50,701 nt of DNA from Bacteroides sp. (lineage in GTDB: Bacteria > Bacteroidota > Bacteroidia > Bacteroidales > Muribaculaceae), in NCBI GenBank assembly GCA_014802045.1, contig JAAVDA010000004.1, forward strand, positions 1-50,701, in the 5' to 3' direction. A program made the translations under genes and the position numbers. A model generated the notes under the pieces. The model saw only the letters and a list, made by a program, of their open reading frames with translations, did no database searches and was not told where the DNA came from. Of the stretch, positions 1-50,701 are shown piece after piece. Each line of letters begins with the position of its first letter. Position 1 is the first letter of the stretch.

Positions 1-96
1 AATGCCTTGAGTGCAATTGCAGCTTACTGCTTCTTTCCTAAGAAACCGTCTATCTCTCTTGAGTTTATTACAGACAATCAGTTGACTTTATTCTGA
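1..96 (+). CDS. Partial 3' end of an unidentified open frame
   Basis: Reading frame 1 is open from the first base to a TGA at 94-96 and encodes 31 residues ending in DNQLTLF. The window cuts off everything upstream, so I cannot tell whether this is a real gene end or chance. The tail (AAYCFFPKKPSI) gives a weak impression of a transposase C-terminus, but I cannot support that from 31 residues. It would converge with the minus-strand cassette that ends at 125. Confidence 0.25.
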   Translation, partial: NALSAIAAYCFFPKKPSISLEFITDNQLTLF

Positions 97-124
97 TTCC
101 TTATGTCGAACTCACGTTAATATA

Positions 125-607
125 TTAATCTCGTAGAAGCTCACGATATATCTGAGTGCTTTCTAATGGCTGCTCACTAATATCAATAATTTCAGGCGGT
201 AATTCCGGGTCGATTATTATACTATAATTGTGACGTAATTTTTCTGTTTGAAATAGTCTATTTGATGATTTGATTCGGAAAACAGAAAACCTACATCTTT
301 GAGCGAATATTCTAAAATCTCGATTAGATGAGAATTTTCCTACAACGATGATAGGTGTATCAGGTGGTAGGGAGTTCAAAATAGCCAGTTCCTTTTCTGC
401 ACAAGGTGAACATCCTAAATTTGTAAGATAAATAATCCCGCTTCTGTTTGTTGATAGCACATCCCCTAACGAGACACTATCTTTTCCATTATAAATATGA
501 TAGTTCCCTTCTATTAGGAGATTATTTAATTGACTCTTTTTTACCGAATTAATGCATCCAACAAAAAATGTCGATAAAATAGCAAGTAGTATTAAGTGGA
601 CTTTCAA
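125..607 (-). CDS. Thioredoxin-like lipoprotein of the left NVEALA cassette
   Basis: This is a 160-residue predicted lipoprotein: a short hydrophobic N-terminus ends in a lipobox with Cys18 (LSTFFVGC). Residues about 55-150 look like a compact thioredoxin-like fold with a CxxC motif (GCSPC, Cys66 and Cys69) directly after a beta-strand, as in TlpA/AhpC-type proteins. It should act on the periplasmic side of a membrane, possibly in disulfide exchange. It is the last gene of a three-gene minus-strand unit after the propeller lipoprotein, with a 15 bp gap. It is much shorter than the related proteins at 46139 and 47670 because it lacks their C-terminal DUF1573-like domain. The fold is inferred from the CxxC context, and the substrate is unknown. 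Confidence 0.7.
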   Translation of the reverse strand: MKVHLILLAILSTFFVGCINSVKKSQLNNLLIEGNYHIYNGKDSVSLGDVLSTNRSGIIYLTNLGCSPCAEKELAILNSLPPDTPIIVVGKFSSNRDFRIFAQRCRFSVFRIKSSNRLFQTEKLRHNYSIIIDPELPPEIIDISEQPLESTQIYRELLRD

Positions 608-622
608 AATTATTTGATAGAA

Positions 623-1831
623 TTATTCCTTTAAGTTTAATAAGCAAACCAATGGGTTCTGGTTGTCAAAATCGTAGTTATCAATGATGGATTTGGCGTA
701 TGGGAATTTGGCATAAAGCCACTCTTTATCAACATCAGCAATCTGCTCTTTGAAGACATAGTCAAAATACGTGATAAGGGTGTTGCCTCGACCTTTATAA
801 AGGGTGAAGGGTATGGAAATTCGTCGTTCATTAATATCTGCTCTGAGATAGCTTTTTGATGAGTCACTGTTTTTATCCTTAACTCCGATGAAATTCCTAG
901 GCCCCTTTTGGTAATAGATAAACCATTTGTTGTCAGTTTCCACTATGTTAAATGCCGATAACGGCGCATCATTACCAGTGTAGAGCGCTTTATTGAATGA
1001 TGGCCAATCCTGGTTTAGAGTTTTGTCTATAAAACCGTAAAAGTCATTCTGAATCCCGAGTGCATAGACCGGACGCAGTGACGATGGTGTTACTTCAAAA
1101 ACAGTATCGCTGTCAATGGAATAGTATAATAACCTGCCATCGTTTGCCGGCTGGAGTTTACCGGCTGGAAATGAACGACTGTATTGAAATGGCCGTGCCG
1201 AATCACGCACAGTCCCGTCGGCATTTAGCCAAGCCAACGCAAAATCCCTTCCGGGAATGTAGGAGCTTGCCGCAATTATTGTAGTGTCATTAAGCACGAA
1301 GGTCTTATCTGGATGAAATACATTGAGGCTTATCACTTTAGGTTTCCCACCGCTTAATGGATAGGATACTATTTGCCATCTCAGCCAGTCTGTGATGCTG
1401 ATGGTATCACCTACTATCTGTAGCTCATTCAATCCGCCATATTCTTCCGGACCCTCTCCTTTTTTGCCTATAGACGATATGTATTTACCCTCGGAATTAA
1501 AAAGATATACTTTGCCGGATTTGTTGATGTCGGCAACGATAATGGTATCTCCTCTTAATGTGATATCAGATATTGATCCAATCAGGCAGTTATCATTAGT
1601 CTCAAGCGGAATAAGTTTTATAGATTCTATATTCTCCTCTATGAAGTTCTTGTTGGTTGTCTCAGTAGTGAGATTCCACGATTCTACATAATTACCCGCT
1701 TCTACCGAAATTGTGGCAGCGGACGACTGTTCGAGACGATGTGCATCGCTATTTGTACCATTGTTGCACGCATATAAGCAGAGTGCAAGTGTAAGCGATT
1801 GCAGGAGGATTGATTTTGTCGGAGTAAGCAT
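623..1831 (-). CDS. 6-bladed beta-propeller (BF3164-like) lipoprotein
   Basis: The start is the ATG at 1831, two bases after the stop of the upstream NVEALA gene; an in-frame ATG at 1858 would overlap that gene. The protein has 402 residues. The N-terminus is a lipoprotein signal with Cys22 (LCLYAC). The rest shows repeated beta-rich blades with motifs typical of Bacteroidales 6-bladed propeller lipoproteins, for example GKVYLFNSEGKYISSIGKKG followed by EGPEEYGG, the equivalent of the family's GxGPGEY turn. These proteins are envelope lipoproteins of unknown biochemical function. It lies between the NVEALA peptide gene and the thioredoxin-like lipoprotein gene, the same order as in the cassette at 44.6-47.0 kb. 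Confidence 0.85.
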   Translation of the reverse strand: MLTPTKSILLQSLTLALCLYACNNGTNSDAHRLEQSSAATISVEAGNYVESWNLTTETTNKNFIEENIESIKLIPLETNDNCLIGSISDITLRGDTIIVADINKSGKVYLFNSEGKYISSIGKKGEGPEEYGGLNELQIVGDTISITDWLRWQIVSYPLSGGKPKVISLNVFHPDKTFVLNDTTIIAASSYIPGRDFALAWLNADGTVRDSARPFQYSRSFPAGKLQPANDGRLLYYSIDSDTVFEVTPSSLRPVYALGIQNDFYGFIDKTLNQDWPSFNKALYTGNDAPLSAFNIVETDNKWFIYYQKGPRNFIGVKDKNSDSSKSYLRADINERRISIPFTLYKGRGNTLITYFDYVFKEQIADVDKEWLYAKFPYAKSIIDNYDFDNQNPLVCLLNLKE

Positions 1832-1833
1832 GG

Positions 1834-2136
1834 TTATTCTACCACAATCCAACCGCAATCACCACATCCTGTGCAGCTCCAGGTATGTGCGACTGTTCCT
1901 TTCCCTTCTTCTACAGGCTGCGCAACAACACTGTGAAACTGATATAAAATGCAGTTGCACTCAACTTTTACACAAACGTAGTCTAAGCGGTTCCACCATT
2001 CTTCCAAATTAGCCAGAGACTCAACTTCTGATGGAACAGAGTTTGAAATGTCTTTTTTTGCAAAAATGACATTTGAGAATAGGAATGATAGTATTCCTAT
2101 TAGAGTAATGCTTAGAATTGCTACAGATTTTTTCAT
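1834..2136 (-). CDS. NVEALA-type small secreted Cys-rich protein
   Basis: This 100-residue protein begins with MKKS and one hydrophobic segment (residues about 4-26). The segment SEVESLANLEE around residues 36-46 corresponds to the conserved NVEALA region of this Bacteroidales family. The tail holds six cysteines, including a CTGCGDC cluster near the C-terminus. It heads the minus-strand unit, and its stop is 2 bp from the next ATG. Members are thought to be exported small proteins of unknown role. Its leader is not close in sequence to the two NVEALA genes on the right side of the window, so it belongs to a different subgroup. It could instead be an unrelated small secreted protein, but the gene order argues for NVEALA. 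Confidence 0.75.
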   Translation of the reverse strand: MKKSVAILSITLIGILSFLFSNVIFAKKDISNSVPSEVESLANLEEWWNRLDYVCVKVECNCILYQFHSVVAQPVEEGKGTVAHTWSCTGCGDCGWIVVE

Positions 2137-2163
2137 GCTCTTTCTGGTTAAGTTTATTTTTTG

Positions 2164-2216
2164 TAAAATTAGTATTTATACAATAACTGAGATTGTATTT
2201 TTTGTTAAAAATACAA
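2164..2216 (-). promoter_or_regulatory. Candidate promoter/operator of the left NVEALA cassette
   Basis: On the minus strand TAATTTTA (2164-2171) matches 7 of 8 bases of the Bacteroidales -7 consensus. A perfect inverted repeat with 10 bp arms (2193-2202 and 2207-2216, loop TGTT) covers the place where the -33 element should be. This suggests a repressor or activator site, but its A/T richness also makes it part of the T-rich tail of the neighbouring terminator. Confidence 0.35.
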
Positions 2217-2251
2217 AAAGGGGGGCGCACCAAAATGAAAATGGTGCGCCC
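2210..2251 (-). terminator. Rho-independent terminator after the BI-1 family gene
   Basis: A perfect 9 bp stem GGGCGCACC/GGTGCGCCC (2223-2231 and 2243-2251) with an A-rich loop is followed on the minus strand by CCCTTTTTGTATTTTT. It would end transcripts of the 2294-3007 gene before the NVEALA cassette. Confidence 0.8.
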
Positions 2252-2293
2252 GCTGTGATAATCTTTCTGATTGGGACTATGGCAAACCGTTTA

Positions 2294-3007
2294 TCAGTCG
2301 CGCGACGAGCCGAAGAAACGGAGCAGATAGAGGAAGAGATTGATAAAGTCGAGATAGAGGCTCAGGGCGCCCACAGTGGCAAGCTTACCTGCCGATTCGG
2401 TGGGAGCCATAGCTGCCATCTGCTTAATTTTCTGGGTGTCCCAGGCGGTGAGTCCCACAAAGATAAGCACTCCGGCGATAGAGATAATCCAGTCGAAAGT
2501 GGAGCTCTTGGTGAAGATATTCACCACAGATGCGATAATCAGGCCGATGAGGGCATAGAACAGGAACGATCCCCACTTGGTGAGGTCTTGTGAGGTGAAG
2601 TAGCCGTAGATAGTCATGGCGCCGAATGTGCCGGCGGTGATAAAGAATGTCTTGGCTATCGACACATGAGTATAGACCAGGAAGATGGGGAAGAGTGCAA
2701 GTCCGTTGACCACCGCAAAAAGATAGAAGAGAAGGGTGGCGGTGGATGAACTCATACGGTTAATGCCGCCTGAGATCACAAACACGAGCACAATTTCAGC
2801 GATAAACACACCCCAGATGAGTCCGGAGTGAGCCGCATAGAAACTGAGAACAGCCTGCGACGATGCGCACCACATTGACACAAGCGCTGTGACAAGCAGG
2901 CCGAAAAACATCTTTAAGTAGACGTTTTTCATCACAGCCGACACTCGGGTGTCGAGCGCACGCGAATCAGTGTCGGGCTGCTGATAGTAAGGAGGATAGT
3001 TATTCAT
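2294..3007 (-). CDS. Bax inhibitor-1 / YccA family integral membrane protein
   Basis: The protein has 237 residues, with a polar Pro/Tyr/Gln-rich N-terminus (about 20 residues, NNYPPYYQQPD) and then about seven closely spaced hydrophobic helices. This is the size and layout of the BI-1/YccA/LFG family (UPF0005). The segment VMKNVYLKMFFGLLVTALVS is the typical first helix region, and the C-terminal FINLFLYLLRFFG matches the conserved end of the family. Members are membrane proteins proposed to act as pH-sensitive calcium leak channels or as partners of FtsH; the substrate here is unknown. It lies 74 bp downstream of argS on the same strand and could be cotranscribed. A strong terminator follows. 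Confidence 0.9.
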   Translation of the reverse strand: MNNYPPYYQQPDTDSRALDTRVSAVMKNVYLKMFFGLLVTALVSMWCASSQAVLSFYAAHSGLIWGVFIAEIVLVFVISGGINRMSSSTATLLFYLFAVVNGLALFPIFLVYTHVSIAKTFFITAGTFGAMTIYGYFTSQDLTKWGSFLFYALIGLIIASVVNIFTKSSTFDWIISIAGVLIFVGLTAWDTQKIKQMAAMAPTESAGKLATVGALSLYLDFINLFLYLLRFFGSSRD

Positions 3008-3081
3008 AAGTGAATTGATGATTAGAATCGGTGATAGATTAGTCTGTCATTGATTAACAACCGGGGCAGAGGATTTGTTCA

Positions 3082-4872
3082 TCACATGCGCTCCGGCACG
3101 CGGATGCCGAGCAGCCCCATAGCCGTGCGCACCGTTGAGGCAGTGACTTCGGAGAGCACCAGACGCATGGAGCGGCGTGAGGCATCCTCCTCTTTCAGTA
3201 TGGAGCAGTCATGATAGAACTGGTTGTATTCCTTCACGAGTTCATAGGCATAGTTGGCAATAAGGGCCGGGCTATAATTGCGGCCGGCTTCAGCCACTAC
3301 GGCCGGAAAATCGGCCAGACGCTGGATGAGGGTGATTTCACGCTCGCATGGTTCTACGGTGGTGTAATCGGTGATTGCCATTCCGCTGTCGGCTGCTTTG
3401 CGGAGTACAGAGCGGATACGCGCATAGGTGTATTGAATGAAGGGTCCGGTATTGCCATTGAAATCGATTGAGCCTTCCGGATCGAATGTCATATTCTTGC
3501 GGGGGTCAACTTTCAGAAGGAAATATTTCAGGGCGCCGAGACCCACGGTCTCTGTGATTTCGTCTATCTCTTCAGCCGAACAGCCGTCAAGCTTGCCAAG
3601 CTCTGTGCTCACCTTGCGTGCGGTAGAGACCATTTCGTCGATAAGATCATCGGCATCTACCACAGTGCCTTCGCGGCTTTTCATGCGTCCGTTGGGGAGT
3701 TCGACCATGCCGTAGGAGAAATGCACGAGGTCTTTTCCCCATTTGAATCCGAGACGGTCAAGAAGCAGTGAGAGAACCTGGAAATGGTAATTCTGTTCAT
3801 TGCCCACCACATAGATCATCTTGTCTATGGGATAATCTTGATAGCGGAGTTTGGCTGTGCCGATATCCTGGGTCATATAGACTGAGGTGCCGTCGCTGCG
3901 GAGCAGGAGCTTATGGTCGAGTCCTTCGGGAGTGAGGTCGGCCCATACGGATCCGTCTTCCTTTCGATACATCTTACCGGCGGCAAGCCCTTCGAGCACT
4001 TTTTCCTTTCCTTCGAGATAGGTGTCGCTCTCGTAATAGATTTTATCGAAATCCACACCCATACGGTTGTAGGTTTCATCAAATCCGGCATACACCCATT
4101 CGTTCATCATGGCCCACAGACTACGCACTTCGGGGTCTTTGGCCTCCCATGCGCGGAGCATAGCGCGGGCCTCCTGCATGAGCGACGACTGCGCTTCGGC
4201 CTCCTCTTTGCTGAGATTTTTCTCTTTCATGAGAGCTTCAACCTCGGCTTTATAGTGCTTATCGAAGAGCACATAGAAATCACCAATGAGATGGTCGCCT
4301 TTCTTTCCGGCTTTTTCAGGAGTGATGCCGTTGCCCCATTTCTGCCAAGCGAGCATCGATTTGCAGATGTGGATACCGCGGTCGTTTACGATGTTGGTTT
4401 TCACCACACGGTTGCCGCAGGCCGACAGAATCTGCGAAAGGCTATATCCGAGGAGTATATTGCGGACATGGCCGAGATGGAGAGGCTTGTTGGTATTGGG
4501 AGAGGAGTATTCCACCATGACAAGAGGCGATTCGGGGGTGACGGTAGTGATACCGTAGTCTGGAGTATCGGCAATGTGACGGAGCACTGAGGTCCAGAAC
4601 GAAGGCTCTATGACGATATTCAAGAAGCCCTTTATCACATTGTAGCGAGCCACGGCCGGCTCATTGTCGACGAGCCAGTCGCCTATTTCTTTTCCCACAG
4701 CCTCCGGGCTTTTGCGGGCTACTTTGACCCAGGGGAAAACCATTACGGTGAGATTGCCCTCAAACTCTTTTTTTGTGGTCTGGGGTGTGATGGCAGAGGC
4801 ATCGGTGTCTGCTTCGTAAAGTTCTTTCACGGCGCGTGCCACGGCCTGAGCGATGATTGAGTCAATAGACAT
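3082..4872 (-). CDS. argS: Arginyl-tRNA synthetase
   Basis: This class I aminoacyl-tRNA synthetase charges tRNA-Arg in the cytoplasm. I use the ATG at 4872 (MSIDSIIAQAVARAV), giving 596 residues; an upstream in-frame ATG at 4902 falls inside the likely promoter. The N-terminal Add1-like domain is followed by SSPNTNKPLHLGHVRN, which contains the HIGH motif as HLGH. A degenerate KMSKS equivalent (GRMKSREGTVV) comes at about residue 390. The C-terminal DALR anticodon-binding domain (NTGPFIQYTYARIRSV onward) is complete. A -7 box TAACTTTG lies at 4900-4907. The gene is divergent from the glycosyltransferase at 4964. Confidence 0.97.
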   Translation of the reverse strand: MSIDSIIAQAVARAVKELYEADTDASAITPQTTKKEFEGNLTVMVFPWVKVARKSPEAVGKEIGDWLVDNEPAVARYNVIKGFLNIVIEPSFWTSVLRHIADTPDYGITTVTPESPLVMVEYSSPNTNKPLHLGHVRNILLGYSLSQILSACGNRVVKTNIVNDRGIHICKSMLAWQKWGNGITPEKAGKKGDHLIGDFYVLFDKHYKAEVEALMKEKNLSKEEAEAQSSLMQEARAMLRAWEAKDPEVRSLWAMMNEWVYAGFDETYNRMGVDFDKIYYESDTYLEGKEKVLEGLAAGKMYRKEDGSVWADLTPEGLDHKLLLRSDGTSVYMTQDIGTAKLRYQDYPIDKMIYVVGNEQNYHFQVLSLLLDRLGFKWGKDLVHFSYGMVELPNGRMKSREGTVVDADDLIDEMVSTARKVSTELGKLDGCSAEEIDEITETVGLGALKYFLLKVDPRKNMTFDPEGSIDFNGNTGPFIQYTYARIRSVLRKAADSGMAITDYTTVEPCEREITLIQRLADFPAVVAEAGRNYSPALIANYAYELVKEYNQFYHDCSILKEEDASRRSMRLVLSEVTASTVRTAMGLLGIRVPERM

Positions 4873-4899
4873 ATTGATATTATCGTTGGATTTAAGCAA

Positions 4900-4907
4900 C
4901 AAAGTTA
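4900..4907 (-). promoter_or_regulatory. -7 promoter element for argS
   Basis: TAACTTTG on the minus strand matches the Bacteroidales -7 consensus TAnnTTTG and lies 28 bp upstream of the argS ATG. No clear TTTG -33 box is seen at the expected distance. Confidence 0.55.
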
Positions 4908-4925
4908 CGAAAAATATAATTAAAA

Positions 4926-4956
4926 TTTGTGATGTTAGGAGAGTTGTTTAATTTTG
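4926..4956 (+). promoter_or_regulatory. Promoter of the DUF5672/glycosyltransferase gene
   Basis: TTTG at 4926-4929 and TAATTTTG at 4949-4956 are separated by 19 bp, a full match to the Bacteroidales -33/-7 promoter. The ATG at 4964 is only 7 nt after the -7 box, so the transcript would be leaderless or nearly so. Confidence 0.65.
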
Positions 4957-4963
4957 CACACCT

Positions 4964-6508
4964 ATGAAACAGTTGACTATTGTTGTGCCGGTATATCGCG
5001 AACGGCCGAAAGGCTACGAGCAGATATCCATTAACCGTCTTAAACGATTATGTTCGTCACGAGATATCGTTTTCGTCATGCCGGATAGCCTGAAGGATGA
5101 TTATTGGAAGGAAATCATTCCAAGTGCGCAAACCGAGCGGTTTGATGACCGGTATTTCAATAACATAGCAGGCTATAATCGCCTGATGATGTCAAGAGAA
5201 TTTTATAGTCGGTTTTTAGCCAGCGAATTCATTCTAATCTATCAGCTTGATGCATATATTTTCGCTGATAGGCTCGACGAATGGTGTAACAAAGGATATG
5301 ACTATGTCGGGGCTCCGTGGTTGGTGCGTCCGGTGTATAACATCTGGCCCTTAAAAATCGGAAGCAAGATAAAACACCGTTGCAGGCATATGCTTGGAAT
5401 GAAAGATGCCAGAATCGGTTGGTGGAGAGTGGGCAATGGCGGTCTTTCACTTCGGCGTGTGAGTGCACATCTTGAGGCTGTGTGCAAGCTTTCAGATGTA
5501 GTGGCCGAATTTCTCAATCATCCAGGCAATCATTTGTATAACGAAGATATTTTCTTTTCCACAGAGGTCAATCGACATAGTCTTGACTTCAGATATCCAA
5601 CCTGGAGAGAGGGGCTTGAATTTGCATTTGATAAATATCCTGAACTATGCCTCAGTCTCAACGACAATCGTCTGCCCATGGGATGTCACTCCTGGTATAA
5701 AAGGCGCATGAGGGGTTTCTGGTTTCCGATTATCCTAAATTCAAAACCGATAGGATTCTTTAAGAAAATCACGCACAAACTAAAGGGACGCATAACAATC
5801 ATGCGTGGTATTTCGGTGCGTCCGCCAGCCAATCCAAATGAAATCCCTGTAATCATAAATAATTTCAATCGGCTGACCGATCTGGAACAACTTATTGAAT
5901 CTCTGAAACAACGGGATATTAACAACATAATCATCCTGGATAATGCAAGCACCTATCCCCCACTGCTCAAATGGTATGAAACAACACCATATGAAGTGAT
6001 AAAGATTGGCAAGAACTTAGGATTCAAAGCTCTCTGGAAATATGCTCCCGCAAGGAAACGCTTCTGTAGGGGATGGTATGTGTATACCGACAGCGATGTC
6101 ATGCTTTCGCAGGATTGTCCGGCAGACGTGATGACACGGATGCTTGATGTTATGCTTTCGCAGCGACCGAACGCAGTGAAAGTCGGGCTGTCTATCAAAA
6201 TAGATGATATTCCCAGCTACTATGCCCTTAAAGATGAGGTGGAAATCAGGGAGGCTGTCAACTGGATATGGCCTCAGGAAAACGGCACTATCTTCCGTGC
6301 TCCTACCGACACAACATTTGCCCTTTACAGACCAAAAAGCGGCTTAAACCGCAGTCGCGCGGATGAAACCTATCGACTTGCACCGCCCTACTCAATAGTT
6401 CACCTTCCGTGGTATGTGGACTCAGCGAATCCCACTGATGAGGAGAAATATTACATAACTCATGCCAGCCACATCACATCGTGGACTTCTAAGTCAGAAG
6501 TAAAATGA
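4964..6508 (+). CDS. DUF5672 domain fused to a family-2-like glycosyltransferase
   Basis: The protein has 514 residues with two parts. Residues 1 to about 270 match the DUF5672 pattern of Bacteroidales surface-polysaccharide genes: VVPVYRERPKGYEQIS near the start, FILIYQLDAYIF at the centre, and a GNGGLSLRR motif. Residues about 285-510 look like a second nucleotide-sugar transferase: VIINNFNRLTDLEQLIESLK, then IIILDNAST, then YTDSDVM as a probable DxD metal site. No signal peptide is seen, so it is probably cytoplasmic or membrane-associated and acts on cell-surface glycan. It stands alone between divergent argS and a convergent DUF2851 gene, not in a capsule cluster. The acceptor and sugar are unknown. 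Confidence 0.8.
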   Translation: MKQLTIVVPVYRERPKGYEQISINRLKRLCSSRDIVFVMPDSLKDDYWKEIIPSAQTERFDDRYFNNIAGYNRLMMSREFYSRFLASEFILIYQLDAYIFADRLDEWCNKGYDYVGAPWLVRPVYNIWPLKIGSKIKHRCRHMLGMKDARIGWWRVGNGGLSLRRVSAHLEAVCKLSDVVAEFLNHPGNHLYNEDIFFSTEVNRHSLDFRYPTWREGLEFAFDKYPELCLSLNDNRLPMGCHSWYKRRMRGFWFPIILNSKPIGFFKKITHKLKGRITIMRGISVRPPANPNEIPVIINNFNRLTDLEQLIESLKQRDINNIIILDNASTYPPLLKWYETTPYEVIKIGKNLGFKALWKYAPARKRFCRGWYVYTDSDVMLSQDCPADVMTRMLDVMLSQRPNAVKVGLSIKIDDIPSYYALKDEVEIREAVNWIWPQENGTIFRAPTDTTFALYRPKSGLNRSRADETYRLAPPYSIVHLPWYVDSANPTDEEKYYITHASHITSWTSKSEVK

Positions 6509-6536
6509 GTTCAATGACTGTAATCTATAATACCGG

Positions 6537-7832
6537 CTAAGATTTCTCATGTCTGATTGCTTTTGCGGCGAGCATACGGTGGCCTATGCGGCAGTAGAGG
6601 CACTTGCGCCGTTCGCAGTAGGCCCGACGCAGTTGTATAAGAGCCTGACTGCTGAATGCGTCGCTCACCTTTATTCCGGAGCGGGCAAACATCTCTACAA
6701 CCGAATTGCGCTCAGCCCCTATCTCATGAAGCAGTCTTATGGCTCTGTCGGTCATCTCTGTGTTGGAGTGTGCCATTCCGTAGGCCATCATCAGGGGCAC
6801 AACTACATTTATCACCATAACCAGCGCCGAACTGCGGCTCATCGAGCCGAGATGACGCTGACTGCCCGGACCGAAGCTGCAACGCCACTGCCAATAGTTG
6901 GGTAGGTCGGGGGTGAAAAGATTGCATGCATCAGCAGCATTCTCCACACTCACCACTCTCGACAGCATACGGAATCCTCCGGAAAGCATGGCCGCAAGAA
7001 CGGCGATACGACGATGAGGGAAATTGGCCGGACGCATACGCGACATTTTCCAACCGAGTGAGTCGGGGCGACGGAGTCCGAATTTAGCCGTCAGAAAGTC
7101 ATATTCCCTCGCGAGTCTTGCCGCATAGGAATCGGCAGCCGCCACCGCAGGGGTTATCAGCCCGGCCTGTCCGAATAGCAATGCTTCTACTGCCGTGGCA
7201 TCGTCACTGTGTTTTCCGATAAATCGCAGAGGCAGGCTAAGGGCGAGACGCTCGAACGGTTCGCTATTGACTCCGAAACCGAGACCTCGTGCTACGGTGA
7301 CATAGCAGGTCTGCTCCCAATCGCCGGCAAACCGGTTGAGGAGGGCTTCTATTCTGTCGGCTTTCTCATAGAGGCGTTCGTAGGCAAGAGTGGTGAGCCA
7401 GTCTGTGAGATATAGCGACGGGAGTGCTTTGATTGTGGCTGCGCAGGGAATATCGATATCAGCGCGCCCAACGAGATTACGGTAGTGTTCGTTCAAGTCG
7501 GCCGAACAAGGCATGCGCAACTGTGGGATAATCTCTCCGTCCGGACGGCGCACCACCGCGTCGTCGCGGTCTACCACATGGAGAATCACCGTGTCATATG
7601 CGCGGTCGTTGTGATGGCCATGGCGGTGCCAATCGCTGGCTCTCACATGAATCTCAACATTGCCGGCCCAGATGTGACCGTCTATACTCACTTTGGCATT
7701 GAAGAAGTCGGGCCCGGCATCGGTGTTGAGCAGTCCGGGGTCTATCACCTGAACCCTCCGGCCATCAACGGTGCGCATATCGCTCTGCTGCCAGAGGCGG
7801 TGTTGCCACACATATTGCATAAGTTTTTCCAT
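6537..7832 (-). CDS. DUF2851 family protein
   Basis: I use the ATG at 7832 (MEKLMQYVWQHRLW), because the longer frame reaching 7979 would run into the upstream AraC-type gene; this gives 431 residues. The N-terminal half has the conserved DUF2851 block: LWQQ, then IDPGLLNTDAGPDFFNAKV, then WAGNVEIHVRASDW with HGHHNDRAYD. The conserved Asp/His/Glu pattern resembles a PD-(D/E)XK-like nuclease core, which is only a suggestion. A Cys-rich C-terminus (CERRKCLYCRIGHRML) could bind metal or a cluster. It is the last gene of the 12784-6537 minus-strand run, 23 bp after the AraC-type regulator. The function of the family is unknown. Confidence 0.85.
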   Translation of the reverse strand: MEKLMQYVWQHRLWQQSDMRTVDGRRVQVIDPGLLNTDAGPDFFNAKVSIDGHIWAGNVEIHVRASDWHRHGHHNDRAYDTVILHVVDRDDAVVRRPDGEIIPQLRMPCSADLNEHYRNLVGRADIDIPCAATIKALPSLYLTDWLTTLAYERLYEKADRIEALLNRFAGDWEQTCYVTVARGLGFGVNSEPFERLALSLPLRFIGKHSDDATAVEALLFGQAGLITPAVAAADSYAARLAREYDFLTAKFGLRRPDSLGWKMSRMRPANFPHRRIAVLAAMLSGGFRMLSRVVSVENAADACNLFTPDLPNYWQWRCSFGPGSQRHLGSMSRSSALVMVINVVVPLMMAYGMAHSNTEMTDRAIRLLHEIGAERNSVVEMFARSGIKVSDAFSSQALIQLRRAYCERRKCLYCRIGHRMLAAKAIRHEKS

Positions 7833-7855
7833 GGCATTGACTTTAATGAGGATTG

Positions 7856-8416
7856 TCAGACATCGGGAAGCGGACGTCTCGCTCCTTGATGCTTCATACG
7901 ATAAGCCGACGGGGTTATCCCGGTGATTTCCTTGAAACGGCGTGAGAGGTGGGCCGGACTTGAAAATCCCGTCTGCCAAGCAATCTCACTAAGGGTCAGC
8001 TCTCCATATTCAAGCAGCTCCTTGACGCGCTCTATCCGTTGGGCGGTGCAATAGTTTTCGACCGTACGGCCTTCATGGCGCGAGAAGATTCTGCTGGCGG
8101 CATCGTAAGAGATGCCGAGCTGTCTTTCTATGCAGTCGGAAAGATTGAGGCGACATTCCTCCTCGCTGCGCACATGGTGCATCACAGCCTGCTTCACCTG
8201 CTCAACAATTCCGCCATCAGGGTCTGTGATGCGGCTGAATCCGGCTTCATGAAGAGCCTTGTCGAGCGATTCGAGCAGGGACGGTTCAAGGTGTTGGGCG
8301 GGAATACTCACCCGCCCCAAACTGACACTCTCCGGCTCAATATCAAACTTTTCAAAAATCTGCCTGACTGCCTCGATGCAATGCCGACACACCATGTTTT
8401 TTATCAGAAGTTCCAT
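7856..8416 (-). CDS. HMA-like domain fused to an AraC-type HTH regulator
   Basis: From the ATG at 8416 (MELLIKNMVCRHCIEAV) the product has 186 residues. Residues 1 to about 75 resemble a heavy-metal-associated (HMA) ferredoxin-like domain, with CRHC at the position of the metal-binding CxxC. Residues about 85-180 form an AraC/XylS DNA-binding domain: a first helix-turn-helix around TLSEIAWQTGFSSPAHLSRR and the family signature FKEITGITPSAYR at the end. It is a cytoplasmic one-component regulator that may sense a metal ion through the N-terminal cysteines. It overlaps the upstream DUF2752 gene by 13 nt. No metal transporter gene is adjacent, which is unusual for such fusions. An alternative ATG lies at 8437. 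Confidence 0.85.
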   Translation of the reverse strand: MELLIKNMVCRHCIEAVRQIFEKFDIEPESVSLGRVSIPAQHLEPSLLESLDKALHEAGFSRITDPDGGIVEQVKQAVMHHVRSEEECRLNLSDCIERQLGISYDAASRIFSRHEGRTVENYCTAQRIERVKELLEYGELTLSEIAWQTGFSSPAHLSRRFKEITGITPSAYRMKHQGARRPLPDV

Positions 8417-8784
8417 ATGTTTCTCGCTATCCACCATATTAGTATGACCACTAAGGCTGTTATAATGACCGCCTGAGAGTTGAGTCTGTTGTAAAGCCGG
8501 GGGCGCTTCCGGCGCTCAAACTGGGAATAGACCATCAGCGCCACAACCGGCACAGACACCACCAGCAAGGCATTATAGCCCCATGCTGCGGCAAAGTCTG
8601 CGTGGAGGAGGGCATGAACAGCTCTCTGCGAACCGCATCCGGGACACTTAAGCCCGGTGAGCATCAGAAACGGACATCGCGGGAATGGCGCAGTGGCCGG
8701 GTCGACAATGGCATAAAGCGCCATGAGAAGCAAGCCGCAAACCACTCCGCCTGCAATCCACCATTTCTGTGCCCGAAGGGTCAT
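8404..8784 (-). CDS. DUF2752 family small membrane protein
   Basis: The start at 8784 overlaps the upstream stop as ATGA, which decides against the longer frame to 8850; the product has 126 residues. It shows an N-terminal helix (WIAGGVVCGLLLMALYAI), then the family core PRCPFLMLTGLKCPGCGSQR with its CPxCGSxR motif, then two further hydrophobic helices and a basic linker (QFERRKRPRLYNR). The function of DUF2752 is unknown. The adjacent CD225-type membrane protein and HMA-AraC regulator in overlapping genes point to a common envelope role, which is inference. Confidence 0.88.
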   Translation of the reverse strand: MTLRAQKWWIAGGVVCGLLLMALYAIVDPATAPFPRCPFLMLTGLKCPGCGSQRAVHALLHADFAAAWGYNALLVVSVPVVALMVYSQFERRKRPRLYNRLNSQAVIITALVVILIWWIARNIWNF

Positions 8785-9284
8785 AGCAGTGCCAGAATGA
8801 CCTGAAACGGGATAGCGATGAGTCCGCAGACCACTGTGACGATTATCCACATCTGGGCGGCAGAGGAGGCTTTGCGCGCGCCCTCATAATCGCCCGCGGT
8901 CCATCTTGAGCTCACTTTTGTGGAATAAATCAGCGCAACAATGCCGGTGACGATGCAGCATACGAGCATCGCCACAATACTCCATGCCAGATAAGTGGGG
9001 GGCATAGCCTCTTCTGTGGTCTCAACCGGAGGATGCCACGCAGTCTCAGGCCGGGCATTAGGTTGAGCAGGGATGCCATAGATACTATTTACGTGAGGGC
9101 GCGGAGCGGCCGTACGGAAAAAGCCGCTCAGCTCCGGAAGATTCTCGGCCGCACACCAGTCTGCCATCCCTTCTCGCCAGACAGGAGTAGAGGGAGAGGC
9201 GATGCGGCGCACCAGTTCGTCGAAAGACATGGGACCGAGCCGGACTCCGCCCTGCATCATCCAATATGTAGTGTTTTCGTTCAT
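8781..9284 (-). CDS. GYF_2 domain plus CD225/dispanin-like membrane protein
   Basis: The protein has 167 residues. Residues about 5-55 form a GYF_2 (DUF4339) domain (YWMMQGGVRLGPMSFDEL then TPVWREGMADW), a fold that usually binds Pro-rich peptides. A Pro-rich linker (residues 60-95) follows. Two hydrophobic helices with the conserved CD225 pattern come last (TYLAWSIVAMLVCCIVTGIV, then ALIYSTKVSSRWTAGDYEGA, then a second helix). CD225 proteins are membrane proteins that share this topology with interferon-induced transmembrane proteins. The ATG overlaps the deoC stop by one base and the gene's own stop overlaps the DUF2752 ATG, so translation is probably coupled. Confidence 0.9.
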   Translation of the reverse strand: MNENTTYWMMQGGVRLGPMSFDELVRRIASPSTPVWREGMADWCAAENLPELSGFFRTAAPRPHVNSIYGIPAQPNARPETAWHPPVETTEEAMPPTYLAWSIVAMLVCCIVTGIVALIYSTKVSSRWTAGDYEGARKASSAAQMWIIVTVVCGLIAIPFQVILALL

Positions 9285-10165
9285 CAGAAGAATTTTGTTT
9301 CCTCACCGGTGATCTCCGTCAGAAGATTGTTGGCAAGACGGCTTGCGCCGATGCGGAAGTATTCGTTTGTGAGCCATTCGTCGCCAAGCACCTCCTTGAC
9401 TATCGCATAGTAGACCATCGCCTCATCTGCCGTGGTGATACCTCCGGCGGCCTTGAAACCTACTTTACGTCCTGTTGCCGCATGATATTCCTTGATGCAC
9501 TTACACATCACATAGGCTGCTTGGGCCGACGCACCGGGAAATTCCTTGCCGGTGGAGGTCTTTATGAAGTCGGCACCGGAATACATGGCCAAGATAGATG
9601 CCGCACGGATATTTTCGGCAGTCTTAAGCGCACCGGTTTCAAGAATCACCTTCAGACGGGCATCGCGGCAGGAGTGTTTGATTTCTCCAAGTTCATCCGT
9701 GACCTCTTCCCAGTCGCCGTCGAGGAAATCACCAAGGTTCATCACCACATCGATTTCGTCGGCACCGCCTTCCACTGCAAGAGCTGTCTCCGCCACTTTT
9801 ACTTCAGGGAAAGTCTGCGACGAGGGGAATCCCCCGGCCACACACGCAATCTCTACCTCTGAGACTTCGAGAACCGTACGGACAACCTGAGCAAAATTTG
9901 GATAGACACAGATTGCGGCCACCGACGGAAGATCGCCATGTTCGTTTTCGAAAGCGTTGACTCTCTCGGTAAATTCGGCAACCGAGCGGGGCGAATCGGT
10001 GGAACGGAGAGTTGTGAGGTCAATGCAACTGAAAAGAAGGCGCAACGCTTCCGGCGAACGGAGTTCGGGAACTTTCGCTGTGATTTTAGCAACTTCAGCG
10101 GCTATCTTAGCATCGTCTACAGTCACCTGACTTTTAGCCACCGTGTCATGATATTTGTCTGCCAT
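9284..10165 (-). CDS. deoC: Deoxyribose-phosphate aldolase
   Basis: DeoC splits 2-deoxyribose 5-phosphate into glyceraldehyde 3-phosphate and acetaldehyde in deoxynucleoside catabolism. The 293-residue protein has the class I aldolase TIM barrel with the Schiff-base lysine in ADFIKTSTGKE and the second lysine in KVGFKAAGGI; IDLTTL near residue 47 is the usual DHTLL-like start of the barrel. It is longer at the N-terminus (about 35 residues) than the E. coli enzyme. It follows the MazG-like gene by 21 bp and overlaps the GYF/CD225 gene by one base. No other deo genes are near. Confidence 0.95.
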   Translation of the reverse strand: MADKYHDTVAKSQVTVDDAKIAAEVAKITAKVPELRSPEALRLLFSCIDLTTLRSTDSPRSVAEFTERVNAFENEHGDLPSVAAICVYPNFAQVVRTVLEVSEVEIACVAGGFPSSQTFPEVKVAETALAVEGGADEIDVVMNLGDFLDGDWEEVTDELGEIKHSCRDARLKVILETGALKTAENIRAASILAMYSGADFIKTSTGKEFPGASAQAAYVMCKCIKEYHAATGRKVGFKAAGGITTADEAMVYYAIVKEVLGDEWLTNEYFRIGASRLANNLLTEITGEETKFF

Positions 10166-10186
10166 ATGTGTATGAGTTTTATATTA

Positions 10187-10540
10187 TTATCTATTGTTGG
10201 AGGCCAACTTAGGGTTGTTCAGATGGCGCTCTTTATCCCTAATGTTTTTCTTGGCGAGATTGTTCATGAAAGCTTCAGTGAGATTCACCCCGGTCTGATT
10301 GGCTATTGCCGAGATAACCCAAAGCATATCAGCGAGTTCGTCGGCAAGATTCGGATTTTCTCCGGGTTTGAAGGATTGGTCTCCATATGTGCGCGCCATA
10401 ATTCTGGCCACCTCGCCGGTCTCTTCGGTAAGAATCGCCATATTGGTGAGCGGGGAAAAATAGCGCACCCCGACAGTGGTGATCCATTGGTCAACCACCC
10501 TCTGCATCTCGCTGACGGTAATCTCTTCTCCGGGTGTCAT
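10187..10540 (-). CDS. MazG-like nucleotide pyrophosphohydrolase
   Basis: A 117-residue all-alpha protein of the MazG/iMazG type, which hydrolyses nucleoside triphosphates to monophosphates and pyrophosphate. The metal-binding motifs are visible: EETGEVAR around residue 39 (ExxE) and ELADMLW around residue 69 (ExxD). Length and motifs fit the short single-domain enzymes, not full-length MazG. Its ATG overlaps the stop of dtd by four bases, and deoC follows. A house-cleaning role in nucleotide quality control would fit with both neighbours. Confidence 0.88.
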   Translation of the reverse strand: MTPGEEITVSEMQRVVDQWITTVGVRYFSPLTNMAILTEETGEVARIMARTYGDQSFKPGENPNLADELADMLWVISAIANQTGVNLTEAFMNNLAKKNIRDKERHLNNPKLASNNR

Positions 10541-10989
10541 TCTTTAAGTTTCGAATCTATTATTATTGTAACAGGGCCGTCGTTGACAAGCTCTACCTGC
10601 ATATCGGCTCCAAACACACCTCTTCTCACTTCGGCTCCAATCAATCGGCTCACTTCGGCGCAATATGCTTCATAGAGGGGCACTGCCACATCATGACCTG
10701 CCGCACGGATATAGCTCGGACGGTTGCCTTTGCGGGTGGAGGCTGTGAGTGTGAACTGACTCACTGCAAGAATCTCGCCCCCGGCATCAATCACAGAGCG
10801 GTTCATCACCCCATTCTCATCGGGGAAGATGCGCAGGGCCACAGTTTTTGCCGCAAGCCATTCCATATCGGCGGATGTGTCGCCTTGCTCCACACCGACA
10901 AGCACCATAAGACCTGTTGCGATACTGCTATGAAGCTCACCTGCGATGCTGACCGATGCACGCGTCACTCTCTGAATCACGAGTCTCAT
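10537..10989 (-). CDS. dtd: D-aminoacyl-tRNA deacylase
   Basis: Dtd removes D-amino acids, and glycine mischarged on tRNA-Ala, from tRNA. The 150-residue length is exactly that of the family. The start MRLVIQRVTRASV is typical. SQFTL at about residue 78 is the conserved catalytic-pocket motif. The cross-subunit motif, usually a Gly-Pro pair, is expected near NDGPVTIIID. NRPSY and GVFGADMQVEL are also family blocks. It starts 17 bp after the RhaM-like gene and is translationally coupled (ATGA) to the MazG-like gene. Confidence 0.96.
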   Translation of the reverse strand: MRLVIQRVTRASVSIAGELHSSIATGLMVLVGVEQGDTSADMEWLAAKTVALRIFPDENGVMNRSVIDAGGEILAVSQFTLTASTRKGNRPSYIRAAGHDVAVPLYEAYCAEVSRLIGAEVRRGVFGADMQVELVNDGPVTIIIDSKLKE

Positions 10990-11006
10990 ATTCTGCGCTT
11001 GTGAGG

Positions 11007-11423
11007 TCAGTCAGGGTCGTAGAGATAAAACATCCGTTCCATCGGCAGCCATTTTTCGGCCGGGGTGCTACCGGTGACTACGTCTTGAAATTCGGCCATG
11101 AAATCTTCCCACTCCTGCTGGCGGGGAAGCGTGGCGAGTCTGGCCATAGCTGTGTCCCAGTCGAAATCGGAGGCGGTCTCCATAATCATGGTCAGAGTTG
11201 TGCCGTGGATATAAATATCCATTCCGAGCACACCGACCGATCTGATTCCCTCAAGAACTTCAGGCCATATGACTCCACGGGAGTGACGGCGCCGGTATTC
11301 TGCAATGATGCGGCTATCCGGACGGAGGGAGAGGCAGCGCACATAGCGTTTGGTGGGAAACGGGTATTGTCTTACCTCATAGGCCCGGGGAGCCGAAGAG
11401 GTGTCTTCGGGGAGTGTATTCAT
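11007..11423 (-). CDS. L-rhamnose mutarotase (RhaM) family protein
   Basis: A 138-residue protein of the RhaM/YiiL ferredoxin-like family, which interconverts anomers of L-rhamnose. Visible family features are the R-x-L-x-LRPDS strand (RCLSLRPDSRIIAEYRRRH), then WPEVLEGIRSVGVLGMDIY, and ERMFYL at the end. An N-terminal extension of about 28 residues is present. No rhamnose catabolic genes are nearby, so the substrate may be a different sugar. The ATG overlaps the stop of the upstream membrane-protein gene by four bases. Confidence 0.82.
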   Translation of the reverse strand: MNTLPEDTSSAPRAYEVRQYPFPTKRYVRCLSLRPDSRIIAEYRRRHSRGVIWPEVLEGIRSVGVLGMDIYIHGTTLTMIMETASDFDWDTAMARLATLPRQQEWEDFMAEFQDVVTGSTPAEKWLPMERMFYLYDPD

Positions 11424-12784
11424 CGTTTTGGTCTCGGGGTTTTATTGGGGTTAGCATCACGATAACGCGACAGGGTGATATAAAGCGCAGCTATATCTAT
11501 CTCTCCTTTGCCCTTGAGTTTTTTGAGCTGGAGCTCGTTGGAGCGTTGGGTCGGTGAGCGGTAAGCCTGCCATAGCATGTCCATCATTTTGGTTGCCGTG
11601 CGGTTGGTGGACACACCGGTCACCGCAAAATAATCGGATTCGGCAATAGCCTTTATATTACCTGACGAAATAAGGTCAAACATCTGCCGGTATTTATCAG
11701 ACTTCAGGTCTGCTCTGCGCCACACTGTGTTTGCATTAAGATATGCTATATCTGCCTTCTCGGCGGCTGCGTCTGCCACAGCTGTTTTTTCCTCCGGTGC
11801 AACCGCAGATTCTGCCACCGGGGTGACCGGAGCGTTGTCGTCTACGTGCAGGGTATCATTTCCGAGGATGGTGTCTGAGACAGTGGCAGCACTGTCTGCC
11901 GCTCCAACGGGAGCGAGGGTGTCGGCTATGATTTCAGGAGTTGCGATTTCGTAGTCATCAGCAGGCGACGAAACAATACTGTTTTCCATTCCATCGTAGG
12001 GGGTGGAATCCGGTATGAGCGACGGAATATATCTGACGGCTGCCCATCCGGCACAGAGCGCGAGGAGAGCCAGAACAACGAAGACCCATACCCCCCGCAG
12101 GCGTCGGCTTCTGGGACGAAGAGCCGTAGTCTCATTCTCGGCTTCAATCTCGTCTTCGATTTCCTGAAGGGTCTGAACCTTTTTCTTCGGCACCACCTCT
12201 TTCTCCTCGGCGGGTGTCACTTCGAAGTCATAAAGCCCGACATTAGTCACCGTGACCCGTGGAATCAAAGTGGCTTCTCCTACCGCAACCGCCGTGGCCT
12301 GAACGGCCAGAAGTTCCGAACAGCGGGCTTCGGGCGACCGGAGATTTGTGTCGATAAGATTGACGATGTCGTTGGTGGACAGATATGGCACCTTGCCTCT
12401 CGGAATAACATCAGCGCTGTTCACCGCCGCCGCTTCCTCCATAGGCAGGCACGGCACATCACGCCGCAGTCCGGCATCGGCAAAAAGCTGCTGGGGCGAC
12501 GCACAAACATGAGAGGCACTCCTCAGCAACCGCAATACCGCCTGCGGATCGACATCGGCCCCGTCAGCCACACCGAGACTTACAGTGGGGAATCCTTCAC
12601 GCCACAGGGTGATCTGCCTGACACCTTTCTGCCTTACAAAAACATAAACTTCCGGAGCATTAAGAAAGAGCGCCGACGGATTGGTAAGACTCCGCAGAAG
12701 CGAGATATCGCCGAATTTCTGCAGAGTGCGGTTGTCAGCGCCGATTACCGCGAGAGTCAGATGTGAATAATCGAAGAATGTCAT
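11420..12784 (-). CDS. Unrecognised single-pass membrane protein
   Basis: I do not recognise this 454-residue protein. Residues 1 to about 190 are a soluble region without signal peptide. Residues about 195-225 are acidic and then basic (EEKEVVPKKK, RPRSRRLR). One transmembrane helix follows at about residues 227-248 (VWVFVVLALLALCAGWAAV). After it comes a low-complexity Asp/Ala/Thr/Pro-rich stretch and a small folded-looking tail ending in basic residues. The positive-inside rule puts the N-terminus in the cytoplasm. It is the first gene of the nine-gene minus-strand run, with a -7 box 20 bp upstream of its ATG. Confidence 0.75.
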   Translation of the reverse strand: MTFFDYSHLTLAVIGADNRTLQKFGDISLLRSLTNPSALFLNAPEVYVFVRQKGVRQITLWREGFPTVSLGVADGADVDPQAVLRLLRSASHVCASPQQLFADAGLRRDVPCLPMEEAAAVNSADVIPRGKVPYLSTNDIVNLIDTNLRSPEARCSELLAVQATAVAVGEATLIPRVTVTNVGLYDFEVTPAEEKEVVPKKKVQTLQEIEDEIEAENETTALRPRSRRLRGVWVFVVLALLALCAGWAAVRYIPSLIPDSTPYDGMENSIVSSPADDYEIATPEIIADTLAPVGAADSAATVSDTILGNDTLHVDDNAPVTPVAESAVAPEEKTAVADAAAEKADIAYLNANTVWRRADLKSDKYRQMFDLISSGNIKAIAESDYFAVTGVSTNRTATKMMDMLWQAYRSPTQRSNELQLKKLKGKGEIDIAALYITLSRYRDANPNKTPRPKR

Positions 12785-12803
12785 TGTTTGATGGTTACTT
12801 TTG

Positions 12804-12811
12804 CAAAATTA
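12804..12811 (-). promoter_or_regulatory. -7 promoter element for the 12784-6537 gene run
   Basis: TAATTTTG on the minus strand fits TAnnTTTG and lies 19 bp upstream of the ATG at 12784. It is the only good promoter-like element seen before this long run of overlapping genes. A -33 TTTG is not evident. Confidence 0.5.
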
Positions 12812-12884
12812 CGCATTTTTGCGTCACATCTTCCATCTGCTCGCAATTAATGGTTAATTTTACAGCAAAATTAGATTTACAGAC

Positions 12885-13946
12885 ATGAACAGATTATTAG
12901 CATCACTCGGGCTGCTTCTTGCAGCCGGGTCTATCACGGCCTCGGCCACCGAACCTATTCGCCTCTCCGAAGAGCGGAGAGTGGCCACCTACGGGGTGGC
13001 TTTCTACAACCTCGAAAATCTATTTGACACGATTAATTCCAACGGAAAGTTTGACCGCGAATTCTCGCCTCAGGGTTCGCGCGAATGGAATTCGGAGAAG
13101 TATGCCGTGAAGCTCAACAACCTGGCCAACGCCATTGCCAATATGGTCACTCCGGCCACTCCCGGCGGTCCGGCTATAATCGGCGTGGCAGAGGTGGAGA
13201 ACATATCGGTGATGACCGATCTGGTGAACTCGGAGCCTCTGCGCAATCGCGGACTCGCAATCGTACACCATGATTCTCCCGACCTGCGCGGCATCGATGT
13301 GGGAATGCTCTATGACCCGACACAGTTCACAGTGTTGAGTGTGACGAACCACATGCTGCTGATTCCGGAGAATCCGGATTTCCGCACCCGCGACCAGATG
13401 TGTGTGACCGGTCTGCTCGCCGGCGATTCACTGAGCGTCATCATCAATCACTGGCCCTCGCGACTCGGCGGCCAGGAGGAATCAGAACCGATGAGGCTCG
13501 CAGCCGCCTCTCTCACCCGCCACATAGCCGATTCGCTCTGGGCGCTCAATCCCATGCAGGGAATCATCATAATGGGCGATCTGAACGATGATCCGTTCAA
13601 TAAATCATGTGCAGAGGTGGTCGGCGCTGCCCCCGATGCCATAGGGGTTGCCGACCATGGCTTTTTCAATCCCTGGTGGAGAATACTTGAAAACGGCAGA
13701 GGCACTCTGACCTATCGCGGAGCATGGAATCTGTTTGACCAGATATTGGTGAGCGGCACACTACTGCCTGGACGCGGCAACCTCACCTACCGCAATGCCG
13801 AAATAATGGATATAGACTTTCTGAAGCAAACAGAAGGGAGATATGCTGGGATGCCTTGGCGCACATATGCCGGCGGAAAATTTCTTGCCGGCTATAGCGA
13901 CCATTTCCCCACAGAGGTGTTTCTCTATAAAGAAATAGTCGAATAG
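12885..13946 (+). CDS. Secreted endonuclease/exonuclease/phosphatase family protein
   Basis: The 353-residue protein has a Sec signal peptide (residues 1-22, ending around ITASATE). The EEP fold motifs follow: FYNLENLFDT (metal-binding Asn and Glu) near residue 40, AEVEN near 105, INHWPSR near 190, IIMGDLNDDP near 230 and YSDHFPTEV near the end. These match the DNase I/AP-endonuclease/sphingomyelinase superfamily. Export suggests a periplasmic nuclease or phosphodiesterase that scavenges nucleic acid or lipid head groups; the substrate cannot be told from sequence. It is monocistronic and converges with uvrC. Confidence 0.88.
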   Translation: MNRLLASLGLLLAAGSITASATEPIRLSEERRVATYGVAFYNLENLFDTINSNGKFDREFSPQGSREWNSEKYAVKLNNLANAIANMVTPATPGGPAIIGVAEVENISVMTDLVNSEPLRNRGLAIVHHDSPDLRGIDVGMLYDPTQFTVLSVTNHMLLIPENPDFRTRDQMCVTGLLAGDSLSVIINHWPSRLGGQEESEPMRLAAASLTRHIADSLWALNPMQGIIIMGDLNDDPFNKSCAEVVGAAPDAIGVADHGFFNPWWRILENGRGTLTYRGAWNLFDQILVSGTLLPGRGNLTYRNAEIMDIDFLKQTEGRYAGMPWRTYAGGKFLAGYSDHFPTEVFLYKEIVE

Positions 13947-13974
13947 TATCGCTGCCGGAGAGTCAGTGAGCCGA

Positions 13975-15786
13975 CTATTCCTCCGGATGAAACTCATTAT
14001 AGACTATCGAAGCCTTGGCCGGCCCGATGACAGCTGCAAGCTCATCGAGGTCGGCCTCTTTTATGCGCTTCACGCTCCTGAACCGGGTGAGGAGTGTCTC
14101 GCGGGTCTTTTCTCCAATACCTTTGATTGAGTCGAGAGCCGACACTGTCTGGCCTTTGCTGCGGCGGTTGCGATGATGGGTGATACCGAAACGGTGGGCT
14201 TCGTCGCGCAAATGCTGCACTACGCGGAGCGACTCGGAATTCTTGTCGATGTAGAGCGGCACACTGTCGCCGGGGAAATAAATCTCCTCAAGACGTTTTG
14301 CAATACCCACCACTGCTATGGTGCCTCTCAGTCCCATGGCATCGAGAGCTTCCACCGCCGCACTGAGCTGCCCTTTGCCACCGTCCACGACAATAAGCTG
14401 CGGCAGCCCCTCGCCCTCGTTCATAAGCCGTGTGTAGCGCCGGGTCAGGACCTCTTTCATCGAGGCGAAGTCATCAGGGCCTTCCACAGTTTTGATATTG
14501 AAATGACGATAGTCTTTTTTTGCCGGTTTTCCGTCGCGGAACACCACACATGAGGCCACCGGATTCGTGCCCTGAATATTCGAATTGTCGAAACATTCGA
14601 TATGATGAGGCAACTCCGTGAGCCGGAAATCGGCCTGCATGCGCTTAAGCAGACGGTCGGTGCGTTCCTCCGGATTTTTCCTTTCGAGATGCTTTAGCAT
14701 ATCTATCTTATGCTGCCTGGCATTGCGCTCAGACACCTCAAGCAGTTTGGATTTATCGCCACGCTGGGGGATGATGAATGTGACACCCGGCATATCCACA
14801 TCAGGCTGTTCGGCCACAATCACCTCTTCAAAATCAACTTCGAGAGTGCTTGCAATTTCGTTCATCGCATATGAAAGGAGCTGGGGGATGGTTTCGTCCA
14901 TCCTGCGCTTATATTCAAGCGTGACGCTCCTCACCACAGCCCCGCGCCTCACATGCATATAATTGATAAACACATCGGCCCCGTCGTCATCCACACCAAA
15001 CACATCGACATCGCCGATTGTCTGGCTCACGATTACACTCTTTGCGGTGTAACGCTCCACCATCTGATAGCGCTCCTTCACCTCTTGCGCCTCCTCAAAG
15101 CGGAGTTCGGCAGAGAGAGCCTCCATCTCGCCACGCAAATAGTCAAGCAGCTCAGCCATGTCGCCGCGGAGTATCTGCTTCACCCTTTCGATGGATTTCT
15201 GATATTGCTCAGCACTCACCTTGCCAATGCAGGGGCCTGCGCATCGCTTGATATGAAAATCAAGACACGGCTTCCATTTGCCAGCCTCCACCCCTTCCGG
15301 AGTGAGAAAATGGCGGCAAGACCTCAGAGGATATAATTCGCGGATGAGATTGAGCACCGCTCTCGCTGAAGCTGTATCGGTGTAGGGGCCGTAGTATTTC
15401 GAGCCATCCTTCTCCTTCTTGCGGGTCATGAACACCCGGGGATAAGGCTCTTTCGTCACCACAATCCACGGATAGGATTTATCATCCTTGAGAAGCACAT
15501 TATAGCGCGGCTTATACTCCTTTATCATGGAGTTTTCAAGATTGAGCGCATCTTGCTCGGTCGGCACCACGATATATTTCATGTCGGCAATCGCCCGCAC
15601 CAGAAGATTGGTGCGCAGCGAATCGTGAGTGCGGTTAAAATAAGACGACACCCGCCTCTTGAGATTCTTCGCCTTCCCGACATATATCACCGTGCCCTCG
15701 GAGTCAAAATACATGTAGACTCCGGGGGTGGTGGGGAGAATGGCAATCTTCTCGGTCAGCTCCTCTGATTTCTTATGCTTGGCCAA
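13975..15786 (-). CDS. uvrC: UvrABC excinuclease subunit C
   Basis: UvrC makes both incisions in nucleotide excision repair. The 603-residue protein has the GIY-YIG nuclease at the N-terminus (GVYMYFDSEGTVIYVGKAKN). A Cys-rich block (CPL-like CLDFHIKRCAGPCIGKVS) lies around residue 165. The UVR motif (MEALSAELRFEEAQEVKERY) is at about 215, the RNase H-like domain (HHIECFDNSNIQGTNPVAS) at about 395, and a C-terminal helix-hairpin-helix region (LDSIKGIGEKTRETLL) closes the protein. All domains are complete. It starts 6 bp after apt. Confidence 0.97.
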   Translation of the reverse strand: MAKHKKSEELTEKIAILPTTPGVYMYFDSEGTVIYVGKAKNLKRRVSSYFNRTHDSLRTNLLVRAIADMKYIVVPTEQDALNLENSMIKEYKPRYNVLLKDDKSYPWIVVTKEPYPRVFMTRKKEKDGSKYYGPYTDTASARAVLNLIRELYPLRSCRHFLTPEGVEAGKWKPCLDFHIKRCAGPCIGKVSAEQYQKSIERVKQILRGDMAELLDYLRGEMEALSAELRFEEAQEVKERYQMVERYTAKSVIVSQTIGDVDVFGVDDDGADVFINYMHVRRGAVVRSVTLEYKRRMDETIPQLLSYAMNEIASTLEVDFEEVIVAEQPDVDMPGVTFIIPQRGDKSKLLEVSERNARQHKIDMLKHLERKNPEERTDRLLKRMQADFRLTELPHHIECFDNSNIQGTNPVASCVVFRDGKPAKKDYRHFNIKTVEGPDDFASMKEVLTRRYTRLMNEGEGLPQLIVVDGGKGQLSAAVEALDAMGLRGTIAVVGIAKRLEEIYFPGDSVPLYIDKNSESLRVVQHLRDEAHRFGITHHRNRRSKGQTVSALDSIKGIGEKTRETLLTRFRSVKRIKEADLDELAAVIGPAKASIVYNEFHPEE

Positions 15787-15792
15787 TGTGGA

Positions 15793-16317
15793 TCAGTCGT
15801 TGGTTACAATAAGCGATGTCACTTCCGCCTCCGAAGGGAGATTGGCGCGGCCACCGAGCTGTCCGAGCTCAATGATGAAGTTTACATAAATCTTCTTCGG
15901 ATTCATGCTCTTCACAAGTTCGTAGGCTGCGGCCATAGTGCCTCCGGTTGCGAGCACATCGTCGTGGATTACCACCACATCATCTTCGGTTATGGCATCA
16001 CGGTGCATCTCGATAGTGTCTTTGCCATACTCTTTGTCGAAGGTGGCGCTCACGGTGTCGGCGGGCAATTTACCCGGCTTGCGCGCCGGAACAAAACCCG
16101 CACCCAGCTCAAAGGCAAGGATGGAACCGAACACGAATCCGCGTGATTCTATTCCCACTACCTTTGTCACACCCTTCTCCCGATAGAGCTGAGCGAGATC
16201 CCAACCTATGATGTGGAGTGCACGCGGGTCTTTGAACACTGTTGTGAGATCCTTGAACACGATTCCTTTTTTGGGAAAATCGTAGACGTCTCTGATTTTT
16301 GATTTGATATATTCCAT
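15793..16317 (-). CDS. apt: Adenine phosphoribosyltransferase
   Basis: Apt converts adenine plus PRPP to AMP in purine salvage. I choose the ATG at 16317 (MEYIKSKIRDVYDFPKKGI), giving 174 residues, the usual size; an upstream ATG at 16359 would overlap mnmG. The PRPP-binding loop is VVIHDDVLATGGT, and the N-terminal FPKKGIVFKDLT and ESRGFVFG are characteristic of Apt. It sits between mnmG and uvrC on the same strand with short gaps. Confidence 0.95.
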   Translation of the reverse strand: MEYIKSKIRDVYDFPKKGIVFKDLTTVFKDPRALHIIGWDLAQLYREKGVTKVVGIESRGFVFGSILAFELGAGFVPARKPGKLPADTVSATFDKEYGKDTIEMHRDAITEDDVVVIHDDVLATGGTMAAAYELVKSMNPKKIYVNFIIELGQLGGRANLPSEAEVTSLIVTND

Positions 16318-16355
16318 AAATATATTGTGATTTATCGTTGTTCCACGTGAAACAA

Positions 16356-18236
16356 TCAACGTCCCAGCAGAAGCAGAAGAACATTGATGTCATTGGGCGA
16401 AATGCCGGGTATTCTTGACGCCTGCCCCACGGTCTCAGGGTCGATACGCGCAAGTTTCTGCCGTGCTTCAGTTGAGATGGATTTTACGGTGGAATAATCC
16501 AGACGGCCGCGTAGTTTCACGTCCTCAAGGCGGTGAAGTTTCTCAGCAATCATTCGCTCTCTATCAATATAGCCGCTATATTTTATGAGTATTTCAGCCG
16601 CCTCCAGTATCTCCTCCCTACGCTCCTCTTCGATTTCGCGGAGAATATAGCTATCCAAAGAGGGAAGCACAGCACGCAGCGCGGCAACCGTGAGAGCCGG
16701 ACGAAGAAGGAGTTCATAGAGTCTTACGGTCTGACGAATCGGAGTGTCGCCGATGCTTTCAAGATAAGGATTGATTTCGCTCTCCTTGATAGGAAGCTCA
16801 CGGACAAAACGAATGAAGGCGTCTCGCTGCTCCCGCTTTGAAAGCATAAGCCGATACCTCTCGTCAGAGGCAAGCCCGATGGCATGTCCACGGGGGGTGA
16901 GCCTCATATCGGCATCATCCTGCCGGAGAAGAATTCTATATTCGGCGCGCGAGGTAAACATACGGTATGGTTCGTCAACACCTTTTGTCACGAGGTCGTC
17001 GATAAGCACACCTATATAAGCTTCATCCCGGCCAAGCACAAACGGCTCCTTACCCTCACATTTCAGATGGGCGTTGATTCCCGCCACAATCCCCTGCCCC
17101 GCGGCTTCCTCATAGCCGGTGGTTCCGTTGACCTGCCCGGCGAAATAGAGACCGTCCACAAGCTTCGTCTCAAGAGTGTGGCGGAGCTGGCGGGGATCAA
17201 AGAAATCATATTCTATAGCATAGCCCGGACGATAGACCTCCACATCCTTAAATGCCGGTATGGTCTCAAGCGCCCGAAGCTGGATGTCGAGCGGCAGAGA
17301 TGAGGAGAACCCGTTGAGATAGTATTCCTGGGTGTACTCCCCCTCCGGCTCTATGAAAAGCTGATGTTCCTGCTTGTCGGCAAAGGTGACAATCTTCGTC
17401 TCAATGCTCGGACAGTAGCGCGGACCTATGCTTTTGATCTGACCATTATAAAGCGGAGAGTCGGGCAAACCGTCACGGAGCACCTCATGAGTGGCCGGAT
17501 TGGTGTAGACAATGAAACAAGGGCGCTGAAGAAGCTCGCGACCCACTGAGGGGAGAAACGAGAATTTGCGGTTGTCGTCATCACCGTCCTGTCTGGTGGT
17601 CTTGCTCCAGTCTATCGAACGTCCGTCGATACGCACCGGCGTGCCGGTCTTCATACGGTCTGCCACGAAGCCCAGCTCACGCAGACAAGCCGTGAGTCCG
17701 GTGGAAGAGGGCTCGGAAATTCGGCCCCCGTCCCACTGAGTTCTGCCCACATGCATCCGTCCGTTGAGAAAAGTGCCGGCTGTGACGATGACCGCCTTGG
17801 CATGAAATTTCACACCGAGAGCCGTAGTGACACCTTTCACACTCCCCTCCCCCACCTCTACCGACACAACATCATCCTGCCAGATCGAAAGGTTGGGAGT
17901 GTTTTCAAGAATGTTTCGCCAGAGCGAGCTGAAACGCATCCGGTCGCTCTGTGCCCTCGGGCTCCACATGGCCGGCCCTTTTGACCGGTTGAGCATGCGA
18001 AACTGAATGGCCGAACGATCTGTCACGATGCCCATCTGGCCACCGAGAGCATCAATCTCACGGACAATCTGCCCCTTTGCAATGCCGCCAACCGCGGGAT
18101 TACAGCTCATCTGGGCAATCTTATTCATATCTATAGTGATGAGCAGGGTGCGCGACCCCATACGGGCTGACGCAGAAGCAGCCTCGCAGCCGGCATGACC
18201 GGCCCCAACCACAATCACATCAAAATCAAATCTCAT
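16356..18236 (-). CDS. mnmG: tRNA uridine-5-carboxymethylaminomethyl modification enzyme MnmG
   Basis: MnmG (GidA) works with MnmE to install cmnm5U at the wobble position of some tRNAs, using FAD, NADH and folate. The 626-residue protein starts with the FAD-binding Rossmann motif DVIVVGAGHAGCEAA. It then has CNPAVGGIAKGQIVREIDA and the second FAD motif GLYFAGQVNGTTGYEEA, and it ends with the C-terminal helical domain. The ATG overlaps the ybeY stop as ATGA. All family regions are present. Confidence 0.97.
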   Translation of the reverse strand: MRFDFDVIVVGAGHAGCEAASASARMGSRTLLITIDMNKIAQMSCNPAVGGIAKGQIVREIDALGGQMGIVTDRSAIQFRMLNRSKGPAMWSPRAQSDRMRFSSLWRNILENTPNLSIWQDDVVSVEVGEGSVKGVTTALGVKFHAKAVIVTAGTFLNGRMHVGRTQWDGGRISEPSSTGLTACLRELGFVADRMKTGTPVRIDGRSIDWSKTTRQDGDDDNRKFSFLPSVGRELLQRPCFIVYTNPATHEVLRDGLPDSPLYNGQIKSIGPRYCPSIETKIVTFADKQEHQLFIEPEGEYTQEYYLNGFSSSLPLDIQLRALETIPAFKDVEVYRPGYAIEYDFFDPRQLRHTLETKLVDGLYFAGQVNGTTGYEEAAGQGIVAGINAHLKCEGKEPFVLGRDEAYIGVLIDDLVTKGVDEPYRMFTSRAEYRILLRQDDADMRLTPRGHAIGLASDERYRLMLSKREQRDAFIRFVRELPIKESEINPYLESIGDTPIRQTVRLYELLLRPALTVAALRAVLPSLDSYILREIEEERREEILEAAEILIKYSGYIDRERMIAEKLHRLEDVKLRGRLDYSTVKSISTEARQKLARIDPETVGQASRIPGISPNDINVLLLLLGR

Positions 18237-18655
18237 AATCCTGCAAGTTTTAGAGCAGCCTCTTCGTGGGCTTCCATTATTTCACGTTCACCGGGACCTT
18301 TGTCGTCAATCCCGCACAGATGCAACACCCCATGGACAATCACCCTCATGAGCTCGCGATGATAATCTTGACCAAACAACTCGGAATTACTCCTCACCGT
18401 GTCGAGCGAGATATACATATCGCCGCTCACCATACGCCGGCGTGAATAGTCAAAAGTAATGATGTCCGTGTAATAGTCGTGGCGAAGAAACTCACGGTTG
18501 ACACGGATTATTGTCTCATCGTCACAAAACATGTAGCCCAACCGGCCGAGCAGTCGGTCGTGGTCTGAAATCACACGCTCAAGCCATCGGGCTATAGAGT
18601 CGAAGTCGAGAGAGGGCATCTGAACACCCTCGGCTGTAAAAGTTATCTTTTCCAT
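18233..18655 (-). CDS. ybeY: Endoribonuclease YbeY / rRNA maturation factor
   Basis: YbeY is a metal-dependent endoribonuclease needed for 16S rRNA 3' end maturation and ribosome quality control. I use the ATG at 18655 (MEKITFTAEGVQ), giving 140 residues; the frame extends further to 18697. The family segments LNREFLRHDYYTDIITFDYS and VIVHGVLHLCGIDDKG are clear. The canonical HGxxHxxGYDH motif lacks the third histidine here (GIDDK), which from memory is usual in Bacteroidota. It is coupled to mnmG. Confidence 0.93.
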   Translation of the reverse strand: MEKITFTAEGVQMPSLDFDSIARWLERVISDHDRLLGRLGYMFCDDETIIRVNREFLRHDYYTDIITFDYSRRRMVSGDMYISLDTVRSNSELFGQDYHRELMRVIVHGVLHLCGIDDKGPGEREIMEAHEEAALKLAGL

Positions 18656-18667
18656 CTTTGCAACTTG

Positions 18668-18675
18668 CAAAAATA
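18668..18675 (-). promoter_or_regulatory. -7 promoter element for ybeY-mnmG-apt-uvrC
   Basis: TATTTTTG on the minus strand fits TAnnTTTG and ends 12 bp before the ATG at 18655. This would make the longer ybeY start at 18697 impossible and supports the chosen start. Confidence 0.5.
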
Positions 18676-18912
18676 CGAAAAAGTAGCTCATAATCAAATA
18701 GCAACACTCACTTCATTCTATTTGGATGCGAATAGAACCATGCAAAAACAGCATTATCTCACTGACTAACAAACCATTGAGCAATATTTAAGCCCCTCAG
18801 AATTAAACCGGAGAGATTTATCGGGCATCCCTGCGGCAATTTTCAATTCTCACGGCTTTAATTTCACACCACATCCCTCCCATCCACTCCCCTCCCCCAC
18901 CGAAAAAAAAGC

Positions 18913-18920
18913 TAACTTTG
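18913..18920 (+). promoter_or_regulatory. -7 promoter element for the AlkD-like gene
   Basis: TAACTTTG matches TAnnTTTG and ends four bases before the ATG at 18925, so the message is predicted to be leaderless. Confidence 0.5.
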
Positions 18921-18924
18921 CAAA

Positions 18925-19641
18925 ATGATACAAGAATGGCAAAAAGACCTCCGCCAATACGCTTCGGAGGATAAAGCAAAAATACTCTCCCGGTTTTTCA
19001 AAACCGGCAAAGGGGAATATGGCGAGGGCGACCAATTTTTAGGAATCACAGTTCCGGCCATCAGAGCCGTGAGCCGCAACCATAGCGAAGAATCGGTGGA
19101 GGCCATCGGAATGATGCTCCAATCTTCGTGGCATGAAGACAGAATGAGCGCCCTGCTCACACTCGTGGAGCAATATCGCCGAAAGAAATCAAATCGGAAG
19201 GAAATCACCGATTTTTATGTTGCCAATCTGTCAAGAGCCAACAACTGGGACCTTATAGACCTCTCCGCTCCGAAAATATTGGGGGAGTATGTGGCAGAGA
19301 GCGGTGAAACCGACAGACTCCTCCATCTGTCAGACCACCCGGACCTATGGCATCAGAGAGCGGCAATAGTGGCCACACTCACCCTTATAAAAAAAGGTGA
19401 ATTCAGCCCCACTATTTTATTGGCCGAGAAATTTCTCGCCCACCCCCATCCGCTCATGCACAAAGCCACCGGCTGGATGCTTCGCGAGGTGGGCAAACGA
19501 AGCGAGTCAAGGCTCACGGCGTTTCTTGACCTCCACACCTCCGAGATGCCCCGCACAGCCCTGCGCTATGCCATCGAACGACTCTCTGCCGAGCAACGCA
19601 CCCACTATATGCACCTCCCCCACCGGCGGCTAAAGCGATAA
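18925..19641 (+). CDS. AlkD-like DNA alkylation repair protein
   Basis: A 238-residue protein of the HEAT-like ALK repeat family, which removes bulky or positively charged alkylated bases. Family blocks are visible: QFLGITVPAIRAVSRNH near residue 38, MLQSSWHEDRMSALLTLVE near 68, NNWDLIDLSAPKILG near 108 with the conserved Trp-Asp, LWHQRAAIVATL near 142, and HPHPLMHKATGWMLREVGKR near 176. It is complete and monocistronic. A 960 bp non-coding region follows. Confidence 0.92.
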   Translation: MIQEWQKDLRQYASEDKAKILSRFFKTGKGEYGEGDQFLGITVPAIRAVSRNHSEESVEAIGMMLQSSWHEDRMSALLTLVEQYRRKKSNRKEITDFYVANLSRANNWDLIDLSAPKILGEYVAESGETDRLLHLSDHPDLWHQRAAIVATLTLIKKGEFSPTILLAEKFLAHPHPLMHKATGWMLREVGKRSESRLTAFLDLHTSEMPRTALRYAIERLSAEQRTHYMHLPHRRLKR

Positions 19642-19678
19642 GGCAGCTCCCATAGCGATGGTGAACACAAACAAGGGA

Positions 19679-19787
19679 GACCCGCGGTGAGCGGGTCGCG
19701 AGATAGTTGCGCGGAGTCGGCTGACTCCGCGAGTGGAGCGCCCCTCCCCCTTCCCCTCCCCGCGTGCCGCCGGCACGCGGGGAGGGG
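19679..19787. repeat. Run of three perfect hairpins
   Basis: Hairpin 1 (19679-19697) has 7 bp arms GACCCGC/GCGGGTC. Hairpin 2 (19711-19730) has 8 bp arms GCGGAGTC/GACTCCGC. Hairpin 3 (19753-19787) has 17 nt arms, CCCCTCCCCGCGTGCCG and its exact complement, around a single C. They follow the AlkD-like gene by 37 bp. Hairpin 3 has no T tract after it, so it is not a standard terminator. The arrangement resembles an interspersed palindromic unit. Confidence 0.75.
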
Positions 19788-19913
19788 TGAGATTTATATG
19801 GCTGCTTCCGCGGGGTGTCGCTATCGCTCCACACCCGCGCTATTATACCATCACCCGCTCGCCGCGTGCGGGATGATACGCGCAGGAAGCGCGGAGATGG
19901 TTGGAAACGTTGC

Positions 19914-20046
19914 GCTTGCAGCGTGGGGAAGAGAGGCCCAGTCTCCTAATAGAGCCTCAGAGAAGCGATTGCAACGCGGAAACAGTCGCCTCTCCGAGGC
20001 TCGGTGTTTTGATGCTATGCGTTGTCCCCACGCTGCAAGCGTGGGG
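19914..20046. repeat. Nested inverted repeats
   Basis: The outer arms GCTTGCAGCGTGGGGA (19914-19929) and its exact complement (20025-20040) are 95 bp apart. Inside them, 17 nt arms at 19952-19968 and 19986-20002 pair with two mismatches. The right outer arm also forms its own hairpin with the following bases (20026-20046, 9 bp arms, loop GCA). The whole could fold as one 130 nt RNA or as a cruciform. Confidence 0.7.
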
Positions 20047-20166
20047 TTATCAACAACCGCTGCATCTCCGATGCATCATGCGGCATCATCCCTCATTTCT
20101 CACATATTTCTCATTTCTCATTCTTCATTTCTCACTTTTTATCTCTCATTTTTCATTTTAATATAT

Positions 20167-20174
20167 TATCTTTG
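20167..20174 (+). promoter_or_regulatory. Possible -7 element before the candidate structured region
   Basis: TATCTTTG matches TAnnTTTG and lies after the A/T-rich pyrimidine tract, just before the GC-rich candidate RNA. No -33 TTTG is found at 19-20 bp; the tract there reads TTTTC and TTTT. Confidence 0.35.
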
Positions 20175-20590
20175 CCCTGCCAACTCACGCCGTATCCGAC
20201 AGATACCGTTCAGAGGAACATTACTTACTGTCGGGGTTGGGCGGGTTGGCCACACGGTGAGGTGCCGTGTGCCATAAAAATAAAAAGCGTTATTGGCGCT
20301 TGGTTTCTGACGAATCGAAACTTCGCAACTTTCATTACCGGTCAGGCTACCATGCAACGATGATGCTCATGGGTGTGTACATTCCCCACCGAGCCATGCT
20401 GCGCGAGCAGTGTGATTTGTGGGCGTGTCATACGGCGTGAGGTCACGTTGCTCGTTCCGACCGGTTGGGCAATGCGAAGGCCTCGATTCGTGGAGCGGGC
20501 AACCGAAGGCTTCACGCTTCTGCGTTTGAGAGCATCCCACCACGCAGTTTTAGTGAATTAATGTCTGACTTGAGGCCGGAAAGACACCAT
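20175..20590 (+). ncRNA. Candidate structured RNA or leader element
   Basis: The stretch is GC-rich with no gene and contains many potential stems: CACACGG/CCGTGTG (20251-20271), AAGCG/CGCTT directly after it, GTTTC/GAAAC, CCATG/CATGG, and a long-range ACCGGTC/GACCGGT pair (about 20337 and 20458). It begins after a -7-like box and ends shortly before the ATG at 20602, so it could be a long 5' leader or a separate RNA. I have an unverified memory of similar sequence recurring between genes in Bacteroidales genomes. Strand and ends are guesses. Confidence 0.35.
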
Positions 20591-20601
20591 TACTTCTTAT
20601 C

Positions 20602-21642
20602 ATGAGAAAAGAAACCCCTCTAAGCGAGACCTTTGAAACCTGGCTGGAGAAAAACGGCATCAACACCGATGCCTCCCGTAAATGCTATTTGCGTGGCGAC
20701 CCCTATCCCGCTAACAGTTTCAGCTATTTTGAGTTAGCCGCCAATTTCATGATCAATGGCGAGCCGGCATTTGCCTTTACAGTCTTAGACGACTGGTATG
20801 AAGAGATTATTTCATCCACTGTAAACGTTTCCAACCGCAAATCTTACTGGGCTAAAACCTATCAGTTCTTCCTGACGAAACAAGCAGAGCTGATGACTTC
20901 AAATCAATCACCGACAATCGATCCGGAACTCTTACGGGATATCCGCCGAAAGTTTGCTGCTGAAATCAAGTCGAAACAAAGCGACCGTCAGACACTGGCA
21001 CAACTTGACGGCATGAACCATCTGATCACTTTATTAGGAGAAGACAGTTTTATAAAACTCGCCATAGAGTCATCCTACTTTTTCAACGCCGAAATAGTAA
21101 AAAAACGCTTTGAAGAGATAGCCGAGGTCTTCACAACCGGCGGAGAATTACCGGCCAGAAAATCCTCCACTCCGTCCATTTATTCAAATGTCAAAATCAT
21201 TGAGAAAAAAAACGGGAACTCCCACGTTTGCAGCCTCATCAAAAAAGAGTTCGGCTATGATCTGAACCAAGGCGTAGAAAAGAAACCGATTCTCAACACC
21301 ATCATATCCCATGTGTGGGGTAAAGCCGTAGATCCGCAATATTTCACTGCCCTTTGGAACATTGTGCTCATCCCTGCATGGGCCAACCACCTCATGGATA
21401 AAGAGTCTGCACCGGAGGACTCTCTTGCATCAAAACTTCAGTCCACAATAAAAGCCATTTGCCTGAAATTATATAACATGCAGTCATTTGACTGGAGCAA
21501 GTTGCCTATCGGTTCATGTCCTCAGGTTGCACAAGCCAAGGATATCTGCCACGCTACATATAATATTCAGGTAATCCAGCCATCGGTGCCCGCATCAGGC
21601 ACAAAACTGGGTCGAATCACCATTAAACCGATTACAATCTGA
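20602..21642 (+). CDS. Unrecognised 346-residue protein
   Basis: I do not recognise this protein. It has no signal peptide or membrane segment and looks like a soluble, mainly helical cytoplasmic protein. Residues 1-100 contain aromatic-rich helices (NSFSYFELAANFMINGEPAF, DDWYEEI). Residues about 205-275 contain NGNSHVCSLIKKEFGYDL, ISHVWGKAVDPQYFTALWNI and VLIPAWANHLMDKE; the H-x-W-G-x(3)-D-x(7)-LWN-x-x-x-IP pattern faintly recalls an HNH-type core, but this is only an impression. Its GC content is lower than that of the core genes. It is 19 bp upstream of the BspA-like gene and may be cotranscribed with it. Confidence 0.7.
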   Translation: MRKETPLSETFETWLEKNGINTDASRKCYLRGDPYPANSFSYFELAANFMINGEPAFAFTVLDDWYEEIISSTVNVSNRKSYWAKTYQFFLTKQAELMTSNQSPTIDPELLRDIRRKFAAEIKSKQSDRQTLAQLDGMNHLITLLGEDSFIKLAIESSYFFNAEIVKKRFEEIAEVFTTGGELPARKSSTPSIYSNVKIIEKKNGNSHVCSLIKKEFGYDLNQGVEKKPILNTIISHVWGKAVDPQYFTALWNIVLIPAWANHLMDKESAPEDSLASKLQSTIKAICLKLYNMQSFDWSKLPIGSCPQVAQAKDICHATYNIQVIQPSVPASGTKLGRITIKPITI

Positions 21643-21661
21643 ACTATACATTCTTATTAAA

Positions 21662-23839
21662 ATGAAGGTAAATATAAATCCCTATAAGCTCCGGTTCGTA
21701 ATTATCGTCGGGCTTATCATGGCTTTCTCCGGTCGACTGTACGCCCAGGGCTTTACTGACGGTGGATTCTATTTCTCTGTAATAGAACCCGGAAAGAGCT
21801 GTGCAGTAGTAGGAAAGGCTAATTATGTGTACAACCTAATAATTCCGGCCACAGCTAGCTATGATGGAGAAGAACTTTCTGTCACTGAGATTGGCGACTC
21901 CGCTTTCTACGGCAATACGGGCTACCTCAATCAGCTTACTATTCCGGAGAGTGTCACTAAGATTGGCTCCGGCGCTTTCTACGGCTGTAATGGCCTCAAA
22001 GGTTCGCTTACCATTCCGGAGAGTGTCACTGAGATTGGCGAAAACGCTTTCCGAGGCTGTCGCGACTTCACCGGTTCGCTTACTATTCCGGGGAGTGTCA
22101 CTAAGATTGGCTCCGGCACTTTCTACGGCTGTAGAGGCTTCACCGGTTCGCTTACTATTCCGGAAAGCGTCACTGAGATTGGCGGCGGCGCTTTCTGGGG
22201 CTGTAGCGGCTTCACCGGTTCGCTTACTATTCCAGAGGGTGTCACTGAGATTGGCGCCAGCGCTTTCCGAGGCTGTAGCGGCTTCACCGGTTCGCTTACT
22301 ATTCCGGAGGGTGTCACTGAGATTGCCGATTCCGCTTTCTGGGGCTGTATCGGCCTCAGCGGTTCGCTTACTATTCCGGAGGGTGTCACTGAGATTGGGT
22401 CACTTGCCTTCGAGGGTTGTAGCGGCTTCACCGGTTCGCTTACCATTTCGAAGGGTGTCACTTCGATTGGCACCGGGGCTTTCAGATTCTGTAGCGGCTT
22501 CACCGGTTCGCTTACTATTCCGGAGGGTGTGACTGAGATTGGCAAGGACGCTTTCGCCTACTGTGACGGCTTCACCGGTTCGCTTACTATTCCGGAGAGT
22601 GTCACTAAGATTGGCGACCTCGCTTTCTGGAGCTGTAGCGGCTTCACCGGTTCGCTTACTATTCCGGAGAGTGTTACTGAGATTGCCTACGCCGCTTTCG
22701 TAGGCTGTAGCGGCTTCACCGGTTCGCTCACCATTCCGGAGAGTATCACTGAGATTGGCGCCGTCGCTTTCCACGGCTGTAGCGGCTTCACCTCGCTTAC
22801 TATTCCGGAGAGTGTCACTGAGATTGGCGGCAGCGCTTTCCGAGGCTGTCGCGGCCTCACAGGTTCGCTTACTATTCCGGAGAGTGTCACTGAGATTGGC
22901 GGCAGCGCTTTCGAAGGATGTAGCGGCTTCACCTCGCTTACTATTCCGGAGAGTGTCACTGAGATTGCCTACGCCGCTTTCGCAGACTGTAGCGGCTTCA
23001 CCGGTCCGCTTACTATTCCGGAGAGTGTCACTAAGATTGACTTCGAGGCTTTCCGAGGCTGTAGCGGCTTCACAGGTTCGCTTAATATTCCGGATGGTGT
23101 CACCGAGATTGGCCAGAGAGCTTTCTACGAGTGTAGCGGCTTCACCGGTTCGCTTACTCTTGGCAGTGGATTGGAGAGATTAGGAAATACTCCGTTTTAC
23201 GGCTGTGATTTCGATGAAGTCATATCGCTGAACCCCACTCCTCCAACAAGCATAGAGGAGGGGGAAAAAGCAAATGTGTTTGCCTATTCCAATCGGGAGA
23301 CTCCACTGACGGTTCCCGCAGGAAGCGAGGAGGCGTATATGGCCTCACCTGTGTGGCGGCGCTTCAAGCTCGCGGGAGTCCTAGCTACCGGCATAACCCT
23401 CAGCAATACGGCGTTGACTCTCACCACCGGAGCCACTGCGCAGCTCTCAGCCGCCATCACTCCCGAGAATGCCACGTACAAGAGCGTGACATGGAGCTCT
23501 TCTGACACGGAAGTGGCCACCGTAAGCGAAGTTGGTGTAGTGACCGCCCTCAAAGCGGGCAGTGCTACAATCACCGTATCGACGGTAAACGGCCTCACTG
23601 CAACCTGCACAGTGACCGTAACAGCCAATACGAGCGGCATTGAGGGTGTGGATGGCGACGGAGTGACGCCGGTGAGCGTAGTGAGTGGTGAAATCGTAAT
23701 CAGCGGCGATGCCGAAGCAGAGGTGTATAGCCTCACGGGAGCCCGGGTGGCTGTGGCCACCGGTGGCCGCGTGAGCGGTCTGCCCCGTGGCATCTATCTG
23801 GTGCGCACCGGCGGAAAGACTTATAAGATTGTGCTCTAA
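21662..23839 (+). CDS. BspA-like leucine-rich repeat surface protein
   Basis: The 725-residue secreted protein has a signal peptide (to about residue 29, LYAQG). Seventeen LRR_5 (Treponema pallidum-type) repeats of 24 residues follow, from about residue 95 to 505, on the pattern LTIPESVTEIGxxAFxGCSGFTGS. Two repeats lack one residue. A Big_2-type bacterial Ig-like domain covers about residues 580-665 (TGITLSNTALTLTTGATAQL onward). The last 50 residues (EVYSLTGARVAV then GIYLVRTGGKTYKIVL) resemble a type IX secretion type A sorting domain. It is probably an exported adhesin-like protein. The repeats are highly uniform at DNA level, which favours copy-number change. Confidence 0.93.
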   Translation: MKVNINPYKLRFVIIVGLIMAFSGRLYAQGFTDGGFYFSVIEPGKSCAVVGKANYVYNLIIPATASYDGEELSVTEIGDSAFYGNTGYLNQLTIPESVTKIGSGAFYGCNGLKGSLTIPESVTEIGENAFRGCRDFTGSLTIPGSVTKIGSGTFYGCRGFTGSLTIPESVTEIGGGAFWGCSGFTGSLTIPEGVTEIGASAFRGCSGFTGSLTIPEGVTEIADSAFWGCIGLSGSLTIPEGVTEIGSLAFEGCSGFTGSLTISKGVTSIGTGAFRFCSGFTGSLTIPEGVTEIGKDAFAYCDGFTGSLTIPESVTKIGDLAFWSCSGFTGSLTIPESVTEIAYAAFVGCSGFTGSLTIPESITEIGAVAFHGCSGFTSLTIPESVTEIGGSAFRGCRGLTGSLTIPESVTEIGGSAFEGCSGFTSLTIPESVTEIAYAAFADCSGFTGPLTIPESVTKIDFEAFRGCSGFTGSLNIPDGVTEIGQRAFYECSGFTGSLTLGSGLERLGNTPFYGCDFDEVISLNPTPPTSIEEGEKANVFAYSNRETPLTVPAGSEEAYMASPVWRRFKLAGVLATGITLSNTALTLTTGATAQLSAAITPENATYKSVTWSSSDTEVATVSEVGVVTALKAGSATITVSTVNGLTATCTVTVTANTSGIEGVDGDGVTPVSVVSGEIVISGDAEAEVYSLTGARVAVATGGRVSGLPRGIYLVRTGGKTYKIVL
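21946..23152 (+). repeat. Seventeen tandem 72 bp (two 69 bp) LRR-coding repeats
   Basis: Units on the pattern CTTACTATTCCGGAGAGTGT followed by CACTGAGATTGGC, a variable six to nine bases, GCTTTC, a variable codon and GGCTGTAGCGGCTTCACCGG run in tandem within the BspA-like gene. Variation is concentrated at the two residues before AF and the one after it, the exposed positions of the repeat. This is coding repeat DNA, not a CRISPR array. Confidence 0.9.
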
Positions 23840-23859
23840 ACCCTACCCGGATATCTCTC

Positions 23860-23892
23860 AGAAGCGTCCCATCCCCGGGGCGCTTCTTTTTT
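23860..23892 (+). terminator. Rho-independent terminator after the BspA-like gene
   Basis: Stem AGAAGCGTCCC/GGGGCGCTTCT (with a wobble pair) followed by TTTTTT. It lies 20 bp after the stop. Confidence 0.8.
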
Positions 23893-23968
23893 GCATGCGC
23901 AGTGGAGAGGAGAAGAGAGGAGAGAGGAAAAAATCGGGGCGGAAATTGGATATGTTGAAGATTATGGT

Positions 23969-23976
23969 TAGATTTG
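23969..23976 (+). promoter_or_regulatory. -7 promoter element for the glycosyltransferase/nucleoside kinase pair
   Basis: TAGATTTG fits TAnnTTTG and ends 7 bp before the ATG at 23984, again predicting an almost leaderless message. Confidence 0.5.
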
Positions 23977-23983
23977 CAGCGTT

Positions 23984-24769
23984 ATGGCTAATATATCAGC
24001 TACAATCCTCACATTCAATGAGGAGAAACGCATAAAAGCCTGCATTGATTCGCTGCGCGGCATAGCCGACGAGATAATCGTGGTAGACTCGTTTTCGACC
24101 GACCGCACGGCAGAAATATGCAGGCGCGAGGGGTGTGAGGTGACTCAGCGCCGCTTGGCCGGCTATGGAGCTCAGCGCCAGTATGCCACCTCACTGACGT
24201 CGTATCCTTATGTTCTTTCGGTGGATGCCGACGAGGTGATTTCGCCGGCCTTGAAAAATTCGATACTGCGAGTGAAGAGGGAGGGGTTTGCCCACCGGGG
24301 CTATTGCTTCGCACGCCTGAATTTCTATTGTGGAATGCCGATAAGACACTGCGGATGGTATCCGGACCTGCAGGTGAGGCTCTTTGACAAGCGCTATGCC
24401 AACTGGAATCTGCACGATGTGGACGAGAGGGTGATATTTCGCGATGGTGTGACGCCTTGCCGTCTGGACGGCGACATACTCCACTACCGGTGTGACACTC
24501 CGGAGGAGTATGAGGCCACCGAGGCCAAGCATGCGGGATTTCTGGCGCGACGCATCATAGCCGAGGGGCATCATATCAGGGCTATAGACCCCTATATAGA
24601 GGGGATGAAGAGCTTTGCAAAATGCTTTATCATGCAGAAGGGTATGCTTGACGGCATACAGGGGCGCGACATAAGCCTGCGCCGTTATCATTCTGCGCTT
24701 ATGGCATGGAAAGCGGCAAGAATCAAACAACAACAGAACGCATCACAATCTGACAGCAACAAACGATGA
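23984..24769 (+). CDS. Family 2 glycosyltransferase (WaaE/KdtX-like)
   Basis: The 261-residue protein has a GT-A fold N-terminus: ISATILTFNEEKRIKACIDS, then IVVDSFSTDRTAEIC and VLSVDADE, where DAD is the metal-binding DxD. Motif PDLQVRLFDKRYANW and the following LHYRCDTPEEYE are typical of the LPS core glycosyltransferases related to WaaE and KdtX. It probably adds a sugar to lipid A core or another envelope glycan at the inner membrane. The stop overlaps the ATG of the nucleoside kinase as ATGA. Confidence 0.9.
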   Translation: MANISATILTFNEEKRIKACIDSLRGIADEIIVVDSFSTDRTAEICRREGCEVTQRRLAGYGAQRQYATSLTSYPYVLSVDADEVISPALKNSILRVKREGFAHRGYCFARLNFYCGMPIRHCGWYPDLQVRLFDKRYANWNLHDVDERVIFRDGVTPCRLDGDILHYRCDTPEEYEATEAKHAGFLARRIIAEGHHIRAIDPYIEGMKSFAKCFIMQKGMLDGIQGRDISLRRYHSALMAWKAARIKQQQNASQSDSNKR

Positions 24770-26436
24770 GCTCACAGATGAAAATATATTGTGTCAACAT
24801 GAAGGAGTATGTTGACTTCAGCGGAGGAGAAACTCTGCTTGACGTGTATGAGCGCATATCGCACAGGATTCCTTTCAGGCCGATATGCGCGAGGGTAAAT
24901 TTCAAGGCCGAAGATCTCCGCTTCCCGCTCTTCGCTCCGAAGCAGGTGGAGTATCTGCCGGCAACGAGCGAATCAGGACGGCGCACATATGTGAGGTCGC
25001 TCTGCATGGTTCTTTATAAGGCTGTGGCCGACTGTTTTCCGGGCACACGGCTCCATATAGAGCATTCTGTGTCGAAAGGCTATTATTGCCGGCTGTCGGG
25101 GGGTGTGGAGGCCGACGCGGAAACTGCCGCTACTCTCAAACGATGTATGCGCGAGATAGTGGATGCCGATATTCCTTTCGAGCGCAAGGAGAGGCTCACG
25201 GAAGATGTGATCAGGATATTCGAGCGCCAGGGGCTCGACGACAAGGTGAAGCTGCTCCATTCGCTCCAGGAGCTTTACACGGTGTATTACCGTCTGGGGG
25301 ATCTCTGCGACAGCTATTACGGCCAGCTTGCTCCCTCAACAGGGCTGCTCGGAGTGTTTGACCTCGTGCCACACATGCAGGGACTTCTGCTCACCGGCTT
25401 CTATCCCGATAATACCGACGAGCCTCAGCAACCGGTGACGCAGGAGAAGATGTTTAAGGCTTTTACGGATTACATGGCATTTAACGCAGTGGTGGGGGTG
25501 AGCAATGTGGGCGAGCTCAATCAGGCTGTGGCCGAGGGGAAATCGGCAGACCTTATAAATGTGTCTGAGGCCCTTCACAACAACCGCATAGCCGCAATGG
25601 CCGATGAGATAGCGGCGCGTTATCACAAAGGGGGTGCGAGGATTGTGCTTGTGGCGGGGCCGTCGTCGAGCGGAAAGACCACTTTTACGAAGCGTCTTGC
25701 CATTCAGCTCATGACCAATCTTCTGGAGCCGAAAATGATATCGCTCGACGATTATTTCGTGGACCGTCATCACACTCCGCGCGACGAACAGGGAGAATAT
25801 GACTACGAATCGCTCTATGCGCTGGATCTGGAGCAGTTTAACTCCGACCTCAACCGGCTCCTCGCAGGCGAAGAGGTGGAACTCCCCTACTATAACTTCG
25901 CTACCGGGGAGAGAGAATACCGTGGCAACAGGATACGCCTCACCGAAAAATCCATTCTGCTCATCGAGGGTATTCACGGGCTCAATCCGGAGCTTACTGC
26001 CGATATAAACCCCAGAATGAAATTCTGCGTCTATGTGTCGGCTCTCACCACCATCTCAATCGACGACCATAACTGGATTCCGACAACAGACAACCGGCTG
26101 CTTAGAAGAATCATACGCGACCACAAATATCGCGGTGCCTCGGCCGTCGACACCATACGGCGCTGGCCGAGTGTGAGGCGGGGTGAGGAAAAATGGATAT
26201 TCCCCTATCAGGAGAATGCCGACGCCACATTCAATTCGGCTCTGCTTTTCGAGCTCGGAGTGATGAAAGACAGAGCAGAGGCCACGTTGAGAGAAGTGCC
26301 ACGCAATGTGCCTGAATATGGCGAAGCCTCGCGACTGAGCAAATTCCTGAGCTATTTCAAGTCTATCGGACTTGAATATGTGCCTTCCACATCGCTTATC
26401 CGCGAATTTATGGGCGGGAGCTCATTTACCTACTGA
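24766..26436 (+). CDS. Uridine kinase-like nucleoside kinase with N-terminal TGS/ThrRS-like region
   Basis: A 556-residue protein. Residues 1 to about 65 look like a TGS domain (MKEYVDFSGGETLLDVYERI). The following region (to about 200) resembles the second additional domain of threonyl-tRNA synthetase (HIEHSVSKGYYCRL). The C-terminal half is a phosphoribulokinase/uridine kinase P-loop domain with Walker A GPSSSGKTTF at about residue 302, then LDDYFVDRHHTPRDEQGEYD and LIEGIHGLNP. This architecture is usual for long nucleoside kinases of Bacteroidota and Firmicutes. It phosphorylates a nucleoside in salvage; the substrate is not determined. The 3' end overlaps ribH by 15 bp tail to tail. Confidence 0.92.
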   Translation: MSSQMKIYCVNMKEYVDFSGGETLLDVYERISHRIPFRPICARVNFKAEDLRFPLFAPKQVEYLPATSESGRRTYVRSLCMVLYKAVADCFPGTRLHIEHSVSKGYYCRLSGGVEADAETAATLKRCMREIVDADIPFERKERLTEDVIRIFERQGLDDKVKLLHSLQELYTVYYRLGDLCDSYYGQLAPSTGLLGVFDLVPHMQGLLLTGFYPDNTDEPQQPVTQEKMFKAFTDYMAFNAVVGVSNVGELNQAVAEGKSADLINVSEALHNNRIAAMADEIAARYHKGGARIVLVAGPSSSGKTTFTKRLAIQLMTNLLEPKMISLDDYFVDRHHTPRDEQGEYDYESLYALDLEQFNSDLNRLLAGEEVELPYYNFATGEREYRGNRIRLTEKSILLIEGIHGLNPELTADINPRMKFCVYVSALTTISIDDHNWIPTTDNRLLRRIIRDHKYRGASAVDTIRRWPSVRRGEEKWIFPYQENADATFNSALLFELGVMKDRAEATLREVPRNVPEYGEASRLSKFLSYFKSIGLEYVPSTSLIREFMGGSSFTY

Positions 26437-26904
26437 ACGGCTGAAAGCAATCATGCGTATGGCTGTTTCAGCAGCCTCCACACCCTTATGGCCGGCAGGT
26501 CCACCCAGCCGGTCAAAGGCCTGCTGCTCATTGTTGACGGTGAGCACACCAAATATCACCGGAGCAAGTCCGCGCGAATTGATAGCGGTGACACCCTGGG
26601 TCACACTCTCACACACATAGTCGAAGTGGGGGGTGTCGCCGCGCACCACGCAGCCAAACACTATCACTGCATCGTAGATTCCCTTATCAACCAGACGGGA
26701 AGCGGCATAGGTGAGCTCAACGGCTCCCGGCACATGAAACACATCGACTTCATCGGCCTCAACACCCGATGAGGCGAGTGAGGTGAGCGCCCCTTCGAGC
26801 AGGCGCGAGGTGATTGCACCGTTCCATTCTGCCACTGCGATGGCTATTCTTACATGGTCTATTTCGGGGAGAGCTGAAGAAGGAGTATTGACAGACATAT
26901 ACAA
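26422..26904 (-). CDS. ribH: 6,7-dimethyl-8-ribityllumazine synthase
   Basis: RibH condenses 3,4-dihydroxy-2-butanone 4-phosphate with the ribitylamino-pyrimidine, the penultimate step of riboflavin synthesis. The 160-residue length and the motifs are standard: AVAEWNGAITSRLLEGA, then VPGAVELTYAASRL, and VVRGDTPHFDYVCES with the catalytic His, and LTVNNEQQAFDR. No other rib genes are nearby. It ends inside the 3' end of the convergent nucleoside kinase gene. Confidence 0.97.
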   Translation of the reverse strand: MYMSVNTPSSALPEIDHVRIAIAVAEWNGAITSRLLEGALTSLASSGVEADEVDVFHVPGAVELTYAASRLVDKGIYDAVIVFGCVVRGDTPHFDYVCESVTQGVTAINSRGLAPVIFGVLTVNNEQQAFDRLGGPAGHKGVEAAETAIRMIAFSRSVGK

Positions 26905-27001
26905 TATTGGGTGTGGGGGTTAGTAAAGAGAAAATGTGGGCTGCGTAGCGAGGACTCATTTCTGAGTCTCATGGCGGTGAGCATAAAAAAACAACAATCG
27001 G

Positions 27002-28021
27002 TCAGCGCGGAAAGATTTTATGCCATAGCCCGAGAATGTCGAGCGAGCCGCTGCGGGCATTGACGAGCACATCAACGATGCGGCGGTGCTCCTCATCGGC
27101 CTGAAGCCTCGTGGCCTTATGGAGCATGGTGTTGAGCAGATGGACACCTTTGTCGCGGGAAGACTTAACGGCTAAAAGGGCTTCGCCGAGATCTATCGAC
27201 AGCTGAAGCTGCCTGATGGAGAAGTCTGCCTCAATCTGGGTGAGATATTTCAGGGCGCGGGTGAAATATTGCACCGCATCGCGCTGTTTTCCCATTCTGG
27301 CAAGCGTGCGCCCTTCGTCGGCAAGCGAATCTATCAGGGAGTTGGCCGCGCTGTCGTCGCCACTACGGAGCATCTTCATATATGTGTCGGTTGCCACCTG
27401 GTAGTGTGCAAGCAGATTGGCCTGACGCATTCTCGAACGGTAGACGGATGTAGAGGCGCTCACCGCCATCATCTGTGCAGAGCTATAGCGGTCAGGATTC
27501 TGCCGTGCAAGACGTTCGAGTATCTTAAGGGATTTCTCTATCTCACGCTCGGCCTGACGATATTCGCCCCGTGAGCAATGAATGATGGATATATCATGGA
27601 GGAGCGCTGCCAGAACACTCAGAAATGGCTCATCCTTGCGCTTGGGCGACTGAGCGAGCAGACTGAGGGCGGAGGCAGCCGAGGTCATGGCTCCGTCTAT
27701 ATCATCCATCGATATCCTCACCGCTGTGAGAATCTGCATCAGAGCCGCATGAATATCGAGCAGGGCGCCCTCTTCTTCTCCGCGACGGGTGGCAAGAGCG
27801 TCAAACGCTTCTATGCGTTCAACCGCCTCACTCCCCCGCCCTTCTTCAACGAGAGTTGTGGCGGCCGATCTCACAAAATCATAGACCGCAACAAATGGCA
27901 TGGCAGCAAGGGCATGACGCAACTCCGAGGCCGTGACAGAATCTGACGCAAGCCGATGGACCGGAGTTATATCTGAGGTCAGGGGGTAGATAAGCGGAGC
28001 GGGAAGAGATGTGAGGGTCAT
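27002..28021 (-). CDS. TPR-like helical repeat protein
   Basis: A 339-residue protein without signal peptide or membrane helix, composed of amphipathic helical pairs typical of tetratricopeptide repeats: LLHDISIIHCSRGEYRQAER near residue 155, and LADEGRTLARMGKQRDAVQYFTRAL near 240. The function is not evident. Its ATG overlaps the stop of the PfkB-like gene by four bases, which suggests the two proteins are made together and may act together. Ala-, Glu- and Arg-rich composition fits a cytoplasmic scaffold. Confidence 0.7.
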   Translation of the reverse strand: MTLTSLPAPLIYPLTSDITPVHRLASDSVTASELRHALAAMPFVAVYDFVRSAATTLVEEGRGSEAVERIEAFDALATRRGEEEGALLDIHAALMQILTAVRISMDDIDGAMTSAASALSLLAQSPKRKDEPFLSVLAALLHDISIIHCSRGEYRQAEREIEKSLKILERLARQNPDRYSSAQMMAVSASTSVYRSRMRQANLLAHYQVATDTYMKMLRSGDDSAANSLIDSLADEGRTLARMGKQRDAVQYFTRALKYLTQIEADFSIRQLQLSIDLGEALLAVKSSRDKGVHLLNTMLHKATRLQADEEHRRIVDVLVNARSGSLDILGLWHKIFPR

Positions 28022-28902
28022 TGTCTGTGAAGGAAAGCTGAGGTAGCAGCCGCAGCTTCCGAAGCGAAAGCGGCCGCGGTTTCAGGGGTTAGGGTTTCGA
28101 GAATCTGACGGGTGATGCCGAGGCTTATCAGCGCCTGGACCACTCCTGCCACAGCCGCGGCTCCGCCGTGGAGAGAGGAGTCTATGCCACTGATAGGACG
28201 CTCTTCTGTTGTGCGGGAGCGGAAAAATGTGAGTCGGGAATTATCGGCATCTATATCCACCATCAGGGGGCAGTAGAATTCAAAGGTAGACTTAAACACC
28301 TCCTGCGGCGACTTCTTGCCGAAAATCGGAACAAGGTCAGCGCTACGGGATATGATGAGCTGGGTGAGCTCCAGGTTTTCGTAGATAGAGGGCATCACAC
28401 TGGTGATACGCACCGTCTGCTTGGGGAGAAGGCCGGGGAGATAGACAATTATGGCCTTGCGCTCACCGGCATACGACAAGAGGTCGAGCAACTGGGAGCG
28501 CACACGCGCATCGACAGCAAAAAATGTGCCGAACACCACAATATCGTCGGCCTCTATACGAGGCCACATCACATCGAAGCGCTGGGAGGGATAGTCGCGC
28601 ACACACAGAGTGTCTGATGCCTGAAAAAGCATATTAGTGGCAGTGATTCCGTCTGTGAAGCGGTCTATGGAATCAGTATTTACCCCATGGCGCCCGAGAA
28701 AGCTCACAAGGAAATCTCCGATAGGATCGTTGGCAGCATCGCCCACAAAGGTCACATCGCAGCCAGCATCGCCAAGCAGAGCTGCGGCATTGAGCAGACG
28801 CCCTCCGGGCACGGCTGTAACATTCATGGCATCGGAGAGGGTGTCGGCAGACGGAAAAAGAAGGTCGAGCGTACACTCCCCTATAATAATTATCTTACGC
28901 AT
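28018..28902 (-). CDS. PfkB (ribokinase) family protein with an altered active site
   Basis: The 294-residue protein has the start of the ribokinase fold (IIIGECTLDLLFPSA). The first family signature is present as GGRLLNAAALLGDAGCDVTFVG. A sugar-contact strand (ITATNMLF) and the central beta-sheet follow. The second signature, normally DTTGAGD with the catalytic Asp, reads GIDSSLHGGAAAVAG here, so the anion-hole GAG and the catalytic base appear missing. It may be a non-catalytic relative or use a different base. It is coupled to the TPR protein gene and follows the SIS isomerase gene by 62 bp. Confidence 0.82.
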   Translation of the reverse strand: MRKIIIIGECTLDLLFPSADTLSDAMNVTAVPGGRLLNAAALLGDAGCDVTFVGDAANDPIGDFLVSFLGRHGVNTDSIDRFTDGITATNMLFQASDTLCVRDYPSQRFDVMWPRIEADDIVVFGTFFAVDARVRSQLLDLLSYAGERKAIIVYLPGLLPKQTVRITSVMPSIYENLELTQLIISRSADLVPIFGKKSPQEVFKSTFEFYCPLMVDIDADNSRLTFFRSRTTEERPISGIDSSLHGGAAAVAGVVQALISLGITRQILETLTPETAAAFASEAAAATSAFLHRQ

Positions 28903-28964
28903 TGTGTGGTAGAAATCTTAGTGGAATAAAAACCGTGTGTTTTTTCAATCATAGCAAGCAGAAA

Positions 28965-29576
28965 TCAACCCCTCGATATCTGTCCGAGATAACCGCCATG
29001 ATGGCGTTTGGCATATTCGGCACGGGTGAAGCCGGTGGCGTTCATCACATTTACCACCAGCACATCGCCAATCACTGTCATTAGTGTGGTAGATGTGGTG
29101 GGAGTGAGGCCAAGCGGACAAACCTCAGGAGCTCCGCCGGTGAGAAGAGTGGCATCAGCCCTGCGGGCGAGCTCACTGTCGGGATTGCCTGTAATCACAA
29201 TCACGGGAATATGGGTGTCAAACAGCTCTTCGGCAAGATCCATCAGCCGGACAATCTCTGTGGTGCGCCCGGAATTCGACACCAGAAGCATCACATCATG
29301 AGGCTGAAGCACACCCAGATCGCCATGCTGAGCCTCGCTGGGATGAAGATTCACCGCCGGAATACCTGTTGATGAAAAGGTGGTGGCGATATTCATGGCT
29401 ATCTGACCCGCCTTGCCCATTCCGGAAGTGACAAGCTTGCCGCCGAGACTCTTCACGCGCTCAACAATCATATTCACTGCACGTTCATAGTCTTCAGTCC
29501 AGGGAATTGATGCCACAGCGCGGCTCTCGGCGTCGAGAATCTCACGCATCGACTTCTTAATATCCATATTCTGCAT
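28965..29576 (-). CDS. SIS-domain sugar isomerase, single-domain arabinose-5-phosphate isomerase type
   Basis: A 203-residue protein consisting of one SIS domain: GGKLVTSGMGKAGQIAMNIA, then AVNLHPSEAQHGDLGV, LLVSNSGRTTEIVRL and VIVITGNPDSELAR. It ends with AEYAKRHHGGYLG, the equivalent of the KRHPGGxLG signature of KdsD/GutQ/KpsF. The paired C-terminal CBS domains of E. coli KdsD are absent. From family knowledge it should convert ribulose 5-phosphate to arabinose 5-phosphate for Kdo synthesis. The domain loss may relieve allosteric control. Start could also be the ATG three codons later. Confidence 0.88.
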   Translation of the reverse strand: MQNMDIKKSMREILDAESRAVASIPWTEDYERAVNMIVERVKSLGGKLVTSGMGKAGQIAMNIATTFSSTGIPAVNLHPSEAQHGDLGVLQPHDVMLLVSNSGRTTEIVRLMDLAEELFDTHIPVIVITGNPDSELARRADATLLTGGAPEVCPLGLTPTTSTTLMTVIGDVLVVNVMNATGFTRAEYAKRHHGGYLGQISRG

Positions 29577-29592
29577 TGTAGTTTTCTTAATG

Positions 29593-29600
29593 CAAAGTTA
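29593..29600 (-). promoter_or_regulatory. -7 promoter element for the SIS isomerase gene
   Basis: TAACTTTG on the minus strand lies 16 bp before the ATG at 29576, inside the 120 bp gap after the thioesterase gene. It suggests a separate promoter for the isomerase-pfkB-TPR genes. Confidence 0.5.
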
Positions 29601-29700
29601 ATAAAATTACCCCACACGCGCAAAAGTGGGCGAGAGATATAGATATGGTGACAAACGCAGGAGTGGGAGGGGGCGGCTGCTAAGAAAGTTGCAGAGGCGA

Positions 29701-30180
29701 TCAGAGGGAACGCTGTTCGTAGGCCTCTACCGCAGCAACCCATGTGCGGTCTATAGCGCGTCCGGTGGCTGTCTTCGGGTCGAATCCGGCCATTACTGTG
29801 TGGCCTACACACTTTGTCTGTCCGGTAACTGAATTTACTATACGCTGCTCCATCTTGAAGCTGTGGGTGCTGACAGAGGTAACTGTTGTCCAGACCTCAA
29901 GACTCTCATTGAAATAGGAAGGAGCATAGAAATCGCACGCTATATGAACCACAACGGCGTTGATACTGCGCCAGTCCATGCCTTCAGGAAGCACCGCCGC
30001 AAAATATTCCACCTTGGCGAGATCCATAAAGGTGAGATAGACATTATTGTTGAGGTGTCCGAGCATATCGATGTCGGTGAAGCGCATCTGTACGGGCTGA
30101 TGGTGACGGAAAGGAAATTCGGCGGCCGGCACTTTGGGATTGTCGGACGGAAGATAGGTGAAAAGATCTTTGTCTTGCAT
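29701..30180 (-). CDS. Hotdog-fold acyl-CoA thioesterase
   Basis: I use the ATG at 30180 (MQDKDLFTYLPSD), giving 159 residues; the frame continues to 30225, overlapping the upstream gene. The motif MRFTDIDMLGHLNNNVYLTF with D-x-x-GHLNN is the 4-hydroxybenzoyl-CoA thioesterase/YbgC active-site pattern, with the nucleophilic Asp. The later HSFKMEQRIVN strand is also typical. It hydrolyses an acyl-CoA in the cytoplasm; the acyl group is unknown. It follows the DUF721 gene by 31 bp. Confidence 0.9.
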   Translation of the reverse strand: MQDKDLFTYLPSDNPKVPAAEFPFRHHQPVQMRFTDIDMLGHLNNNVYLTFMDLAKVEYFAAVLPEGMDWRSINAVVVHIACDFYAPSYFNESLEVWTTVTSVSTHSFKMEQRIVNSVTGQTKCVGHTVMAGFDPKTATGRAIDRTWVAAVEAYEQRSL

Positions 30181-30211
30181 AATCATAATCGTGTGTGGGG
30201 ATATGGACTCA

Positions 30212-30502
30212 TCAATGAATCTCAATCGATGTTATAACATTTTTACCCAGCCGGGAGTTGATTGCCTCAACGAGAGTGGAGCGATGAAAGGATAATTCGT
30301 TTTTCAGAGCGGCCGAGGTCAGGGTGACATGAAGCACACCGTGGTCTACATAGCGGCGGAGAGTCATACGGTTGACTCCTTGCCCCACAATCTCGCTCCA
30401 GAGGTAGGCTGCATGCTGTTCGGCAAATGTGTCGGCATGCCCCGACTGCTGAACAGCTTCATCGAATATTTCGGCAAATGATTTAGGCTCGGTCCGTTTC
30501 AT
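30212..30502 (-). CDS. DUF721 (DciA-like) protein
   Basis: The ATG at 30502 overlaps the recF stop as ATGA and gives 96 residues, better than the longer frame to 30541. DUF721 features are visible: AAYLWSEIVGQGVNRMTLRR, then GVLHVTLTSAALKNELSFHR and LVEAINSRLGKNVI. Relatives include the helicase operator DciA, which loads the replicative helicase in bacteria without DnaC. The position directly after recF supports a replication or repair role. Confidence 0.9.
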   Translation of the reverse strand: MKRTEPKSFAEIFDEAVQQSGHADTFAEQHAAYLWSEIVGQGVNRMTLRRYVDHGVLHVTLTSAALKNELSFHRSTLVEAINSRLGKNVITSIEIH

Positions 30503-31602
30503 TTCTTGATGTCTTGGAATGTACCATGGTCTACGAGCCACAGGCGATAGTCGCCGCCCGTGCGGCTCATTATCTCGTCGAGATGAGTGCGGTTGGTGTC
30601 TGTGATGAAAATCTGTCCGAAGTTGTCGGCAGTGACGAGAGATATGATGCGCTCCACCCTTGTGGCGTCGAGCTTGTCGAAAATATCGTCGAGCAGCAGG
30701 AGCGGCCGCATTCCGGAGGCTTCGCGGAGAAATTCATACTGGGCGAGGCGGAGAGCGGTGGTGAAAGTCTTGCATTGTCCCTGAGAGGCGGTGCGGCGCA
30801 TCGGCATACCGTTGAGCATCATCTCTATATCGTCGCGGTGGGGACCAACGGTTGTGTGGCGCACAGTCTCGTCGCGGCGACGCACCTCATCAAGGAGTGC
30901 TTTCAACCCTCCCGGTCGTGAGGATGGCGAGTCATACGACAGGGTAATGGTCTCACTCCCCTCTCCGGCAATGGCAGTGTAGAAACGCCGCGCAATCTCC
31001 TGAAGTCTGGCGGCCCAGGAGAGTCGTTGCGAAGTGATTATCTCAGCCGCGAAATCCATCTGAAGCTCCACTGCGTCATAGAGATTATGGTCCACACACC
31101 CGTCGCGGAGCAGCTTGTTGCGCTGTTCGAGAGCCGTATTATAGCGTATGAGAGCCTCAAGATAGGCCCGCGACCCCTGCGAAATGACCATATCCATCCA
31201 ACGTCGGCGCTCCTCGCCTGCTCCTCTCACGAGGTCAGTGTCTTGAGGCGCGGCCATAACCAGAGGAAACGAACCGATATGCTCACTGAGGCGAGTGTAT
31301 TCCTTGCCTCCGCGCTTCAGAGTCTTACGCCGCCCGGTGGCGAGCCCGAGCGAAAGCTCCTCGGCCACACCATTGCGGGTGTAGTGGCCGCGCGCCATGG
31401 CAAACTCCTCTCCGCTGTGTATCATCATGGCATCTGTGACTCCGGTGAAACTCTTACAGAAGCTCAGGAAATGGATGGCATCGAGCAGATTGCTTTTACC
31501 CATACCGTTGTCACCAAGAAATCCATTGATTTTCGGTGAAAACTCAAGGGAAGCCTCGGGAATATTCTTGAAATTATGTAGGGTAAGACTGTCAAGTTGC
31601 AT
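30499..31602 (-). CDS. recF: DNA replication and repair protein RecF
   Basis: RecF is an SMC-like ATPase that loads RecA at gaps with RecO and RecR. The 367-residue protein has Walker A in FLGDNGMGKSNLLDAIHFLS, the signature region TASQGQCKTFTTALRLAQ and Walker B in LLLLDDIFDKLDATR. LTLHNFKNIPEASLEF at the start is typical. The gene begins about five bases after a TAACTTTG box in a perfect palindrome shared with the divergent M28 peptidase gene, so its message is predicted leaderless. Confidence 0.97.
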   Translation of the reverse strand: MQLDSLTLHNFKNIPEASLEFSPKINGFLGDNGMGKSNLLDAIHFLSFCKSFTGVTDAMMIHSGEEFAMARGHYTRNGVAEELSLGLATGRRKTLKRGGKEYTRLSEHIGSFPLVMAAPQDTDLVRGAGEERRRWMDMVISQGSRAYLEALIRYNTALEQRNKLLRDGCVDHNLYDAVELQMDFAAEIITSQRLSWAARLQEIARRFYTAIAGEGSETITLSYDSPSSRPGGLKALLDEVRRRDETVRHTTVGPHRDDIEMMLNGMPMRRTASQGQCKTFTTALRLAQYEFLREASGMRPLLLLDDIFDKLDATRVERIISLVTADNFGQIFITDTNRTHLDEIMSRTGGDYRLWLVDHGTFQDIKK

Positions 31603-31605
31603 AAT

Positions 31606-31646
31606 GCAAAGTTACATAAAAATCGGAGTATTTTATGTAACTTTGC
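31606..31646. promoter_or_regulatory. Palindromic divergent promoter between recF and the M28 peptidase gene
   Basis: Two 16 nt arms, GCAAAGTTACATAAAA (31606-31621) and its exact complement (31631-31646), flank nine bases. Each arm contains a TAACTTTG -7 box: minus strand at 31607-31614 for recF, plus strand at 31638-31645 for the peptidase. The two promoters therefore overlap and use mirror-image DNA, so RNA polymerase binding should be mutually exclusive. Confidence 0.65.
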
Positions 31647-31740
31647 AGCTGGAAGTGAGAGGCTCGAATTATTTAACGGATTCCGTAGGCTACCGGCATA
31701 ACTCATTTTCAATATAAAGTCAACTTCATTAACCTCGCTT

Positions 31741-32739
31741 ATGAACCGAATTATTGCTTCGCTGGCAGTCATAACCGCCTTGACAGCATCAGCAATCAGC
31801 CCTAAAGATAAGGGCTACGCCACAATCAACCGTCCCACCGCCGAAGCCCACATAGGCTTTCTTGCTTCCGACGAGCTTCAGGGCCGCGAGGCGGGCTATC
31901 CCTCCGGACAGATTGCGGCAGCATATATCGAGGCCTATCTGCGCACACTCGGTCTGCAGCCGTGGGACGGAGTGAGCTACCGCCAACCCTTCGAGGCCTA
32001 TCGTATAGAGAGACAGAAGAGAGGACGCTACACTGTGCATCCCGACTCGATAGCCAAGCTTAAAGAGGGGGTGCATCAGCGGTTGCCGCTCACAAATGTA
32101 ATGGCTAAGATTGAGGGTAAGAATCCGGAAGAAGTGGTGATTATAGGGGCGCATTTCGATCATCTGGGAGTAGACCCGCTGCTCGACGGCGACAAAATAT
32201 ATAACGGTGCCGATGATAATGCATCGGGAGTTGCCGCAGTGCTTCAGATAGCCCGCGCTTTCGTGGAGAGCGGGGTGCAGCCCGAACGCACAGTGATTTT
32301 CGCCCTCTGGGACGGTGAGGAGAAAGGTCTGCTCGGCTCAGAGCATTTCATGCTCGTGTGGCCCGACCCTTATACGATCAAAGGCTATCTGAATTTCGAC
32401 ATGATCGGACGAAACAATGACGAGAGCAATCCCGAACATGTGGTCTATTTCTACACAGAAGCCCATCCGATGTTCGAGAAATGGCTGCGCGACGATATTG
32501 CCGAACGCGGACTCAAACTGCGTCCATACTACCGAGCCTGGGACCGTCCGATAGGCGGAGGCGACAACGGATCGTTTGCTCAAAGGGATGTTCCGGTCAT
32601 ATGGTATCACACCGACGGCCACCCCGACTATCATATGCCATCGGATCATGCCGACCGTATAAACTATGACAAGACTGTAGACATTACCCGTGCGGCCTAT
32701 CTCAATCTGTGGAATCTGGCCAACGAACCTGAATATTAA
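31741..32739 (+). CDS. Secreted M28 family metallopeptidase
   Basis: The 332-residue protein has a signal peptide (to about residue 19, TASAIS). The zinc aminopeptidase fold follows, with metal ligands in order: IIGAHFDHLG (His), YNGADDNASGVAAV (Asp), WDGEEKGLLGSEHF (Glu-Glu), FDMIGRN (Asp) and MPSDHADR (His). The family includes aminopeptidases and glutaminyl cyclases; HFDHLG and GADDNASG favour an aminopeptidase. It acts in the periplasm or outside. It is the first gene of a run with dapB, lepB and the WbqC-like gene. Confidence 0.92.
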   Translation: MNRIIASLAVITALTASAISPKDKGYATINRPTAEAHIGFLASDELQGREAGYPSGQIAAAYIEAYLRTLGLQPWDGVSYRQPFEAYRIERQKRGRYTVHPDSIAKLKEGVHQRLPLTNVMAKIEGKNPEEVVIIGAHFDHLGVDPLLDGDKIYNGADDNASGVAAVLQIARAFVESGVQPERTVIFALWDGEEKGLLGSEHFMLVWPDPYTIKGYLNFDMIGRNNDESNPEHVVYFYTEAHPMFEKWLRDDIAERGLKLRPYYRAWDRPIGGGDNGSFAQRDVPVIWYHTDGHPDYHMPSDHADRINYDKTVDITRAAYLNLWNLANEPEY

Positions 32740-32766
32740 ATAGCAACACTTTCACATAAGTAAGTC

Positions 32767-33546
32767 ATGAAAATAGCGATAATAGGCTACGGAAAAATGG
32801 GGCATGCCATTGAGCGCATAGCCCGCGAACGCGGCCATGAGATAGTGGCAATAATAGATGCCGACAATATTTTAGATTTCAATACACCGGAATATCGTTC
32901 GGCCGATGTGGCTATAGAGTTCACCACTCCCGCCACTGCTGCCGACAACTGCATCCGCTCTTTCTCGCAGGGGGTGCCGGTGGTGTGCGGCTCCACAGGA
33001 TGGACCTCCCGACTGCCTGAAATCCAGATGATGTGTGACCGCGGTCAGGGCACACTGCTATGGTCGTCCAACTTCAGCCTCGGGGTGAATATATTTTTTG
33101 CCGTGAACCGCTGTCTGGCCACTCTCATGCAGGGATTCCCCCAGTATCTTCCCTCTATGACCGAGATTCACCATATCCACAAGCTCGACCATCCGAGCGG
33201 CACCGCCATAACTCTTGCTCAGGGTATCATAGAGAAAAACGGCAGGGTGAAAGAATGGGCCGAAGCCGAAGAGGGCGCAAAAGCTGAAAAGGTGGCCGGC
33301 GAAGAGCGCCTCGTAATGCCAATAGCCCACAGAAGAGAGGGAGAAGTGCCCGGCACACACATCATATCGTGGGATTCGCCGGTTGATACCATCACCATCG
33401 AACACTCGGCCAAAAGCCGCGAGGGGTTTGCCCTCGGTGCGGTAGTGGCAGCCGAATGGCTCAAAGGGCGCAAAGGTTTTCAGACAATGGACAAGATGAT
33501 GAATTCACTCGTGGCCGATTCGGCTCTCCTCGACATACTCCGCTGA
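32767..33546 (+). CDS. dapB: 4-hydroxy-tetrahydrodipicolinate reductase
   Basis: DapB reduces the dipicolinate intermediate with NAD(P)H on the way to diaminopimelate and lysine. The 259-residue protein starts with the Rossmann motif IAIIGYGKMGHAIE. CGSTGW and SSNFSLGVNIFF are family blocks, and the substrate motif EIHHIHKLDHPSGTAIT contains the catalytic His-His and Lys. It follows the peptidase gene by 27 bp and precedes lepB by 1 bp. Confidence 0.97.
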   Translation: MKIAIIGYGKMGHAIERIARERGHEIVAIIDADNILDFNTPEYRSADVAIEFTTPATAADNCIRSFSQGVPVVCGSTGWTSRLPEIQMMCDRGQGTLLWSSNFSLGVNIFFAVNRCLATLMQGFPQYLPSMTEIHHIHKLDHPSGTAITLAQGIIEKNGRVKEWAEAEEGAKAEKVAGEERLVMPIAHRREGEVPGTHIISWDSPVDTITIEHSAKSREGFALGAVVAAEWLKGRKGFQTMDKMMNSLVADSALLDILR

Positions 33547-33547
33547 T

Positions 33548-34993
33548 ATGTCTGCTCATAAAGATTTCAAAGCCGACTTCATGGAGCGTATTCGCGCCGT
33601 GAAGCCCACAAGATGGGTGCGCTTCGGCCTTGTGGCCCTTATATTCACCCTGTGGGTGGCATGGTTAGGCAACTGGTGGGTGGAACTGTTTGTGATTCTG
33701 CTCTTCGATATCTATATCACCGGCTATATTCCTTTCACCTGGTGGAAAAACAGTAAGAGCAAAACAGTGAGAGCCGTGATGAGCTGGGTCGACGCGATTG
33801 TATATGCGCTGATACTGGTGTATTTCGTATTTGCTTTCGTGGGGCAGAACTACCAGATACCCTCATCATCGCTCGAGAAATCGCTACTTGTGGGCGACTA
33901 TCTGTGGGTCAACAAAATGGCCTATGGTCCGCGTGTGCCTATGACTCCGATTCATTTCCCGTTGGTGCAGAACACCCTCCCTGTCATCAACACCAAGAGC
34001 TATCTTGAGACACCGCAATTCTCCTACCATCGTCTCAAGGGACTGGGCAATGTGGAGTCTGGCGACATAGTGGTGTTCAACTTTCCTGCCGGCGACACCG
34101 TGGCGCTCAAGGTGCAGAATCCCGACTATTACACTCTGGTGAGAATGCTCGGCCACGATGCGGTCAACAACCGTAAAGAGACTTTCGGCGATATTATCTA
34201 TCGTCCGGTTGACCGCAGGGAAAACTATGTGAAGCGTGCGGTGGGTCTGCCGGGAGAAACAATCAGCATTGTCGACGGAACAATTCACATCAATGGAACT
34301 CCGCAACCACAACCGGCCGACGCGCAGTTCAACTATTATTTCCAGACCAACCGCCGGCTATCAACCGCCGATTGGGAAGAATTCGGCATAGCGGCCGACG
34401 ATCGCCAGGAAATCAATGTGACTCCAGCCGACACTGCGGGCCTACGCCTGCTCGGGTTTACCATAAACCCCGATGGTACTGTTCCGCCCCTATATCTTTC
34501 GCCCCTCACAGAGAGCATGCTCACAGCTATGCAGCAGTCGCCAATAGTAGGTAAAATCATGAAGATGCCTGCACCGGAGGGAGAATATCTCTTCCCCGAA
34601 GGAATCGCCGACAGATGGACCCGTGCAAACTATGGCCCGCTATGGATTCCGAAGAAGGGAGAGACCATAAAGCTCGACTGGCACAACTGGGCAATCTACA
34701 ACAGGATAATCCGCAATTATGAGGGGCATCATAACGCATATATCAACGCTGAGGGCACCGTCTACATTGATGGCAAACCGGTCGATGAATATACATTTGC
34801 CATGGATTATTACTTCATGATGGGCGACAACCGCGACAACTCCCTCGATTCCCGCTACTGGGGCTTTGTGCCTGAGGACCATATCGTGGGCAAGCCTATG
34901 CGTGTGCTCATATCATTCGACAAAGACAAAGGTCTGCTCAACGGCGGCATCCGCTGGAACCGCATATTCAAAGACGCAAACCCCGGATTGTGA
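33548..34993 (+). CDS. lepB: Signal peptidase I
   Basis: LepB cleaves Sec signal peptides at the outer face of the inner membrane. The 481-residue protein has two N-terminal hydrophobic regions (about residues 25-65 and 80-105). The catalytic serine motif is IPSSSLEKSLLVGDY, the catalytic lysine is in ENYVKRAVGLPGE, and FMMGDNRDNSLDSRYWG is the conserved box E. An insert of about 150 residues between the lysine and box E regions makes it longer than E. coli LepB, as is common in Bacteroidota. It overlaps the next gene by four bases. Confidence 0.96.
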   Translation: MSAHKDFKADFMERIRAVKPTRWVRFGLVALIFTLWVAWLGNWWVELFVILLFDIYITGYIPFTWWKNSKSKTVRAVMSWVDAIVYALILVYFVFAFVGQNYQIPSSSLEKSLLVGDYLWVNKMAYGPRVPMTPIHFPLVQNTLPVINTKSYLETPQFSYHRLKGLGNVESGDIVVFNFPAGDTVALKVQNPDYYTLVRMLGHDAVNNRKETFGDIIYRPVDRRENYVKRAVGLPGETISIVDGTIHINGTPQPQPADAQFNYYFQTNRRLSTADWEEFGIAADDRQEINVTPADTAGLRLLGFTINPDGTVPPLYLSPLTESMLTAMQQSPIVGKIMKMPAPEGEYLFPEGIADRWTRANYGPLWIPKKGETIKLDWHNWAIYNRIIRNYEGHHNAYINAEGTVYIDGKPVDEYTFAMDYYFMMGDNRDNSLDSRYWGFVPEDHIVGKPMRVLISFDKDKGLLNGGIRWNRIFKDANPGL

Positions 34994-35655
34994 GGTCGCC
35001 GCTGATTATTCATCCCAACACCACCCTTCTGCTCCCACCGACACTTTTTGGTAAGGTGGGGCACTATGCTTTGCTCGCTTCATGCAGCGATGCCACGGTA
35101 GACTGCGCCATGAAATTTGACAAACGGCGCAAGGAAACCCACCGCTATGAGATAGCCGACACACGGGGACGGCTATCTCTCACCATCCCAGTGAGCAAGC
35201 CTGAAAGGAGCTCAGAAGCATTGTGGAGCGATATTAAGGTATCGACCCACGGAGAGTGGTGGAATCTCCACCTCACCGCGCTTGAATCGGCCTACGGCCG
35301 AACTCCCTGGTTTGAATTTTACGTGGATTCTTTCCGACACCTGTTCAGACGGCGGACCCCTGACGACTGCGAAAGCATAACCTCTCTTTGCGAAGAGGCC
35401 GACACTCTCGTGCGAAATCTTCTTGCGATAGACACACGCGTGGCCTACAGGCACGATACCTCCACTCCCCTACCCTGCAACGCAACAGATATGCGCCACT
35501 CACCTACCCCATCGGCCGGAGAGGTGAGCTACTGGCAGGTGAGAGGAGACCGCCTTGGCTTTTTGCCAGATCTGAGTGTGCTTGACCTGCTGTTCAACCA
35601 CGGGCCTGAGTCGCCTATCATACTGCGCGACATCATATCGCGCATCACTATTTAG
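34990..35655 (+). CDS. WbqC-like family protein
   Basis: The start is a GTG at 34990 that overlaps the lepB stop (GTGA), giving 221 residues. WbqC family features include an Asp/Lys-rich early block with KETHRYEIAD and LSLTIPVSKP, then WWNLHLTALESAYGRTPWFE and FYVDSFRHLF, and a C-terminal FLPDLSVLDLLFNHGPES. WbqC-type proteins are linked to polysaccharide synthesis genes and have unknown reactions. The last codons and stop are included in an 18 bp tandem duplication. Confidence 0.88.
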   Translation: MRSPLIIHPNTTLLLPPTLFGKVGHYALLASCSDATVDCAMKFDKRRKETHRYEIADTRGRLSLTIPVSKPERSSEALWSDIKVSTHGEWWNLHLTALESAYGRTPWFEFYVDSFRHLFRRRTPDDCESITSLCEEADTLVRNLLAIDTRVAYRHDTSTPLPCNATDMRHSPTPSAGEVSYWQVRGDRLGFLPDLSVLDLLFNHGPESPIILRDIISRITI

Positions 35656-35676
35656 AATCGCATCACTATTTAGAAT
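35641..35676. repeat. Perfect 18 bp tandem duplication over a stop codon
   Basis: CGCATCACTATTTAGAAT occurs at 35641-35658 and again at 35659-35676. The first copy includes the last codons and TAG of the WbqC-like gene, and the second reaches the stop codon of the convergent gene. Confidence 0.9.
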
Positions 35677-36203
35677 CAGAGAGATGCCAGCGCGCGGAGC
35701 TCTTCAAGAACCTCCAGACGCGACATCCGCCGGCGGCGTTTTAAGGCTCCGGCAAAATCATGAGCCACGCTCTGCACAGCCCTGTGATTGAACACACGGA
35801 AGAGATAAGTATATTCCTTGTCGAAAAGCGCTGTGAGCTCATCGTCGTCGAGACCGCATGATTCGCGTCCCTCCTCCATCACTGTCTCGCGAAGAAGATT
35901 CCTAACTTCGGGAGCCACACTCTCACCGTCGAGCACCATGCGCCTGCACATCACATTGGAAATCAGCATGGCGACAGTGAGACTGAAGTTAGACTTCACG
36001 GTGTGCCACACAGACTTGGCCGACAATCCCGGATTGCCGGTGAAATAGAAAGTGTCGTGCATATCCATGATTTCACCCGGCTCGGCATCAAGCACCACAG
36101 CCGAGAGCATATCCTCGCCATTAAACACAAGCAGTCCCACAGCCATACCTGTGGCACCATAACATTTATCGTCTTCGTTTCGGTAACTGAGCTTGTTTTT
36201 CAT
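35676..36203 (-). CDS. Conserved-looking protein of unknown function
   Basis: I cannot assign a family to this 175-residue protein. It has no signal peptide or clear membrane helix. The first part has beta-strand patterns (GLLVFNGEDMLSAVVLDAEP), the middle has a helical segment with FYFTGNPGLSAKSVWHTVKS, and the end is basic and helical (ALKRRRRMSRLEVLEEL). A -7 box five bases before the ATG supports it as a real, probably leaderless gene. It is convergent with the WbqC-like gene. Confidence 0.75.
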   Translation of the reverse strand: MKNKLSYRNEDDKCYGATGMAVGLLVFNGEDMLSAVVLDAEPGEIMDMHDTFYFTGNPGLSAKSVWHTVKSNFSLTVAMLISNVMCRRMVLDGESVAPEVRNLLRETVMEEGRESCGLDDDELTALFDKEYTYLFRVFNHRAVQSVAHDFAGALKRRRRMSRLEVLEELRALASL

Positions 36204-36207
36204 AATG

Positions 36208-36215
36208 CAAATTTA
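36208..36215 (-). promoter_or_regulatory. -7 promoter element for the 35676-36203 gene
   Basis: TAAATTTG on the minus strand fits TAnnTTTG and ends four bases before the ATG at 36203. Confidence 0.5.
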
Positions 36216-36245
36216 GTCCTTTCCAGACAAAAATAGAAACTTTAT

Positions 36246-37496
36246 TTATGCAGGTTTGGTTCGACAACCGCCGCTTAATCTTGATTTCTCCGCTTCCAGA
36301 CACACCCTGTGGCTTTCAATCGCATCAGAGATTCCCGACCTCATCCGGTGGTTTCTGCTGCCAACCGCACTGACAAAATCATCTATCAGAGCCATATCGG
36401 CTCCGGCATGAAAGGGCTGCGCCACGATATCCGTGAAATCTATCACTCTTTCAGGTCCACGGAAAGGAGCTACTATTATTTTTTTTCCATCACCCGTTAT
36501 CTCCCCACCTGTAAGCGTCACTGAAGTGTGGCGCGAATCGTCTGCTGTGAAAAAATCCATTGCAAGCGACACCACCACGCCACTCTCGGTCTCCATTATG
36601 AGCATTTGCCGGTCGGCCGCATCATTATCGCAATCATACACGCATCGGCCATATCTCCCCTCGCGAAGCTCACGTTCCACAGCTTCGGCCGGCGTGGGAT
36701 AGGTGAACCCTCCTATCCATTCTCCGCGACGTCTGTAGAGATCTACAGCTGAAAAACGGCATTCTCTTTCAATCGGGCAGTCCACACATCTGTCAGAAGC
36801 ATTCTGAGGCTTATTTTCCAAACGAAACCATCCTCTGCCTCCCACTGATTCCACTCTCTCTCCCTTCTCACCAAGCATCCAGAGAAGGATATCCACATCA
36901 TGGCAACATTTGGAGAGAATCACCGGACTCGTAGCCGAAGTCTCGCCCCAGGGGCCGCGCACAAATGTGTGGCACGCACGGTCTACACCCACTCTCACCC
37001 GATGAGTCACCGATACCGGCCTACCCAGTTCGCCCGACGATATCAAAGACCGCATGGCTGAAAAATAAGGATGATATCTGAGCACATGGCAGACACCGGC
37101 CACACGCCCCAACCTTATTGCTTCAGCCTCGACAATCCTGCACTCTTCGAGCGACGGCGATACCGGCTTCTCAAGTAGTATGTCCATTCCGCAGGCGAGA
37201 GCCTCCATGGCCGGAGCGAAATGCGCACCTTCCGGCGTACACACCACAGCCGCATCGGCTTCAATGCCCGAAGCAAAAAGAGCTTCTGCCGAGTCAAAGA
37301 CTCCTCCGCTACCGATTCCTGCCCGCGCGGCAAACTCCTCACGGCGGTGGGCATCAACATCGGCCACACCGACAGCTACAGCACGCTCGGGGTGGTTCTC
37401 AACCCACGAGAGGTATTTTCCGGCACGATTTCCCGCACCGACAAACACCAGCCGTACAGGCTTCTTCACACTCTTCTCGCTCCTTGATTTCTCCAT
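36246..37496 (-). CDS. Gfo/Idh/MocA family oxidoreductase
   Basis: From the ATG at 37496 (MEKSRSEKSVKK) the protein has 416 residues. The N-terminal Rossmann domain has LVFVGAGNRAGKYLSW. ILLEKPVSPSLEEC holds the conserved EKP lysine, and the second domain has HDVDILLWMLG. A four-cysteine-like insert (RCVDCPIERECRF) at about residue 255 is known from a subgroup of these enzymes and may bind metal. It oxidises or reduces a sugar or polyol using NAD(P). It follows polA by 8 bp; no sugar-pathway neighbours identify the substrate. Confidence 0.9.
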   Translation of the reverse strand: MEKSRSEKSVKKPVRLVFVGAGNRAGKYLSWVENHPERAVAVGVADVDAHRREEFAARAGIGSGGVFDSAEALFASGIEADAAVVCTPEGAHFAPAMEALACGMDILLEKPVSPSLEECRIVEAEAIRLGRVAGVCHVLRYHPYFSAMRSLISSGELGRPVSVTHRVRVGVDRACHTFVRGPWGETSATSPVILSKCCHDVDILLWMLGEKGERVESVGGRGWFRLENKPQNASDRCVDCPIERECRFSAVDLYRRRGEWIGGFTYPTPAEAVERELREGRYGRCVYDCDNDAADRQMLIMETESGVVVSLAMDFFTADDSRHTSVTLTGGEITGDGKKIIVAPFRGPERVIDFTDIVAQPFHAGADMALIDDFVSAVGSRNHRMRSGISDAIESHRVCLEAEKSRLSGGCRTKPA

Positions 37497-37504
37497 GACG
37501 ATTA

Positions 37505-40282
37505 TCAATGCGCCTCAAGCCAGTTTACTCCCACACCGGAAGCCACCTCCATATTCACCTTACCGCTATAGGCTCCTTCCATATGTTCAGTCACAAGTTT
37601 CTGGAGTTTCGGCAGTTCGGCCGGCTTCACATCAAACACGAGTTCATCATGCACCTGCATTATCATCCTCGACTCCATGCCCTCGCTCTCCATAGCTCTG
37701 AAGATTGTGACCATGGCTTTTTTTATTATATCGGCCGCCGAACCCTGAATAGGGGCATTGATGGCATTGCGCTCGGCATATCCGCGCACAACAGCGCTCC
37801 GGCTATTAATATCGGGAAGCATGCGCTTGCGCCCCATGATGGTCTGCACATAGCCCTTCTCGCGTGCGGTCTCAATATTGCGGTCCATATATTCACGAAT
37901 GTGGGGATAGGATGCGAAATAGCCGTCTATCAGCATCTTGGCCTCCGCACGCGGTATGCCGAGCCGTTCAGACAGTCCGAAAGCAGATATGCCGTAGATT
38001 ATGCCGAAATTAGCTGTCTTGGCATTGCGGCGCAGAGTGTCTGTGACCTCTTCGGGCTTAAGATGATATATTTTGGCTGCAGTGGCGCGATGAATATCCT
38101 CACCGCTTCTGAACGCCTCCACCATATCCTCATCGCCGCTCATATCGGCGATGAGCCGGAGCTCTATCTGGGAGTAGTCCGCACTCATTATTAGATTACC
38201 TTCGTCGGCTATGAAAGCGCGGCGGATTTCTCTGCCGTCATCAGAGCGTATGGGTATATTCTGAAGGTTTGGATTGGTGGAAGATATGCGCCCCGTGGCG
38301 GTGACAGTCTGATTGTAGGAGGTGTGAATCTTGCCTGTCGACGGATTTACAAGCGACGGAAGAGCGTTGACATATGTGGTGAGGAGTTTTCTGAGCGCAC
38401 GATAACGCAGGATGAGGTCTACAATCGGATGCTTGGGGCGCAGTTTTTCGAGAATTTCTTCGGTTGTGCTGTAGCCACCCTTCTTGGTCCGCTTTGCCGA
38501 AGCGTCGAGCTTCAGATGGTCAAACAGCACTTCACCCACCTGCATTGGCGAACTGATATTGAACTCCATTCCTGCCAGCGCATATATCTCACGCTCCATT
38601 TCGCCCAGACGTGCGGTGAAATCGCGTGACAGGCGTGCAAGCTCGACCGAGTCAATTCTCACACCGGTCCATTCCATAGCAGCAAGCACACTCACAAGAG
38701 GCAACTCTATTTCATCCATCAGTCTGGCAAGACCCTGAGCATCTATTTCGGCATGAAGCGTATCGTAGAGCCGCAAGGTAAGGTCTGCCGTCTCACAGAA
38801 ACGCTCGGTGGCCTCCTGAGGGGTAAACTCCTTCGGTTTGTGCGACACTCTCCCACCCTCAGGCTCCGCATCGAGCAGATTATATCCCAGATAGCGGGCA
38901 GCCACAAAGGCAAGCGTATGCTTTCGTTCCGGGTCAAGAAGATAGTGGGCTATGGAGGTGTCGTAATACCGGGCCGTAAGCCGGATATTCTCGCGTCGGA
39001 GCAAGAGCATGGATCGCTTCACATCATGACTCACAATCATTGTCTTGCCTGACAGCAGAGGCTCTATCACCGCAGCCATTCCGGCTCTCCGGGCAGGATC
39101 TGACGGCAACACTATATAGTCGGCTTTTGACGGAGACGATGAGATGGCCATTCCGTCTACCCGGGCCGTCATGGCCTGCTCGCCAAATCCGTTAACGGCT
39201 ATAGCCACTCTATCGCTCTTCAGTGCGTCAGCCACAACCTCGGCCGCTTCGGCCACAGAGGTAATCATCCTGTAGGAGTGGGCAGATGAGGATATGTCGG
39301 CCAAAGGAGCCGGTTCCTCAGCCACCGGCACATCGAAAAGCGACCCAACAAAGCCATCGGCCTCCGATTTCGCTGACTTTTCGGCCATCTCTTCGGCCGG
39401 CTCCTTGCCGCTGTCAAGACGCTTTATGAACATTCTGAACTCAAGCTCACGATATATCTCTTTCAGCCGCTCCACATCTTCAGCCTTACGTTCGAGCGAT
39501 GCCGGAGTGATATCTTCGAGGGGCACATCGGTCTTTATCGTAACCAGAAACTTCGAAAACATTATCTGCTCGGAGTTCTCTCTTATCTTTTTCTGAATAG
39601 CCCCCTTGAGGTCGTCGGTGTGGGCTATAAGATTTTCAACCGATCCCCACTGAGCAATCAGTTTGGCCGCAGTCTTTTCGCCCACTCCCGGACATCCCGG
39701 CACATTATCGCTCACATCTCCCTCCAGAGCCAGCAGGTCTATCACCTGATGAGGCCTCTCAATGCCGTAGCGCTCACACACCTGCTTCGGCCCCCTTATT
39801 TCGAAACCTTCGCCACGAAGCGAAGGCCTGTACATCATCACTCTGTCGGTGACAAGCTGACCATAGTCCTTGTCGGGAGTCATCATATAGGTGATGAACC
39901 CCTCGCTTTCAGCCATGCGCGAAAGAGTGCCTATCACATCGTCTGCCTCATAGCCGGCCACCTCGATTGACGGAATATTGTAGGCATCGAGAATCTTATG
40001 AATCCAGGGAAGCGACTCGGTAATATCCTCGGGCTGCTTGTCGCGCTGAGCTTTATATTCAGGATAAGCCTCATGCCTGAAAGTTTCTCCGCGAGGGTCG
40101 AAACACACCGCTATATGCGTGGGGTTCTCTTTTCGGAGAATCTCGTCGAGAGTGTTGCAAAAACCGAAAATAGCAGAAGTGTTAAATCCCTTCGATGTGA
40201 TTCGGGGAGAGCGTATGAGAGCATAGTATGCACGATAAATCAGCGCATAAGCGTCAAGCAGAAAAAGGCGTTTGTCTTCCAT
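37505..40282 (-). CDS. polA: DNA polymerase I
   Basis: From the ATG at 40282 (MEDKRLFLLDAYALIYRAYY) the protein has 925 residues. The N-terminal 5'-nuclease is complete (FDPRGETFRHEAYPEYKAQR, EADDVIGTLS, and GDVSDNVPGCPGVGEKTAAKL). The family A polymerase domain has SADYSQIELRLIADMSGDE, RRNAKTANFGIIYGISAFGL and MQVHDELVFDV. In the middle, the 3'-5' exonuclease region keeps its length, but the DEDD acidic residues appear lost (VAIAVNGFGEQAM instead of a DTE motif, SHDVKRSML instead of an NxxxD motif). Proofreading is therefore probably absent. It fills repair gaps and removes RNA primers. Confidence 0.96.
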   Translation of the reverse strand: MEDKRLFLLDAYALIYRAYYALIRSPRITSKGFNTSAIFGFCNTLDEILRKENPTHIAVCFDPRGETFRHEAYPEYKAQRDKQPEDITESLPWIHKILDAYNIPSIEVAGYEADDVIGTLSRMAESEGFITYMMTPDKDYGQLVTDRVMMYRPSLRGEGFEIRGPKQVCERYGIERPHQVIDLLALEGDVSDNVPGCPGVGEKTAAKLIAQWGSVENLIAHTDDLKGAIQKKIRENSEQIMFSKFLVTIKTDVPLEDITPASLERKAEDVERLKEIYRELEFRMFIKRLDSGKEPAEEMAEKSAKSEADGFVGSLFDVPVAEEPAPLADISSSAHSYRMITSVAEAAEVVADALKSDRVAIAVNGFGEQAMTARVDGMAISSSPSKADYIVLPSDPARRAGMAAVIEPLLSGKTMIVSHDVKRSMLLLRRENIRLTARYYDTSIAHYLLDPERKHTLAFVAARYLGYNLLDAEPEGGRVSHKPKEFTPQEATERFCETADLTLRLYDTLHAEIDAQGLARLMDEIELPLVSVLAAMEWTGVRIDSVELARLSRDFTARLGEMEREIYALAGMEFNISSPMQVGEVLFDHLKLDASAKRTKKGGYSTTEEILEKLRPKHPIVDLILRYRALRKLLTTYVNALPSLVNPSTGKIHTSYNQTVTATGRISSTNPNLQNIPIRSDDGREIRRAFIADEGNLIMSADYSQIELRLIADMSGDEDMVEAFRSGEDIHRATAAKIYHLKPEEVTDTLRRNAKTANFGIIYGISAFGLSERLGIPRAEAKMLIDGYFASYPHIREYMDRNIETAREKGYVQTIMGRKRMLPDINSRSAVVRGYAERNAINAPIQGSAADIIKKAMVTIFRAMESEGMESRMIMQVHDELVFDVKPAELPKLQKLVTEHMEGAYSGKVNMEVASGVGVNWLEAH

Positions 40283-40445
40283 TAGCGGCATTACATGAGT
40301 TTGCACGATAAAATTACAACAAATTCCTCAAACCACCCCCCTAAGCTTTAAAGATTTTACGCAAACCGCCGTATCCGATTCAATGTATCAGCAAACTTTC
40401 AGTGAAAAAATATTATCAGATGCGTGGGGTATGAAAAATATTTAT

Positions 40446-40453
40446 TACTTTTG
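40446..40453 (+). promoter_or_regulatory. -7 promoter element for gapA
   Basis: TACTTTTG matches TAnnTTTG and lies 79 bp before the chosen gapA ATG at 40533. It implies a 70-75 nt leader. No good -33 TTTG is visible. Confidence 0.5.
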
Positions 40454-40463
40454 TGTCGCTTGA

Positions 40464-41540
<1,077 letters not shown>

Positions 41541-41569
41541 TCAGCCCCTTTTTTCACATAAATTTATCT

Positions 41570-41606
41570 ATCCTGACTCCCCTGGCGGGGGGTCAGGATT
41601 TTTTTT
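41570..41606 (+). terminator. Rho-independent terminator after gapA
   Basis: A 13 bp stem (ATCCTGACTCCCC with GGGGGTCAGGAT, one T-G wobble) around a TGGC loop is followed by seven T residues. Confidence 0.9.
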
Positions 41607-41638
41607 ATCCGCTCCTGATATATCTGTCCAAAAATCAT

Positions 41639-41646
41639 TATATTTG
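41639..41646 (+). promoter_or_regulatory. -7 promoter element of the TPR-HTH regulator gene
   Basis: TATATTTG fits TAnnTTTG and ends five bases before the ATG at 41652, predicting a leaderless message. Confidence 0.5.
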
Positions 41647-41651
41647 CATCC

Positions 41652-43571
41652 ATGAAAAGGGTGTGGCCAATCGTGATGATGATTTCAGCATGGTTTGCAT
41701 CAGGGTGCAGATCCGGCTCCGACCACAATGCATCAATTTTCACCCAAGCAGACTCTCTTATCGAGCACAAACAGCCCGGAGCCGCCCTCAGTCTGCTCCA
41801 GACTGTGGGGTGCGAAAGCCTCTCCGGCTCCGACCGCGCCCTCCATGCACTCCTCACCGTAAAGGCCACCGACAAAGCCTTCACGCCCCACACCTCCGAC
41901 TCCGCCATCAGCATAGCCCTGAGCCATTTCCGCGCCAACGGGCCGACCCTGCGCCGCGCCGAAGCAGCCTACTATCACGGCCGCGTGCTCTCTGACCTCT
42001 ACAACTACGCCGCCGCCCTCGATGCCTACGATGATGCCCTCACCACCCTATCCCCCGACACCACCCGGCGCGCCCTCCGCCTCCGCTCCCACATCCTCTC
42101 CCAGAATGCCCAGCTGCTCGAAGACCTCCGCCTCTACTCCGAAGCAATCCCCTTCTACCGCGCCGCCGCCGAAGCCTCATTGGCTCTCGGAGATACCACC
42201 GACGCATTCCTTGATATTGATCAGATTGTTTTCGACCTCATACAACTCGACAGCATTGCCTCAGCCGAAACTCTCCTCGCCAATGCCCTGCGTCTTCATC
42301 CCGCTCTTACTCCCAACCATCATGCAAACCTTGAAATAACCCGGCGATATATACACCTTAAAAAAGGTGAGCACGACAAAGCCGCAGCCGGCATCGACAC
42401 TGTTTTAGCCTCAAGGGAACCCCGTTTCCGCAATTTCGGTCTAATGACTGCAATTGATGCTTACCAAGGCTTAGGCTTGCGTGATTCTGCCGATTTCTAT
42501 GCTAATATCCTCATAAATCAGGAATTTGAAAATAATAAGACCACGGCCTATGCCACTCTCCTGCGAAACAATCTCGATAGACTTGGCGACCATAAGACTC
42601 TGCTGCTCTTCAATGCTTTTGATAGCCTTACGGATTTGCAAGCCAATACGTTTAGGAAAGCTCCCCAGATAGTGGGCACAGAGTTTCTGAAATATCGCAT
42701 GGAGCAGAAGGAGACCGTGAGACTCCTCCGCCAGAAGCATACTCTGATTTTTGCAATTACAGGAGCTTTTCTCCTGATGCTTCTGCTCATCGCTCTCCTT
42801 TTTTCTTTAAGAGCCCGAAATATTCGCCGCCGTCTGGACTTTGAGCGTAAACAGAAGGAATTTGCAGATAAGGAGATGCTGCTCGAACAATCAAACTCCA
42901 GTCTCCATGAGAAAAACGGATTGCTCTCTACACACAATAAACTCCTCTCGAAAGAAATTGCACAGTTAGCCGAGAGCAATGCCTCGCTCTGTGAGAGAAA
43001 TGAGAATCTTATGCTTGAGTACACTTCGCTCACAGAAAGGCATACGCTCCTGACTGAACAATATATCCGACTGTCACAACTCAACCATCGGCTTTCAGAA
43101 ATCAATTCAGATCTTGAGGCACGCACACTCATAAAGCCGAATTTCGACGAATCACGTGAGAAACTGGTTGAGGACATACTCAGAAACTATTGTCTGCTTT
43201 CTGAAAAGTCACTCTCCGGTGTGCAGGTAGACATATCCATCTCCGGTTGTGAACTATGCAAGCGTATAAGCAATAGAACCACACTGCCACGTCATGACAA
43301 GACTTGGAATGAACTGGAAACCTTGCTGCAGAATAAGGCTCCGGGATTTATGGATACAATCTCCCGACTATACAGCGGCAGCAATATAGAGTACCTCCAT
43401 ATCATTATGCTCATTAGGGTCGGATTCAAGACCACCAAGATAGCAGAGCTATTGTCTAAAGCAAGCAATACAATATCCACCCACAAGACGGCTATCTGCA
43501 ATGAAATGTTTATGGGAAAAGTCACCGTAAAAGAGCTTAATTCAGTAATTATAAGTATTTCAACATTTTAA
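41652..43571 (+). CDS. Membrane-anchored TPR, coiled-coil and HTH regulator
   Basis: The 639-residue protein begins with a lipoprotein-like signal (Cys19, SAWFASGC). Residues about 25-350 are helical repeats of TPR type (ALHALLTVKATDKAF, RRAEAAYYHGRVLSDLYNYA). One transmembrane helix follows at about 363-387 (LIFAITGAFLLMLLLIALL), then a long coiled coil (about 390-495). The C-terminal 140 residues include a LuxR-like helix-turn-helix: VGFKTTKIAELLSKASNTIS followed by THKTAI. The layout suggests a periplasmic TPR sensor wired through the membrane to a cytoplasmic DNA-binding domain. It lies just upstream of the NVEALA cassettes and is the likely regulator of them. Its 5' third is much richer in C-ending codons than the rest. 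Confidence 0.82.
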   Translation: MKRVWPIVMMISAWFASGCRSGSDHNASIFTQADSLIEHKQPGAALSLLQTVGCESLSGSDRALHALLTVKATDKAFTPHTSDSAISIALSHFRANGPTLRRAEAAYYHGRVLSDLYNYAAALDAYDDALTTLSPDTTRRALRLRSHILSQNAQLLEDLRLYSEAIPFYRAAAEASLALGDTTDAFLDIDQIVFDLIQLDSIASAETLLANALRLHPALTPNHHANLEITRRYIHLKKGEHDKAAAGIDTVLASREPRFRNFGLMTAIDAYQGLGLRDSADFYANILINQEFENNKTTAYATLLRNNLDRLGDHKTLLLFNAFDSLTDLQANTFRKAPQIVGTEFLKYRMEQKETVRLLRQKHTLIFAITGAFLLMLLLIALLFSLRARNIRRRLDFERKQKEFADKEMLLEQSNSSLHEKNGLLSTHNKLLSKEIAQLAESNASLCERNENLMLEYTSLTERHTLLTEQYIRLSQLNHRLSEINSDLEARTLIKPNFDESREKLVEDILRNYCLLSEKSLSGVQVDISISGCELCKRISNRTTLPRHDKTWNELETLLQNKAPGFMDTISRLYSGSNIEYLHIIMLIRVGFKTTKIAELLSKASNTISTHKTAICNEMFMGKVTVKELNSVIISISTF

Positions 43572-43593
43572 GCTTTAATATCAGACTGTTTTT

Positions 43594-43644
43594 TTCGACT
43601 TTATCTACTGATCTCGAGATAACTTTCGACTTTTTTTCGACTTT
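43594..43644 (+). promoter_or_regulatory. Three TTCGACTTT direct repeats, candidate operator
   Basis: TTCGACTTT occurs at 43594-43602, 43625-43633 and 43636-43644. The start-to-start distances of 31 and 11 bp are near whole helical turns, so a protein could contact all three on one face of the DNA. They lie between the regulator gene and the -7 box of the first DUF3244 gene, which fits an autoregulator or activator site. Confidence 0.5.
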
Positions 43645-43674
43645 TTTTGTGCAAGAAATAGGAGGCGGTAACCT

Positions 43675-43682
43675 TAACTTTG
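43675..43682 (+). promoter_or_regulatory. -7 promoter element of the first DUF3244 gene
   Basis: TAACTTTG lies 23 bp before the ATG at 43706. The nearest TTTG (43646-43649) is 25 bp upstream, longer than the usual 19-20 bp, so this promoter may need an activator. This differs from the full-match promoters of the second and third copies. Confidence 0.5.
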
Positions 43683-43705
43683 CAGCAAATAAAAAAAATT
43701 CACTC

Positions 43706-44065
43706 ATGAAAAAGCTTCATTTTCTTTTTGCCTTCATTTTGGCGTTATCTTCTTTCGCGCTCCGTGCAGAGATACCGGTGCCGCTCATTGACGAGGAAAC
43801 AATAGATGATCCTAAAAAAGAGCGTCCACGCTCGCGGCCGATGATGCAGTGGTGCACCATCGACACCGATGCCCGTACCATCACCACCACACTCCCCCTC
43901 CCTGTGCTCACCTATTATATCATAGATGAGAGTGAGGCAGTGATTATGGCCTCCGACAGCGCCGAAGAGTTTGCCGATGGCGTAGCCACCCTCCCCGCCG
44001 GAGCCTACACCCTCCGCCTCGTCACCGCCGAATCAGCCTACACCGGCCCCCTCGACATCCAATAG
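43706..44065 (+). CDS. DUF3244 family small secreted protein, copy 1
   Basis: The 119-residue protein starts at MKKLHFLFAFILALSSFALR, a Sec signal peptide cleaved near RAEI. The mature part is beta-rich (ITTTLPLPVLTYYIIDESEA, LPAGAYTLRLVTAESAYTG) and fits the DUF3244 immunoglobulin-like fold. It ends in PLDIQ. Apart from the signal peptide and a few positions near residues 37-59, it is identical to the copy at 47212, mostly also at DNA level. The frame is open back to 43649, but that would include the promoter. The function of DUF3244 is unknown. It is the first gene of the right-hand cassette series. Confidence 0.85.
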   Translation: MKKLHFLFAFILALSSFALRAEIPVPLIDEETIDDPKKERPRSRPMMQWCTIDTDARTITTTLPLPVLTYYIIDESEAVIMASDSAEEFADGVATLPAGAYTLRLVTAESAYTGPLDIQ

Positions 44066-44603
44066 GAAGTCACATGTACTGCCCGAGCCGAAGGCACGGT
44101 GTTGTCAGACCCTCCGGACTTCACTCCGGAGCACATTCACCATCCCGACACTTCGCCACGTGGCCGCATAGCGGGCTAATATGCCAGACTCGGGTGAAAC
44201 GTAAGGCGAAAATAATCCGAGGAAAGATGCGAGAAAAGAAACCGCCCCCTTAGGCGGCTGCAGTCCCTCCTTCCCTGTCAAGGCATTGTGCCCCCTCACA
44301 GAGCTCCGCAGGAGCGATTTATCGAGTAACCCCACATGAAGCGAAGCGGAATGTGGGGTGAGACAGCCACCGCCAAAAAGAGCTTCGGAGATGCGATTGT
44401 AAGTGTACTTTCCGGCACGCACGTGGCGTCTCAATAGCCCCACCCGGGTAAAGAATCCCCCTTATCGACCCCGCAGACGGCCAGCAAAACTTAATCACTC
44501 TCCCATTTCTCTCGCTATAAGCGAGGAAAATCATTCTACAAAGCAAAGCTACGGTCTGAGGCTTCAAAGTTCAGACCACCATCATAAACCAATATCACAC
44601 GAT
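44066..44603 (+). other. 538 bp gene-free region of hairpins and an interspersed repeat
   Basis: No convincing gene is seen. Contents in order: a hairpin CTCCGGA/TCCGGAG at 44112-44131; a repeat unit at 44157-44222 shared with 50404-50472; a hairpin CCCCACAT/ATGTGGGG at 44330-44358; a hairpin CTCGCT/AGCGAG at 44511-44525; and a leader hairpin GGTCTGA/TCAGACC at 44553-44577, 26 bp before the NVEALA ATG. The open frames across it on both strands are explained by GC richness. Confidence 0.65.
44157..44222 (+). repeat. Interspersed intergenic repeat, copy A
   Basis: CACGTGGCCGCATAGCGGGC followed by TAAT, GCCAGAC, GGGTGA, GTAAGGCGAA and CCGAGG recurs at 50404-50472 with small differences and a few indels. 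In both places it lies in a gap between cassette parts. It is non-coding and may be a mobile or recombination element. Confidence 0.7.
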
Positions 44604-44894
44604 ATGAAGAAAACAGTCATCGCCGCTGCCATAGTAGCAGCCGTAGGCTTCTCAGCTTACCTCGGGTTCCGTCCCGACCCCGCCTCCTCCCTCACCGAGC
44701 TCCAGCTCGCCAACGCCGAAGCCCTCTCTAACGGCGAGCTTCCACCCATAGAAGTACTCTGCCCGGCTCCAAGTATTAGGGGTGGGAATTGCCATGAGGT
44801 GGATCCGATGGGGATTGAAAAAGATTGTGGGGGTATGACCTTCACATCCTGTAAATTCAATGGAATACGAGAAAGTATTTGTTCATTTTGCTGA
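44604..44894 (+). CDS. NVEALA-type small secreted protein, copy 2
   Basis: The 96-residue protein starts at MKKTVIAAAIVAAVGFSAYL. Residues 1-42 form a leader with one hydrophobic helix and the conserved ELQLANAEALS (NVEALA) segment. The remaining 54 residues form a tail with six cysteines. The leader DNA (44604-44728) matches the leader at 48591-48715 in about 119 of 125 positions, while the tails are unrelated. NVEALA proteins are exported; whether the tail is cut free or modified is unknown. A hairpin lies in the leader mRNA and another directly after the stop. The frame is open further upstream, but the leader motif fixes the start. Confidence 0.85.
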   Translation: MKKTVIAAAIVAAVGFSAYLGFRPDPASSLTELQLANAEALSNGELPPIEVLCPAPSIRGGNCHEVDPMGIEKDCGGMTFTSCKFNGIRESICSFC

Positions 44895-44902
44895 TTAAAA
44901 AT

Positions 44903-44932
44903 GGTGTTGGATATCCCTAAATATCCAACACC
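44903..44932 (+). terminator. Strong hairpin between NVEALA and propeller genes
   Basis: Perfect 12 bp arms GGTGTTGGATAT (44903-44914) and ATATCCAACACC (44921-44932) with a six-base loop begin nine bases after the NVEALA stop. No T tract follows, so it may act as a partial terminator or an RNA stabiliser that sets a higher level for the peptide mRNA than for the downstream lipoprotein genes. A perfect 12 bp tandem repeat TATTTACTATAA lies right after it (44933-44956). Confidence 0.6.
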
Positions 44933-44956
44933 TATTTACTATAATATTTACTATAA
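44933..44956 (+). repeat. 12 bp tandem repeat
   Basis: TATTTACTATAA is repeated exactly at 44933-44944 and 44945-44956, just before the propeller gene start at 44968. It may be a binding site or a slippage product. Confidence 0.85.
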
Positions 44957-44967
44957 TAGACAACTCA

Positions 44968-46137
44968 ATGAAGAAAACACTGATTCTTTATCTCTTTTTA
45001 ATCATCATGACAGCGTGCAGCAACCAACAGTCACAATCAAAGCAAGAAATCAAAGAATACTATGATCTCAGCACAGCTACCCCAGGTGTACTGACTGATG
45101 TCTTCTCTGATGTAGAGCTCACACCACTGCTTTTTGAGGGAGATTACTACCCCTCTCAAGTATACACCCTCCACAACCATGACTCACTGATTATGGTTCA
45201 GGATAACAGTGAAAATATATTTGTTTTTGATTCTACCGGCCACTACATTTCATCATCAAAGCAGGTATGGGGACAAGGTCCGGGTGAATACTCTATTTAC
45301 ATGGGATATTCTTTCAATCCATATACCGGACTTATTCAGATTCTTACCCCTGACAAAATGATGTGTTATACTCCCAATTTTAATTATATAGAGGAACACA
45401 AGCTACCATCGCATCTGGATCCAACCGGAAAAGAAAGTTTGCTATTTACTTCAATATACGATGTGTCCGACCACATTCACCTTCTAACCACCTTATCCTC
45501 TAGCACGATAAAAGACGCGTATGTATCCTATGACTCCAATACTGAGAATCTTGGTGACACTCTAAGTTTCTCACACTATATAATAGCTCTGGGTAATCGG
45601 CAATATAAAAACTTCTTTAACTTATCAAATGGTGAATATTTTTCAAAACCAGGGTTTGTAGGGGAATACATATTCTCTTTTAATCCTGAAAAGCTTGAAC
45701 TTACCCCCTCCATAAAATTTAACATGGGGCATGAAAGTGTCACCAGGGAAGAATTTCTTGCAAATTCTGATGAAAAGGATTACTATGCTTTTTATAACTA
45801 TCTTGACGATTCAGGAAGAACTATTGTTACTGGGGCACACCCCACAAAGGATAGAATATTCTTTTCTACTACTAATGGAAGAAGATTAAATAGTGTTAAG
45901 TTTATGGTTGCTAATCGCAGAACAGGCGAAATTAAAAAATTCAATTTCTGGGATGATGATGAATTATTCTTCCCTCGTTTGAATGATTTTGACGATGAAT
46001 ATCTTTACAGTGGAGTCACTAAATATGAATTGCTCAAATCGCCGGAGTTATTGTTGGGAAAAGAGATTAACCTCGATTCCTTATTGACAGATATCGACGA
46101 TGATACCATAATCATGCTCAAATACAAAATCAAGTGA
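44968..46137 (+). CDS. 6-bladed beta-propeller (BF3164-like) lipoprotein
   Basis: The 389-residue protein has a lipoprotein signal with Cys17 (LIIMTACSNQ). Blades typical of the family follow, including NIFVFDSTGHYISSSKQVWG and QGPGEYSIY, the family's GxGPGEY turn. No C-terminal extra domain is present. The gene is AT-rich relative to the DUF3244 and NVEALA leader DNA. It should be an envelope lipoprotein; ligands are unknown. It lies between the NVEALA gene and the thioredoxin/DUF1573 gene, with only one base separating it from the latter. Confidence 0.87.
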   Translation: MKKTLILYLFLIIMTACSNQQSQSKQEIKEYYDLSTATPGVLTDVFSDVELTPLLFEGDYYPSQVYTLHNHDSLIMVQDNSENIFVFDSTGHYISSSKQVWGQGPGEYSIYMGYSFNPYTGLIQILTPDKMMCYTPNFNYIEEHKLPSHLDPTGKESLLFTSIYDVSDHIHLLTTLSSSTIKDAYVSYDSNTENLGDTLSFSHYIIALGNRQYKNFFNLSNGEYFSKPGFVGEYIFSFNPEKLELTPSIKFNMGHESVTREEFLANSDEKDYYAFYNYLDDSGRTIVTGAHPTKDRIFFSTTNGRRLNSVKFMVANRRTGEIKKFNFWDDDELFFPRLNDFDDEYLYSGVTKYELLKSPELLLGKEINLDSLLTDIDDDTIIMLKYKIK

Positions 46138-46138
46138 T

Positions 46139-47014
46139 ATGCACATACGTTTCTTTGTTATATCATTATTTCTACTCACCTTGTGGAATGCCTGTACGAA
46201 ATCAGATAAAGAACATCATAATGTTATTGCTGAGATGACTGGCAGAGAAATCGTGTTTCCTGAGGTTCTGAATTATCAGATAGGCGATAAAATGATAGAC
46301 TTTAATCCGTCTGAAGCCGATTACAAGATTATCGTGTATATCGACTCCACAGGATGCACTACCTGTAGGATGAAAATGCCCGTATGGGATAACATAATTT
46401 CCGAATTCAAGACAATTAGCGATAATGAGGTAAGTTTTCTAATGATATTGAACACTGCGGAAACGCCGGACTATATCCATACTATAAATCAAAAAGATTT
46501 TAGACACCCTGTCTGTTTTGACTCTGACAATCTGTTTGACAAGGCTAATAATCTTCCACAGAAAGATGCCTACCATACTTTTCTGCTTGACGCTTCTGAC
46601 CGTATCGTAGCCATTGGTAATCCGGCAGATAATCCTAAAATCAAGCGGTTATATTCAGAAATTATCAAGAATTCCAATCAGAACAATCAATCCCATCTAT
46701 GCTCAAACTTCAGTAGAGCAATTGGAGCCGTGTCAAGAGAGCAGGCTATAAAACAAAAGTTTCAGTTGAAAAATTACTCGGATACGTTGCTGACAATTCA
46801 GGGACTGATACCCTCATGCGATTGTCTTGATATTTCGGTTTCATCTGACACTTTATCTCCTAACGGAAAAATAACTGCGACACTTCTATTTAATCCGGAG
46901 TCTACAGAATCTGGTTCATTCATGAGATATGCAGATATCTATTTCAACGAAAGAGAGTATCCCGAACGCTTATATATTCATGGATTTATTGTAGACAGCA
47001 CTCAATCCGAATAA
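46139..47014 (+). CDS. Thioredoxin-like/DUF1573 lipoprotein, copy 1
   Basis: A 291-residue lipoprotein (Cys19, LWNACTKS). Residues about 60-180 form a thioredoxin-like domain with CxxC at 73-76 (STGCTTCRMKMPVW). Residues about 190-285 form a DUF1573-like beta-sandwich with its CxC motif (IPSCDCLDI at about 225) and FNPESTESGSFMRYADIYF. It may hold or exchange disulfides in the periplasm, perhaps for the Cys-rich NVEALA tails; that link is inference. A close paralogue is at 47670. A terminator hairpin follows. Confidence 0.83.
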   Translation: MHIRFFVISLFLLTLWNACTKSDKEHHNVIAEMTGREIVFPEVLNYQIGDKMIDFNPSEADYKIIVYIDSTGCTTCRMKMPVWDNIISEFKTISDNEVSFLMILNTAETPDYIHTINQKDFRHPVCFDSDNLFDKANNLPQKDAYHTFLLDASDRIVAIGNPADNPKIKRLYSEIIKNSNQNNQSHLCSNFSRAIGAVSREQAIKQKFQLKNYSDTLLTIQGLIPSCDCLDISVSSDTLSPNGKITATLLFNPESTESGSFMRYADIYFNEREYPERLYIHGFIVDSTQSE

Positions 47015-47046
47015 AAGGCATTATATTACCCGGGGTTGAAGCTACG

Positions 47047-47076
47047 GCGGGGAGGCTTCAGTCGGTGCCTCCCCGC
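47047..47076 (+). terminator. Terminator-like hairpin at the end of the first right-hand cassette
   Basis: Perfect 10 bp arms GCGGGGAGGC/GCCTCCCCGC with loop TTCAGTCGGT, followed by TTTC. An almost identical hairpin follows the next cassette at 50338-50367. Confidence 0.65.
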
Positions 47077-47089
47077 TTTCATCCCCCGA

Positions 47090-47264
47090 TTGCGGAGCCT
47101 CGAAGAAGCGGAATGGTTGAAGTTCTCAACTAAATTTTTCGTTATAAGAACGAATTTATTTGGTACTATTGTCCTCATTCACTAACTTTGCTGAAAATAA
47201 AAATTTTACTGATGAAAAAGCTCCGTCTCATTTCAGCACTCATTTTTGCACTCTCTGCTTTCGC
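47090..47264 (+). repeat. Duplicated promoter/signal-peptide segment, copy 1
   Basis: The 175 bp from 47090 match 50527-50701 without gaps and with about seven mismatches by eye. It includes the promoter, leader and the beginning of the DUF3244 gene. The second copy is cut by the window end, so the true repeat is longer. Confidence 0.9.
47138..47190 (+). promoter_or_regulatory. Promoter and candidate operator of DUF3244 copy 2
   Basis: TTTG at 47159-47162 and TAACTTTG at 47183-47190 are 20 bp apart, a full-match Bacteroidales promoter. Directly upstream is a dyad TTCGTT-ATAAG-AACGAA (47138-47154), a possible regulator site. Both features are kept in the third copy at 50575-50627. Confidence 0.7.
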
Positions 47265-47571
47265 GCTCCGTGCAGAGATACCGGTGCCGCTCATTGACGA
47301 GGAAACAATAGATGACCCGGATAATGAACGTAGACGTTCGCGCCCGATGATGCAGTGGTGCACCATCGACACCGATGCCCGCACCGTCATCACCACACTC
47401 CCCCTCCCTGTGCTCACCTATTATATCATAGATGAGAGTGAGGCAGTGATTATGGCCTCCGACAGCGCCGAAGAATTTGCCGATGGCGTAGCCACCCTCC
47501 CCGCCGGAGCCTACACCCTCCGCCTCGTCACCGCCGAATCAGCCTACACCGGCCCCCTCGACATCCAATAG
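47212..47571 (+). CDS. DUF3244 family small secreted protein, copy 2
   Basis: The 119-residue protein starts at MKKLRLISALIFALSAFALR and has a Sec signal peptide. The mature part is the same as in copy 1 (43706) except at about five positions (DPDNERRR instead of DPKKERPR, and ARTVITT instead of ARTITTT). The near-identity at synonymous sites points to recent duplication or gene conversion. The protein should fold as a small Ig-like domain outside the cytoplasm. Next is the thioredoxin/DUF1573 lipoprotein, so the cassette order differs from the first one. Confidence 0.85.
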   Translation: MKKLRLISALIFALSAFALRAEIPVPLIDEETIDDPDNERRRSRPMMQWCTIDTDARTVITTLPLPVLTYYIIDESEAVIMASDSAEEFADGVATLPAGAYTLRLVTAESAYTGPLDIQ

Positions 47572-47669
47572 ATGTCCGAGCGATGGCACGCATTGTGCGC
47601 TATGACATACGATTGCTGTCCCACCTCCCCTGCTGTTCCACCTCTTTCCACCGCTCCTCATCCAAAGCT

Positions 47670-48572
47670 ATGCGAAATCTTATAACCGCCACATATCTAA
47701 CCCTGCTCGCCATGCTGAGCGCCTGTGCCCCTTCCGCCAAAGAGCGCAACACCGCTCTTGTGGCCGAATGGGTAGGCCGCGAACTCATCATACCCGACGA
47801 ATTGGTTTATACCATCATGGGTGATACCATCGACTACGACCCTCTGGATGCCGACTACACTATCGTGGCCTATATAGACTCCGCAGGGTGTACGGAGTGT
47901 CGCATGAAGCTAAATAAATGGGAGGAGATTATCGCACAAATGAACTCAGACCCGACAATAGATGTCAACTTCCTTATGGTAGTAGACTCTCCTGATGTGA
48001 AAGAGGCTATAAGAGTGCAGAAACGTGGGTTCTTTGACTATCCTTTGGCTATTGATAACGCCGCATTGTTCAAAGAAGCCAACAGAACGTTACCGGATAA
48101 TGAAATGTTTCATGTGTTTCTTCTTGATTCCTCCGGAAGTATTGTAGCAATCGGCTCACCCGTACTCAATCCCAATCTTCTCAAACTCTATCTCAAGACG
48201 GCAGGCGTAGAGGCTATAGTCAATGATATACCTATGCATACAGATGTAGGGATGAAGTCTGTTGGAGTATTGGCTGATGACGATTCGACCGTAGTGAAAT
48301 TCACTCTTCGCAACTCTTCATCTCAGCCGGTGGAAATTTCCGGGATTGTTGAGTCATGTGCTTGTATGGATGCGCAGGCAGATAGTCAGATAATTCCTAC
48401 CGACGGTAAAGTAGAAGTTTCCATAACTATTCATGGCGACACAGCCACAGTCCGCAATTCTGCTCAGGTCTTTTTTACCGATACTGAGCAACCTCTCCTA
48501 CTTAAAACAATTTCTTACGCTAAAAAACAACCCGCAGCCTCCCAAGCTGCACCAAGACAACCTAAATATTAA
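47670..48572 (+). CDS. Thioredoxin-like/DUF1573 lipoprotein, copy 2
   Basis: I use the ATG at 47670 (MRNLITATYLTLLAMLSAC), where a lipobox gives Cys19; the longer frame from 47583 would bury the signal peptide. The product has 300 residues. The thioredoxin-like domain has CxxC at 74-77 (SAGCTECRMKLNKW). The DUF1573-like C-terminal domain has the CxC motif in VESCACMDAQ. It is a clear paralogue of the 46139 protein (GREL-x-x-P, then AYIDSAGC). Its first 240 bp are GC-rich and the rest is AT-richer, so the gene looks mosaic. Confidence 0.83.
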   Translation: MRNLITATYLTLLAMLSACAPSAKERNTALVAEWVGRELIIPDELVYTIMGDTIDYDPLDADYTIVAYIDSAGCTECRMKLNKWEEIIAQMNSDPTIDVNFLMVVDSPDVKEAIRVQKRGFFDYPLAIDNAALFKEANRTLPDNEMFHVFLLDSSGSIVAIGSPVLNPNLLKLYLKTAGVEAIVNDIPMHTDVGMKSVGVLADDDSTVVKFTLRNSSSQPVEISGIVESCACMDAQADSQIIPTDGKVEVSITIHGDTATVRNSAQVFFTDTEQPLLLKTISYAKKQPAASQAAPRQPKY

Positions 48573-48590
48573 CTCTAAACTAAACCGCAG

Positions 48591-48854
48591 ATGAAAAAAT
48601 CGCTCATCGCCGCTGCTATAGTAGCAGCCGTAGGCTTCTCAGCCTACCTCGGGTTCCGTCCCGACCCCGCCTCCTCCCTCACCGAGCTCCAGCTCGCCAA
48701 CGCCGAAGCCCTCTCAGATATCGAAGATGAGCTGGGTTACTCAAAAGGGTGTTTAGAAGGAGGCACCGGATGCCATATATGGCCTAATAGATTTTATCCT
48801 ACCTGCTATGGAATAATGTCTAATGGACAGCCGGATCCGGATACACTTCCCTGA
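48591..48854 (+). CDS. NVEALA-type small secreted protein, copy 3
   Basis: The 87-residue protein starts at MKKSLIAAAIVAAVGFSAYL. Residues 1-42 repeat the leader of copy 2 almost exactly, including ELQLANAEALS. The 45-residue tail is different (DIEDELGYSKGCLEGGTGCH, then PNRFYPTCYG) and has three cysteines. It follows the thioredoxin/DUF1573 gene by 18 bp and precedes the propeller gene by 20 bp, so the group of three is likely one transcript. The leader/tail boundary is sharp at DNA level. Confidence 0.85.
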   Translation: MKKSLIAAAIVAAVGFSAYLGFRPDPASSLTELQLANAEALSDIEDELGYSKGCLEGGTGCHIWPNRFYPTCYGIMSNGQPDPDTLP

Positions 48855-48874
48855 AAAATGAGAATCCTTGAAGC

Positions 48875-50314
48875 ATGAAAAAAAGGTACTTACCTATCCT
48901 GATTATTGTAATGAGTGCATGCACTCATTACAATAATTCATCTGAAATTATCCAATCTCGTGATAATGAGATAGATATTTCCTGTATGATCGAAGAGTTC
49001 GATATGGGTGAAATAATAATAGGGAAACAAGCTCTTCTTGCAACCACCCCGGAAAATCTATATGTCTTTGATATCGGCAGCTCCGACAATCTGGTTTATA
49101 TTTTCGATCCGTTCTCTGGTTCATATAAAGGACAAGGAATAAATTACGGACCCGGACCAAATGAAATAGGTCAGCCGGACATTCCCACTGTCAGTACTTA
49201 CATGGGGAGAGATAAAATTTTAATGATTGATCTCGCCCAGTGGAAAATTATGCGGTACGATACGGACAGTATGATTGTAGACTCTGCTTATGTCCCACAA
49301 CGTCTGTTGAAAATAAACGATAATAATTTCCCTTCAAGAGCAAGGGTTATTAACGACTCGACTCTCTTAGCACAGAATATATGGTTAGACCCCAATTCTT
49401 CTAAATTCACCAAAGTATTAGAAAGATTTAATCTCCGAAAAGGAGCTTTTGAAAGCTTCATAGACCCCAGCAATGGACCGGCACAAAACTTCTCATATGA
49501 TGCGAGAATAGATAAAAACCTGATAGTAAGTGGGGACTATGGTAAAGACCGGATATTGCTGCTCAACTCATCCGGATTGACAAAAAGAAACATATTGGGG
49601 CCTGAGTACGGGTCGGACAAGAAGCTGATTGCATTTTCCAATATTGTGATAACAGATAAATATATTCTTGCAGTATATTCAGGCTGTAAGATTGAACCCT
49701 CTGTGATGGCCTATGATTTGGATATGCTCGGTAAAAAGATAGTTGTGATGGATCATGAGGGAAATTACTTAGCTACATTAAAAACTGATTCTTCAATTAA
49801 AGATATCAAATATCACGAAGAAACCGGAAAACTCTATCTTGCCCTATCGGGAGATATTCAGATAGGCCGTGTTGATTTAGAGAAAATCTTATCCGATGAA
49901 ATATCAATAAACAATAGCCCGAAAAACAATAGCCCGAACCACAAGGAAGCATCATCTAATCCCGATAAAACACCGATTGTATTTCTCGATGATAAAGATC
50001 AGGAGACAGATCATTTGGATTTAGGGAATATTCTTATCTCCAATGCAAATGATGCTGTTTCATATCAGATGATACAATGTGACAAGAACTCAAAAAATGA
50101 AAAATTTGATATTGACTCCGTAATCGTGACACCCGATTTTATAGACGGTGATCTGGGTCTCAATTTTATGTATCCGGGATTAATAACCTCCTTAACATTA
50201 AGACTTAATGGTAAAGCTACCGCCGGTCCTTTTCGAGGAAAGGTAGAGATATATGGAAACGGATTCGATAAACCCGCCACTTGTTCTATTTCCGGAACAA
50301 TCGTCAAAGAGTGA
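48875..50314 (+). CDS. Beta-propeller lipoprotein fused to a DUF1573-like domain
   Basis: The 479-residue lipoprotein (Cys16, IVMSACTHYN) has a 6-bladed propeller region up to about residue 340, with GPGPNEIGQP at the usual family turn. After a polar Asn/Ser/Pro-rich linker, residues about 367-479 resemble a DUF1573 beta-sandwich (LDLGNILISNANDAVSYQMI; GKVEIYGNGFDKPATCSISG). The CxC motif of the neighbouring DUF1573 proteins is absent. It combines two modules that are separate proteins in the first cassette. The signal-sequence DNA contains a perfect 36 bp palindrome. Confidence 0.83.
   Translation: MKKRYLPILIIVMSACTHYNNSSEIIQSRDNEIDISCMIEEFDMGEIIIGKQALLATTPENLYVFDIGSSDNLVYIFDPFSGSYKGQGINYGPGPNEIGQPDIPTVSTYMGRDKILMIDLAQWKIMRYDTDSMIVDSAYVPQRLLKINDNNFPSRARVINDSTLLAQNIWLDPNSSKFTKVLERFNLRKGAFESFIDPSNGPAQNFSYDARIDKNLIVSGDYGKDRILLLNSSGLTKRNILGPEYGSDKKLIAFSNIVITDKYILAVYSGCKIEPSVMAYDLDMLGKKIVVMDHEGNYLATLKTDSSIKDIKYHEETGKLYLALSGDIQIGRVDLEKILSDEISINNSPKNNSPNHKEASSNPDKTPIVFLDDKDQETDHLDLGNILISNANDAVSYQMIQCDKNSKNEKFDIDSVIVTPDFIDGDLGLNFMYPGLITSLTLRLNGKATAGPFRGKVEIYGNGFDKPATCSISGTIVKE
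48902..48937. repeat. Perfect 36 bp palindrome in the lipoprotein signal sequence
   Basis: ATTATTGTAATGAGTGCA and its exact complement meet with no spacer at 48919/48920. The palindrome lies 27-62 bases into the propeller gene and encodes the lipobox and first mature residues. In RNA it would form an 18 bp stem (minus loop bases) early in the message. Confidence 0.95.
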
Positions 50315-50337
50315 TATATTCTGGGGTTGATACTGTT

Positions 50338-50367
50338 GCGGGGAGGCCTCAGTCGGTGCCTCCCCGC
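50338..50367 (+). terminator. Terminator-like hairpin at the end of the second right-hand cassette
   Basis: Perfect 10 bp arms GCGGGGAGGC/GCCTCCCCGC with loop CTCAGTCGGT followed by TTTC, one loop base different from the hairpin at 47047-47076. Confidence 0.65.
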
Positions 50368-50403
50368 TTTCATCCCTCGGTTGCGGGATTTATGCCGGGG
50401 CAA

Positions 50404-50472
50404 CACGTGGCCGCATAGCGGGCTAATGCCAGACCCTGGGTGAGTGAGCCGTAAGGCGAACATAACCCGAGG
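50404..50472 (+). repeat. Interspersed intergenic repeat, copy B
   Basis: Second copy of the unit at 44157-44222, beginning CACGTGGCCGCATAGCGGGC. It lies between the terminator-like hairpin and the promoter of the third DUF3244 gene, and there is no counterpart in the 47.0-47.2 kb gap. Confidence 0.7.
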
Positions 50473-50574
50473 CATAGAATCCCACCTCTCCTCACGACCC
50501 TGCTATGGGCTGCACACCCCAGGCGCTTGCGGAGCCTCGAAGAAGCGGAATGGTTGAAGTCCTCAACTAAATTT

Positions 50575-50627
50575 TTCGTTATAAGAACGAATTTATTTGG
50601 GATTATGAGCCTCATTCACTAACTTTG
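50575..50627 (+). promoter_or_regulatory. Promoter and candidate operator of DUF3244 copy 3
   Basis: Dyad TTCGTT/AACGAA (50575-50591), TTTG (50596-50599) and TAACTTTG (50620-50627) with a 20 bp spacer repeat the arrangement at 47138-47190. The spacer differs at several bases while the boxes and dyad are conserved. Confidence 0.7.
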
Positions 50628-50648
50628 CTGAAAATAAAAATTTTACTG

Positions 50649-50701
50649 ATGAAAAAGCTCCGTCTCATTTCAGCACTCATTTTTGCACTCTCTGCTTTTG
50701 C
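50649..50701 (+). CDS. DUF3244 family protein, copy 3, 5' partial
   Basis: The first 17 codons (MKKLRLISALIFALSAF) match copy 2 with one silent change before the window ends. It marks the start of a third cassette outside the window. Confidence 0.8.
   Translation, partial: MKKLRLISALIFALSAF

Follow-up and report, generated by a model that had tools for sequence, protein, structure and literature searches.

NVEALA peptides and propeller lipoproteins of Bacteroidales: exported cysteine-rich peptides with what look like dedicated, co-inherited partners

Class II bacteriocin-immunity cassettes of Gram-positive bacteria combine a conserved leader, a variable core, a cognate gene behind it, tandem arrays and adjacent sensors. 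The NVEALA loci described here share the leader/core structure, the cognate gene behind, the tandem arrays and the adjacent sensors, but they are Gram-negative, with a Sec-type leader and a lipoprotein propeller as candidate partner, and we know of no protein family common to both systems. The bacteroidetocins (PMC6671954) are anti-Bacteroidales peptide toxins whose leader is short and of the double-glycine type; they come with an ABC peptidase-transporter and lack an immunity gene. They resemble the NVEALA products as small Bacteroidales peptides with several cysteines, a leader and an adjacent thiol oxidoreductase, which gives a precedent for such an enzyme beside cysteine-containing peptides, whereas the leader of NVEALA proteins is long and Sec-like, and their genes are paired with a propeller gene. 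An identity with bacteroidetocins was rejected on the leaders, which, read by eye, end in NVEALA-like motifs and not in double glycine. No ABC peptidase-transporter was noticed among the 30 NVEALA neighbour clusters listed, only some of which were identified.

The GG-leader RiPP clusters of Bacteroidales (PMC10352776) follow the same leader/core logic and some also contain TPR or HK/RR genes, but most carry PCAT transporters and GG motifs; a word search of that text gave no occurrence of NVEALA, propeller or signal peptidase. The BT_3442-BT_3433 cluster of B. thetaiotaomicron (PMC2954219) has a similar head pair, a TPR protein and a DUF3244-type exported protein (a 3d33 homologue), followed by duplicated lipoproteins, but its cargo consists of MACPF, trefoil and other proteins, not of NVEALA and propeller. 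No description of an NVEALA-propeller system was found in the literature searched. The set of exported Cys-rich peptides and matching propeller lipoproteins, scattered over the Bacteroidales and tending to be exchanged between genomes as a unit, looks like an undescribed system with dedicated partners.

In the window (the whole stretch of 50,701 nt analysed), all genes of the locus lie on the + strand. A predicted membrane-spanning regulator of TPR/TM/coiled-coil/HTH type (41652..43571; ORF, weak NCBIfam match, AF2 and fold search) is followed by copy 1 of a small exported DUF3244-like protein (43706..44065; family profile). Then come NVEALA peptide 1 (44604..44894), with its leader (44604-44729, to NAEALS) and its variable, Cys-containing core (44730-44891), a six-bladed propeller lipoprotein as its candidate partner (44968..46137; Pfam DUF5128 E=1e-14, AF2), and a lipoprotein with a thioredoxin-like part (CTTC, a CxxC motif) and DUF1573 (46139..47014; DUF1573 E=2e-13). 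Copy 2 of the small protein (47212..47571; protein 90% identical) precedes a second thioredoxin-like/DUF1573 lipoprotein (47670..48572; an alternative upstream ATG is possible at 47583), NVEALA peptide 2 (48591..48854; leader 48591-48716, core 48717-48851) and its candidate partner, a propeller lipoprotein with a DUF1573-like tail (48875..50314; local profile, alignment). Only the start of a third small-gene copy is present (50649..50701), running off the window end; a direct repeat of 178 nt (47087..47264 with 50524-50701, 96%) covers the starts of copies 2 and 3, and the small genes sit within a DNA repeat of 89% over 300 nt. This confirms a sequence-only reading of this DNA, which placed two complete cassettes and the beginning of a third after the regulator. 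NVEALA, propeller and thioredoxin/DUF1573 are present in both complete cassettes, but their order differs, being NVEALA-propeller-thioredoxin in cassette 1 and thioredoxin-NVEALA-propeller in cassette 2. Beyond the window, where the sequence contains unresolved bases (read as X), the contig (L038) carries three further NVEALA genes (C4:53279, 54983 and 67191), each with a propeller after it, making five NVEALA-propeller pairs. A further TPR/HTH regulator, the second of the contig, lies at C4:64697.

The two NVEALA genes of the window match the Pfam family at 23.1 bits (E=6e-5) and 20.0 bits (E=6e-4), under the curated PF14055 cut-off (27 bits) as are all 8 rows of this genome, whereas NVEALA genes in other genomes of the same genus pass it. 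Local profiles place them with the remaining NVEALA genes, and the features of the family are present: an N-terminal export segment, an NVEALA-like motif and a short variable tail. Across the family, a conserved leader ending in NVEALA/NAEAL(A,S), usually then xxE, is joined to a variable Cys core of about 45 residues. The Cys count is even in 73 of the 90 collapsed cores (p=2e-9). With a mean net charge of -2.4, and 79% of them negative, the cores are acidic, unlike cationic membrane-active peptides. The two window genes have 95% DNA identity over 125 nt, i.e. the 42-codon leader; the repeat stops at the leader end, and core 2 is unrelated to core 1. In B. fragilis, a chimera gene joins the leader of one paralogue to the core of another at the NVEALA codons, and cassette replacement at one site is seen in B. 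fragilis and a closely related Bacteroides MAG.

The survey for recurrence of this neighbourhood covered 35 Bacteroidales genomes, with 92 loci and 134 NVEALA genes. The next gene was a same-strand propeller lipoprotein for 117 of the 134 (median gap 24 nt), against a background of 18 of the 712 non-family genes of the same loci. No matches to NVEALA, propeller, thioredoxin, regulator, S26 or Wzy_C were obtained in 20 comparison stretches of 20 kb, taken from the same genomes at places hand-picked by the analyst. The reverse scan, anchored on the thioredoxin/DUF1573 protein, gave NVEALA and propeller in 25/26 loci, the single miss being a locus cut by a contig end; five of the 26 (the miss included) repeat DNA already surveyed, and the new loci were positive in 21/21. 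These tables bear out the enrichment of propeller and thioredoxin/DUF1573 beside NVEALA, and with it the recurrent system, that had been predicted. S26 and Wzy_C genes, which the earlier reading did not name, pass the same kind of test. Histidine kinases and response regulators were no denser in NVEALA loci (1.20 and 1.55 per 100 kb) than in the comparison stretches (1.25 and 1.25). An anti-phage defence system was rejected on a PADLOC scan of seven proteins, which gave one weak match (CARF model, E=0.002).

Accessory genes were compared within the genus of the window, between 9 NVEALA genomes and 25 others. The thioredoxin/DUF1573 lipoprotein (9/9 vs 1/25; Fisher 2e-7), a distinct Wzy_C membrane protein (9/9 vs 0/25; 2e-8) and a distinct, cassette-type S26 signal peptidase (8/9 vs 0/25; 5e-7) accompany NVEALA genes in this genus. 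In the genomes giving no sequence to the query alignments, the counts were 5/5, 4/4 and 2/3 for thioredoxin, Wzy_C and S26, respectively (Fisher 4e-5, 4e-5 and 0.008). The S26 and Wzy_C genes are sometimes encoded elsewhere in the genome, away from the cassettes, and their roles are guesses from the family names. Ser46 and Lys87 of S26, which we take to be the catalytic pair, are invariant in 8 rows.

Propeller copy 1 matches DUF5128 with 54.9 bits (cut-off 22.9), whereas copy 2 reaches 26.2 bits with TolB_like, under the cut-off of 29.2, and was assigned by local profile and alignment only. The AF2 model of copy 1 (pLDDT 85) is six-bladed, with 4raa (B. fragilis BF0058) as the closest structure (TM 0.68). 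Apart from the lipid Cys and two prolines, only a GxGPxE motif is nearly invariant, a pattern that does not point to an enzyme or to an interface. Of the 92 scored propellers, 47 have no acidic residue among the five that follow the lipid Cys and 38 have one; judged by the surface-export signal of Bacteroidota, this suggests a periplasmic face.

Core and propeller similarities correlate across genomes (r=0.586; the best of 1000 within-genome shuffles reached 0.362), whereas leader and propeller hardly do (r=0.105, a small value which is nevertheless above that of every one of 1000 free shuffles, an effect expected from relatedness). In the thioredoxin-anchored set the values are 0.797, inflated by several near-identical B. 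fragilis-group loci, and 0.096. The core thus tends to be passed on with the propeller that follows it, and not with its own leader. The two behave as a unit, which recombination can join at the NVEALA motif to the leader already in place. Like a bacteriocin and its immunity gene, core and adjacent gene are inherited as a matched pair, although linkage accounts for part of the correlation because the two genes adjoin. Linkage could even be the whole explanation, core and propeller co-travelling without functional interaction since recombination falls upstream of both, at the leader/core junction; whatever lies downstream of this point, much of the thioredoxin gene included, can then move together. 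The upstream thioredoxin tracks the leader (0.44) and not the core (0.12) or the propeller (0.09). The downstream thioredoxin tracks the propeller (0.49), but below the core-propeller value in the same 28 cassettes (0.89, reached by 68 of 1000 within-genome shuffles, so that the shuffle is not decisive in this set). With this difference, and with a propeller behind most NVEALA genes over 35 genomes, linkage alone appears quite improbable. The propeller could otherwise be a core-specific maturation, chaperone or display partner, neither immunity protein nor receptor, for a peptide that is a surface or envelope component. A single propeller close behind each peptide, the putative periplasmic face, the CxxC lipoproteins linked to these genes and the presence in 21/89 loci of a transglutaminase-like lipoprotein (2.66 per 100 kb, vs 1.00 in the comparison stretches) would agree with this. 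However, one-to-one maturation leaves unexplained the excess of propellers in producers, such as the window's genome with 22 propeller rows vs 9 NVEALA genes in the loci taken (a broad profile that counts distant members too), and we consider it unlikely.

A pheromone with its receptor, i.e. a core acting as secreted kin or dose signal, a propeller as binding protein and a neighbouring regulator that responds, is a more serious competitor, though still doubtful. The acidic cores fit such a signal, and the TPR fold of the window's regulator resembles that of the RRNPP receptors: 17 of its 50 listed PDB matches are Rap/NprR-type pheromone receptors, but TPR folds look alike and LGN takes up much of the same list. 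Unlike in RRNPP proteins, its TPR part is predicted outside the cytoplasm and joined through a TM to the HTH. The similarity of this regulator is uncorrelated with that of the adjacent core (r=-0.01, a small sample of 17 pairs); it does not appear to read core specificity, an RRNPP-type peptide receptor was rejected, and the earlier idea that the TPR protein senses the variable peptide finds no support. Elsewhere, all 17 cases of core subtype A (C..G[SCDTN][VIL][DE]C) lie within three genes of a regulator (membrane-anchored in 14, some with a weak C-terminal winged-helix match), and subtype B has a histidine kinase or response regulator in 4/4, vs 19/156 other NVEALA genes beside either type; both subtypes were defined post hoc, with patterns later widened slightly, the L217 regulator was assigned by hand and many cases stem from related Bacteroides. 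The membrane regulator correlates with the core (0.74, n=15) but still higher with the leader (0.92), which simple co-inheritance would give. Based on these regulator-linked subtypes, a peptide-sensing circuit is possible at sister loci with other regulators.

NVEALA and propeller are perhaps a peptide and its immunity protein, and possibly a pheromone and its receptor; antagonism with immunity is compatible with the cognate core-propeller pairs. The best explanation, to which we give a probability of roughly 0.45, is that leader/core peptides are exported, that propellers are their cognate partners and candidate immunity proteins, and that core and propeller form the recombination unit. Speaking against it are the acidity of the cores, the conservation pattern of the propellers, histidine kinases and response regulators at no more than background density, and 8 of 12 regions fetched around propellers remote from known NVEALA genes, which showed no NVEALA-like gene. 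We propose that the locus is an array of cassettes in which each NVEALA gene would code for a leader and core precursor. Once exported by Sec, the precursor would be cleaved by the S26 enzyme at the NVEALA motif or close to it and have its disulfides made or corrected by the thioredoxin protein. Wzy_C may add a glycan or a lipid-linked group, and in the envelope each core would be bound by its own propeller. The peptide would then act on related bacteria, with the propeller as the producer's core-specific immunity protein, the least certain step. More tentatively, these would be a new class of Gram-negative polymorphic peptides exported by Sec, matured in the periplasm by S26, thioredoxin and Wzy_C, each with its own propeller, and diversified by recombination in NVEALA. 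If so, a strain would retain its own leader while exchanging core and partner with other strains. NVEALA, DUF5128/TolB_like, DUF1573 and the BT_3442/DUF3244-type head pair become parts of one testable system. If the pairing is functional, Bacteroides fragilis, Muribaculaceae and other gut bacteria would possess a large set of variable exported peptides, each with its matched partner; this would predict propeller-core binding pairs, a leader-cutting enzyme and peptide-regulator pairs.

The TPR/HTH membrane regulator heads the window cassettes and probably controls them. It has an N-terminal signal with Cys19, TPR (~40-311), a TM read from sequence (~362-385), a coiled coil and a C-terminal HTH-like domain (AF2 pLDDT 74, pTM 0.51). 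Its match to NCBIfam BT3442_fam (NF053779; E=4e-12, residues 7-447) is weak, 45.5 bits vs the >940 required, indicating a related architecture and not a member. The TPR-HTH protein, also predicted as a partner, occurs within six genes of NVEALA in 12/89 loci and in 12/26 thioredoxin-anchored loci, but most rows of its family (84 rows, 17/20 genomes) are distant from NVEALA matches. The small protein, expected in each cassette, instead accompanies the regulator where contigs are long enough, as BT_3441 lies beside BT_3442 in B. thetaiotaomicron. The window's small proteins give no DUF3244 match as single sequences; an L100 relative does at E=0.002, under the cut-off, whereas a profile of the family, built from 16 rows, hits the DUF3244 structure 3sd2 with E=4e-7 and has a weak hit to 3d33 with E=0.014. 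Six of the 12 thioredoxin-anchored loci with a TPR-HTH protein (L198, L199, L206, L213, L216, L222) share the layout of cassette 2 of the window, namely regulator - small gene - thioredoxin - NVEALA - propeller. Stray called ORFs interrupt this order in some of the six.

The cassettes at 41652..50701, each composed of an NVEALA peptide gene (leader and variable core), a propeller lipoprotein and a thioredoxin/DUF1573 lipoprotein, are a real system with a patchy distribution across the order. The gene map of the window in the sequence-only reading agrees with the gene list and the DNA repeats. The window makes up the first 50,701 of the 68,860 bases in its contig, which belongs to a Bacteroidales draft genome of 2.2 Mb and 75.7% completeness; past the window end there are three further pairs of NVEALA and propeller genes together with another TPR/HTH regulator, and the contig stops shortly after the final propeller gene. 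Elsewhere in the window, the minus strand encodes at 623-1831 one more propeller lipoprotein from this broad family (local profile, E=2.5e-36), with no NVEALA match close by.

Pfam NVEALA was searched in 61 relatives (E ≤ 0.01) and across 392 genomes from the order (1e-4). Matches were obtained in 10 of the 61 relatives, one of which (G047) is from outside the genus, and at the same threshold 9 of the 34 genus genomes are positive; order-wide, at least 26 of the 392 genomes are, a lower bound since no more than 15 candidates per genome were scored with a completeness threshold of 90%. Stretches of 3 to 20 kb round the matches gave 92 loci with 135 NVEALA genes between them, and neighbours were scored by profiles grown from the window genes. 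A propeller lipoprotein lies directly 3' on the same strand in 117 of 134 NVEALA genes (one gene being at an edge), with a median gap of 24 nt, compared with just 18 of the 712 non-family genes of the same loci. Within six genes of NVEALA, the 89 loci considered contain the propeller (88), the thioredoxin/DUF1573 protein (54), a transglutaminase-like lipoprotein (21), an S26 signal peptidase (20), Wzy_C (19) and the TPR regulator (12). Twenty 20-kb comparison stretches of the same genomes, hand-picked at round coordinates instead of randomly drawn, were without these families except for four transglutaminase-like matches, two of them short, in a comparison biased toward the finding by partner profiles trained on NVEALA loci. 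Histidine kinases and response regulators were equally dense in both sets. The recurrent neighbourhood that the sequence-only reading proposed to verify by a neighbour table is borne out, with enrichment of the propeller and thioredoxin/DUF1573 proteins.

The reverse scan, anchored on the thioredoxin protein, recovered NVEALA and the propeller in 25 of 26 loci, five of which duplicate DNA already in the set while several others are close B. fragilis-group loci; the TPR regulator is present in 12 of the 26. The matches are in records mostly titled Muribaculaceae, Porphyromonadaceae or Bacteroides, and the DNA of one (L198, uncultured Porphyromonadaceae) is identical to a locus from the window's genus (L051, on G013:C12). 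In the 34 genus genomes, the thioredoxin/DUF1573 protein was found in 9/9 NVEALA genomes against 1/25 others (a partial match), Wzy_C in 9/9 against 0/25, and the cassette-type S26 (E ≤ 1e-69) in 8/9 against 0/25, with a partial self-match in these counts as 4, 5 and 6 of the nine NVEALA genomes, respectively, contributed to the query alignments. For the genomes left out of the alignments, the values were 5/5, 4/4 and 2/3. Propeller rows numbered 6-32 per NVEALA genome (nine genomes) and 0-4 in the others, of which 6/25 have any. Taken together, the comparison stretches, the reverse anchor and the co-occurrence within the genus lead us to reject plain chance co-location.

Since Wzy_C and S26 are paired on contigs without a Pfam NVEALA match in four genomes (G005:C2, G010:C209, G025:C176 and G032:C92), they may serve every cassette in trans. 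In the 25 NVEALA-negative genus genomes, S26 matches reached 1e-33 at best, mostly in frames of about 490 residues. A 481-aa S26 signal peptidase at 33548-34993 on the plus strand of the window, set apart from the cassette-type S26 on G000:C29, is probably a housekeeping enzyme.

That core and propeller pass on as one unit is well supported. Their similarities are correlated (r=0.586 for 133 pairs from 45 genomes, with a maximum of 0.362 in within-genome shuffles), whereas leader and propeller give 0.105 on the 133 pairs, a value equalled or exceeded in 279 of 1000 such shuffles, and core and leader are almost unrelated (0.044). Pairs with a short or repeated core or propeller were excluded (leaving 107 of 117 pairs in the first run), and the final 133 pairs (101 + 32) were obtained after removal of four repeat loci, also left out of the regulator correlation. 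The thioredoxin-anchored set alone gave 0.797 for core-propeller and 0.096 for leader-propeller, values raised by close genomes. The similarity of the upstream thioredoxin follows the leader; in a subset of 28 cassettes, the downstream thioredoxin partly follows the propeller (0.49), less closely than the core does (0.89). The junction itself is visible in B. fragilis Q1F2, where an NVEALA gene combines the leader of the first and the core of the second NVEALA gene of strain S82, with the switch at the codons for NVEALA itself. A Bacteroides MAG compared with S82 at this site is 96.7% identical until the leader of their second NVEALA gene gives way to the core, blastn finds no match across the core, the propeller and most of the thioredoxin gene, and identity then returns to about 95%. 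The window has the same signature, its NVEALA leaders being 95% identical while their cores are unrelated. Core and propeller likely interact. In one locus (L146, G371:C19), two near-identical regulator, thioredoxin and NVEALA-leader blocks precede differing cores, which looks like a recent duplication.

Of the 135 NVEALA genes, 13 lacked the motif as searched and were set aside; in the other 122, where the motif is clear, cysteine accounts for 8.3% of core residues and 0.8% of leader residues. Its number is even in 98/122 cores, or 73/90 once similar cores are collapsed. Together with the CxxC partner encoded alongside, these even counts argue for disulfides. The cores are for the most part acidic, and their third residue is Glu in 108/133. 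A published parallel comes from bacteroidetocins (PMC6671954), alongside which a thiol oxidoreductase is encoded; the authors of that study describe Bacteroides as lacking general disulfide machinery. Maturation steps of the peptide are a reasonable inference.

The propeller model (pLDDT 85) matches the folds of 4raa, an exported B. fragilis protein whose role is not stated, and of 3s9j, a DUF4221 protein. Nearly invariant in 114 propellers are the lipid Cys, GxGPxE and two prolines, and nothing else; an enzyme was discarded, as invariant catalytic-looking residues are missing and the listed fold matches offer no usable enzyme lead. Among 12 regions round propellers distant from known NVEALA genes, four hold hidden NVEALA genes (profile matches in L186, L187 and L196, and one recognised by eye in L190), which do not in every case lie immediately 5' of the query propeller, and eight showed no NVEALA-like gene.

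The model of the window regulator (41652-43571), which is of moderate confidence, comprises a signal, TPR, a long helix with a TM segment, a coiled coil and a small helical domain. In the PDB, the top match to the regulator is a Rap pheromone receptor (TM 0.34, normalised to the query length), and the Rap/NprR class accounts for 17 among the 50 matches listed, along with many LGN TPR domains. The sensing of the core by this regulator, raised in the sequence-only reading, finds no echo in the similarities (r=-0.01 for regulator-core, 0.22 for regulator-leader). Its relatives pair with a DUF3244-like gene, including at sites away from NVEALA, and the same pairing is described for B. thetaiotaomicron (PMC2954219). 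In L178, L183, L184 and L185, a TPR/HTH regulator is followed by a small exported, partly DUF3244-like protein, and no NVEALA gene was seen; such pairs may form a general head module that can precede other cargo.

The core and propeller could be a peptide and its immunity protein, or a pheromone and its receptor. In other loci the regulator is membrane-anchored, or a histidine kinase pair takes its place; since each type adjoins its own conserved core subtype, peptide sensing is plausible there, the subtypes being defined post hoc from the same data with members clustered in related genomes. Most subtype A regulators have 350-460 residues and an N-terminal hydrophobic stretch, and a weak Trans_reg_C match was found in just 2 of the 5 scanned. 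Between the two readings, we slightly prefer immunity. The propellers of NVEALA-negative genus genomes were rejected as orphan immunity genes, four of the nine fetched (L230-L233) adjoining the same aminotransferase-like gene. A phage or defence origin was set aside, as PHROGs had no match for seven window proteins and defence-system models no good match for window proteins.

Under these names, the system has no description in the open-licence PMC papers searched: the term 'NVEALA' is absent from them, and searches by partner name and related idea turned up no account of this gene arrangement. In plasmid records, one NVEALA query found none and the thioredoxin query seven, two of which were examined: P. 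vulgatus NZ_CP096966.1 has a thioredoxin-like gene alone by local profiles, and Phocaeicola massiliensis OY726023.1 (L224), deposited as a circular plasmid, carries at about 109-124 kb a full array with DUF4221 and thioredoxin genes and five NVEALA genes, of which three have a propeller behind them. Cassettes also occur in MAGs whose titles name Clostridium, Staphylococcus and Lachnospiraceae (L204, L214, L216, L221 and L222); these MAGs look mislabelled, because L204 and L214 share identical DNA with a genome from the window's genus.
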